36,853 nucleotides of DNA. Origin: Bacteroidota bacterium. GTDB taxonomy: Bacteria > Bacteroidota > Bacteroidia > Flavobacteriales_D > Crocinitomicaceae. Position 1 is the stretch's first letter. Every line of letters begins with the position of its first letter. The notes beneath the pieces are model-generated. The model worked only from the letters and a program-made list of their open reading frames with translations. It made no database searches and was not told the origin of the DNA. Made by a program: the position numbers and the translations under genes. Location: NCBI GenBank assembly GCA_016868915.1, contig VGFL01000014.1:1-36853 (forward strand). Direction: 5' to 3'. This document shows, piece after piece, positions 1 through 36,853 of the stretch.

Positions 1-47
1 TGCAGCAGTTAAATGGATTTTATATTTTTGGGGGAAATAGTTAAAGA

Positions 48-1637
48 ATGAAAAGAATCTTATTTGTTGTTAGTATGTTGATGGTTGGTTTGCTTAATGC
101 CCAATCCAAAAAGGAACAAATCGAAATTTTAACCAATCGGGTGGATAGTTTGAATCAAGTGGTTAGTTCTGAAAGGAAAATAAACCAAGATAAATCAACT
201 AAAATTTCTGAATTGACCAACACAATAACAAATTTGGAAAGTTCAATATCTCTTCAAGATTCCCTTAACGAATTGATTAGAAATAAATTACCTCTACAAG
301 AGGTGTATTCTTATTCTTTTGACCGCATATATTCTGATGAAATTAAAGAACACCTTAAAAAACTAGTGGTAAAATATCCTACATATTCAGAGAGTGATGA
401 TCGATATTACACAAGAAAGAACACAACGGTGCTAGATACTCGGTTATTTTTAGAGAATAACAAAATGAAAGCGTTATTGATAACGCTTGATAGAATTCCA
501 ATCAATAATGATACAAGACCCCAATTGAATATAAATTTCTTCATTATTGATTGTCAAAACATAAATAAGCCGAGCATTCTATATAATTGGTCAAGTCTTC
601 TTCCAGAATGTATTGTAGATTATGATAGTGATATTATTGATGTTCAATTTACAGATTTAAACAATGACGGAAATGTTGAAGTTTGGGCAGTAAATGAAAA
701 GTTTTGTATGGGTGGTGTTGATTTAACTGAATTGTTAATTTTTAAATATGAAAATGGAAAACATTGTACTTTGGAATCTATGACAAATTCTCATTACATT
801 ATAAATCCTGAAACAAATGCCTCCATGGACGATGATTTTATAAGAAATACCCATGAAAAAGAGCCCTTGATTTTTGATCAGTGTTTTTCTAACTCAGATG
901 CTGTTTTTATAAATTATGCCAAACATTTACGAGAAAAAAATATATATGGTAAAGGAGGATTTAGATTTATTAAAGACGGTTATGATAATCCAAAATTCTG
1001 GTCACGAGAAGATTCTGATAAAGAAAAAATCGTTAAGGAGAATAATACAGGAAAAGTTACCCAAACTGGCTCTTTTAAATCAGTGAAAATTGGAGCCCAA
1101 ACTTGGATGTCAGAAAACCTCAATGTTTCAACCTTTAGAAACGGTGACCCCATACCCGAAGCGAAAACTAATGAAGAATGGGAAAAAGCAGGAGAAAATA
1201 AACAGCCCGCTTGGTGTTATTACGATAATGACCCAGCGAATGGTGCGAAATACGGAAAGTTGTACAATTGGTACGCAGTAAATGATCCTCGAGGTCTCGC
1301 GCCTGTTGGGTATCATGTACCTTCCGATGCTGAATGGACAATACTTACCGGCTTTTTAGGTGGTCAAGATGCTGCCGGAACTAAAATGAAGAGCAAAAGT
1401 GGTTGGGCAGAAAATCGCAATGGAACAAATAGCAGCGGTTTCTCAGGTCTTCCGGGCGGTGGCCGTTACGACGATGGGGCGTTCAGCTACATTGGCACCG
1501 TCGGTGACTGGTGGAGTTCTACGGAGGACGATGCGGGCAGTGCCTGGGGCCGCTACCTGGGTTACGGCGATGGCAGTGTATACGGGAGCTACGGCAATGA
1601 GGAAAATGGGTTCTCTGTCCGTTGCCTCAGGGATTAA
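48..1637 (+). CDS. Secreted coiled-coil protein with C-terminal FISUMP domain
   Basis: An exported protein of 529 residues with a signal peptide (about 1-19, ending LLNAQ). A heptad-rich, probably coiled-coil segment follows at about 20-75. A middle region contains DLNNDGNVEVW at 203-213, which looks like a calcium-loop or FG-GAP-like motif. A FISUMP domain (Fibrobacter succinogenes major paralogous domain) fills about 345-529, with TWMSENLNV, WCYYDND, YGKLYNWYAV, DWWSSTE and the terminal GFSVRC. FISUMP domains are found in surface or secreted proteins of Bacteroidota and Fibrobacteres; their ligand is generally unknown. The last 60 codons are much richer in GC than the rest of the gene and use many NNC codons, as in a hypervariable cassette (separate entry). 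The domain's first 75 residues are nearly identical to those of the paralogue at 3024. The domain call is secure; the function is unknown. Confidence 0.85.
   Translation: MKRILFVVSMLMVGLLNAQSKKEQIEILTNRVDSLNQVVSSERKINQDKSTKISELTNTITNLESSISLQDSLNELIRNKLPLQEVYSYSFDRIYSDEIKEHLKKLVVKYPTYSESDDRYYTRKNTTVLDTRLFLENNKMKALLITLDRIPINNDTRPQLNINFFIIDCQNINKPSILYNWSSLLPECIVDYDSDIIDVQFTDLNNDGNVEVWAVNEKFCMGGVDLTELLIFKYENGKHCTLESMTNSHYIINPETNASMDDDFIRNTHEKEPLIFDQCFSNSDAVFINYAKHLREKNIYGKGGFRFIKDGYDNPKFWSREDSDKEKIVKENNTGKVTQTGSFKSVKIGAQTWMSENLNVSTFRNGDPIPEAKTNEEWEKAGENKQPAWCYYDNDPANGAKYGKLYNWYAVNDPRGLAPVGYHVPSDAEWTILTGFLGGQDAAGTKMKSKSGWAENRNGTNSSGFSGLPGGGRYDDGAFSYIGTVGDWWSSTEDDAGSAWGRYLGYGDGSVYGSYGNEENGFSVRCLRD
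1464..1634 (+). other. Candidate hypervariable (DGR-type) 3' cassette of the FISUMP gene
   Basis: A hand count gives about 110 G/C in 180 bases for 1441-1620, against roughly a third in the N-terminal part of the same gene. Protein residues 501-516 are almost only G, Y, S, D and R. Their codons are mostly NNC or NNT (ggc, tac, agc, gat, cgc), which is what adenine-directed mutagenesis of AAC/AAT template codons would give. The cassette ends in conserved codons for ENGFSVRCLRD, and a hairpin lies just past the stop. These are features of a DGR variable region. No template repeat or reverse transcriptase lies in this window, so the donor would have to be elsewhere. A simple recombined FISUMP cassette is the alternative. 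Confidence 0.4.
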
Positions 1638-1640
1638 TTT

Positions 1641-1662
1641 ACCTGCCTGCCTGCCGGCAGGT
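1641..1662. repeat. GC-rich inverted repeat just after the FISUMP stop codon
   Basis: The stretch begins ACCTGCC (1641-1647) and ends GGCAGGT (1656-1662), which can pair as a 7-bp stem with an 8-base loop. It also contains the perfect 12-bp palindrome CCTGCCGGCAGG at 1650-1661. It starts three bases after the stop codon. It may be a DGR-type target hairpin, a dispersed palindromic repeat, or a transcription terminator; no T-run follows, so the last is least likely. Confidence 0.55.
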
Positions 1663-1664
1663 TT

Positions 1665-1687
1665 GACAATTTGATAATTTGATTGTC
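1665..1687. repeat. AT-rich inverted repeat GACAAT...ATTGTC
   Basis: GACAAT at 1665-1670 pairs with ATTGTC at 1682-1687 across an 11-base loop. It sits directly between two GC-rich hairpins, so three inverted repeats lie in a row within 80 bases. Function unknown. Confidence 0.35.
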
Positions 1688-1708
1688 GGTAGAAAGGCTT
1701 GTCAATAT

Positions 1709-1721
1709 GGGGCGAAGCCCC
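1709..1721. repeat. GC hairpin GGGGC-GAA-GCCCC
   Basis: A five-pair all-GC stem with a three-base loop, flanked by AT-rich DNA. It is followed on the plus strand by AAAAATTTA, not a T-run, so it does not look like a classical intrinsic terminator in either direction. It probably belongs to the same repeat or decayed element as the flanking sequences. Confidence 0.45.
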
Positions 1722-1732
1722 AAAAATTTAGC

Positions 1733-1837
1733 TCACCCCACCATCTTCTTCACCTTCGTTATCGTATTCACATGAATACTTAGAATTCGTGAGATTTCAT
1801 ATCCTCTTTTGAACAGTGAACCTGAGTAGGATAATTT
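1733..1837 (-). pseudogene. Decayed helix-turn-helix protein C-terminus
   Basis: Read on the minus strand, the frame is open from 1837 to a stop at 1733-1735 and encodes about 34 residues ending in GYEISRILSIHVNTITKVKK plus MVG. This resembles the recognition part of a helix-turn-helix DNA-binding domain (E-I-S-R-I-L, then V-N-T-I-T-K-V). There is an in-frame stop immediately upstream at 1838-1840 and no start codon. It is best read as the tail of a degraded regulator or transposase-associated gene. The family cannot be named from so short a fragment. Confidence 0.4.
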
Positions 1838-2031
1838 TCAATTCTTGCAGGAGTTACATTTGTAACCAAACTTCAAGTCACCATTATTGGTATAAATCAT
1901 ATCCTATAAAACATCACTACTTGAATTTTTCTAAAGATAATCTAACTTGAAAAAGATAGTTGTTTACATCTGATGAATGATCTTCTGAAAAGTTTTAATA
2001 GTCCTGGATTCTTTGTTTAACCTTCAAAAAA

Positions 2032-2871
2032 ATGATTATGAAGACATTAATTTTTGGTGCCACAATTTTATTAAACACCACTTTGCATGCTCAAGATTCT
2101 CAATTGAAAAACATTAAAGAAGAATCTCAATTTGAGTTCAGTAATGAATTTGACGTGAATTTGTTTCAAAAATACCTAACACAAGAAATGTCAATAGCAT
2201 TTCCTTGGATGGTTGAGGACACTTCGAATAATTATGCTGCAAGAGCAACCTCACAAACAGAAGCTGGATCACCGATGTGTTATGGATCCAAACAAGGTGG
2301 AATGGTTGATATTAAAAATGATGAGCTATTAGAAGCAAAGAGAATAGTAAACAAATACCAAGAATATCTTTACGATAGTCCATATTTTGGAGAAAAAACA
2401 CTCAAGAAATATTACAAAGATTTTTCTGCTGTTGCCACAAAACAAAATGGAGGTCTTATCCGCTACGGGTTATTGGTTGATAACAACATTACCAGGGAAT
2501 CAATTATGGAGGGTTCTAATAAAATTTTGAATGCTGTTTACCAAGATGAAATTGATTTAGTCGATTCTTTAGTTTTGGATTATTATGGTAGTCATATGAA
2601 AATTGACAATGGTTTTGATATTGGGTGTGTTAATTACGTTAAGGAAAAAATAGAATCAAAGGAAATTCCTTGGGCAGATGGGCAGGCTCATTATCATTTT
2701 TCGATCAGTTCAAAAGATGGATTACCACGAAAAGAAACCATAGAAGAAGTCATCAAAGGAAGATTGGAATATATGGATTCATTAGGACTTCCGTTAACCA
2801 TTAGCAGGTATTATATCAAAATTATTATCGAGGGTGAGATGACCTATTTGATTCTGGCTTTGGATAATTAG
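2032..2871 (+). CDS. Secreted protein of unknown function
   Basis: A 279-residue protein starting MIMKTLIFG; the second ATG at 2038 gives a neater signal peptide (MKTLIFGATILLNTTLHAQ), so cleavage after HAQ is likely and the product is exported. No known domain is recognised. The mature part is hydrophilic, contains two cysteines that could pair (in the MCYGSKQGG and DIGCVNY stretches) and ends in a hydrophobic strand-like segment (EGEMTYLILALDN). It sits between two FISUMP genes with large AT-rich spacers on both sides and so is probably transcribed alone. Its location suggests an accessory surface or secreted factor, but that is inference only. Confidence 0.7.
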   Translation: MIMKTLIFGATILLNTTLHAQDSQLKNIKEESQFEFSNEFDVNLFQKYLTQEMSIAFPWMVEDTSNNYAARATSQTEAGSPMCYGSKQGGMVDIKNDELLEAKRIVNKYQEYLYDSPYFGEKTLKKYYKDFSAVATKQNGGLIRYGLLVDNNITRESIMEGSNKILNAVYQDEIDLVDSLVLDYYGSHMKIDNGFDIGCVNYVKEKIESKEIPWADGQAHYHFSISSKDGLPRKETIEEVIKGRLEYMDSLGLPLTISRYYIKIIIEGEMTYLILALDN

Positions 2872-2969
2872 TTATTTACAATCGAAAAAAATGAAAAATG
2901 AGTAGCAAAAATCTAATTATATTTGTAGATAAAATTTCAAGATAATAAATTAGTATAAGAAATAATTAA

Positions 2970-2977
2970 TACTCTTG
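2970..2977 (+). promoter_or_regulatory. Candidate -7 element TACTCTTG upstream of second FISUMP gene
   Basis: TACTCTTGCAGG fits TAnnYTTG, close to the Flavobacterium -7 consensus TAnnTTTG, and lies 46 bases before the ATG at 3024. No TTG at the usual 17-23-base spacing is seen. The 14 bases 2973-2986 recur with one mismatch at 1843-1856. Confidence 0.35.
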
Positions 2978-3023
2978 CAGGGGTTATTTATATTTAATAC
3001 TTTAGATTTTTATTTATCATTTT

Positions 3024-3731
3024 ATGAAACATATTCTCATAATTTTCTCTCTATTTTTATTTGAGATTACCTTCGCTCAACAAACAGGAATAATTACCGA
3101 TTCTCGGGATGGGAGAGAATATAAGACAGTTGTTATAGGTACTCAAACCTGGATGTCTGAGAATCTAAATGTATCAACTTTTAGAAACGGTGATCCAATT
3201 CCTCAGGCTAAATCTGAATTAGAATGGGAAAATGCAGGTAAAAATAAACAACCTGCATGGTGCTATTACGACAACGACCCTAAAAATGGGGCTAAATACG
3301 GTAAACTGTATAACTGGTATGCTGTCGTTGACACACGTAATGTTTGTCCTGTTGGATGGAGAATACCAAATTTAAATGATATAGAAAATTTATTGTTTAA
3401 TGGCAAAAGCAGTGAAGAAGTACAAATGATGAAAGAGTATGAAAGTGAAGGGGCTAGGGAAGGAGGAGATAACTGTGCCAAGTGTTTTTTTGGGGGAATT
3501 GATGTGATTTTGAGTGGTTCTCGCTCAAGTGATGGCAGTTTTTCAGGACTAGAAGATAATTTTAAAATTGATGGTGTTGTGTATTTAGACGGAAAAGCCG
3601 ATGTTTGGCTTATTAGAAATAATTCACCAGGATTATTGAACTATTTCGAGGGAGGTGAAGTCGTAAATACATGGTGGGGGTCAGTCGAATTAGGGTCTGA
3701 AGGCAACTCGATACGTTGTGTCCAAGATTAA
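3024..3731 (+). CDS. Secreted FISUMP-domain protein
   Basis: A 235-residue exported protein with a signal peptide (MKHILIIFSLFLFEITFAQ). Almost all of the mature chain is one FISUMP domain: GTQTWMSENLNVSTFRNGDP at about 39-58, WCYYDNDP, YGKLYNWYAV, then a divergent C-terminal half ending NSIRCVQD. Residues 42-110 nearly match the C-terminal domain of the protein at 48-1637, while the DNA has many synonymous differences, so the duplication is not recent. Unlike that gene, it has no GC-rich cassette: the WWSSTE motif is changed to WWGSVE, and an unusual stretch with CAKC (151-154) is present. Function is unknown; a surface or secreted binding role is the usual guess for the family. Confidence 0.8.
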   Translation: MKHILIIFSLFLFEITFAQQTGIITDSRDGREYKTVVIGTQTWMSENLNVSTFRNGDPIPQAKSELEWENAGKNKQPAWCYYDNDPKNGAKYGKLYNWYAVVDTRNVCPVGWRIPNLNDIENLLFNGKSSEEVQMMKEYESEGAREGGDNCAKCFFGGIDVILSGSRSSDGSFSGLEDNFKIDGVVYLDGKADVWLIRNNSPGLLNYFEGGEVVNTWWGSVELGSEGNSIRCVQD

Positions 3732-4087
3732 AATTTTAAGATTAAATCTCATAGTCAACTCTAAAATTGATTTTAAATAAATTACTCAAGAATTTATTTT
3801 ATAAATGGACATTTTATCAACAAAATAGTAATTGAGTAACTCAGTTTTGACTCCAAAAACTAGGAACTCGTTACCCATTTCTGTCGAATATTTTGGAAAA
3901 TAACTTTTGACTTAAAAGGATTCCTTCAATTTCACCATTATATGTTATCCAGTATAACACTATTATACGTTATCTATCCTTCTTGCGTGTTGAAGATAAA
4001 ATTTGATTTTCTCATTCTACTTCTTTTTAACTAAATATTATTAAACCCGTAATGTTATTTTTATTTATTAGTTGCGTTATCTTGGTT
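3732..4087. other. AT-rich intergenic stretch with no recognisable gene
   Basis: No convincing coding frame is seen on either strand. The only structure noticed is a GTTAT-N5-ATAAC inverted repeat near 3948-3962, followed by a further TATACGTTAT copy of the half-site. A minus-strand frame of about 29 codons in 3880-3975 has no start and no recognisable similarity. Confidence 0.5.
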
Positions 4088-4498
4088 ATGAGAAATTTAA
4101 TTTTAACTTATATGTTTTTTACCGTGGTTAATTTTTACGGTCAAAAAAAATACGACTTTGATATTCCTTTTCGAGCTAAATCTAATGAAGGAGTTTATGA
4201 ATGGTATATCGAGCAGCTAGATGATACGTGTGACTCGCTTGTAAATGAATTATTCCGTTCAATAGGCGTATCAACAGATAGTATTCAATGGATGTACCCT
4301 ACGAATTTGTTAGATGTATGTCACGAAAAAGGTTGGGACTACTACTCTCAAAAAATTTATTTTGTAAATGATAGAGATAAAAAAATCGAATATATTGTAA
4401 AAAATGTTAGTGAAAATAAATTACCACACAGTTTGTTTAAACTATCTTATTTCACGAAAGATGGTGTTACAAAATTGGTGTTAGTTGAATATTTTTAA
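4088..4498 (+). CDS. Small secreted protein of unknown function
   Basis: From the ATG at 4088 the product is 136 residues with a signal-peptide-like start (MRNLILTYMFFTVVNFYGQ). The frame stays open back to an ATG at 4052, but that start would put a second hydrophobic stretch in front of the signal, so 4088 is preferred. The mature part is hydrophilic with conserved-looking WYIEQLDDTCDSL and a C-terminal strand pattern (GVTKLVLVEYF). No family is recognised. The C-terminus recalls that of the protein at 2032 (a short charged turn followed by a hydrophobic strand at the very end), but this is too weak to claim homology. Confidence 0.6.
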   Translation: MRNLILTYMFFTVVNFYGQKKYDFDIPFRAKSNEGVYEWYIEQLDDTCDSLVNELFRSIGVSTDSIQWMYPTNLLDVCHEKGWDYYSQKIYFVNDRDKKIEYIVKNVSENKLPHSLFKLSYFTKDGVTKLVLVEYF

Positions 4499-4514
4499 GT
4501 TTTTCTTGAAATAA

Positions 4515-4628
4515 ATTACCTCAATTTTTCTTCTGATTTCTGCATTTTTTTCTCATTGTCAGAATATTGAAACTGATGGACAGGCAGTATTTGGGATTGC
4601 ACGTTTGAAATATGCTACTTACCTTTAG
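4515..4628 (+). pseudogene. Possible exported-protein fragment without a start codon
   Basis: A frame between stops at 4512-4514 and 4626-4628 encodes FLLISAFFSHCQNIETDGQA followed by VFGIARLKYATYL. The hydrophobic run followed by SHCQ looks like a signal peptide or lipobox, but there is no ATG, GTG or TTG at its head and the chain stops after a further 20 or so residues. It may be the relic of a secreted protein gene similar to those upstream, or chance. Confidence 0.2.
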
Positions 4629-4652
4629 ACTATAACTTCACTGACAAAAGAC

Positions 4653-4814
4653 CTAATTTAAATTGAGGTATATAAAATAACCTACGGCCAATAAAATTAA
4701 CACTACAATAATCCAGCATCCCGATTGTATCGTGTCCAAAAAGCCGTCTCCTTTTTTACGGAATAATAACCCCAGGAGCAAAGCAACAATAAGAAATACA
4801 ACTAAAATTTCCAT
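4653..4814 (-). CDS. Small membrane protein (53 residues)
   Basis: The minus strand encodes 53 residues from ATG (4812-4814) to TAG (4653-4655). There are two hydrophobic helices: residues 3-18 (ILVVFLIVALLLGLLF) and 35-50 (IIVVLILLAVGYFIYL). They are joined by the charged segment RKKGDGFLDTIQSGCW. The RKKGDGFLDT loop between two helices is typical of a small conserved Bacteroidota membrane protein. It begins 28 bases after the pruA stop on the same strand and is probably cotranscribed with it. Function unknown. Confidence 0.7.
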   Translation of the reverse strand: MEILVVFLIVALLLGLLFRKKGDGFLDTIQSGCWIIVVLILLAVGYFIYLNLN

Positions 4815-4842
4815 GGCGTAAAGATAAAAATGTTTCTATAAG

Positions 4843-6471
4843 TTACCCCATAAATGGATATCTATAATCAGTTGGTGGAACGAATGTTTCCTTGATTGTT
4901 CGAGCAGAAACCCAACGCATCAAGTTCATAGCTGAACCCGCCTTGTCGTTTGTTCCAGACCCACGGGCACCACCAAAGGGTTGTTGTCCGACTACTGCAC
5001 CTGTTGGTTTATCATTGATGTAGAAATTACCAGCAGCGTTTTCCAATTTTTTCGTTGCTACTTGAATTGCATATCGATCGTTTGAAATAATCGAACCTGT
5101 CAATGCATATTCAGAAGTTTTATCTAAAATATCTAAGGTTTGTTCAAACTGATCTTCAGGATAAACATAAATGGTCAATACCGGTCCAAAAATCTCTTCA
5201 CACATTGTTCTAAATGAAGGATTAGTTGTGACAACAGTTGTTGGTTCAATAAAATATCCTTTTGATTTGTCGTAATTTCCGCCTGTGATGATCTCTGCAT
5301 CTGCTTGTGTTTTAATGTAATCAATAAACTCAGTAATTCTGTCAAAGGCTTTTGAATCAATAACTGCATTTATAAAGTTCGATGTATCATCTGGAGATCC
5401 AATTTTAAACGATGAAACTTGTTCTACAAAAATTCTTTTAACTTCAGGCCAAAGATTAGAAGGAACATACGCTCGTGATGCAGCTGAACATTTTTGACCT
5501 TGGAATTCAAAGGCTCCACGTGTTAGGGCAGTTGCTACTTCAGCAGGATTGGCCGATTTATGAACCATTACAAAGTCTTTACCACCTGTTTCCCCGACAA
5601 TTCTTGGGTAGGATTTATACGAATCTATGTTCGAAGCAATGTCTTTCCATAACTTTTTAAAGACTGATGTAGAACCCGTAAAGTGTAACCCGGCGAAATC
5701 TTTATGCTTGAAAATCACGTCTCCTGCAATCTGGCCGCTTACAGTAACCATATTAATTACTCCATCTGGTACACCTGCGGCTTTGAATAACTCCATTATA
5801 ACTTGTGCTGAATAAATTTGAGATTCTGCCGGTTTCCATACAATTACATTACCCATCATTGCAGGTGCTGCACATAAATTGGCAGCTATGGATGTAAAAT
5901 TAAACGGTGTCAAGGCAAATATAAACCCTTCCAAAGGCCTATATTCTAGTCGATTCCACATTCCAGGTAGGGACTCAGGTTGTTCTTTGTAGATTTGAGT
6001 CATGTATTGAACATTGAATCTGAAAAAATCAATAAGTTCACAAGCAGCATCAATTTCAGTTTGGAAAACATTCTTTGATTGGGCCAACATTGTTGCTGCA
6101 TTCATTTTATCTCTGAATGGCCCAGCCAATAAATCTGCTGCCTTTAAAAAAATTGCAGCTCGTTCGTTCCAAGGTAAATTTGCCCACTCGGTTTTTGCTT
6201 TTAAGGCTGCATCGATAGCTTTCTGCACATGTGAAGCATCACCATAGTTGTAATGACCAAGAATTTTGCTGTGTTCGTGTGGAGGGCTTAATTTTCTCTT
6301 TTCATTACTTTTTACCTGTTCACAACCAATATAAAGTGGAATTTCAATCGGATTTTGATTGTACATTTCTTGGTATTTGGCCAGAAGAGAATCTCTCTCT
6401 AAGCTACCATGAGCGTAGGCGCGAACGGGCTCATTTTTAGCGATTGGAACTTGGAAAAATGCGTTTGACAT
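4843..6471 (-). CDS. pruA: L-glutamate gamma-semialdehyde (1-pyrroline-5-carboxylate) dehydrogenase
   Basis: A 542-residue member of the aldehyde dehydrogenase superfamily, the usual length for the stand-alone P5C dehydrogenase. It oxidises glutamate gamma-semialdehyde to glutamate with NAD+, the second step of proline breakdown, in the cytoplasm. Visible motifs are LTPFNFTSIAANL (188-200), the general-base glutamate in VGETGGKD (Glu294), the catalytic cysteine in FQGQKCSAASR (Cys328) and EEIFGPV (425-431). The insertion pattern and the C-terminal QQPFGGARGSGTNDKAG are characteristic of PruA rather than other aldehyde dehydrogenases. No proline dehydrogenase gene is nearby. The gene diverges from xth, with the start codons 156 bases apart, and is followed on the same strand by a 53-residue membrane protein. 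Confidence 0.95.
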   Translation of the reverse strand: MSNAFFQVPIAKNEPVRAYAHGSLERDSLLAKYQEMYNQNPIEIPLYIGCEQVKSNEKRKLSPPHEHSKILGHYNYGDASHVQKAIDAALKAKTEWANLPWNERAAIFLKAADLLAGPFRDKMNAATMLAQSKNVFQTEIDAACELIDFFRFNVQYMTQIYKEQPESLPGMWNRLEYRPLEGFIFALTPFNFTSIAANLCAAPAMMGNVIVWKPAESQIYSAQVIMELFKAAGVPDGVINMVTVSGQIAGDVIFKHKDFAGLHFTGSTSVFKKLWKDIASNIDSYKSYPRIVGETGGKDFVMVHKSANPAEVATALTRGAFEFQGQKCSAASRAYVPSNLWPEVKRIFVEQVSSFKIGSPDDTSNFINAVIDSKAFDRITEFIDYIKTQADAEIITGGNYDKSKGYFIEPTTVVTTNPSFRTMCEEIFGPVLTIYVYPEDQFEQTLDILDKTSEYALTGSIISNDRYAIQVATKKLENAAGNFYINDKPTGAVVGQQPFGGARGSGTNDKAGSAMNLMRWVSARTIKETFVPPTDYRYPFMG

Positions 6472-6486
6472 GCGAATTGTTTTTTA

Positions 6487-6494
6487 CAAAGTTA
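6487..6494 (-). promoter_or_regulatory. Candidate -7 element of the pruA promoter
   Basis: On the minus strand TAACTTTG matches TAnnTTTG exactly and lies 15 bases before the pruA ATG, which implies a very short leader. No good -33 TTG is seen at the usual spacing. Confidence 0.45.
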
Positions 6495-6597
6495 CATTTT
6501 TCACTGAATTGGAAACATAAAATAAATAGCCGTTATTTGGAATAAAAAATTAACTTTTAAAATTTAAATAAATCTTACTTCTTGATATTTTTTTAAG

Positions 6598-6605
6598 TAA
6601 ACTTG
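6598..6605 (+). promoter_or_regulatory. Candidate -7 element of the xth promoter
   Basis: TAAACTTG (followed by CA) differs from TAnnTTTG by one base and lies 22 bases before the ATG at 6628. The only nearby TTG is 13 bases upstream, closer than the usual 17-23. The same TAAACTTGCA occurs before the subunit III gene at 29296. Confidence 0.4.
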
Positions 6606-6627
6606 CACTGAAAATTTTTTGTATTCA

Positions 6628-7389
6628 ATGAAACTCATCTCATTTAACGTAAACGGTATTCGTGCGATTGTAGGAAAAACATTCTTGCAAGATATGGAAA
6701 CCGTCAATGCGGATATTATCTGTTTACAGGAAACGAAAGCAACTGTTGAACAAGTAAAAGAAACGGTAGCAACTTTATCGGATTACCATGTGTTTGCTCA
6801 TGAGGCGGATAAAAAAGGATACTCAGGAACGGCAATTTTAACAAAGATAAAACCAAACAAAGTAACGTATCATATTGGAATTGAGGAGCATGACAAAGAG
6901 GGTCGAACAATTTGTGCCGAGTATGATGATTTTATTTTAGTTAATGTTTATGTTCCGAATTCAGGCAGTGAATTGGCAAGACTTGGTTATCGACAAATCT
7001 GGGACAGAGATTTTTTGAATTATTTGAAAACACAGGAGAAATTAAAACCGGTTCTTGTTTGCGGAGATTTAAACGTAGCACATAAATCTATTGACTTAGC
7101 AAGACCGAAAGAAAATTACAACAAAGCAGCGGGTCACATGCAAGAGGAAATAGACGGAATGGATGCATTTACATCCAATGGTTTGGTTGATACTTTTCGC
7201 CATTTCTTTCCAAGTGAACAAAAATATACGTGGTGGAGCTACAGAGCAGGGGCAAGAGGGAAGAATATCGGCTGGAGAATTGATTATTTTTTAGCGAGCG
7301 AGTCGTTTATTCCGAAACTTAAAGATGCTTTTATATTAAATGATATCCTTGGTTCCGATCATTGTCCAGTTGGAATTACGCTAAAATAA
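6628..7389 (+). CDS. xth: Exodeoxyribonuclease III
   Basis: A 253-residue exonuclease III/AP endonuclease of the endonuclease-exonuclease-phosphatase fold. It cuts the backbone at abasic sites and trims 3' ends in base excision repair. The catalytic set is visible: Asn7 in SFNVNGIRA, Glu35 in CLQETKA, Asp147/Asn149 in GDLNVAH, the WWSYRAGARGKNIGWRIDY block, and Asp243-His244 in SDHCPVG. The frame extends to a TTG at 6619, but the ATG at 6628 gives the normal N-terminus starting MKLISFNVNG. Six bases separate it from the next gene, another protein of the same fold, so the two form an operon. Confidence 0.95.
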   Translation: MKLISFNVNGIRAIVGKTFLQDMETVNADIICLQETKATVEQVKETVATLSDYHVFAHEADKKGYSGTAILTKIKPNKVTYHIGIEEHDKEGRTICAEYDDFILVNVYVPNSGSELARLGYRQIWDRDFLNYLKTQEKLKPVLVCGDLNVAHKSIDLARPKENYNKAAGHMQEEIDGMDAFTSNGLVDTFRHFFPSEQKYTWWSYRAGARGKNIGWRIDYFLASESFIPKLKDAFILNDILGSDHCPVGITLK

Positions 7390-7395
7390 TTTACC

Positions 7396-8346
7396 GTGAA
7401 GCTATTATTTATTTCAACAATTTTACTTTTTACTTATGGGTGTGCTGTGAGTCAGAAAAAGTCTGAATCTATTGCTTTTTATAACGTGGAAAATCTTTTT
7501 GACGCTGAAGATGGTCCGAACGATGATTCTGAGTTTCTACCAGACGGAAAAAATCAATGGACAACCGAACGTTACGAAAAGAAATTAGCTAATATCAATA
7601 AAGTTTTAGGCGATTTATCGTATCCAATGCTGGTTGGGTTCTGCGAGATTGAAAACGAAGGTGTTTTGAAGGACCTAATTTCAAGAGACAATAATTTGTC
7701 TAATTACGGAACTATTCATTATGAAAGCCCGGACGCACGGGGAATTGATGTTGGATTTATCTATAATAAGTCGAAATTATCTGTCATTGGTTCCGGAAAA
7801 ATTCGATTTACCTTACCTGGAGATTCTGAGCCAAAGTCTCGCGATATAGTCTGGGGAAAATTTTTAGCAAAAAAAGATACGATTCTGGCTCTCGTAAATC
7901 ATTGGCCGAGCAGAAGGACTGAGAACAGTGAACCGAAACGAATTAAAGCTGCTGAAAGTGCCAGGGTATTTATAGATTCAGTTCTAAAGGTAAATCCAAC
8001 CTCAAAAATTGTTTTTATGGGAGACCTGAACGATCATCCATCTGATAAAGCACCACAATTGATTTCTGCGCGATTAAGTCCTATGATTAGTGAGGCATGT
8101 GGTGAATTCGGAGGAACACATCAATATAAAAATGAATGGAATGTCATTGATCATATTATGGTTTCTCCTGGTTTTAAGAAGGGAAAGGTAAAAGTGCTTT
8201 CGAATTCGGGTAAAATTCACTCCTTTTCTTATCTAATCGAGGAATATAAAGGAAATAAACAACCATTTAAAACGTATGCCGGAGCAAAATATCTAGGAGG
8301 TTTTTCAGATCATCTACCAGTCTCTGTCCAGGTAAAATTGAAATAA
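7396..8346 (+). CDS. Endonuclease/exonuclease/phosphatase family lipoprotein
   Basis: A 316-residue protein that probably starts at GTG (7396), six bases after the xth stop. It has a lipoprotein signal (MKLLFISTILLFTYGC, with Cys16 the predicted lipidation site), so it is expected to be membrane anchored outside the cytoplasm. The catalytic pattern of the endonuclease-exonuclease-phosphatase superfamily is present: YNVENLFD near 29, FCEIEN, RGIDVGFIYN, NHWPSRR, MGDLNDHPSD and a terminal GFSDHLPVSV. The substrate could be extracellular DNA or a phosphodiester or phospholipid; the sequence does not decide. Coupling to a cytoplasmic repair nuclease of the same fold is unusual and may reflect duplication or simple cotranscription. 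Confidence 0.85.
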   Translation: MKLLFISTILLFTYGCAVSQKKSESIAFYNVENLFDAEDGPNDDSEFLPDGKNQWTTERYEKKLANINKVLGDLSYPMLVGFCEIENEGVLKDLISRDNNLSNYGTIHYESPDARGIDVGFIYNKSKLSVIGSGKIRFTLPGDSEPKSRDIVWGKFLAKKDTILALVNHWPSRRTENSEPKRIKAAESARVFIDSVLKVNPTSKIVFMGDLNDHPSDKAPQLISARLSPMISEACGEFGGTHQYKNEWNVIDHIMVSPGFKKGKVKVLSNSGKIHSFSYLIEEYKGNKQPFKTYAGAKYLGGFSDHLPVSVQVKLK

Positions 8347-8455
8347 TAGCTACCTTGATTAACGATCAGATAGTCGATTTAGAAAATTTTTAACGTATAA
8401 AGTGTATTACGATTATTAAATTCTCATTCTTTGTATCTTTAGTCGGAATAATTAA

Positions 8456-10363
8456 ATGGAAATGTCTTATAACATAAATGATCAATTAGATTATCAATCA
8501 TCTTACGAGAACTCTCTTAATAATCCTGAAGAATTTTGGCATGCAATTGCCAATAATTTCTGGTGGAAAAAACCGTGGGAATATGTACTTAAATATTCTA
8601 TGAGTGAGGCACAATTTTCTTGGTTTAAAGAAGGAAAAACCAATATTACGGTTAATTGTCTCGATCGTCACTTGGAAAAAAAGGGTAGCAAAACCGCATT
8701 TATTTTTGAGCCGAATGATTCCGGTCAAGATAGTGAACACATTACTTACATTGATTTGTATTCACGTGTCTGCAAACTGGCAAACGTCCTACGAAAATAT
8801 GGTATAAAAAAAGGGGATCGTGTTTGCATTTATTTACCAATGATTCCAGAATTGACGGTGAGCGTCTTGGCATGCGCTCGAATCGGTGCAATTCACTCGG
8901 TAGTTTTTGCAGGATTTTCGTCTGGAGCCCTTGCCTCTCGAATTGATGATTGTTCGGCTAAACTTGTTATCACATCTGATGGTGCATTTCGTGGCAATAA
9001 ATTAATAGACTTAAAATCGATTGTTGATGAATCGCTAAGGTCATGTTCCTCAGTGGAAAAAGTACTTGTTGTTGAGCGTACTTTTCAAAATATTAGCATT
9101 GTTGAGGGTAGGGATCTTTTATTAAGACGGGAATTGGATTTGGTCGAAGAAAATTGTGAACCTGAACTAATGGACGCGGAAGACCCTCTATTTATTTTAT
9201 ATACATCTGGATCAACGGGAAAGCCGAAAGGGATGATGCATACGACCGGTGGTTACATGGTATATGTTGGCTACACTTTTCAAAATGTTTTTCAATATAG
9301 AGAAAATGATATTTATTGGTGTACCGCTGATGTGGGATGGATTACGGGTCATTCGTACATTGTTTATGGCCCCCTGCTAAATGGTGCAACATCAGTTCTA
9401 TTTGAAGGAATTCCATCTTTCCCTGATTTTGGCAGGTTTTGGGAAGTAATTGATAAACATAAAGTAACACAATTTTACACAGCTCCAACGGCTATTCGTT
9501 CGTTGGCAAAAGAATCACTCAGTTGGGTAAATAAATATAGTCTTACATCACTGAAAATTCTTGGTAGTGTTGGTGAACCAATAAATGATGAGGCTTGGAC
9601 CTGGTATTTTGAAAATATTGGAAAAAAAAATTGTCCAATTGTGGATACATGGTGGCAAACTGAGACAGGAGGGATATTAATATCTCCGCTTCCCGGAATC
9701 ACCAAATTAAAACCCACTTTTGCCACCTTGCCACTACCTGGTGTACAACCTGTACTTATGGATGAAAATAGAAGGGAAGTATCTGGAAATGATGTTTCGG
9801 GAAATTTATGTATTAAATTTCCTTGGCCGTCAATTGCGCGTTCTATTTGGGGCGATCATAATAGATACAAAGAGACATATTTTACAGCTTATCCAGGTTA
9901 TTATTTTACAGGAGACGGCGCAATGAGAGATGAAGAGGGAAATTACCGCATAACGGGCCGTGTTGATGACGTAATAATTGTTTCAGGTCATAATCTCGGC
10001 ACTGCTCCAATTGAAGATGCAATTAATGAACACCCACTTATTGCTGAATCGGCAGTTGTTGGCTTTCCACACGATGTGAAGGGAAATGCTCTATACGGAT
10101 TTGTTTCGTTCAAAGATGGCGTTGAAAATTCTGATTTAAAAACCTTAAAAAATGAAATTAATCAATTTATTTCTGGGCAAATTGGACCAATCGCTAAACT
10201 GGATAAAATACAATTTGTATCAAGTTTACCTAAAACGAGATCAGGAAAAATAATGCGAAGAATTTTACGAAAAATCGCAGAGGGAGATTTTTCAAATTTT
10301 GGCGATATTTCTACTTTACTAAATCCTGAGGTAGTTGAGGAAATTAAAAATAATTCGTTGTAA
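8456..10363 (+). CDS. acs: Acetyl-CoA synthetase
   Basis: A 635-residue AMP-forming acetate-CoA ligase, close to the usual 640-650. It activates acetate to acetyl-CoA through acetyl-AMP in the cytoplasm. Motifs: the P-loop ILYTSGSTGKPKGMMHTTGG near residue 247, the acyl-binding block DTWWQTETGGILISPLPG, ITGRVDDVI, and PKTRSGKIMRR near 592, which carries the lysine acetylated in other Acs enzymes. The family-typical N-terminus (NPEEFWHAIANNFWWKKPW) supports the chosen ATG at 8456; a second ATG two codons later is possible. A long-chain acyl-CoA ligase gene starts 34 bases after it, so the two probably share a transcript. Confidence 0.93.
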   Translation: MEMSYNINDQLDYQSSYENSLNNPEEFWHAIANNFWWKKPWEYVLKYSMSEAQFSWFKEGKTNITVNCLDRHLEKKGSKTAFIFEPNDSGQDSEHITYIDLYSRVCKLANVLRKYGIKKGDRVCIYLPMIPELTVSVLACARIGAIHSVVFAGFSSGALASRIDDCSAKLVITSDGAFRGNKLIDLKSIVDESLRSCSSVEKVLVVERTFQNISIVEGRDLLLRRELDLVEENCEPELMDAEDPLFILYTSGSTGKPKGMMHTTGGYMVYVGYTFQNVFQYRENDIYWCTADVGWITGHSYIVYGPLLNGATSVLFEGIPSFPDFGRFWEVIDKHKVTQFYTAPTAIRSLAKESLSWVNKYSLTSLKILGSVGEPINDEAWTWYFENIGKKNCPIVDTWWQTETGGILISPLPGITKLKPTFATLPLPGVQPVLMDENRREVSGNDVSGNLCIKFPWPSIARSIWGDHNRYKETYFTAYPGYYFTGDGAMRDEEGNYRITGRVDDVIIVSGHNLGTAPIEDAINEHPLIAESAVVGFPHDVKGNALYGFVSFKDGVENSDLKTLKNEINQFISGQIGPIAKLDKIQFVSSLPKTRSGKIMRRILRKIAEGDFSNFGDISTLLNPEVVEEIKNNSL

Positions 10364-10397
10364 ATTCGTATATTAGAAAAATATTTATAGAAACATT

Positions 10398-12053
10398 ATG
10401 AGTACACATGATTGGTTTAAAAGCTATCCAGATTTCGTAAGTCCCACAATTAATTTGGACAGATATGAAAATATCGTAAATATTTTTGACGAGTCCGTTA
10501 TAAAATACGGCGACAAAGTAGCATTCAAAAATATGGATGTTTCTTTAACTTTTAATGAGGTAAATACCCATGTTGATGCTCTTGTTTGGTTTTTACAAAA
10601 TAAAACATCTCTTCAAAAAGGAGATCGTATTGCGCTTCAAATGCCCAATCTTTTGCAATTTCCAATAACAATTTTTGCTTGCCTGAAAGCAGGTCTTATT
10701 ATCGTAAATACCAATCCGCTGTACACTGCTGAGGAAATGCGACATCAGTATAAGGACTCGGGGGCGAAAGCCATAATTATTTTAGAAAATTTTGCATTTA
10801 ATCTTGAGAGTATCATTAGTGATACACAAATTGAAACGATAATCACCACGACAATTGGTGATATGTTGGGAGGGTTAAAGGGTTCCATTACAAATTTTGT
10901 GGTTCGACGAGTCAAAAAAATGGTTCCAAAATACAATATTTCAAATGCTATCCCGCTAAAAAAAATATTGAGTGAAAACAAAACAAAAAAAGGTTCATCA
11001 GTAGAAATCAAATCGGATGACTTAGCATTTTTACAATATACAGGTGGTACTACAGGGGTATCCAAAGGTGCTAGCTTGTCGCACGGAAATTTATGTGCAA
11101 ATGTTCAGCAAGTTGAAGAATGGATCAGCAGTATGTTCAAAGATGGAGAAGATACAATTATAACAGCACTTCCAATGTATCATATTTTTGCACTAACGGC
11201 CAATTGCATAGTATTTTTTAGGTACGGAGCAGTGAATGTTCTCATTACCAATCCGAGAGATATGAAAGCATTTTGTAAAGACTTGAAAAAGAATCCTTTT
11301 TCGATAATTACAGGTGTAAATACATTGTTTAATGGTTTATTAAATCAAGAGGAATTTAGGAAGTTAGATTTTTCTAAATTAAAACTTGCTTTAGGAGGTG
11401 GAATGGCCGTTCAAGATGTTGTTGCAGAACGTTGGGAGAAGCTAACAAATAGTCCTCTATTAGAAGCTTACGGACTCTCAGAAACAAGTCCAGCTGTAAC
11501 GATAAATCCCGTAAATGGAACCCATCGAAGAGGTTCTATTGGGTTGCCTTTACCAAACACAGATGTCAAACTTTTTGATGATGACGGAAAGGAGGTAGCC
11601 GTTGGAGATCCCGGAGAAATTGGAATTAAGGGGCCTCAAGTTATGAAAGGATATTGGAACAGACCAGATGAAACAGAAACATGCATGTTGGGTGACTATT
11701 TTCTAACGGGAGATATCGGTGTTATGGATGATGACGGATTTTTTAAAATAGTAGATCGTAAAAAGGAAATGATTTTGGTGTCAGGATTTAATGTATATCC
11801 GAATGAAGTCGAAAAAGCGATCTCAGAAAATTCGAAAGTATTAGAGGTTGGTGTGAGGGGTGAAAAAAACTCTGATGGCAGCGAATTTGTTAAGGCATTC
11901 GTAGTGAAGAAAGATTCTTCGTTAACCGCAGATGAGGTAATTGAAGAAAGTCGCAAGTTACTTACTGGATATAAAGTACCAAAAGAGGTTGTTTTTAGAG
12001 ACGAACTTCCAAAATCAAATGTCGGTAAAATCTTGCGGAGATTTTTGAATTAG
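10398..12053 (+). CDS. fadD: Long-chain fatty acid-CoA ligase
   Basis: A 551-residue AMP-forming acyl-CoA synthetase of the FadD type. It activates free fatty acids as acyl-CoA for beta-oxidation or lipid synthesis. Visible are the P-loop FLQYTGGTTGVSKGA at about 210-224, the LLEAYGLSETSP adenylate-binding motif near 353, YFLTGDIGVMDDDGFF, DRKKEMILVSGFNVYPNEVE and the C-terminal PKSNVGKILRR lysine motif. The length matches E. coli FadD. It follows acs by 34 bases and converges on the amidohydrolase gene with only 26 bases between stop codons. Substrate chain length is inferred from family resemblance. Confidence 0.88.
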   Translation: MSTHDWFKSYPDFVSPTINLDRYENIVNIFDESVIKYGDKVAFKNMDVSLTFNEVNTHVDALVWFLQNKTSLQKGDRIALQMPNLLQFPITIFACLKAGLIIVNTNPLYTAEEMRHQYKDSGAKAIIILENFAFNLESIISDTQIETIITTTIGDMLGGLKGSITNFVVRRVKKMVPKYNISNAIPLKKILSENKTKKGSSVEIKSDDLAFLQYTGGTTGVSKGASLSHGNLCANVQQVEEWISSMFKDGEDTIITALPMYHIFALTANCIVFFRYGAVNVLITNPRDMKAFCKDLKKNPFSIITGVNTLFNGLLNQEEFRKLDFSKLKLALGGGMAVQDVVAERWEKLTNSPLLEAYGLSETSPAVTINPVNGTHRRGSIGLPLPNTDVKLFDDDGKEVAVGDPGEIGIKGPQVMKGYWNRPDETETCMLGDYFLTGDIGVMDDDGFFKIVDRKKEMILVSGFNVYPNEVEKAISENSKVLEVGVRGEKNSDGSEFVKAFVVKKDSSLTADEVIEESRKLLTGYKVPKEVVFRDELPKSNVGKILRRFLN

Positions 12054-12079
12054 AAAAGGGTTTCATATCGACTAAATAC

Positions 12080-13735
12080 CTATAATTCATCCGATGCGTA
12101 AACGTTTTTTCCACGAATAAAGGTTTTCCAGGCAAAGTTTTCGCTGTATGCTTTTGAGGATTCAATTGGTTTCTCAAAGATTACAAAAGTTGCTTCCTTT
12201 CCAGCTTCAATCGATCCGAGTCGATTTTCATCAAAGGAAGCAAAAGCTGCCCATATTGTCATTCCTTTGAGACATTCCTCCAGATTAATGGCCTCATTTT
12301 CGTAAAATCCATCAGCGGGAAAATTATTTTTATCCTTCCGTTGAACTGCGGCGTGAATAGTAAGAAATGGATTGGTTAATTCAATCGGGAAATCAGTTCC
12401 AATAGCGAGCATTCCGTAACTTTTTAGGAGAGATTTGTATGCATAAGCCCCTTTCATTCTTTCCTCTCCAAGTCGTGTTTTTGCCCAGCGTTGGTCGCTA
12501 ACGGCATGAGTTGGTTGAACAGATGGAAAAACTCCAAATTTTCCAAACCAAGCAATTTCTTTTGGATCAACCACTTGCGCATGTTCTATTCTCCAACGAT
12601 GATCTTTATTTTTAGAATAAACTGCCTCATACAATTTAAGGAGGATCGAATTTGTGGAATCGCCGATAGCATGAGTATTCATTTGATATCCGATATCTTC
12701 ACAGAGTTTAGCAACTTTTTGCATTTCTAACGGAGATGTAGTTAACATACCAAAATGTCCCGGATGATCGTCATAGTGTTTTTTGAGAAAGGCTCCCCTT
12801 GAGCCTAAAGCTCCGTCGCCAAAAACTTTAAATGAACGGATACTTAAATTCTTGAATTTAAAGGTTCCATTTTTCTTAGCAAACTTAATATTTTCCTCAC
12901 TTGCGATTAACATGGCATAGAGGTTTAACTTTAGAATATCTTTTTCAATATATTTTTTGAAAAATGCGATGTCCTTGAATTCAATTCCAGCCTCATGCAC
13001 TCCAGTTATACCGAATTGGAATAATTCATTCTGTATTTCTTCTAAAGCCGTTAGTTTTTCTTTTTCGGGATAGTCGGGTAGGTACTTGCTAATTAAATTC
13101 ATTGCATTATCGATTAATAGCCCCGTAGGTTTATTCTCTTTTAATTCAATAATTCCTCCATCTACTTTTGTTGAAGATGAGATCCCCGCGAGTTCCAACA
13201 TAGCGTCATTTACTAAGGCAGCATGGCCATCAATACGATATAGACAAATTGGTGTCGAGGGTAAAATTTTATTGAGTAAATCATTTGTTGGTAAATCGTT
13301 TGTTCCCCAAAGAGATTGATCCCAGCCACGACCAATGATAATTTTACGATTTTTTTTAATTTGATATTCTTCTACTCGTTTTATCACCTCATCGTATGAC
13401 TTGCAACCCACCAAATCTAAGTTTAGCTTTTGATGTATGTACGATAGTATGTGACCATGAGCATCTGTTAACCCAGGGTAAATATCTTTCCCCTTTGCAT
13501 CAATAATTTTTTCAGATTGGTACTTATTTAAAATTTGTTGTTCTGCCCCAACCTCAATAATTTTTCCGTCCTTAACAGCCATTGCATCCATGACTGCGTT
13601 TTTTTCATTCATGGTATGAATCCTCGCATTATGTATAACCAAATCCACGTTTACTCCCTTATAGCAGGATGAAAAAGTGAGCGAAAGAATTACAATTAAA
13701 CAACTAAACCTATACTTATTCTCAATTTTCGTCAT
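12080..13735 (-). CDS. Amidohydrolase family lipoprotein (YtcJ-like)
   Basis: A 551-residue member of the metal-dependent amidohydrolase superfamily, subgroup resembling YtcJ. The lipoprotein signal (CLIVILSLTFSSC, Cys24) predicts membrane anchoring outside the cytoplasm. Expected motifs are present: metal ligands DAHGHI (91-96), GRGWDQSLW, VFGDGALGSRGAFL, MNTHAIGD, RIEHAQVVD and GTDFPIELTNPF. The true substrates of this subgroup are largely unknown; N-acyl or formyl hydrolysis is typical. It diverges from the NusG-like gene with 68 bases between starts and converges on fadD. Confidence 0.85.
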   Translation of the reverse strand: MTKIENKYRFSCLIVILSLTFSSCYKGVNVDLVIHNARIHTMNEKNAVMDAMAVKDGKIIEVGAEQQILNKYQSEKIIDAKGKDIYPGLTDAHGHILSYIHQKLNLDLVGCKSYDEVIKRVEEYQIKKNRKIIIGRGWDQSLWGTNDLPTNDLLNKILPSTPICLYRIDGHAALVNDAMLELAGISSSTKVDGGIIELKENKPTGLLIDNAMNLISKYLPDYPEKEKLTALEEIQNELFQFGITGVHEAGIEFKDIAFFKKYIEKDILKLNLYAMLIASEENIKFAKKNGTFKFKNLSIRSFKVFGDGALGSRGAFLKKHYDDHPGHFGMLTTSPLEMQKVAKLCEDIGYQMNTHAIGDSTNSILLKLYEAVYSKNKDHRWRIEHAQVVDPKEIAWFGKFGVFPSVQPTHAVSDQRWAKTRLGEERMKGAYAYKSLLKSYGMLAIGTDFPIELTNPFLTIHAAVQRKDKNNFPADGFYENEAINLEECLKGMTIWAAFASFDENRLGSIEAGKEATFVIFEKPIESSKAYSENFAWKTFIRGKNVYASDEL

Positions 13736-13765
13736 CAGCCTTTTATTTATACGTTGCTAAATTAA

Positions 13766-13773
13766 TATCTTTG
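13766..13773 (+). promoter_or_regulatory. Candidate -7 element upstream of the NusG-like gene
   Basis: TATCTTTG matches TAnnTTTG exactly, 30 bases before the ATG at 13804, within the divergent spacer. No TTG is found 17-23 bases upstream. Confidence 0.4.
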
Positions 13774-13803
13774 ATTTTAATACAAGAGAATAATATATAA
13801 TTA

Positions 13804-14316
13804 ATGAGAGATAAGGATTCTATTCCTACTTGGTATGTTGTTAAAACAAATTCAAGAGCTGAAAAAAAAGTATTTGAGCGCATTGAATCAATTGGGATGG
13901 AAGCATATCTTCCTTTGGTTATTACGATCAAACAGTGGAGTGATCGGAAAAAAAAGATTGATGTCCCTTTAATTGCATCTACAATCTTCGTAAAATGTAA
14001 GGAGGAAGATTTAAATCTGCTTTACAACATTACTGGTTTTCATTCACTTTTATACTATTTGAGTAAACCAGCGAAAGTTCGCAACATTGAAATTCAGAAT
14101 TTACGAATTTTATTAAGTGAAGATTTTGAATTTAATCAAGAGAATTTTGAATCAATTCAAGGTGGTGATAAAGTGGAGGTAATTCGAGGCCCTTTCCAAG
14201 GACTTATTGCAACCTCTTTAGAGGTTGATCGTAAACACAGGCTTATTGTTGAAATTGAATGTCTCGAGCAGCGTTTTGTCGTTAATGTACCCAAAAGTAA
14301 TGTTAGAAAAATTTAA
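13804..14316 (+). CDS. NusG-like transcription antiterminator (UpxY/RfaH type)
   Basis: A 170-residue NusG paralogue. The NGN domain opens WYVVKTNSRAEKKVFERIES (10-29) and includes EAYLPLVITIKQWSDRKKK and PLIASTIFVKC; a KOW-type C-terminal domain has GGDKVEVIRGPFQGL near 121. This form matches specialised NusG proteins such as UpxY, which in Bacteroides stand first in capsular polysaccharide operons and let RNA polymerase read through the locus. Here it is followed after 67 bases by a sugar-nucleotide epimerase gene, which fits that role, but no further polysaccharide genes follow. It is not the housekeeping NusG, which normally neighbours secE and rplK. Confidence 0.88.
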   Translation: MRDKDSIPTWYVVKTNSRAEKKVFERIESIGMEAYLPLVITIKQWSDRKKKIDVPLIASTIFVKCKEEDLNLLYNITGFHSLLYYLSKPAKVRNIEIQNLRILLSEDFEFNQENFESIQGGDKVEVIRGPFQGLIATSLEVDRKHRLIVEIECLEQRFVVNVPKSNVRKI

Positions 14317-14383
14317 TTAATTGAATAAATTATTGTTTTCCTTTGTTTAAAATCAATTTAAAACAGTGTTATTTACAATTGAA

Positions 14384-15376
14384 ATGAAAAAAAGAATATT
14401 AGTGACGGGAGGTGCGGGCTTTATTGGTTCAAATACCTGTGAAAATTTAGTAAATGACGGACATGATGTAATTTGTCTGGATAATTTTATAACAGGGAGA
14501 AGAAGCAATATAAAAAACCTTTTAAAATCCTCATCTTTTCATCTTATTGAAGGGGATATCAGAAATATTGATGATTGTAGAAAAGCGGTAGCAAACATTG
14601 ATATCGTTTTACATTTGGCTGCTTTGGGTTCTGTACCACGATCAATAGCCGATCCTATTACAACGAATGATATCAATATAAATGGATTTTTAAATATGAT
14701 CGTTGCTGCAAGAGATGCTGGAGTAATGCGGTTTGTTTATGCCTCGAGCTCTTCCACCTATGGAGATTCTGATAGTTTGCCAAAAGTAGAGGATGTTATC
14801 GGAAGACCACTATCACCTTATGCGATAACAAAATATGTTGGGGAAATATACGCAGATATTTTTGCTAAAACTTTTGGGATTGAGTGTATCGGTCTGCGCT
14901 ATTTTAATGTTTTTGGTCCCCGCCAAGATTCATCTGGTGCCTATGCGGCTGTTATTCCAAAGTTTGTTGACTCATTGTTAAATTATGAGTCTCCTGTAAT
15001 AAATGGGGATGGTACTTTTACGAGGGACTTTACTTACATTGATAATGTGATTCAAATTAATAAGTTGGCGATGTTTACCACAAATAAATTGGCCATAAAT
15101 AATGTGTATAATGTAGCATATGGCCAAAGTACTTCATTAAGCGATTTGTTTTTTGAAATTAAATCGAATCTTGTCGAATATGACAAAAAGATAATAAATA
15201 TTAATTGTATATATGGACAAAATAGAATTGGAGATATTCCTCATTCACATGCGTCAATCGACAAAGCAAAAAATCTTCTAGGTTACGCTCCGTCGCATAG
15301 TTTAAAAGAAGGACTTAAGCAGACTGTAAATTGGTATTTACAATCAAAAATTGAGTCCAACAATTTTTTAGAATAA
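14384..15376 (+). CDS. NAD-dependent sugar-nucleotide epimerase (UDP-GlcNAc 4-epimerase-like)
   Basis: A 330-residue extended short-chain dehydrogenase. The N-terminal NAD-binding motif GGAGFIGS is at 9-16 and the catalytic YAITK at 146-150, with a serine-rich SSSSTYGD stretch before it. The AALGSVPRSI block and FNVFGPRQD resemble WbpP/TviC-type UDP-N-acetylhexosamine 4-epimerases, which supply sugars for surface polysaccharide. The frame reaches back to a GTG at 14366, but the ATG at 14384 gives the standard start MKKRILVTGG. It probably forms a short operon with the NusG-like gene. The exact substrate is inferred. Confidence 0.85.
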   Translation: MKKRILVTGGAGFIGSNTCENLVNDGHDVICLDNFITGRRSNIKNLLKSSSFHLIEGDIRNIDDCRKAVANIDIVLHLAALGSVPRSIADPITTNDININGFLNMIVAARDAGVMRFVYASSSSTYGDSDSLPKVEDVIGRPLSPYAITKYVGEIYADIFAKTFGIECIGLRYFNVFGPRQDSSGAYAAVIPKFVDSLLNYESPVINGDGTFTRDFTYIDNVIQINKLAMFTTNKLAINNVYNVAYGQSTSLSDLFFEIKSNLVEYDKKIININCIYGQNRIGDIPHSHASIDKAKNLLGYAPSHSLKEGLKQTVNWYLQSKIESNNFLE

Positions 15377-15482
15377 GAAATTTCTTGAAAAGGGTGGATT
15401 TAGTAAGTTATTTAAAAAATGCCAAGAAAGGAATGAAGAATTCTGTTTTCGTTCACAATAAGAATTGGAGCCAATAAATGTT

Positions 15483-16478
15483 CTATTTTTTTTTCTTTTC
15501 ATTAAATCGGTATCCCGCAACCAATTTGATGCTATAAAAATATTGTCGAATGACAAGATCTGAGAATCGAATTGATTTATTGTCAAAGTCAGTGATTAGA
15601 AAAATAAAGTATTTAGGCAAAGAATAACCTCCCATTAATCGTAGATCATATCTTGGTGCGATTCCTAAAAACCCTCTATTATTTCCTGGATAAGAATAAA
15701 ATTTTGATTGAATGACTGGCCCAAAACCAAACCAACCACAAAACTGCCAATTTTTTATTCTATTTACATAGGCATAGCCAGGAATTATCCCAAAGTCAAA
15801 AGAATTTATTTTAGTCAGTTTTGTTTTAGAATTAGATAAATCAATTAATTGCTGAGGAATAACTGAGTTCTCTTTATTGTCTATCCCAAATAAATTAATG
15901 GTTCCTTTTAAATACCAGGTCTTAACTTCTTTGGTGTAGTGAGCACGTTTGCCCAATAAAGCATTCATTTTAAAGTCTTTATCATGAAAATACCATCCAT
16001 TTAATGCTAAATTAAATGAGACGAGTTTACTTTGAATATCATTTGGATTTTTCGAGGGATCCCATCGATTGGCCTTTTGTATTGAATAACCCTCCAAATA
16101 GCTAAAATCCAAATCGCAAAATGTTTTAAATAGTGAATAATCAAACCCAAAATTAAATTGATTGGTATTCCCGTACTTTTCTACCGGTCTATAACTTGAT
16201 AAAATAGGAAAGCCTAACCGAAGAGAGAACCATTTATAGGCAACCCCTATTCCAAGGAAAGTCCTGAAATTATTTTTAAAAGTAAGTTTGTTGATTTCAG
16301 CGGAGAATGGATAGCTTATTGTAAATGGGGCAGAATTAAATCCTAAATCAGAATATACCACTACATTTTTTCGAAAGTCAGTTATTTTGAGAGAACTATC
16401 AGGTTGAGATAGTGCAATTTTAATGGTAAGTAAAAAAATACTACTTACTAATGCCTTCCAAATTGAGGATAAATGCAT
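15483..16478 (-). CDS. Putative outer membrane protein of unknown function
   Basis: From ATG at 16478 the product is 331 residues, with a signal peptide (SIWKALVSSIFLLTIKIALS, then Q). Repeated amphipathic stretches rich in Y, F and G (LRLGFPILSSYRPVEKYG, DLRLMGGYSLPKYFIFLI, QYFYSIKLVAGYRF) suggest a beta-barrel in the DUF4421 style, but no family is firmly recognised. The frame reaches a TTG at 16490. Either start lies inside the 3' end of the upstream peptidase gene (38-50 bases of overlap), so the two genes are translationally linked. The C-terminus ends in a lysine run (NEKKKK). Confidence 0.65.
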   Translation of the reverse strand: MHLSSIWKALVSSIFLLTIKIALSQPDSSLKITDFRKNVVVYSDLGFNSAPFTISYPFSAEINKLTFKNNFRTFLGIGVAYKWFSLRLGFPILSSYRPVEKYGNTNQFNFGFDYSLFKTFCDLDFSYLEGYSIQKANRWDPSKNPNDIQSKLVSFNLALNGWYFHDKDFKMNALLGKRAHYTKEVKTWYLKGTINLFGIDNKENSVIPQQLIDLSNSKTKLTKINSFDFGIIPGYAYVNRIKNWQFCGWFGFGPVIQSKFYSYPGNNRGFLGIAPRYDLRLMGGYSLPKYFIFLITDFDNKSIRFSDLVIRQYFYSIKLVAGYRFNEKKKK

Positions 16479-18531
16479 ATACTTTGGCAACTTCTAATCG
16501 TTCATTTGTTCTTCCTGAGCCCCCTCCATGACCAGCATCCATGTTGCATTCAAAAACCAATGGATTTTCGTTGGTTCTATACTCTCTAAGTTTAGCTACA
16601 TATTTCATAGGTTCCCAGTACTGTACTTGTGAATCATGATATCCTGTTGTGACATATATTGCCGGGTAATTCATCCTGTAAATATTATCATAAGGGGAAT
16701 ATTTTAGCATGTAATTATAAAATTCTTGGTCATTTGGATTACCCCATTCCTCATATTCTCCGGTTGTGAGTGGAATAGATTCATCCAACATAGTTGTTAC
16801 TACATCAACAAATGGAACTTGAGAAATAATTCCCTTCCAGAGATAAGGCGCCATGTTAGCCACAGCCCCCATTAATAAACCTCCTGCGCTCCCGCCTTGG
16901 GCGTATATTTTATTTTTATCACAATAACCCATATTTCCAATGAATTCTGCAGCGTTTATGAAATCAGTAAACGTATTAATTTTCTTTTGAAATTTTCCGT
17001 TCTCGTACCATTCCTCACCCATATATTTACTGCCGCGTATGTGTGCTGTGGCGAAAACAAAACCTCTGTTTATTAAACTCAGTCGAGTAGCACTGAATAC
17101 GTCTGGTAGTGTATAACCGTATGAACCATATCCGTATAGAAGGCAAGGAGCTTTTGATAAATCGAGACCTTTTTTGTACACCAAACATACTGGAATTTTA
17201 GTGCCATCATTAGCAATAGCCCAGATTCGTTTTGATTCGTAGTTATCGGGCCTGAAATTTTTATCCAATAATTCTTTTTGATGCCAAATGACTTTTTCTC
17301 CCGTATTCATATTATACTTATAAATGGTTGATGGTGTGGTCATCGAATTATAAGAATAAAATAATTCATCTGTTAAATAGTCATCATTAACACCCAAGCC
17401 CAGGAAATAGGTTTCTTCATTGATAGAGATGTATTTTTCCTCATTACTCTTTAAATTACTCAGCTTTAATTTTAATAATCCATTATTTCGTTCTTCAATC
17501 AATAAATAATTCTTGAATACCGCAATTCCTTCAAGAAGAGTTGAAGGATCGTGCGCTCTGATTTCTTTACAACTTTCCAAGTTTGAAGGAATAACTGAGG
17601 AGAATAAAAGTTTTTTATTAACTGCATTTTTGTTACTTAAAATGTAAAAACCATTTTCATGGTGAGCAATCTCATACAAATGACCTTTTTCACGTTTCAG
17701 GAATACAACGGGCTTTTCCGAGGGGTTATTGGCATCGATGAGTTGCATTTCAGAGGTTGTGGAACTAAATGAATAAATCACTAAGTACTTATCTGTTATT
17801 GTTTTTCCAATTCCAACACCATACATTTCATCTTTTTCTTCATAGACCAAAACATCATTTTTTGTTTCTGTGCCTAACTCATGACGATAAATTTGAAATT
17901 CCCGCAATGTTTGTGGGTCTTTTTTAACATAAAAAACAGTTTTATTGTCATTCGCCCAAACCAGACTACCACTTACATCTGATATTTTATCTTTAAGAAA
18001 CTTTCCATTTTTATTTTGTCTAAACGTGATATTGTATTTTCTTCTTCCCACAAAATCTTCACTTAAAGCCAATAATTCGTTGTTTGGAGAGGGGCTCCAA
18101 TCAACAAGTTCGTAAAAGGAATGGCCTTTTGCACGTTCATTTTCGTCAAGAAAGAGGGTTTCTTTTTTACCTTCTACAATAACAATTTGCTGATAATCTT
18201 TTCCTTCAATATTTTTTACCTGATATATTTTTCCATTAAGTTTAAAGGGTGAACTGATTTCATTTGGATTAATTCTTTCATCAAACTCTTTCATCAGCCC
18301 TCCTACAAGTCCTTGTAAAGGCTTAAAATAATTTTCAGTATATTCATTTTCCAACTGAAGATGGTCTAAAACAGGTTTTGAATCTCTTTCGTTCATCCAA
18401 TAATAATCGTCAGTTCGAGTATGATTGTGAATTGTTAATTGCTTACTCTTTTTGGTAGCAATGGGTTGAGAAGTTTGGGCCATAGATAATGTAGCTAGAG
18501 AAATACAGATAACTAAAAATAGTGAATTCAT
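16441..18531 (-). CDS. ptrB: Exported prolyl oligopeptidase family protease (oligopeptidase B)
   Basis: A 696-residue serine peptidase of family S9A from ATG at 18531; the frame extends six codons to a TTG at 18549. A signal peptide (MNSLFLVICISLATLSMAQ) sends it to the periplasm, unlike the cytoplasmic E. coli enzyme. The N-terminal beta-propeller begins with the typical RTDDYYWMNERD. The C-terminal hydrolase domain carries Ser548 in GGSAGG, Asp633 in TGYHDSQVQYWEP and His668 in DAGHGGGSGR, a complete triad. GYGSYG and RGFVFATAHIRGS are also typical of oligopeptidase B, which cuts short peptides after Lys or Arg. It overlaps the downstream outer membrane protein gene. Confidence 0.9.
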   Translation of the reverse strand: MNSLFLVICISLATLSMAQTSQPIATKKSKQLTIHNHTRTDDYYWMNERDSKPVLDHLQLENEYTENYFKPLQGLVGGLMKEFDERINPNEISSPFKLNGKIYQVKNIEGKDYQQIVIVEGKKETLFLDENERAKGHSFYELVDWSPSPNNELLALSEDFVGRRKYNITFRQNKNGKFLKDKISDVSGSLVWANDNKTVFYVKKDPQTLREFQIYRHELGTETKNDVLVYEEKDEMYGVGIGKTITDKYLVIYSFSSTTSEMQLIDANNPSEKPVVFLKREKGHLYEIAHHENGFYILSNKNAVNKKLLFSSVIPSNLESCKEIRAHDPSTLLEGIAVFKNYLLIEERNNGLLKLKLSNLKSNEEKYISINEETYFLGLGVNDDYLTDELFYSYNSMTTPSTIYKYNMNTGEKVIWHQKELLDKNFRPDNYESKRIWAIANDGTKIPVCLVYKKGLDLSKAPCLLYGYGSYGYTLPDVFSATRLSLINRGFVFATAHIRGSKYMGEEWYENGKFQKKINTFTDFINAAEFIGNMGYCDKNKIYAQGGSAGGLLMGAVANMAPYLWKGIISQVPFVDVVTTMLDESIPLTTGEYEEWGNPNDQEFYNYMLKYSPYDNIYRMNYPAIYVTTGYHDSQVQYWEPMKYVAKLREYRTNENPLVFECNMDAGHGGGSGRTNERLEVAKVYAFILNLEGISK

Positions 18532-18600
18532 CGAGAAATATTTCTTCAAAAATACTATTTTTTCGATTTGAGAAGATGCGTTAGGTCAATTAAAACTTAC

Positions 18601-19665
18601 CTATTTCATTTTGGTTAGCTCGACTTTTAATTTTGCTGCATCGAACTGATTGGTCTTAATACCGTCAAAGAATTTGATAATATTACCGTTCCACATGAGT
18701 ATAACACCTGGCGTATCTTTGGAGTTCCCCATTGTATTGTAAAACTGAGCTGGATCTAAAATCTGTGAAGGAAATGTTTTCCCTGCAATTTTAAAAAACT
18801 CAGGGATTTTCTCTGTCTCCTCATCCATAAAAACCACATAAACTTGAGGAAAGTTAGGGGTGGTTTTACTCAATTGAGCAATCGATTTGGCGGCATCTTG
18901 ACAATGATCGCAACCTGGAGCAAAAAAACATAGTAATTTCTTACCATTGTCGATACCAGGAATAACTTGACTAAATGGAGAAGTAACTTTTTTAGGCCCT
19001 AAATTCTCAGTTTTTTTACTTACGGTATCTTTTTTATTTATAGACTCAGATCCATTCTCTGATGTTTCATTTACCGTGGAGATGGTGGATGAATCAACTT
19101 CAATCGCGGTATTTTGAAGGGTATTAATTTTAGATTTTTGGCATTTTTCCATCGGAGTTAATCCAAACATGAAAAGGGTAGAGCCTAAGAATAGTGTGGT
19201 AAGTATGAAAAAATTATTTTTCCCTTTTTCTCGATTTTGTACATTAAAATATAAATAAACCAGCATCACAATTGCAACAAGATTTTTTAATATAGCTTGA
19301 AGCGGGGTCATAGGCAATAGAGCACCAAAACAGCCGCAATTTCCTTGGTTTCCAGTTTGTATAATTTCAAAGGTTAAGTGTCCGACGAAAATAGTTAAAA
19401 GAAGAGTACTTATTGGGATTACAATGGTTTTTAAAAAGTGAGGAAGTAATAATGCAATTCCGAGTGAAATCTCCACTCCCATAATAAAACGAGAAAAATA
19501 TGGGGCAAAGCAAGCATCGAAGCCCATAGGGATGAGCTGCTTAATTTCTAGTAAGGTCATACCCAACTTTGGACTGGGGTATAACTTTGCAAGTGCTGAT
19601 AAAAGAAATAGAAAAGATAAGATAATTCTTGCTGTCCAAGGAAGAATACTTTTAATTTTTTTCAT
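18601..19665 (-). CDS. MauE/DoxX-like membrane protein fused to a thioredoxin-like domain
   Basis: A 354-residue protein from ATG at 19665. The N-terminal half has four or five hydrophobic helices with the DoxX/MauE pattern: LSFLFLLSALAKLYPSP, a helix near 70-85 and the cysteine motif NCGCFGALLP near 108. After a Ser/Thr/Glu-rich linker, the C-terminal domain looks thioredoxin-like: LLCFFAPGCDHCQDAAKSI (CxxC as Cys-Asp-His-Cys) and a later TPGVILMWNG. MauE-type proteins take part in disulfide formation in exported proteins, so a membrane-bound thiol-redox role is likely. In Bacteroidota this gene commonly neighbours DUF1599 and folP, as here. The electron partner is unknown. Confidence 0.82.
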   Translation of the reverse strand: MKKIKSILPWTARIILSFLFLLSALAKLYPSPKLGMTLLEIKQLIPMGFDACFAPYFSRFIMGVEISLGIALLLPHFLKTIVIPISTLLLTIFVGHLTFEIIQTGNQGNCGCFGALLPMTPLQAILKNLVAIVMLVYLYFNVQNREKGKNNFFILTTLFLGSTLFMFGLTPMEKCQKSKINTLQNTAIEVDSSTISTVNETSENGSESINKKDTVSKKTENLGPKKVTSPFSQVIPGIDNGKKLLCFFAPGCDHCQDAAKSIAQLSKTTPNFPQVYVVFMDEETEKIPEFFKIAGKTFPSQILDPAQFYNTMGNSKDTPGVILMWNGNIIKFFDGIKTNQFDAAKLKVELTKMK

Positions 19666-19719
19666 AACAATTTTTATCAAAAATATGAGTTTAAACTACC
19701 AGATAATTGTATTTAACAA

Positions 19720-20265
19720 TTATTTAACTTCGCTATTGAGATGAATTAAGGCAAATATGGAATAATTAATCATATCGAAATAGTTTCCTTCAATTCCCTC
19801 ACTAACAAGAGTTTTTCCATTATTATCTTCGATTTGTTTTATCCGTAATACCTTCGTAAGAATTAAATCAGTCAATGAACTTATTCTCATATCTCTCCAT
19901 GCCTCGCCATAATCATGATTTTTATTTTCCATCAATAGAAATGCCTCCCGGGATATTCGTTCGTAAAATTCAGTCGCTTCAACTGAAGTTAATTCATCGT
20001 TAGTTTCTGCTCCATTTCTAACTTGAATAATTGCCATGATGCAATAGTTGACAATAGAAGTGAAGGCATCCTCAAAAGTTTCCCCAACTTTATTTTCTCC
20101 GGTTTCTTGAATTGTTCTAATTCGTTGTGCTTTGATAAAAATTTGATCCGTTAGTGAACTTGGACGAAGTATACGCCATGAAGTACCATAATCTTTTGAT
20201 TTTTTCAAAAAGATTTCTCGACAAACATTCATTACATTTGTATATTCAATTGATGTACTTTTCAT
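19720..20265 (-). CDS. DUF1599 family protein (duplicated domain)
   Basis: A 181-residue protein made of two copies of one module: about 16-80 (REIFLKKSKDYGTSW ... NYCIMAII) and about 106-174 (REAFLLMENKNHDYGEAW ... NYSIFALIHL). Each copy has the DYGxxW, SSLTD and RI-x-I motifs of DUF1599, a family linked by comparative genomics to nucleotide modification; no reaction has been established as far as I know. Its start codon is only 7 bases from that of folP on the other strand. That pairing is common in Bacteroidota and hints at a link to folate or nucleotide metabolism. It precedes the MauE-thioredoxin gene on the same strand. Confidence 0.88.
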   Translation of the reverse strand: MKSTSIEYTNVMNVCREIFLKKSKDYGTSWRILRPSSLTDQIFIKAQRIRTIQETGENKVGETFEDAFTSIVNYCIMAIIQVRNGAETNDELTSVEATEFYERISREAFLLMENKNHDYGEAWRDMRISSLTDLILTKVLRIKQIEDNNGKTLVSEGIEGNYFDMINYSIFALIHLNSEVK

Positions 20266-20272
20266 ACTTAAA

Positions 20273-21118
20273 ATGAATTCAGAAATACGTAAATATTCTC
20301 ACCTGATAAATTGTAAGGGGAAACCTTATGATTTATCGACTCCAAAGATAATGGGAATTATTAATTGTACACCAGACTCTTTTTATGAAAAAAGTAGGTA
20401 TTCCGATTTAGACACGATTGAAAAAACCGTTGGAAAAATGATTGAAGATGGTGCTGATATCATTGATATTGGTGGCGTATCGACGAGACCTGGAGCCCAA
20501 TTCCCAACGATTAGCGAAGAAAAAAAACGCATTTTACCTGTTATTGAATTTGTTCAAAATAAATTTCCTGAAATTTTAATTTCCGTAGATACGATGTATG
20601 GGGAGGTTGCGCAAGAGGCAGTGGATGTTGGTATATGTATTGTAAATGATGTTAGTGGTGGCGAATTAGATGAATCGATAATGGCTGTTGCGGGAAAAAA
20701 TAAGGTACCATATGTTTTGACTCACTCCCCAGGTTTCATTAAGTCGATAATTCCTTTTGATTCAGAAAATTATCTCGTTGATGTACTAAGTTATCTTTCA
20801 AAAAAAATAGCTCTTTGTAAGTCATACGGAATAAAAGATATAATCATCGATCCAGGGTTTGGATTTTCAAAATCTCTCGAGCAGAATTTTGAATTAATTA
20901 AAAAATTTCAATTGTTACATATCTTTGAATGTCCAATTTTAATTGGTATTTCAAGGAAGTCCTTGATTTACAAAACTCTTTCTATATCTCCCGAAGAAAG
21001 TTTGAATGGATCAACGGTATTAAATACTCTCTTGTGTTCATATGGTGCTCAAATAATTCGTGTTCATGATGTTCGGGAAATGGCACAAATTCGATCGATT
21101 ATTGCGCTTTGTTCTTAA
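20273..21118 (+). CDS. folP: Dihydropteroate synthase
   Basis: A 281-residue TIM-barrel enzyme that joins para-aminobenzoate to 6-hydroxymethyl-dihydropterin diphosphate, giving dihydropteroate in folate synthesis. Motifs in order: IMGIINCTPDSFY (26-38), DIGGVSTRPGA (65-75), SVDT, NDVSGG, DPGFGFSKSLEQNF, GISRKS and RVHDV. These are the pterin, diphosphate and sulfonamide-binding loops and are intact. The DHPS signature begins close to the N-terminus, so the ATG at 20273 fits. The gene diverges from DUF1599 with a 7-base gap and is followed after 62 bases by the T9SS cargo gene. Confidence 0.95.
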   Translation: MNSEIRKYSHLINCKGKPYDLSTPKIMGIINCTPDSFYEKSRYSDLDTIEKTVGKMIEDGADIIDIGGVSTRPGAQFPTISEEKKRILPVIEFVQNKFPEILISVDTMYGEVAQEAVDVGICIVNDVSGGELDESIMAVAGKNKVPYVLTHSPGFIKSIIPFDSENYLVDVLSYLSKKIALCKSYGIKDIIIDPGFGFSKSLEQNFELIKKFQLLHIFECPILIGISRKSLIYKTLSISPEESLNGSTVLNTLLCSYGAQIIRVHDVREMAQIRSIIALCS

Positions 21119-21180
21119 AATTTGTTTAATTGCAACTTTTTTCACTATTTTCGTACTTTATTTTATAAATCTTTGTGCGA

Positions 21181-22094
21181 TGAAGCATTTTTTTTGGATA
21201 ATCATTCTTCTTTTTCCCTTTGCTTTCTATTCACAAGTTCCTAATCCTACTTTTCTTGTTTCAGACAATGACATTTGTATGGGTGAATGCATTTCAATAA
21301 CCAATACGACTCCATCGGCAGCGGGTGCAATTGTATGGCAATGGAATTTTGCAGGAGGTAATCCACCTAATTATTCAGGTGCCAACCCCGGTCCAGTATG
21401 TTTCAATACAGCTGGGACATATTCAATAACGCTAACTGCTACTAATTCTTTTGGATCGAATTCTGTAAGTGTACCTGTAAACGTAACCCAAACACCAGAT
21501 GTAAACGCCACTCTTTCAGATACATTGGATGGTAATTACGTTGTAATCCCAGATACACTAATAAACATGTATCAAGAAGCTTATTTGTGGGCGGAGGGCA
21601 CTCCACTGGGAGGTGATCTTGTGTGGTATCCAAGCGGCGTTGAATCCGATGAAATTTCTGTTGATAATGGAGATTCCTTGACAGTAACGCCATTTTACAC
21701 TACCTACTACGTAGTGAGTTACACCGTTAATGGATGTGTCGCCTATGATACAGTTCTTGTAAATGTTAATTTTCAGGAAATTGTTCAAGTGCCCAATTCT
21801 TTTTCACCGAATGAGGATGGGGTCAACGATTTTCTGAGAGTGTTAACCAATGTTGATTTTGATAACGATTTTTCAAATGGTTTTATAGAAGGTGGAGCAA
21901 TTGCTGAAATTGATTTTAGGGTATACAATAGATATGGTGCTTTGGTCTTTCGGACCACAGATCCATTTGAAGGTTGGGATGGTACTTTTAAAGGAAAGCC
22001 TGAAAACCCCGCTACTTTCGTATACACTGTTGATTATCGTCTGATAAATGGAAGATCGAGTAGTATAAAAGGAAATGTAACATTATTTAGGTAA
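21181..22094 (+). CDS. Type IX secretion cargo with PKD domain and gliding-motility (type B) C-terminal domain
   Basis: From ATG at 21181 the protein has 304 residues: a signal peptide (MKHFFWIIILLFPFAFYSQ), a PKD-like domain at about 22-102 (WQWNFAGG, CFNTAGTYSITLTATNSFG), an Ig-like middle part, and a C-terminal gliding-motility-associated domain at about 203-304 (VPNSFSPNEDGVNDFLRV, FRVYNRYGALVF, GWDGTFKG, FVYTVDYRL). That C-terminal domain is the type B sorting signal for T9SS export. The frame extends into folP to 21060, but this would bury the signal peptide. The gene is followed four bases later by a PorP/SprF gene, the standard partner pair. The ligand is unknown; an adhesin-like surface role is plausible. 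Confidence 0.92.
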
Positions 22095-22098
22095 AAGA

Positions 22099-23121
22099 AT
22101 GAAAACAATACTTGTAGGGTTATTTGTAGTGATTTTTTCTTTAAAATTTTCTGCACAACAAGAAAATCATTCCAGTAATTGGTATTTTTCCAATGCATTA
22201 ATCAATCCCGCCGCTACTGCGACTGATGGGTCTAATTACTCTTTTTACTCTAATTTTCGGATGCAATATTTTACTGTTGGTGGAGCCCCAATGAGAACTA
22301 ATTCAGTTTCAGCAGAAATGAAAATACCCGATCAAGCAGGTGGGAATAATAATTTTGGTGTCGGTTTAAATTTTTACAATGATCAAACTGGAGATGCTCG
22401 ATTATTAACAAACTCTATTTCAATACCAATTAATTACACCATACAAGTTGACTTCCAAAATAAATTATCTGTAGGTTTATCACCAGGATTTATAACACAA
22501 GGTCTCAATCCAAGTTATCAAACTTGGGAGTCTCAATGGAATGGTAGTACATTTAATACCGAAGGTCCTAGTGGAGAAAACTTAAATAAATCCTATGCTG
22601 CATTAGATATTGGTGCGGGTCTTTTTTATCAAATTGAAAGAAATAACCGCTCAAAATTTTTTGCTGGATTTTCTACCAAACACTTGACAAGACCGAAAAT
22701 TGATTTTTCATTTGGGGGTGATAGGTTATACCCACACTACACGATTCATGCTGGGGCTGAGTTTACTACTCGAAAAAATTATTTTAAAATTAGACCAAAT
22801 TTTATGTTCTATTCAAATGGCCCAAATCAAATGGTTGTTTTTGGTACATCTGCTGAAACATTATTAACCGAAGGAGCAAGAGTTACTACACTTAGAAAGT
22901 ATAAAAGCATACAATATGGTTTTTATTACCGATGGAACGACGCGATAATCACCACATTTGGTGTTAATATCGAAGGTTTTGTGGCTGGTTTGTCCTTTGA
23001 TGCCAATATTTCAAGCTTAACAAATGCAACAAATAGTTTAGGTGCATTGGAGTTGTATTTAAAATACAGTATAGTTACTAAATCAACAGATACGAAGAAA
23101 AAGAAAAAGAAAGAAAAGTAA
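22099..23121 (+). CDS. PorP/SprF family type IX secretion membrane protein
   Basis: A 340-residue outer membrane beta-barrel with signal peptide (MKTILVGLFVVIFSLKFSAQ). It shows the PorP/SprF start pattern: YFSNALINPAATATDGSN, a YSNFRMQY strand with APMRTNSVSAEM, then NNNFGVGLNFYNDQTGDA. SprF-type proteins are needed to export or anchor T9SS cargo with type B domains; each is often dedicated to the gene just upstream, here four bases away. The tail is a run of lysines (DTKKKKKKEK) outside the barrel, an unusual cytoplasm-like end whose role is not known. Confidence 0.93.
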   Translation: MKTILVGLFVVIFSLKFSAQQENHSSNWYFSNALINPAATATDGSNYSFYSNFRMQYFTVGGAPMRTNSVSAEMKIPDQAGGNNNFGVGLNFYNDQTGDARLLTNSISIPINYTIQVDFQNKLSVGLSPGFITQGLNPSYQTWESQWNGSTFNTEGPSGENLNKSYAALDIGAGLFYQIERNNRSKFFAGFSTKHLTRPKIDFSFGGDRLYPHYTIHAGAEFTTRKNYFKIRPNFMFYSNGPNQMVVFGTSAETLLTEGARVTTLRKYKSIQYGFYYRWNDAIITTFGVNIEGFVAGLSFDANISSLTNATNSLGALELYLKYSIVTKSTDTKKKKKKEK

Positions 23122-23141
23122 TTTCTTTCGGTTGTCTTTTT
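23109..23141 (+). terminator. Weak candidate terminator at the end of the PorP/SprF gene
   Basis: GAAAGAAA (23109-23116) pairs with TTTCTTTC (23122-23129) across five bases that include the stop codon, followed by a T-rich stretch. The stem has only two G-C pairs, so it may simply reflect the lysine-codon run. Confidence 0.25.
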
Positions 23142-23191
23142 CTGAAAAGAACTGTTATTTCCCTGTTAATTCTTATCTTTATTTCAGTATA

Positions 23192-23992
23192 ATGAAAAAG
23201 ATAAAGTTGGTTGACGACACCTTATTATTCGCTTTACGAGCTTCTGAGGCGCGAATGCTCGATCACCACGTGGAGGGATACTTGACAAATGGTATAGAGA
23301 TAAATGACGGAGACGTTGTATTAGATGTCGGTGCCAATATTGGTGTTTTCGGCGTGCGAGCCGCTCAAAAGGGCAAAAATGTAAAGGTATATTGCTTTGA
23401 GCCAATTCCTGAAATCGCTGATACCTTGGTTAAAAACGCAGATTTAGTGGGTGGAAATCAAATTACAGTATGCAAATATGGTGTGTCCTCCGAGGATACT
23501 GAGGCAGAATTTACCTACTTCCCAAATACGCCTGCTTTATCAACTCTTCATCCAGATCAGTGGGATAAAGATCCGAGTGCTTTTAGAAATGCGGTGAAAG
23601 GAACAATGAAAAATCCACCCGATAATATGCGTTGGATGAAGTTAATTCCAACTGTTTTTTCGGGGCTGATTGCGTCCTATCTTGTGAGTGGTCGAAAAAA
23701 AGTAAAATGCTATTTAAAGACACTTTCAACCTTTATTCGAGAAACAAAAATTCAGGAAATTGATTTATTAAAAATTGATTGTGAAGGGGCTGAGTGGGAT
23801 GTATTAATCGGTATAAAAAACGAGGATTGGTGTAAAATAAAATCTCTTGTTATTGAGGTTCATGATGTCAACAATCGCTTAAATAAAATTCAAGAGTTAT
23901 TAAAAAAACATGGTTTCTCCAACATTCATTGTGAAAGAGAGGCTGGTCTTGAAACTACGCCAATGTTTAATTTATTTGCCTTACGATCATGA
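23192..23992 (+). CDS. FkbM family SAM-dependent methyltransferase
   Basis: A 266-residue methyltransferase from ATG at 23192; the frame reaches a TTG at 23132 but the ATG gives a normal N-terminus. The SAM-binding motif I is VLDVGANIGVFG (43-54), the acidic end of strand two is in VYCFEPIPE, and LLKIDCEGAEWDVL is the FkbM signature. Family members O-methylate sugars, polyketides and other metabolites; the acceptor cannot be told. There is an insertion before the signature with a hydrophobic stretch (KLIPTVFSGLIASYLVSG). Its stop overlaps the start of the fatty-acid hydroxylase gene by four bases, so the two are translationally coupled. Confidence 0.88.
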   Translation: MKKIKLVDDTLLFALRASEARMLDHHVEGYLTNGIEINDGDVVLDVGANIGVFGVRAAQKGKNVKVYCFEPIPEIADTLVKNADLVGGNQITVCKYGVSSEDTEAEFTYFPNTPALSTLHPDQWDKDPSAFRNAVKGTMKNPPDNMRWMKLIPTVFSGLIASYLVSGRKKVKCYLKTLSTFIRETKIQEIDLLKIDCEGAEWDVLIGIKNEDWCKIKSLVIEVHDVNNRLNKIQELLKKHGFSNIHCEREAGLETTPMFNLFALRS

Positions 23993-24702
23993 CGGCCGAG
24001 ACAGTCGCGTGGGGCACAGTCTTATTATTATTGTTTTCAAATGCATTTGGATTTGTCTACAGCTTTATTGTTTTAAAAACAAGTTTATTTGGTAAATATA
24101 CTATTCAAAGTCAAGAATATAAAAATGGAATTTTTACAAAGCGATTGCCATTATTTATCTTAAATTTTATTCTCTTACTAATTTTTTCCGGTACAGGGGC
24201 ATATATGATTTTTGATTTTTTAGATACTTCTTCCGGCCCTTGGTATCTTATTTTTGGACAAGTATTGTTTGCATTTTTAATTGATGATTTATTTTTTTAT
24301 TTCTATCATCGGTTTTTACATGAAAATAAATTTCTTTTAAAACATATTCATTCAATACATCACAGAGCAACCAAACCATTCCCATTGGAATATCTCTATG
24401 CTCATCCATTGGAATGGATGATGGGGACACTCGGAGTTGTTTTAGGATTCGCTGCAATATTACTTTTTATGAAAATAAATCTTTATGCTTTTTGGATATT
24501 CGGTTTAATTAGAAATTTACATGAAATTCAAATTCATTCAGACTTAAAACTTCCATTTATAAGTAAAGTGCCATTTCTGAGTAAAACTGAACACCATGAT
24601 TTGCATCATTCAAAATTGAATGGTAATTACGCATCAACATTTCTAATCTGGGATAAAATTTTGGGTACAACATTTAAACCTTCTAAAAATGAAAATCATT
24701 AA
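23989..24702 (+). CDS. Sterol desaturase/fatty acid hydroxylase family membrane protein
   Basis: A 237-residue integral membrane di-iron enzyme. It has hydrophobic helices at about 8-30, 53-75, 86-105 and 143-160, and the histidine clusters HRFLH (107-111), HSIHH (121-125), HPLEW (139), HEIQIH (178-183) and HHDLHH (202-207). These are the iron ligands of the fatty acid hydroxylase superfamily, which hydroxylates or desaturates sterols, carotenoids, ceramides and fatty acids at the membrane. The substrate cannot be assigned. It starts inside the last codons of the FkbM gene (ATGA overlap) and its own end overlaps the DUF2141 gene by 14 bases. The three likely work on one product. Confidence 0.9.
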   Translation: MTAETVAWGTVLLLLFSNAFGFVYSFIVLKTSLFGKYTIQSQEYKNGIFTKRLPLFILNFILLLIFSGTGAYMIFDFLDTSSGPWYLIFGQVLFAFLIDDLFFYFYHRFLHENKFLLKHIHSIHHRATKPFPLEYLYAHPLEWMMGTLGVVLGFAAILLFMKINLYAFWIFGLIRNLHEIQIHSDLKLPFISKVPFLSKTEHHDLHHSKLNGNYASTFLIWDKILGTTFKPSKNENH

Positions 24703-25114
24703 TGCTATTTTAATATGCTCCTTTTTGGTGCTTGGATTGAGTTCCTTTACCCAATATTCGCTAAAAGTAAAAGTTCACGGTCTTCAAAATACAAATGGGC
24801 AAATTGAATTATCAATATATAATGACCCAAAAGTTTTTCCCGAAGTTGGTAAGACGTACAAAATGGTTAGAATAGATCCGAAAGACAGTGAAATTATTTA
24901 TGAATTTACTAACTTACCGGCAGGAGATTATGCCATAGCTACCTTTCACGATGAAAACAATGACAAAGAGTGCAATACAAATTGGATTGGAGTACCTACA
25001 GAGGCTTTCGCCTTTTCAAACGATTTTAGACCGTTTATCTCCGTTCCTGATTTTAGTGATTGCTCCTTTAAAGTTGATAAGGATAGTGAAATTTCTGTTG
25101 AAATGGTTTATTGA
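24689..25114 (+). CDS. DUF2141 family secreted protein
   Basis: A 141-residue exported protein with signal peptide (MKIINAILICSFLVLGLSSF) and one DUF2141 domain: VKVHGLQNTNGQIELSIYND, LPAGDYAIATFHDENNDKEC and GVPTEAFAFSND. The family is a small beta-sandwich of unknown function, often encoded near carotenoid, sterol or fatty-acid modifying genes. It overlaps the hydroxylase gene by 14 bases. Given the neighbour, a lipid-binding or lipid-modification role can be suspected but not shown. Confidence 0.88.
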   Translation: MKIINAILICSFLVLGLSSFTQYSLKVKVHGLQNTNGQIELSIYNDPKVFPEVGKTYKMVRIDPKDSEIIYEFTNLPAGDYAIATFHDENNDKECNTNWIGVPTEAFAFSNDFRPFISVPDFSDCSFKVDKDSEISVEMVY

Positions 25115-25138
25115 TTTTCATTCAAAAACAAACATAGG

Positions 25139-25146
25139 TATCTTTG
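25139..25146 (+). promoter_or_regulatory. Candidate -7 element upstream of the fused E1 gene
   Basis: TATCTTTG matches TAnnTTTG exactly, 18 bases before the ATG at 25165. A TTG lies 25 bases upstream, slightly beyond the usual spacing. Confidence 0.4.
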
Positions 25147-25164
25147 CTTTCGTAAATTATACTA

Positions 25165-27252
25165 ATGGATAAAAAATCTGAATTGTCAAAGAGTATGAGT
25201 ACATCAAAGGCGATAATAGAAAAAGCTTTCAGATTGATGTGTGTAGCCAAAACAATGTCTGAAAAATTTGAGGCGAATAAGGAAATTACTTCGAAATATG
25301 TTCACGCTACATCGAGAGGGCATGAAGCAGTTCAGTTAGCACTTGCCCTTCAATTAAAACCTCAAGATTGGATTTCTCCATATTACAGGGATGATAGTAT
25401 ATTACTTGGAATTGGTATGAGTCCATATGAGCTCATGCTTCAGGTTTTTGCCAAAAAAGATGATCCCTTTTCTGGGGGAAGGACCTATTATTCGCACCCA
25501 GCACTTAACAAGGATGGATTCCCAAAAATCATTCATCAATCATCTGCTACAGGAATGCAAGCAATACCGACAACAGGACTTGCCATGGGAATTCAATATA
25601 AAGAGAAACAAGGATTAGCTGTTGATTATTCGGGTGAAAATCCAGTGGTGGTCTGTTCTTTGGGCGATGCATCTTGCACGGAAGGCGAAGTTTCAGAGGC
25701 ATTACAAATGGCTTCTTTAAAACAGTTTCCCATTTTATACTTTATTCAAGACAATGATTGGGATATATCAGCAAAAGCAAATGAAACACGTTCTCAAAAC
25801 ATGGCTGAATACGCATCAGCATTCAAGGGAATAGAGGTAAGATCTGTTGACGGGAGTAATTTTGAAGAATCGTATGCGATTTTAAGTGAAATATTGGAAA
25901 AAATAAGAATTGAGCGAACTCCGTTTGTTTTACATGCCAAAGTGCCTCTTTTAGGCCATCACACCTCTGGAGTACGTAAAGAGTGGTATCGCGATGATTT
26001 AGATGAAGCTTCAACCCGAGACCCCTATCCAAAAATGAAGGAATTAATGAAGCAAAATGATTTTTCTGAGGCAGACTTGGTTCGTATTGAGGAGGAAATT
26101 AAAACGTACGTCGATTCTGAATATGAAAGAGCGTTAAATGCCGAAGATCCAGACCCTAAAAGTATTTGTGATTTTATCTTCGCACCTACCGAAGTCACAG
26201 AAGAAAAAGGTGAACGCGAGCCAAAAGGAAAGAAAAAAACAGTAATGGTTGATTCTGCATTATTTGCAGTTCGAGAATTGATGAAGAAACATCCGGAGGC
26301 ATTACTCTATGGACAAGATGTGGGAGGTCGACTTGGAGGTGTTTTTCGTGAGGCGGCAACTTTAGCTCAAACATTTGGGGATAATCGTGTATTTAATACA
26401 CCCATTCAAGAGGCATTTATAATTGGTTCTACGGTTGGAATGTCAGCAGTTGGCTTAAAACCAATCGTTGAGGTTCAGTTTGCCGATTATATTTGGCCAG
26501 GATTAAATCAATTATTTACTGAAGTTTCGAGATCGTATTATCTTTCAAACGGAAAATGGCCGGTAAGCTGTTTAATTCGCGTTCCGATTGGAGCTTATGG
26601 GTCTGGTGGGCCCTATCACTCTTCAAGTGTTGAATCTGTTTTAACAAATATTCGAGGAATTAAGGTTGTTTATCCTTCTACCGGTGCTGATTTGAAAGGT
26701 TTAATAAAAGCCGCTTTTTATGATCCAAACCCGGTCGTTATGCTCGAGCATAAAGGATTGTATTGGTCCAAGGTTTCAGGAACCGAAAGTGCTATGTCAA
26801 TTGAACCTGATGAAGATTATGTTATCCCTATCGGAAAAGGTAGAATTGTTCAAGAAGCCTCCAATGAAAATATAGAGAGCGGAAATAGTTGTTGTGTTAT
26901 TACATATGGCAGAGGCGTTTACTGGACAAAAACGGCTTCTGAAAAATTTGAAAATCAAGTGGAAATAGTAGATTTAAGATCTTTAAACCCAATTGATATG
27001 GAACTCATCAACAACACTGTCCGAAAGCACAGTAAAGTATTGTTAGTGACTGAGGAATCTGTTGAGGCAACATATACTTTGGGCTTAGCTGGAAGAATTC
27101 AGCGTGACAATTTTGAGGAAATCGATGCGCCAATTATGATTGTTGGTTCTGTTGATACACCAGCAATTCCTTTGAACTCTTCTTTGGAGGAAGAAATATT
27201 AACAAATGCGACGAAAGTTGAAGTTAAGCTTAAAGAATTATTAGAGTACTAA
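25165..27252 (+). CDS. 2-oxoacid dehydrogenase E1 component, fused alpha and beta subunits
   Basis: A 695-residue fusion of E1 alpha (about 1-330) and E1 beta (about 355-695), joined by a charged linker (EVTEEKGEREPKGKKK). The alpha half has HPALNKDGFP and the thiamine-diphosphate motif GDASCTEGEVSEAL (from 167) with downstream FIQDND. The beta half has YGQDVGGRLGGVFR, TPIQEAFIIG, VEVQFADYIWPG and GSGGPYHSSSVES. Such fusions are common in Bacteroidota and serve a branched-chain 2-oxoacid or related dehydrogenase complex that feeds acyl-CoA to iso-branched lipid synthesis. E2 and E3 genes are not in the window. Substrate specificity is inferred from family resemblance. Confidence 0.9.
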   Translation: MDKKSELSKSMSTSKAIIEKAFRLMCVAKTMSEKFEANKEITSKYVHATSRGHEAVQLALALQLKPQDWISPYYRDDSILLGIGMSPYELMLQVFAKKDDPFSGGRTYYSHPALNKDGFPKIIHQSSATGMQAIPTTGLAMGIQYKEKQGLAVDYSGENPVVVCSLGDASCTEGEVSEALQMASLKQFPILYFIQDNDWDISAKANETRSQNMAEYASAFKGIEVRSVDGSNFEESYAILSEILEKIRIERTPFVLHAKVPLLGHHTSGVRKEWYRDDLDEASTRDPYPKMKELMKQNDFSEADLVRIEEEIKTYVDSEYERALNAEDPDPKSICDFIFAPTEVTEEKGEREPKGKKKTVMVDSALFAVRELMKKHPEALLYGQDVGGRLGGVFREAATLAQTFGDNRVFNTPIQEAFIIGSTVGMSAVGLKPIVEVQFADYIWPGLNQLFTEVSRSYYLSNGKWPVSCLIRVPIGAYGSGGPYHSSSVESVLTNIRGIKVVYPSTGADLKGLIKAAFYDPNPVVMLEHKGLYWSKVSGTESAMSIEPDEDYVIPIGKGRIVQEASNENIESGNSCCVITYGRGVYWTKTASEKFENQVEIVDLRSLNPIDMELINNTVRKHSKVLLVTEESVEATYTLGLAGRIQRDNFEEIDAPIMIVGSVDTPAIPLNSSLEEEILTNATKVEVKLKELLEY

Positions 27253-27278
27253 ATTTATTTTTAAATAGTAGTAATTAT

Positions 27279-27312
27279 TTGCTTTAGTTCAAACTGAGAA
27301 TGATTAAATTTG
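27279..27312 (+). promoter_or_regulatory. Candidate promoter of the cytochrome oxidase cluster
   Basis: TTG at 27279-27281 and TAAATTTG at 27305-27312 are 23 bases apart. This fits the Flavobacterium consensus TTG-N17-23-TAnnTTTG. The -7 box ends 9 bases before the ctaB ATG, so the leader would be only a few bases. Confidence 0.55.
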
Positions 27313-27321
27313 CACTTGAGA

Positions 27322-28209
27322 ATGGAAGATTTGATAGCTGCAAGACCGAGTAAAATAAAAATCTATCTGATTTTTATTAAATTCAGATTGTCTTTCCTTG
27401 TAATACTCTCAGCTATTTCAGGCTATTTATTTGCTGGTGGAGGAGATCTAATTGAGCTCTTACTCCTCGTCGCTGGGGGGATTTTAGTTACCGGATCATC
27501 GAACGGTGCAAATCAAATTTGGGAGCAAAATCAAGATAAATTGATGCATCGAACGAAGGGGCGTCCTCTTCCCCAAGGATTCATGTCCCAGTCCGAAGCC
27601 TATATTATTGTAATTTTTAGTTTAATATTAGGCTCAACTTTTTTATACCTTATTAATTTATATTCAGCTCTGCTGGGTTTGTTTGCTTTTATTTTGTATG
27701 TTTTTTTTTACACACCGTTAAAGAAAGTAAGTCCTTGGGCGGTTTTTGTAGGAGCTTTTCCTGGGGCCGTACCGCCACTTCTTGGTGCTGTAGCTGCTAT
27801 GAATGATTTTGGTTTACTTCCTGGCGTTTTATTCTTTGTTCAATTCACGTGGCAGTTTCCACATTTTTGGTCAATTGCGTGGCTTTTAAACGAAGATTAT
27901 CAGCGGGCAGGATTTTATTTACTTCCATCAAAATCCGGAAAGTCTAAGTTTTCTGCCTTTCAAATTATGGTATATTCTTTAGCATTAATTCCCTTTAGCC
28001 TTATCCCTTGGTTTTTGGATTGGTGTGGAAATATTACTTTATTTGTTGCCTCAGGATTAGGGATTTTATTTTTTGTTTATTCATATCGCTTATATATCTC
28101 GTTAAATGATAAGGATGCGCGTAAACTAATGTTCGCTTCATTTGTTTATCTACCAATAATACAGTTTGTATATGTTTTGGATAAATCCGAACAAATTTTG
28201 TTTAAATAA
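27322..28209 (+). CDS. ctaB: Protohaem IX farnesyltransferase (haem O synthase)
   Basis: A 295-residue UbiA-family membrane prenyltransferase that adds a farnesyl group to haem B, making haem O for terminal oxidases. The signature NQIWEQNQDKLMHRTKGRPL (from about 65) carries the prenyl-diphosphate-binding Asn/Asp residues; PGAVPPLLGAVAA and WQFPHFWSIAWL are typical of the family. Seven to nine hydrophobic segments are seen. The frame extends to a TTG at 27310, which lies inside the likely -7 box, so the ATG at 27322 is preferred. It heads the subunit III-III-IV, SCO and DUF420 cluster. Confidence 0.93.
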   Translation: MEDLIAARPSKIKIYLIFIKFRLSFLVILSAISGYLFAGGGDLIELLLLVAGGILVTGSSNGANQIWEQNQDKLMHRTKGRPLPQGFMSQSEAYIIVIFSLILGSTFLYLINLYSALLGLFAFILYVFFYTPLKKVSPWAVFVGAFPGAVPPLLGAVAAMNDFGLLPGVLFFVQFTWQFPHFWSIAWLLNEDYQRAGFYLLPSKSGKSKFSAFQIMVYSLALIPFSLIPWFLDWCGNITLFVASGLGILFFVYSYRLYISLNDKDARKLMFASFVYLPIIQFVYVLDKSEQILFK

Positions 28210-28217
28210 ATAGTTAT

Positions 28218-29273
28218 ATGAGACCTGATCACAGTAAAGAATTAGACCCGGTTGTACGGGAAAAAATGAAAAAAAACCTTGTTTATGTTGGAATCTTTAG
28301 TGTAATTATGCTATTTGCGGGCTTTACGTCTGCCTATATTGTTTCCATGGGTGACTCCTTCTGGCTGAAGTATCCATTACCAACTTACTTTTGGGTGAGT
28401 ACAGCCGTAATTCTTTTGAGTAGTATTTTTCTTGAAATAAGTTTGCGAAAGGCAAGAAATAAAGATAAATCCGGGTTACGTATTTTTATTTTGGCTACAC
28501 TCTTATCAGGATTGGCTTTCGTAATTTTTCAATTTAAAGGATATGAAACCCTTTCTGAGAATGGTGTCCACGCAGTGAGTAACCACATTTTAGTTGTAGA
28601 TGGTCGTTATGGTGATTATTATACAATAAAATATAAGGGCGAATTATTAGAAGTAGATGGTGTAAATTATCTGTACAAAGGAAAAAAGATGCCTGAGGCG
28701 GATTATACTAAAATGTCAAATTATTTAAAGCAATATCTAAGTGTTTCTCCAGCTAAATTGATTCGGGCCAAAATGGATAAAGACTTTGAGTTTATTTATA
28801 AACAAGAGCCGATTCAAATTTTAGATGGGAAACTATCTTTTAAAGATTCAACGGAATTGAAATATGTCGATCAGTTGAGACTCTCTCAGTTAGCCAGAAA
28901 TATTGTCGATAAACGAGTTGATTTTTTCGTTCGAGGAGTATACGGTCAAGATTTTACACTTTATTTCAAAGGAAAAGAGTTGGAATACAAGAACAGAAGT
29001 TTTTATTATGAAGGTAAAATTTTATCCAAATATCTTCAGGTAAAAGCGCTGGAAACGGCGGATGCCGCGTCATCGTATTTGTATATCCTTACTTTCATAC
29101 ATTTACTACATATAATCGTTAATTTAATTTATTTATTTAAAATGACAATTGGTTCATTTTCAGGAAGATACGATAATGGGGATGTGCTTAGTCTCAAATT
29201 GGGTGCAATTTTCTGGCATTTTTTAGGTATTCTTTGGGGTTATTTATTGTTATTTTTGCTATTTATTCATTAA
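28218..29273 (+). CDS. Cytochrome c oxidase subunit III-like protein with a large duplicated insert
   Basis: A 351-residue haem-copper oxidase subunit III homologue. Three hydrophobic helices precede the insert (about 20-42, 57-74, 87-106) and two follow it (about 285-308 and 325-350). The helix motifs FAGFTSAYIV, YFWVSTAVIL, LTFIHLLHII and FWHFLGILWGYL fit the first of the two subunit III proteins usual in Bacteroidota. That protein is normally about 195 residues. Here residues 110-283 form an extra polar domain between helices. It contains a module twice: 127-157 (VDGRYGDYYTIKYKGELLEV onward) and 238-268 (VRGVYGQDFTLYFKGKELEY onward). It follows ctaB by 8 bases. The subunit call is strong; the insert's role is unknown. 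Confidence 0.85.
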   Translation: MRPDHSKELDPVVREKMKKNLVYVGIFSVIMLFAGFTSAYIVSMGDSFWLKYPLPTYFWVSTAVILLSSIFLEISLRKARNKDKSGLRIFILATLLSGLAFVIFQFKGYETLSENGVHAVSNHILVVDGRYGDYYTIKYKGELLEVDGVNYLYKGKKMPEADYTKMSNYLKQYLSVSPAKLIRAKMDKDFEFIYKQEPIQILDGKLSFKDSTELKYVDQLRLSQLARNIVDKRVDFFVRGVYGQDFTLYFKGKELEYKNRSFYYEGKILSKYLQVKALETADAASSYLYILTFIHLLHIIVNLIYLFKMTIGSFSGRYDNGDVLSLKLGAIFWHFLGILWGYLLLFLLFIH

Positions 29274-29278
29274 ACTTG
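29247..29278 (+). promoter_or_regulatory. Candidate internal promoter before the second subunit III gene
   Basis: TTG at 29247-29249 and TAAACTTG at 29271-29278 are 21 bases apart, and the ATG follows 17 bases later at 29296. The -7 box overlaps the stop codon of the preceding gene. TAAACTTGCA also precedes xth. Confidence 0.4.
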
Positions 29279-29295
29279 CATTAAATTATTAAAAT

Positions 29296-30318
29296 ATGGC
29301 AGGTCAATCCGCAGGCTTAGATAAATCAACTCTTTGGGGAGGTAAAGAATCACCATTTCAAACCAGTTATGGTAAACTGATGATGTGGTTTTTTCTAGTG
29401 TCTGATGCTTTAACATTTAGTGGTCTATTAGTATCTTACGGTTTTACACGTCATGATGCTCAAGAAGCATGGCCAATTGGTGAAGAAACTTTCAACTCGT
29501 TGCCATTTTTAGGACATGGATATCCTCTTATTTATGTTGCTTTAATGACATTTATACTTATTGTATCCTCTGTAACGATGGTTTTAGCTGTTGAGGCTGG
29601 CCATAGAATGGATAAAAAAGGAGTTGTAAAATGGATGATTGCAACGATTATTGGTGGATTCTTTTTTGTTGGATCTCAAGCGTGGGAATGGTATCATTTT
29701 ATTCATGGTTCAGAGTTTGGAAAAATTGAATTAGCTGACGGTTCACAAGCAATTGTCAAAGGTCATTTTGGCGAAATTGAAAATTTTACGGTTATTTCAC
29801 CGGGCAGACACCATAAAAAAGGAGAAGTAATAAAAACCGACTTAATGCATGAGTATCAACATGCTGCTTTGGAGGGGAAATTGAAGAAAGATTCAATAAC
29901 TCTTCATGACGGTTCTGTAGCAAGAGTAAACAAAAAAGCTGATGATCACATGGAATTAATTGTCAAAAAGAATGGCAAAAAGAATAAAATTGGAACTAAA
30001 ATACAAGGAAAAAGAGCCGAAGAATTGTATTATGCATCCTTGTATAGTGGTAAAAAAGATCAGGTAATTTACGGGGCTAATTTAGAACAAAATGAATATG
30101 GTCCTCAACAATATGCTCAGTTCTTCTTCTTTATTACTGGTTTCCACGGATTTCACGTTTTTTCAGGTGTTGTAATCAATATAATTATACTGATAGGTGT
30201 TATGATGGGGATATATCAAAAACGGGGGCATTATGAAATGGTTGAGAAAACTGGTTTGTATTGGCACTTCGTAGATTTAGTTTGGGTATTTGTATTTACA
30301 TTTTTTTACTTGGTTTAA
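29296..30318 (+). CDS. ctaE: Cytochrome c oxidase subunit III
   Basis: A 340-residue subunit III of the haem-copper oxidase, in the inner membrane. The N-terminal part has YGKLMMWFFLVSDALTFSGL, YVALMTFILIVSSVTMVL and FVGSQAWEWYHFI; the C-terminal part has FFITGFHGFHVFSGV and LYWHFVDLVWVFVFTFFYLV, the strongest subunit III signature. Between them residues 138-265 form a polar insert rich in Lys, His and Gly. Insertions here are common in Bacteroidota. No subunit I or II gene is in the window, so those must lie elsewhere. It is the second of two consecutive subunit III genes. Confidence 0.92.
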   Translation: MAGQSAGLDKSTLWGGKESPFQTSYGKLMMWFFLVSDALTFSGLLVSYGFTRHDAQEAWPIGEETFNSLPFLGHGYPLIYVALMTFILIVSSVTMVLAVEAGHRMDKKGVVKWMIATIIGGFFFVGSQAWEWYHFIHGSEFGKIELADGSQAIVKGHFGEIENFTVISPGRHHKKGEVIKTDLMHEYQHAALEGKLKKDSITLHDGSVARVNKKADDHMELIVKKNGKKNKIGTKIQGKRAEELYYASLYSGKKDQVIYGANLEQNEYGPQQYAQFFFFITGFHGFHVFSGVVINIIILIGVMMGIYQKRGHYEMVEKTGLYWHFVDLVWVFVFTFFYLV

Positions 30319-30345
30319 ATAATTTAAATAGTTATTTTTGAAAAT

Positions 30346-30714
30346 ATGGAAAGAGACGATATTATTGAATATTCATTACATGGTCATCATGATGAAGACA
30401 CAGGCAAAAAAATTAGAAAAAAAATCTGGTTTGTAACCATACTTCTTACAGTAATTACGATTGCTGAAGTAGCTATGGGAGCTTATATCAAACAGAGTTC
30501 CTCTATTTGGCCACTTATTAAGTGGTCATTTATTGTTTTAACGCTTTTCAAGGCAGGTTATATTGTGATGATATTCATGCATCTTGGAGACGAGAAAAAA
30601 GCCCTGCGAAATTTTATTTTAATCCCATATTTTCTGTTCATTTTGTATCTTATATTCATAGCTCTTTGGGAAGCATTAGCGATAAATGATGCTCTTCAAC
30701 AGAATGTAATTTAA
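30346..30714 (+). CDS. Cytochrome c oxidase subunit IV (CyoD/CtaF-like)
   Basis: A 122-residue membrane protein with three helices (about 26-45, 53-76 and 84-110). It has the bacterial subunit IV pattern: a hydrophilic N-terminus, then KIWFVTILLTVITIAEVAMG, FKAGYIVMIFMHLGDEKKAL and a last hydrophobic segment. The N-terminus carries a His/Asp-rich stretch (LHGHHDEDTGKK). Position straight after subunit III (27 bases) is the usual one. This small subunit helps assemble or stabilise the oxidase. Confidence 0.88.
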   Translation: MERDDIIEYSLHGHHDEDTGKKIRKKIWFVTILLTVITIAEVAMGAYIKQSSSIWPLIKWSFIVLTLFKAGYIVMIFMHLGDEKKALRNFILIPYFLFILYLIFIALWEALAINDALQQNVI

Positions 30715-30720
30715 CTATTA

Positions 30721-31395
30721 ATGAATGTCAGAGATAAAAAGAATAAAGTAAGAAAATTACTTCCTTTTCTTCTTGTTTTTGGTCCCGCTCTGCTTCTAAT
30801 CTTCATCGGTACACGCGGATGTGACCATAAATTCGAAAAGCTAGCTGACTATGGCGCTGCACCTAACTACTCTTTTGTTGATGTTAATGGAAAAACAAGG
30901 AATTATACTGAATTTGATAGCTCTATAGTTTTAGTCTGTACGATTCAAGAATCTTGCCCGGATACTTGTTCCATTTCCATGTGGCATGTAAATCAAATTC
31001 TTTATCAACATATCCGAAAAAATAAATCCAAAAAACTTAAGCAGGTAAAAATAATTTCTTATGTTACCGATGGAAAAGGTAATCCAGTAAAAAATTTAAA
31101 TTACATGGCCTCTGTTGTTAAAGAAAAAGTTGAGGGTTTTGATCCCAACTTATGGATATTAGCCACTGGAGATGTTAAAAGTATGTACAACTTTAAAAAT
31201 AATGGAAAGTCATTATTGGAAAAAGGAAAACAGTATTATGGTGGTGAATATTTTCAGGAAATTTTGTTACTTCTGGATAAAAATAATCACTTGAGAATGG
31301 CGTTGAGGGGAAATCAAGAAGGTATGGTTCGTACAATGAAAGAACATCTTGCATTACTGCAAAAACAATATGACAAAGAAGAAAAACAAAATTAA
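30721..31395 (+). CDS. SCO-like thioredoxin-fold protein lacking the copper-ligand histidine
   Basis: A 224-residue protein with one N-terminal membrane anchor (about 13-31) and a thioredoxin-like domain outside the membrane. ESCPDTC gives the SCO-type CxxxC (Cys79 and Cys83). Aligned with the next gene, GGEYFQEILLLLDKNNHLR matches that protein's GGFAHSGSFTLVDKEGHVR without gaps, and the SCO histidine ligand is Phe178 here. True SCO proteins use two cysteines and that histidine to carry copper to subunit II. This one may be a thiol-disulfide partner of SCO or subunit II rather than a copper carrier. It starts 6 bases after subunit IV and ends just before the SCO gene. Confidence 0.75.
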   Translation: MNVRDKKNKVRKLLPFLLVFGPALLLIFIGTRGCDHKFEKLADYGAAPNYSFVDVNGKTRNYTEFDSSIVLVCTIQESCPDTCSISMWHVNQILYQHIRKNKSKKLKQVKIISYVTDGKGNPVKNLNYMASVVKEKVEGFDPNLWILATGDVKSMYNFKNNGKSLLEKGKQYYGGEYFQEILLLLDKNNHLRMALRGNQEGMVRTMKEHLALLQKQYDKEEKQN

Positions 31396-31416
31396 TTGAA
31401 TACTGTTTTTAAAAGT

Positions 31417-32094
31417 ATGCGATTCATTTGTTTCATCGTATTGTTGCAGTTTGCGTTATTTTCTTGTCAAGAGCCAATAAAGAAAAAACGAGTCCTTCCT
31501 ATTTTCGGAAATTATGATCTAGAATATTCTTCTGTAGATGGTGAGAAAAAAATAGATACACTTTACCACAAAATACCTCAAATCAAATATATGAATGAGG
31601 ATTCTATATGGAAAACAAATAAAGATTTTGAGAATAAACTTTGGATTGTTGAATTTTTCTTTGCCACATGCCCTACAGTTTGTCCAGCAATGAATTTACA
31701 ACTAAAAAAATTAAATCAGGAATTAAAGGCATATGAAAATGACATTCAATTTATGTCTTTCACGATTAACCCTAAGCACGACACCCCAAGCATATTAAAA
31801 CAATACAAGCAAAAGACTGGCATTACTGCAAAAAATTGGACTTTTTTTTCAGGTGATGAAGACGAAACCCATAATTTAGGAATAAAAAGTTTTCTAACTT
31901 TTGCTGGTAAAGATGAAGATTCTGAGGGTGGCTTCGCTCATTCAGGGTCCTTCACTTTGGTTGATAAAGAAGGTCATGTTCGAGGAGTTTATCGGGTTAC
32001 TGATTTAACTGGAAAAGTAGATTCGACTGAATACAATCGGATGAAATCTGAAATTTTAAAATTATTGAATGATGAATACAACATTAAAAAATGA
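31417..32094 (+). CDS. SCO1/SenC family copper chaperone lipoprotein
   Basis: A 225-residue SCO protein needed to build the Cu-A centre of cytochrome oxidase subunit II. From ATG at 31417 it has a lipoprotein signal (MRFICFIVLLQFALFSC, Cys17); a TTG at 31396 would abut the previous stop but lengthen the signal for no gain. The copper-binding set is complete: FFATCPTVCPAMN (Cys85, Cys89) and GFAHSGSFTLVD (His175). It is anchored outside the inner membrane. The gene overlaps DUF420 by 26 bases. Confidence 0.92.
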   Translation: MRFICFIVLLQFALFSCQEPIKKKRVLPIFGNYDLEYSSVDGEKKIDTLYHKIPQIKYMNEDSIWKTNKDFENKLWIVEFFFATCPTVCPAMNLQLKKLNQELKAYENDIQFMSFTINPKHDTPSILKQYKQKTGITAKNWTFFSGDEDETHNLGIKSFLTFAGKDEDSEGGFAHSGSFTLVDKEGHVRGVYRVTDLTGKVDSTEYNRMKSEILKLLNDEYNIKK

Positions 32095-32602
32095 AGCCCA
32101 AATTGCGAAATTTAGAAGATTGATTATTGCTATCTCAATCATCATTCCTATTGCAGTTGCAGCACTTTTTGGAATTAGGGTTGATGGTGTGGATTTGACT
32201 TTTTTGCCGCCTTTTTATGCTACTGTAAACGGTTTAACAGCAGTTTTATTACTCGCAGCTTTGGTTGCAATAAAAAGAAAAAATAGAATCATTCATCAAC
32301 GCTTGATTCAAACTTGTTTGGTTCTCTCATTATTATTTTTAATTTGTTATGTGGCTTATCATATGACTTCAGATTCTACCCCTTACGGTGGTGAATTGAA
32401 GGGGCTCTATTATTTCATCCTGATTTCACATATTCTTTTGAGTATTGCAGTTATTCCTTTGGTATTATTTACGTATTTGTATGCGTGGGAGGGAAAATTT
32501 GAAAAGCATAAAAAGTGGACGCGTTTTGCTTTTCCAATATGGATGTATGTGGCCGTGACAGGTGTAGTCGTATATCTAATGATTTATCCTTATTACAAGT
32601 AG
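32069..32602 (+). CDS. DUF420 family membrane protein (CtaM/YozB-like)
   Basis: A 177-residue membrane protein with five hydrophobic helices and the histidines typical of DUF420: IHQRLIQT, AYHMTSD, SHILLSIAV and HKKWTR. Family members in Firmicutes (YozB/CtaM) are needed for haem A-type oxidase activity, probably in assembly. Its place at the end of this oxidase cluster fits. Start codons at 32069 and 32072 are adjacent; both give MNTTLKNE. The gene starts inside the SCO gene in another frame. It converges on the next gene, with 36 bases between stop codons. Confidence 0.9.
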   Translation: MMNTTLKNEAQIAKFRRLIIAISIIIPIAVAALFGIRVDGVDLTFLPPFYATVNGLTAVLLLAALVAIKRKNRIIHQRLIQTCLVLSLLFLICYVAYHMTSDSTPYGGELKGLYYFILISHILLSIAVIPLVLFTYLYAWEGKFEKHKKWTRFAFPIWMYVAVTGVVVYLMIYPYYK

Positions 32603-32638
32603 TTCGGCTATCCATCTTGTATTGAGGAACTTTTACTT

Positions 32639-33418
32639 TTATTCTACGGGGCCTTTACTAAATTGAACTCCGGAGTTCCGAATATTTGGTAAATAATAGC
32701 GCAAGTCGATAGACAAAAATGCTCCGTTTGCTTTTTTAAAATCGATGAGAGCTTCAGATGATCCTTGTTGGGTATATTTCCCACCCCAATTAAAAATATA
32801 AGCTGTTGGTACTTTTACCCCTCCACCGATGTAGAAGTATCCTGATTTCTTAGTTCGTAATTCAAATCCGACTTGTGCATTTAAATCGACACCAAATTTT
32901 TTTACACTTCCTGAGTGGTAAAAGATATGATTCCCTCCTGGCAAATCAACCAATGCTACACTTGTTGGCTTAAAAGTGAATGAAGTTCCAAGACCTACCA
33001 ATGAGTAAAGGTTTTTCGCTAATTGAATTTTAATAATTCCAGTAATTGGAAACTCATAGTTTATGAAAGTCAATTTATTTGTATCGCTGACGGTTACAGT
33101 AGAATCGGAGTAAGTCATTTCTGCGTTAAAATGTCTTTGAATGTAATTTATTCCGCATTCCAGTGTCACATTTTTTGTAAAGTCAGCGCGTACCAAAGCA
33201 CCGTATGATAATCCTGGTATTTGTGTTAGATTTGATTGAAATCCTTCTTTTGATAAGGCAGTTTTTATAGGCCCGAGAAAATCAGATGGCAAGATGAGTT
33301 TTGTCTGAATACCAAAGTGTATGGGATATCGTTCTTTTTTCTCACTAAGTTGGCAATATGAAAAATCAATAAAGAGTAAAACTAATGATGCAAGAATGAG
33401 CAATGATTTAAATCGCAT
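32639..33418 (-). CDS. Putative outer membrane beta-barrel protein
   Basis: A 259-residue exported protein with signal peptide (LILASLVLLFIDFSYCQ). Alternating aromatic/polar strands run throughout: GLSYGALVRADFTKNVTLEC, GIIKIQLAKNLYSLVGLG, VQVGF-like DLNAQVGFELRTKKSGYF, FLSIDLRYYLP. The pattern resembles the PorT/OmpW-like outer membrane barrels of Bacteroidota, but no precise family is recognised. It is last in the minus-strand run that starts with the SPOR-like protein and clpS; 16 bases separate it from the upstream gene, so it is probably cotranscribed. Confidence 0.7.
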   Translation of the reverse strand: MRFKSLLILASLVLLFIDFSYCQLSEKKERYPIHFGIQTKLILPSDFLGPIKTALSKEGFQSNLTQIPGLSYGALVRADFTKNVTLECGINYIQRHFNAEMTYSDSTVTVSDTNKLTFINYEFPITGIIKIQLAKNLYSLVGLGTSFTFKPTSVALVDLPGGNHIFYHSGSVKKFGVDLNAQVGFELRTKKSGYFYIGGGVKVPTAYIFNWGGKYTQQGSSEALIDFKKANGAFLSIDLRYYLPNIRNSGVQFSKGPVE

Positions 33419-33434
33419 TTTAGTTTTTTCAATA

Positions 33435-34088
33435 TTATTCTCTCTTTAATTTACCGTTTTTCCAATCACTTAAGAATTTTGACCATGCATAGGGATTAAG
33501 CAAATTATTAACGGGTAGCTGATTGCTATTATATAGCTGTGAGTACTTCTGATTAACGGAATTCCCATAGGCCAAAGATGCGTCAGTTTGAATTCGTGCT
33601 GCCGCAAAAGCTAAGCTTTCTCCTGATAATTCTTGTTGTGCCTTTCTAAGAACGTCGTCATAAGGTCGCATATTGACGAATGCGTTCGCAAACTCTTCCT
33701 TTGATGGCCAAGGATAAATGTTAACTTCTTTAAGTTCAAGTGTATCCGTTGGAAGCATATGTATAAGCGAGTAGCGATTTTGAAGAAGGCTATCAGGAAC
33801 AATAAAGCTGGATTTTTTGTGTCCTGGACTTGAAAATACGATTGTATCACCGGGAAAAGTAACTAATGAGAAATATCCGTAATAGTCTGAAATAACTCCT
33901 TTTCGTTGAGTTTTATCGTAAATGGTAACATATGGTTCTTCTTCAAGCGTTTCTTCAGAAATAACAACACCAGAGAGCTGAATAAGTCTCAGCGAATCTA
34001 TATTCTTGTGTATTTGTGAAACTGAAGGTAGACTTAAAAATAAAATAGAGATAAAACAAAAATAGTAGAGGAACTGTCGTTTAATCAT
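33435..34088 (-). CDS. Exported CarboxypepD_reg-like domain protein
   Basis: A 217-residue exported protein with an uncleaved or cleaved N-terminal signal (FLYYFCFISILFLSLPSVSQ). Residues about 36-110 look like a carboxypeptidase regulatory-like beta-sandwich: LSGVVISEE, EPYVTIYDK, RKGVISDYYGYFSLVTFPGD and TIVFSSPGHKKSSF. Such domains often cap TonB-dependent receptors, yet here no barrel follows; the rest is a helical tail (EEFANAFVNMRPYDDVL to the end). It lies between clpS (30 bases) and a barrel gene (16 bases) in one direction. Function unknown; a surface or periplasmic assembly role is possible. Confidence 0.72.
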   Translation of the reverse strand: MIKRQFLYYFCFISILFLSLPSVSQIHKNIDSLRLIQLSGVVISEETLEEEPYVTIYDKTQRKGVISDYYGYFSLVTFPGDTIVFSSPGHKKSSFIVPDSLLQNRYSLIHMLPTDTLELKEVNIYPWPSKEEFANAFVNMRPYDDVLRKAQQELSGESLAFAAARIQTDASLAYGNSVNQKYSQLYNSNQLPVNNLLNPYAWSKFLSDWKNGKLKRE

Positions 34089-34118
34089 TTTATCGCGTTA
34101 AGATTTTTCTAACTGACC

Positions 34119-34397
34119 TTATTCGATTGTTGCTGAAATACCCCTATCTAAGAGAGCAATGCAAAGTGGTTCTAACTCCTTAAAGTGTCCATTTTTTACT
34201 TTACACTTGCCATTTAAGTGAACAATCCAAGCGCATTGTTCAGCTTGAATAGGGTCATGATCACAAATGTTGACTAAAGAATCAATTACGTGATCAAAAG
34301 TATTTACGTCATCATTGTAAAGTATCAATCCATTCTCTTTAAGGATCTCTTCAAGAGCGATGGTTTGCTCTTTATGTTGTGGTTTACTTTTTGTCAT
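34119..34397 (-). CDS. clpS: ATP-dependent Clp protease adaptor ClpS
   Basis: A 92-residue ClpS. It binds the N-domain of ClpA/ClpC and delivers N-end-rule substrates to ClpP. The family block is clear: LYNDDVNTFDHVIDSLVNIC (about 31-50), then QAEQCAWIVHLNGKCKVKNG and ELEPLCIALLDRGISATI. The Asn-Asp-Asp and His residues that recognise the N-degron are kept. The start (ATG at 34397) lies inside the end of the upstream SPOR-like gene, a 14-base overlap, so the two are translationally linked. Confidence 0.9.
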   Translation of the reverse strand: MTKSKPQHKEQTIALEEILKENGLILYNDDVNTFDHVIDSLVNICDHDPIQAEQCAWIVHLNGKCKVKNGHFKELEPLCIALLDRGISATIE

Positions 34398-36853
34398 AAT
34401 CCTCTATTTCCAAATTAAACGTACTTTTTAAAAAGTTCGTATGATTTTCATTTATCAACAAATTCGATGATAAAATTAATGAAATTTCATTTAAATTTTC
34501 GATTGAATTTAACCAATTCGTTCTTAAAAGAACATCCATCAGGTCACCATTTATGATATTCGATTTTATTTTACTTTTTCTTTCCTCTGTTTCATTAACT
34601 TTCACTTCTTTTACTAAGCCGCTCAACTTTAATTCGTCAGGTAAATCTAAGTTACGAGAAAATTCAGTCGAAATTAACTTGCCACTCTCTTTGTTGTATT
34701 GGAATAATCCATAATTATTAAAATAGGTTAATTTTTCCTTTGGAAATTCTTCGAAAATTGAGACAACCTCATATTTGATTTTTTCAATTTTTATCTCTTC
34801 TTTTTTGTCATTAAATAGCTTTATTTCATTTTCCACGAATTTCGTCGATTGATTGATTTGAGGGTCGTTTTGTTTTGCCTCCTTGAAAAGTGGATCTTGT
34901 TTCTTTGCGAGTAATTCATTTGCTTGAGCTACTGTGATTCTTTCACCCTGAAAATAGGCAACAACAAATGCATCAGATACACCCGCAATAACAGCTTCAT
35001 TTTTTCTAATTTTTGCGTCGTTAAGGTCATTAAATTTTCCTGTTGCATAGCGGATTTGTTTTTTTTGATTTACTGAAAAAGTAATATCTGGTAAATTTTG
35101 AAATTTTTCCTTTGTATTAATGGGTTTATTGTAAACACCTATTTGAACTGTAAAGAATAAACTCTTTGTATCGATTTCAGCTGAATTTAAATTTGATGAT
35201 TTACTGTCTTCCTCTTTTCTTGCCTCTTGCGTATTCTTACTAATTTCAACTAAAAATTCATTATTACCTTGAGGGATACATTCCCCTCTTGCCTCTAATT
35301 GTCTTGCTTCGCCCAAAGTTAATTTTCTGCCATCGCAATAGGCAACAATAAAAGCATCAGAGAATCCCATTGATTGAATTTGTTTTCTTGCATCAACCGC
35401 ATTTACTGCATTGTTGAAATATCCAACCATATAGACAATTAATCCATTATTTTGTAATTCACCCGAAACCGGAGTAAATTGAGAATAAAAATTGCTTTGA
35501 AGTGGTTTTCTGTACGCACCGACTTGAACCCTGTAAATTAATCCAGACGGTGCTTTGACATTCATTGGAATAGGCCTAGTGTCTTGAGATGTCCTGTTTG
35601 ACTTTGAGCTTATTTGAAACCCCCCTGAGGAAATTATTTCATCTTTTGGTATTTCAACTTTTATCAAGGGTTCTTTTCTGTTAGAAGCTAATATTTTCAT
35701 TTCGTTTGAAATTTGTGGGTTATTAAGTTCAACTTGTTTAATTGAATTTTTAATATCTTTTAATTTCGTATAGGATTTTTGTTGTTCTTTCTCTGATTTT
35801 TCTATTTCTATTATTAAAGTCTCAATATCGACAGAGCCCTTGCGGCTATCCTGAGTTAATACTTTTATATTGATAAGTTCATTTAATTTATTTTGTAGAG
35901 TCAATTTTGTATTTGTTATTTTTTCAAAGTTTTCTTTTTCTTTTTCAAATTCAACTATTTTTTCTACGTACGCTCTGTAACTATCTGTGGATAAAATTTC
36001 TTGCGACTTTTCAGGATCAATTATATTTGGTTTAATTATTAAATCTAGGCTGATATCCTCTCTTACGTGTTTCTTAATTTGCTCTTCAATTTCATTTTTT
36101 TTCTCGGTTAGAAACACAAATTCCGCTTCTTTTAAATCTATTGAATCTTCAATATAATTTAAATTTTTCTTCTTTTTTTCATTCTTTTTTTGAGATTTTA
36201 ATTCTACTAGTTCCTTTTCAATGGCTGCAATTTGGATTTCAATTCTTGACTTATAAAAGTTCAATTTTTCAGCTGGCTGAAACGAGATATTAGGATTTGT
36301 TTTTTTCAATTGCTCAAGGATATCATTTTTCTTCTGTGCAAAGTTTGTAGTTAAATTCTTGAGTTCTTCATTTTGAATTTGAGAAATTTCATTTTGGAGT
36401 TTTGGGATAAATTTACTTTGATTTTCTGTTGAGTTGCTGTTTGAATTTTCAGTTAAATTTTGTTCGTTTTCTTGGTTTGATGAAGAAGAGGAGCTCGCTT
36501 GGTTTTCCTTCTCATTTTGCGAACGAGAGGATTGATTTTCTGTTGAGTTGCTGTTTGAATTTTCAGTTAAATTTTGTTCGTTTTCTTGGTTTGATGAAGA
36601 AGAGGAGCTCGCTTGGTTTTCCTTCTCATTTTGCGAACGAGAGGATTGATTTTCTGTTGAGTTGCTGTTTGAATTTTCAGTTAAATTTTCTTCGTTTTCT
36701 TGGTTTGAGGCAGAGGAGGAGCTCGCTTGGTTTTCCTTCTCATTTTGCGAACGAGAGGATTGATTTTCTGTTGGGTTGATAGTTGAATTTTCAGTTAAAT
36801 TTTGTTCGTTTTCTTGGTTTGAGGCAGAGGAGGAGCTCGCTTGGTTTTCCTTC
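34384..36853 (-). CDS. Large coiled-coil protein with two SPOR-like repeats (partial, 5' end beyond window)
   Basis: The frame is open from the stop at 34384-34386 to the right edge of the window, at least 822 codons; the codon at 36309 is TTG inside the frame, not the start. From N to C: a Ser/Asn/Gln/Glu-rich tandem repeat of 38 residues (36421-36853), a long Lys/Glu-rich coiled coil (about 36420-35700), then two copies of a SPOR-like module at 35290-35541 (YRVQVGAYRKPL to LTLGEARQLEA) and 34906-35160 (FFTVQIGVYNKPI to ITVAQANELLA), and a helical C-terminal tail. Both copies share a DAFxVAY motif. SPOR domains bind peptidoglycan; this version is common in Bacteroidota envelope proteins. Its N-terminal domains are not visible. 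It overlaps clpS by 14 bases. Confidence 0.8.
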   Translation of the reverse strand, partial: KENQASSSSASNQENEQNLTENSTINPTENQSSRSQNEKENQASSSSASNQENEENLTENSNSNSTENQSSRSQNEKENQASSSSSSNQENEQNLTENSNSNSTENQSSRSQNEKENQASSSSSSNQENEQNLTENSNSNSTENQSKFIPKLQNEISQIQNEELKNLTTNFAQKKNDILEQLKKTNPNISFQPAEKLNFYKSRIEIQIAAIEKELVELKSQKKNEKKKKNLNYIEDSIDLKEAEFVFLTEKKNEIEEQIKKHVREDISLDLIIKPNIIDPEKSQEILSTDSYRAYVEKIVEFEKEKENFEKITNTKLTLQNKLNELINIKVLTQDSRKGSVDIETLIIEIEKSEKEQQKSYTKLKDIKNSIKQVELNNPQISNEMKILASNRKEPLIKVEIPKDEIISSGGFQISSKSNRTSQDTRPIPMNVKAPSGLIYRVQVGAYRKPLQSNFYSQFTPVSGELQNNGLIVYMVGYFNNAVNAVDARKQIQSMGFSDAFIVAYCDGRKLTLGEARQLEARGECIPQGNNEFLVEISKNTQEARKEEDSKSSNLNSAEIDTKSLFFTVQIGVYNKPINTKEKFQNLPDITFSVNQKKQIRYATGKFNDLNDAKIRKNEAVIAGVSDAFVVAYFQGERITVAQANELLAKKQDPLFKEAKQNDPQINQSTKFVENEIKLFNDKKEEIKIEKIKYEVVSIFEEFPKEKLTYFNNYGLFQYNKESGKLISTEFSRNLDLPDELKLSGLVKEVKVNETEERKSKIKSNIINGDLMDVLLRTNWLNSIENLNEISLILSSNLLINENHTNFLKSTFNLEIEDYDKK
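36421..36853 (-). repeat. Tandem 114-base in-frame coding repeat
   Basis: Units start at 36421, 36535, 36649 and 36763 (the last is cut by the window end at 91 bases), an exact 114-base period. Each unit encodes 38 residues (QSSRSQNEKE, NQASSSSSSN, QENEQNLTEN, SNSNSTEN, in that order). Units one and two are identical in the bases I compared; three and four differ at a few positions. The repeat is a hydrophilic spacer inside the SPOR-like protein and the period keeps the frame. Near identity points to recent slippage or recombination. Confidence 0.9.

Follow-up and report, generated by a model that had tools for sequence, protein, structure and literature searches.

A FISUMP gene end that very probably is a DGR variable region, with a framework shared by genomes of other genera

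In a 36,853-nucleotide stretch of Bacteroidota DNA (the whole stretch analyzed, hereafter the window), a gene for a FISUMP protein changes sharply in composition toward its 3' end. The locus raises the question of whether this end was written by a DGR and, if so, where the writer is. Our answer is that it is very probably a genuine DGR variable region, written by a DGR that was exchanged among these bacteria and is now lost or lies outside the assembly.

Composition, domains, and 3' flank of the gene

The start of the encoded protein looks signal-like as judged by eye. Residues 346-528 matched Fib_succ_major (FISUMP; PF09603, 160.6 bits against a cut-off of 33.9), and the gene also matched TIGR02145 (116.6 bits; cut-off 41.65), while residues 186-297 gave a weak, sub-threshold match to NF046077. 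PF09603 had seven matches in the genome. A nearby paralogue, previously described as lacking the variable cassette, indeed keeps the domain start, with a Pfam match that stops short of the profile end (Table 1). Relatives found with the protein of this gene came from Flavobacteriales, Lishizhenia, other Bacteroidota MAGs, and one member of Sphingomonadales. An open frame at the window end (36429-36852, - strand) begins with near-identical N/E/S/Q-rich repeats.

Table 1. Features of the window discussed in the text
Feature	Position	Strand	Details
Target gene	48-1637	+	529 aa; begins signal-like, continues with a coiled-coil-like stretch and a middle region, and closes with the FISUMP domain
Probable variable region	1446-1634	+	63-codon block; codon comparison, adenine-register test, framework common to other genomes
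Invariant 3' end, IMH-like 21-mer TCTGTCCGTTGCCTCAGGGAT	1614-1634	+	Present in 13 of 86 genus genomes
Hairpin just 3' of the variable region that may be a homing cruciform	1641-1662	+	Stem and folding test
Second hairpin, TGGGGC-GAA-GCCCCA	1708-1722	+	Also present at C22
Serine recombinase gene 3'-end remnant, convergent with the target gene	1735-1800	-	64-bp match (1735-1798) and related matches
FISUMP paralogue without the variable cassette	3024-3731	+	PF09603, 97.9 bits, profile 1-139 of 187

The preliminary description had reported a jump in GC within the gene, NNC or NNT codons at residues 501-516, conserved GFSVRC codons, and a hairpin with a 7-bp stem. All four were confirmed. Positions 1441-1620 contain 61.1% GC (110 of 180 bases) against 33.5% in 48-1440 and 34.4% in the window overall. 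This is the window's GC peak: the eight most GC-rich 180-bp stretches, taken in 10-bp steps, all start within 1391-1481. Residues 501-516 read GRYLGYGDGSVYGSYG, with C or T at the third base of 13 of 16 codons, and the protein ends in GFSVRCLRD. Within the variable region the first variable codon is 1461-1463, and fixed framework is interleaved with randomised codons. The terminal 21-mer was found at 22 sites in the genus genomes (at most two mismatches), compared with one site for a reversed-pattern control.

The hairpin can pair in two ways: a stem of 7 bp (ACCTGCC/GGCAGGT) closed by a loop of 8 nt, or one of 6 bp closed by a loop of 4 nt. As single-stranded DNA, 1638-1690 gave a folding z of -4.25, and none of 200 shuffles was equally stable. 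A GC-rich stem of at least 6 within 150 bp occurred at 2 of the 19 variable regions examined (window and C22, a sister gene described below), and the loop of the window hairpin is not GRNA. We rejected this hairpin as a conserved homing signal because most of the variable regions compared lack it. Small hairpins with a CGAAG core lay within 150 bp 3' of 6 of the 19 regions, including the window's second hairpin. GAA-loop stems of at least 4 occurred at 7 of 19, against a background frequency of about 0.04 per 150 bp, some of these copies being related by descent.

Beyond the hairpins, recombinase 3'-end remnants lie convergent with, and approximately 0-101 bp past, FISUMP-like gene ends at five of the six distinct sites found (the window, L003 at 1071, L040, L042, and L049). 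The L042 site has assembly gaps, and the FISUMP end there was read from its last residues, VRCVKD, alone. The sixth site, L041, holds a longer relative of the window remnant, with PF00239 Resolvase in two pieces and one in-frame stop. C22 (at L003) sits between 67-nt direct repeats (151-217 and 1104-1170; 88% identical, 953 bp apart) that overlap its remnant. Perhaps FISUMP genes travel together with recombinase genes or insert into them.

A model of the FISUMP domain built from 27 sequences reached a mean pLDDT of 93.5; one built from 7 sequences (49.7) was too poor for use. The top rows returned by VIA-align were a formylglycine-generating enzyme (FGE) and InvE, at a middling Z of 8.2 (rmsd 4.2 over 160 residues and 3.3 over 113, respectively), followed by C-type lectins. 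Foldseek alone gave no match to the model at E 0.001, a sequence search of the domain against the PDB gave none, and neither Mtd nor TvpA was among the 50 structural matches listed, an absence that carries no weight. The domain as modelled appears to resemble C-type-lectin folds. The available text of PMC5006420 assigns Mtd and TvpA to the FGE subclass of this fold, and an FGE as top structural match, though its Z is middling, would fit that assignment.

Adenine register against a congener template

A DNA search revealed two further genes in the same genome that share the end block of the window gene (C14), namely C22 (763-969, +) and C2 (32569-32774, -). Across the three blocks framework codons such as those for WWSS, AW.R.L, and SVRCLRD were fixed, and 18 codons varied in their first two bases but had one common third base. 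C14 and C22 shared their framework and differed at 44 position-1/2 bases over 63 codons. The framework of C2 had diverged, with 18 of 63 third bases differing from C14.

A complete DGR was present in a congener, G069 (contig C43, CAMDLY010000043.1; locus L092), in the order target (406-1569), Avd (1837-2178), template (approximately 2306-2532), and RT (2557-3750). The QSKKEQIEILTNRVDSLN stretch that opens its target also opens the window gene, and the 21-mer end of the window block recurs in its template and targets with at most two mismatches. A search with this RT across 86 genus genomes, including our own, identified an RT in five (G031, G054, G064, G069, and G085). All five carry IGNLTSQ and YVDD; an IGxxxSQ motif is a mark of DGR RTs. 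The best solved relative of the G069 RT was 8ub7 (E 2e-31), which is listed as 'Reverse transcriptase' and which we take to be the Bordetella phage DGR RT; the next matches, group II and other RTs, were no better than 1e-6. The G069 Avd matched PF22296 (58.8 bits; cut-off 40) and scored 60.4 bits against NF033474, below that profile's cut-off of 80.

Mismatches between the G069 template and its adjacent target fell exclusively at adenine once the template ends were trimmed (36 of 36; 37 of 39 untrimmed). Against a remote target on contig C23 (L109), 33 of 34 mismatches were at adenine; a diverged gene on C100 gave 50 of 90. Judged by this pattern, the C23 target, being on another contig, is a case of natural trans writing. 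The adjacent and C23 results together indicate that one DGR in the genus writes FISUMP genes both beside it and elsewhere. GC content was 40.8% in the G069 template and 51.8% in its target block; mutation from an adenine-rich template would also explain the GC rise of the window block.

Other DGRs in the genus have different templates. Those of G064 and G031 (L093 and L094) are associated with a GLTVRCLK end, and that of G054 (L095) is DUF1566-like with an NVRAVR end. A block upstream in G085 (L091, 1-226) was rejected as a ruler because it qualifies cleanly as neither template nor target: its mismatches to the downstream target lie at A, on either side, only in part.

As the window's own template was not found in its assembly, the G069 template served as the ruler. 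Compared with it directly, 47 of 73 mismatches in the window block faced adenine, a proportion diluted by divergence of the two template lineages. We then compared five window-like blocks with each other (C14, C22, G016a, G107, and G154), picked for few third-base differences from C14; C2 was left out for its diverged framework and G016b for its shorter length. Adenine was faced by 62 of 75 variable columns and 13 of 114 invariant ones (P 1e-23), and by 37 of the 40 columns with at least three bases. The remaining 13 variable columns face non-adenine in the G069 template. The odds ratio was 37 in register and at most 4.3 when the template was shifted by 1-9 bases. A shift of -6 still yielded P 7e-6, a residual signal we attribute to the codon periodicity of the templates.

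Other choices of blocks gave the same contrast. Among 13 unselected blocks of the same length, adenine was faced by 72 of 140 variable versus 3 of 49 invariant columns, and in the own-genome comparison that included C2 by 59 of 75 versus 16 of 114. With C14 and C22 alone the counts were 44 of 51 and 31 of 138. Mismatches away from template adenines, which the preliminary description had named as grounds for refutation, occur only to a minor extent: 7 of the 51 columns face another base of the congener template. Of the 25 window codons facing AAC or AAT, 24 have C or T as third base and 24 are altered at position 1 or 2. By this register, differences of the window block from its sister blocks fall mostly on adenine columns of the congener template. 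The original proposal of a DGR variable region in this FISUMP gene is supported by both the positive adenine test and the complete DGR of a congener, whose target is homologous.

The same framework in other genera

Across 240 genomes of the family, the 21-mer (at most one mismatch) occurred in 16, spanning five genera including our own. Six blocks from four genomes and three genera formed a window-like group (C14, C22, two in G016, G107, and G154), G107 and G154 each belonging to a genus other than the window's. Relative to C14, members of this group differed at 4-7 third bases over 58-63 codons, whereas positions 1 and 2 differed at 27-45 bases and the 40 codons directly upstream showed 11-23 third-base differences. 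For G107 and G154 specifically, 4 and 6 of 63 third bases differed from the window block, compared with 21 and 23 in the 40 upstream codons. In an ordinary gene (window 4843-6471), just 222 of 539 third bases were identical between our genome and G016. Near-identical silent sites within the block, alongside diverged flanks and genes, indicate a shared framework within otherwise strongly diverged genomes. Ten other blocks (C2, G180b, G110, G121, G069, G085, G031a, G060, G083, and G064) lay 16-31 third bases from C14 and outside the group; G180a, where the pattern gave no site, was left out of this comparison.

At 114 non-adenine columns C14 departed from the group majority once and the other blocks 2-6 times, and the adenine columns were different in every copy. 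We read the window-like blocks as probably written not long ago from a template lineage common to them all, the main alternative being transfer of written blocks.

Where the writer is was addressed by further searches. The preliminary description had found no RT or template in the window, and the same proved true of the whole assembly. Searches with PF00078, the G069 RT, and a five-RT profile returned no DGR RT, and NF033474 returned no Avd (some DGRs lack Avd). A DNA search for a template repeat returned the three genes and short matches only, and all three copies of the 21-mer in the genome are inside the target genes. The further suggestion in the preliminary description, a DGR that currently works in trans here, is not supported as stated: absence of a DGR RT, which that description had itself named as refuting, holds for this assembly, which is 98.46% complete. 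This assembly comprises 128 contigs, so one may have been missed. An RT profile search of the four genomes of the window-like group likewise found no match (G016 being only 86% complete).

Plasmid and phage collections contained no DNA match, and viral contigs no exact match to the 21-mer. A 16-mer matched seven viral contigs, two of which read VRCLRD in one frame; none of the seven showed the remaining FISUMP framework in the frames printed. A search of viral contigs with the 5' framework identified one contig, whose FISUMP gene ends differently. DGR-like RTs in viral contigs were up to 56% identical (80 of 122 kept), and phage RT relatives of this kind reached 43% at best. Five viral contigs (L285-L289) carry a FISUMP domain; their last 130 residues, as printed, are identical in end sequence and show no template-like framework.

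By the established mechanism of DGRs, an error-prone RT acting with Avd would copy a template RNA rich in adenine, and its cDNA product would replace 1446-1634, giving an apparently exported protein whose lectin-like domain bears new surface residues. The DGR responsible would have passed between these bacteria and written the gene recently relative to species divergence. It would now be lost from this lineage or reside on unassembled or unbinned DNA.

That the block is a frozen product, its DGR lost after writing or the gene having arrived already diversified from a DGR-bearing relative, has a probability just short of even. Within the genus fewer genomes have an RT than have written genes (5 versus 13 of 86), some blocks elsewhere have decayed (that of G017 has in-frame stops), and the recombinase remnants beside FISUMP genes suggest gene mobility. 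Such a history must, however, accommodate the 44 position-1/2 differences between C14 and C22 on one framework, which require two separate writings or two separate imports. Moreover, the 5' flanks do not share the closeness of the framework, so that any import must have brought in the block alone.

A writer that is present and active, with RT, Avd, and template on a plasmid, prophage, or unbinned contig and diversifying the window gene and C22 in trans, is a serious possibility that we place somewhat below even. Trans writing in G069, the fragmented assembly with C14 and C22 near contig starts, the related phage RTs, and the near absence of decay in the window block all speak for it, as do Bacteroides phages with FISUMP/DUF1566 DGR targets (described in accessible text of PMC8143477). 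Against it stand the completeness of the genome and the unsuccessful plasmid, phage, and viral searches. In addition, only four 21-mer carriers in the genus have an RT (G031, G064, G069, and G085), and 9 of 13 have none. Three of these nine, G047, G078, and G083, are 99% complete, which makes missed contigs an improbable excuse for all of them; in G045, another of the nine, the 21-mer lies at a site that fails to read as a FISUMP gene.

An origin without any DGR, through ordinary diversifying selection on lectin-like loops or cassette shuffling by recombination, is highly improbable: viral FISUMP homologues lacking a template-like framework do vary here as well, but selection would not preserve third bases from genus to genus in the very codons that change fastest, amid diverged adjacent silent sites, gene conversion would carry the variable codons along, and neither predicts the match to template adenines.

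Returning to a DGR exchanged among these bacteria, we tentatively suggest, as something more doubtful than probable, an itinerant form. Here, a mobile unit of RT, Avd, and template would cross genera of Flavobacteriales-like bacteria, rewrite resident FISUMP genes in trans to its own template, and leave. Writerless bacteria would then carry fresh lectin-like faces that are homogenised to a template yet individually randomised. Should the writer prove mobile, bacteria could borrow targeted hypermutation for their exported proteins, and its reach would be wider than RT counts suggest. In this genus written genes outnumber writers, and the adenine-register test detects written targets even when the genome has no RT.

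Relation to known DGRs

FISUMP targets and remote targets of DGRs have been published; cross-genus sharing without a writer is the unusual part. A limited open-access search of titles and abstract beginnings, with PMC8934634 also among the literature drawn on, returned nothing on writerless targets shared across genera. A large survey keyed on RTs next to repeats admits, in its available text, to missing remote targets (PMC8144416).

The comparisons that follow refer to the accessible portions of the papers cited. DGRs of the human microbiome, whose targets include nine Fib_succ_major proteins (PMC4159848), and those of Bacteroides uniformis phage (PMC8143477) use the same target domain, with phage RTs 40-42% identical. 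In both, the RT is in the contig or phage of the target, unlike the window gene, which is chromosomal and has no RT. The BPP-1 homing site (PMC3240598) likewise pairs an invariant 3' end with a hairpin directly 3' of the variable region, but the window loop departs from GRNA and its hairpin is not conserved among the regions compared. In the Thiohalocapsa PB-PSB1 DGRs (PMC10907252), targets are also remote from the RT and match the template at non-adenine sites. There, a template elsewhere in the genome or variants of an intact locus are available, whereas no template was found in the window's assembly and the framework of the block extends across genera. The closest system is the G069 DGR, alike in the start of its target, its FISUMP variable region, and a nearly identical 21-mer end. 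It differs in having template, Avd, and RT beside the target, and its template lineage departs at 17 of 114 non-adenine columns where the five window-like blocks agree.
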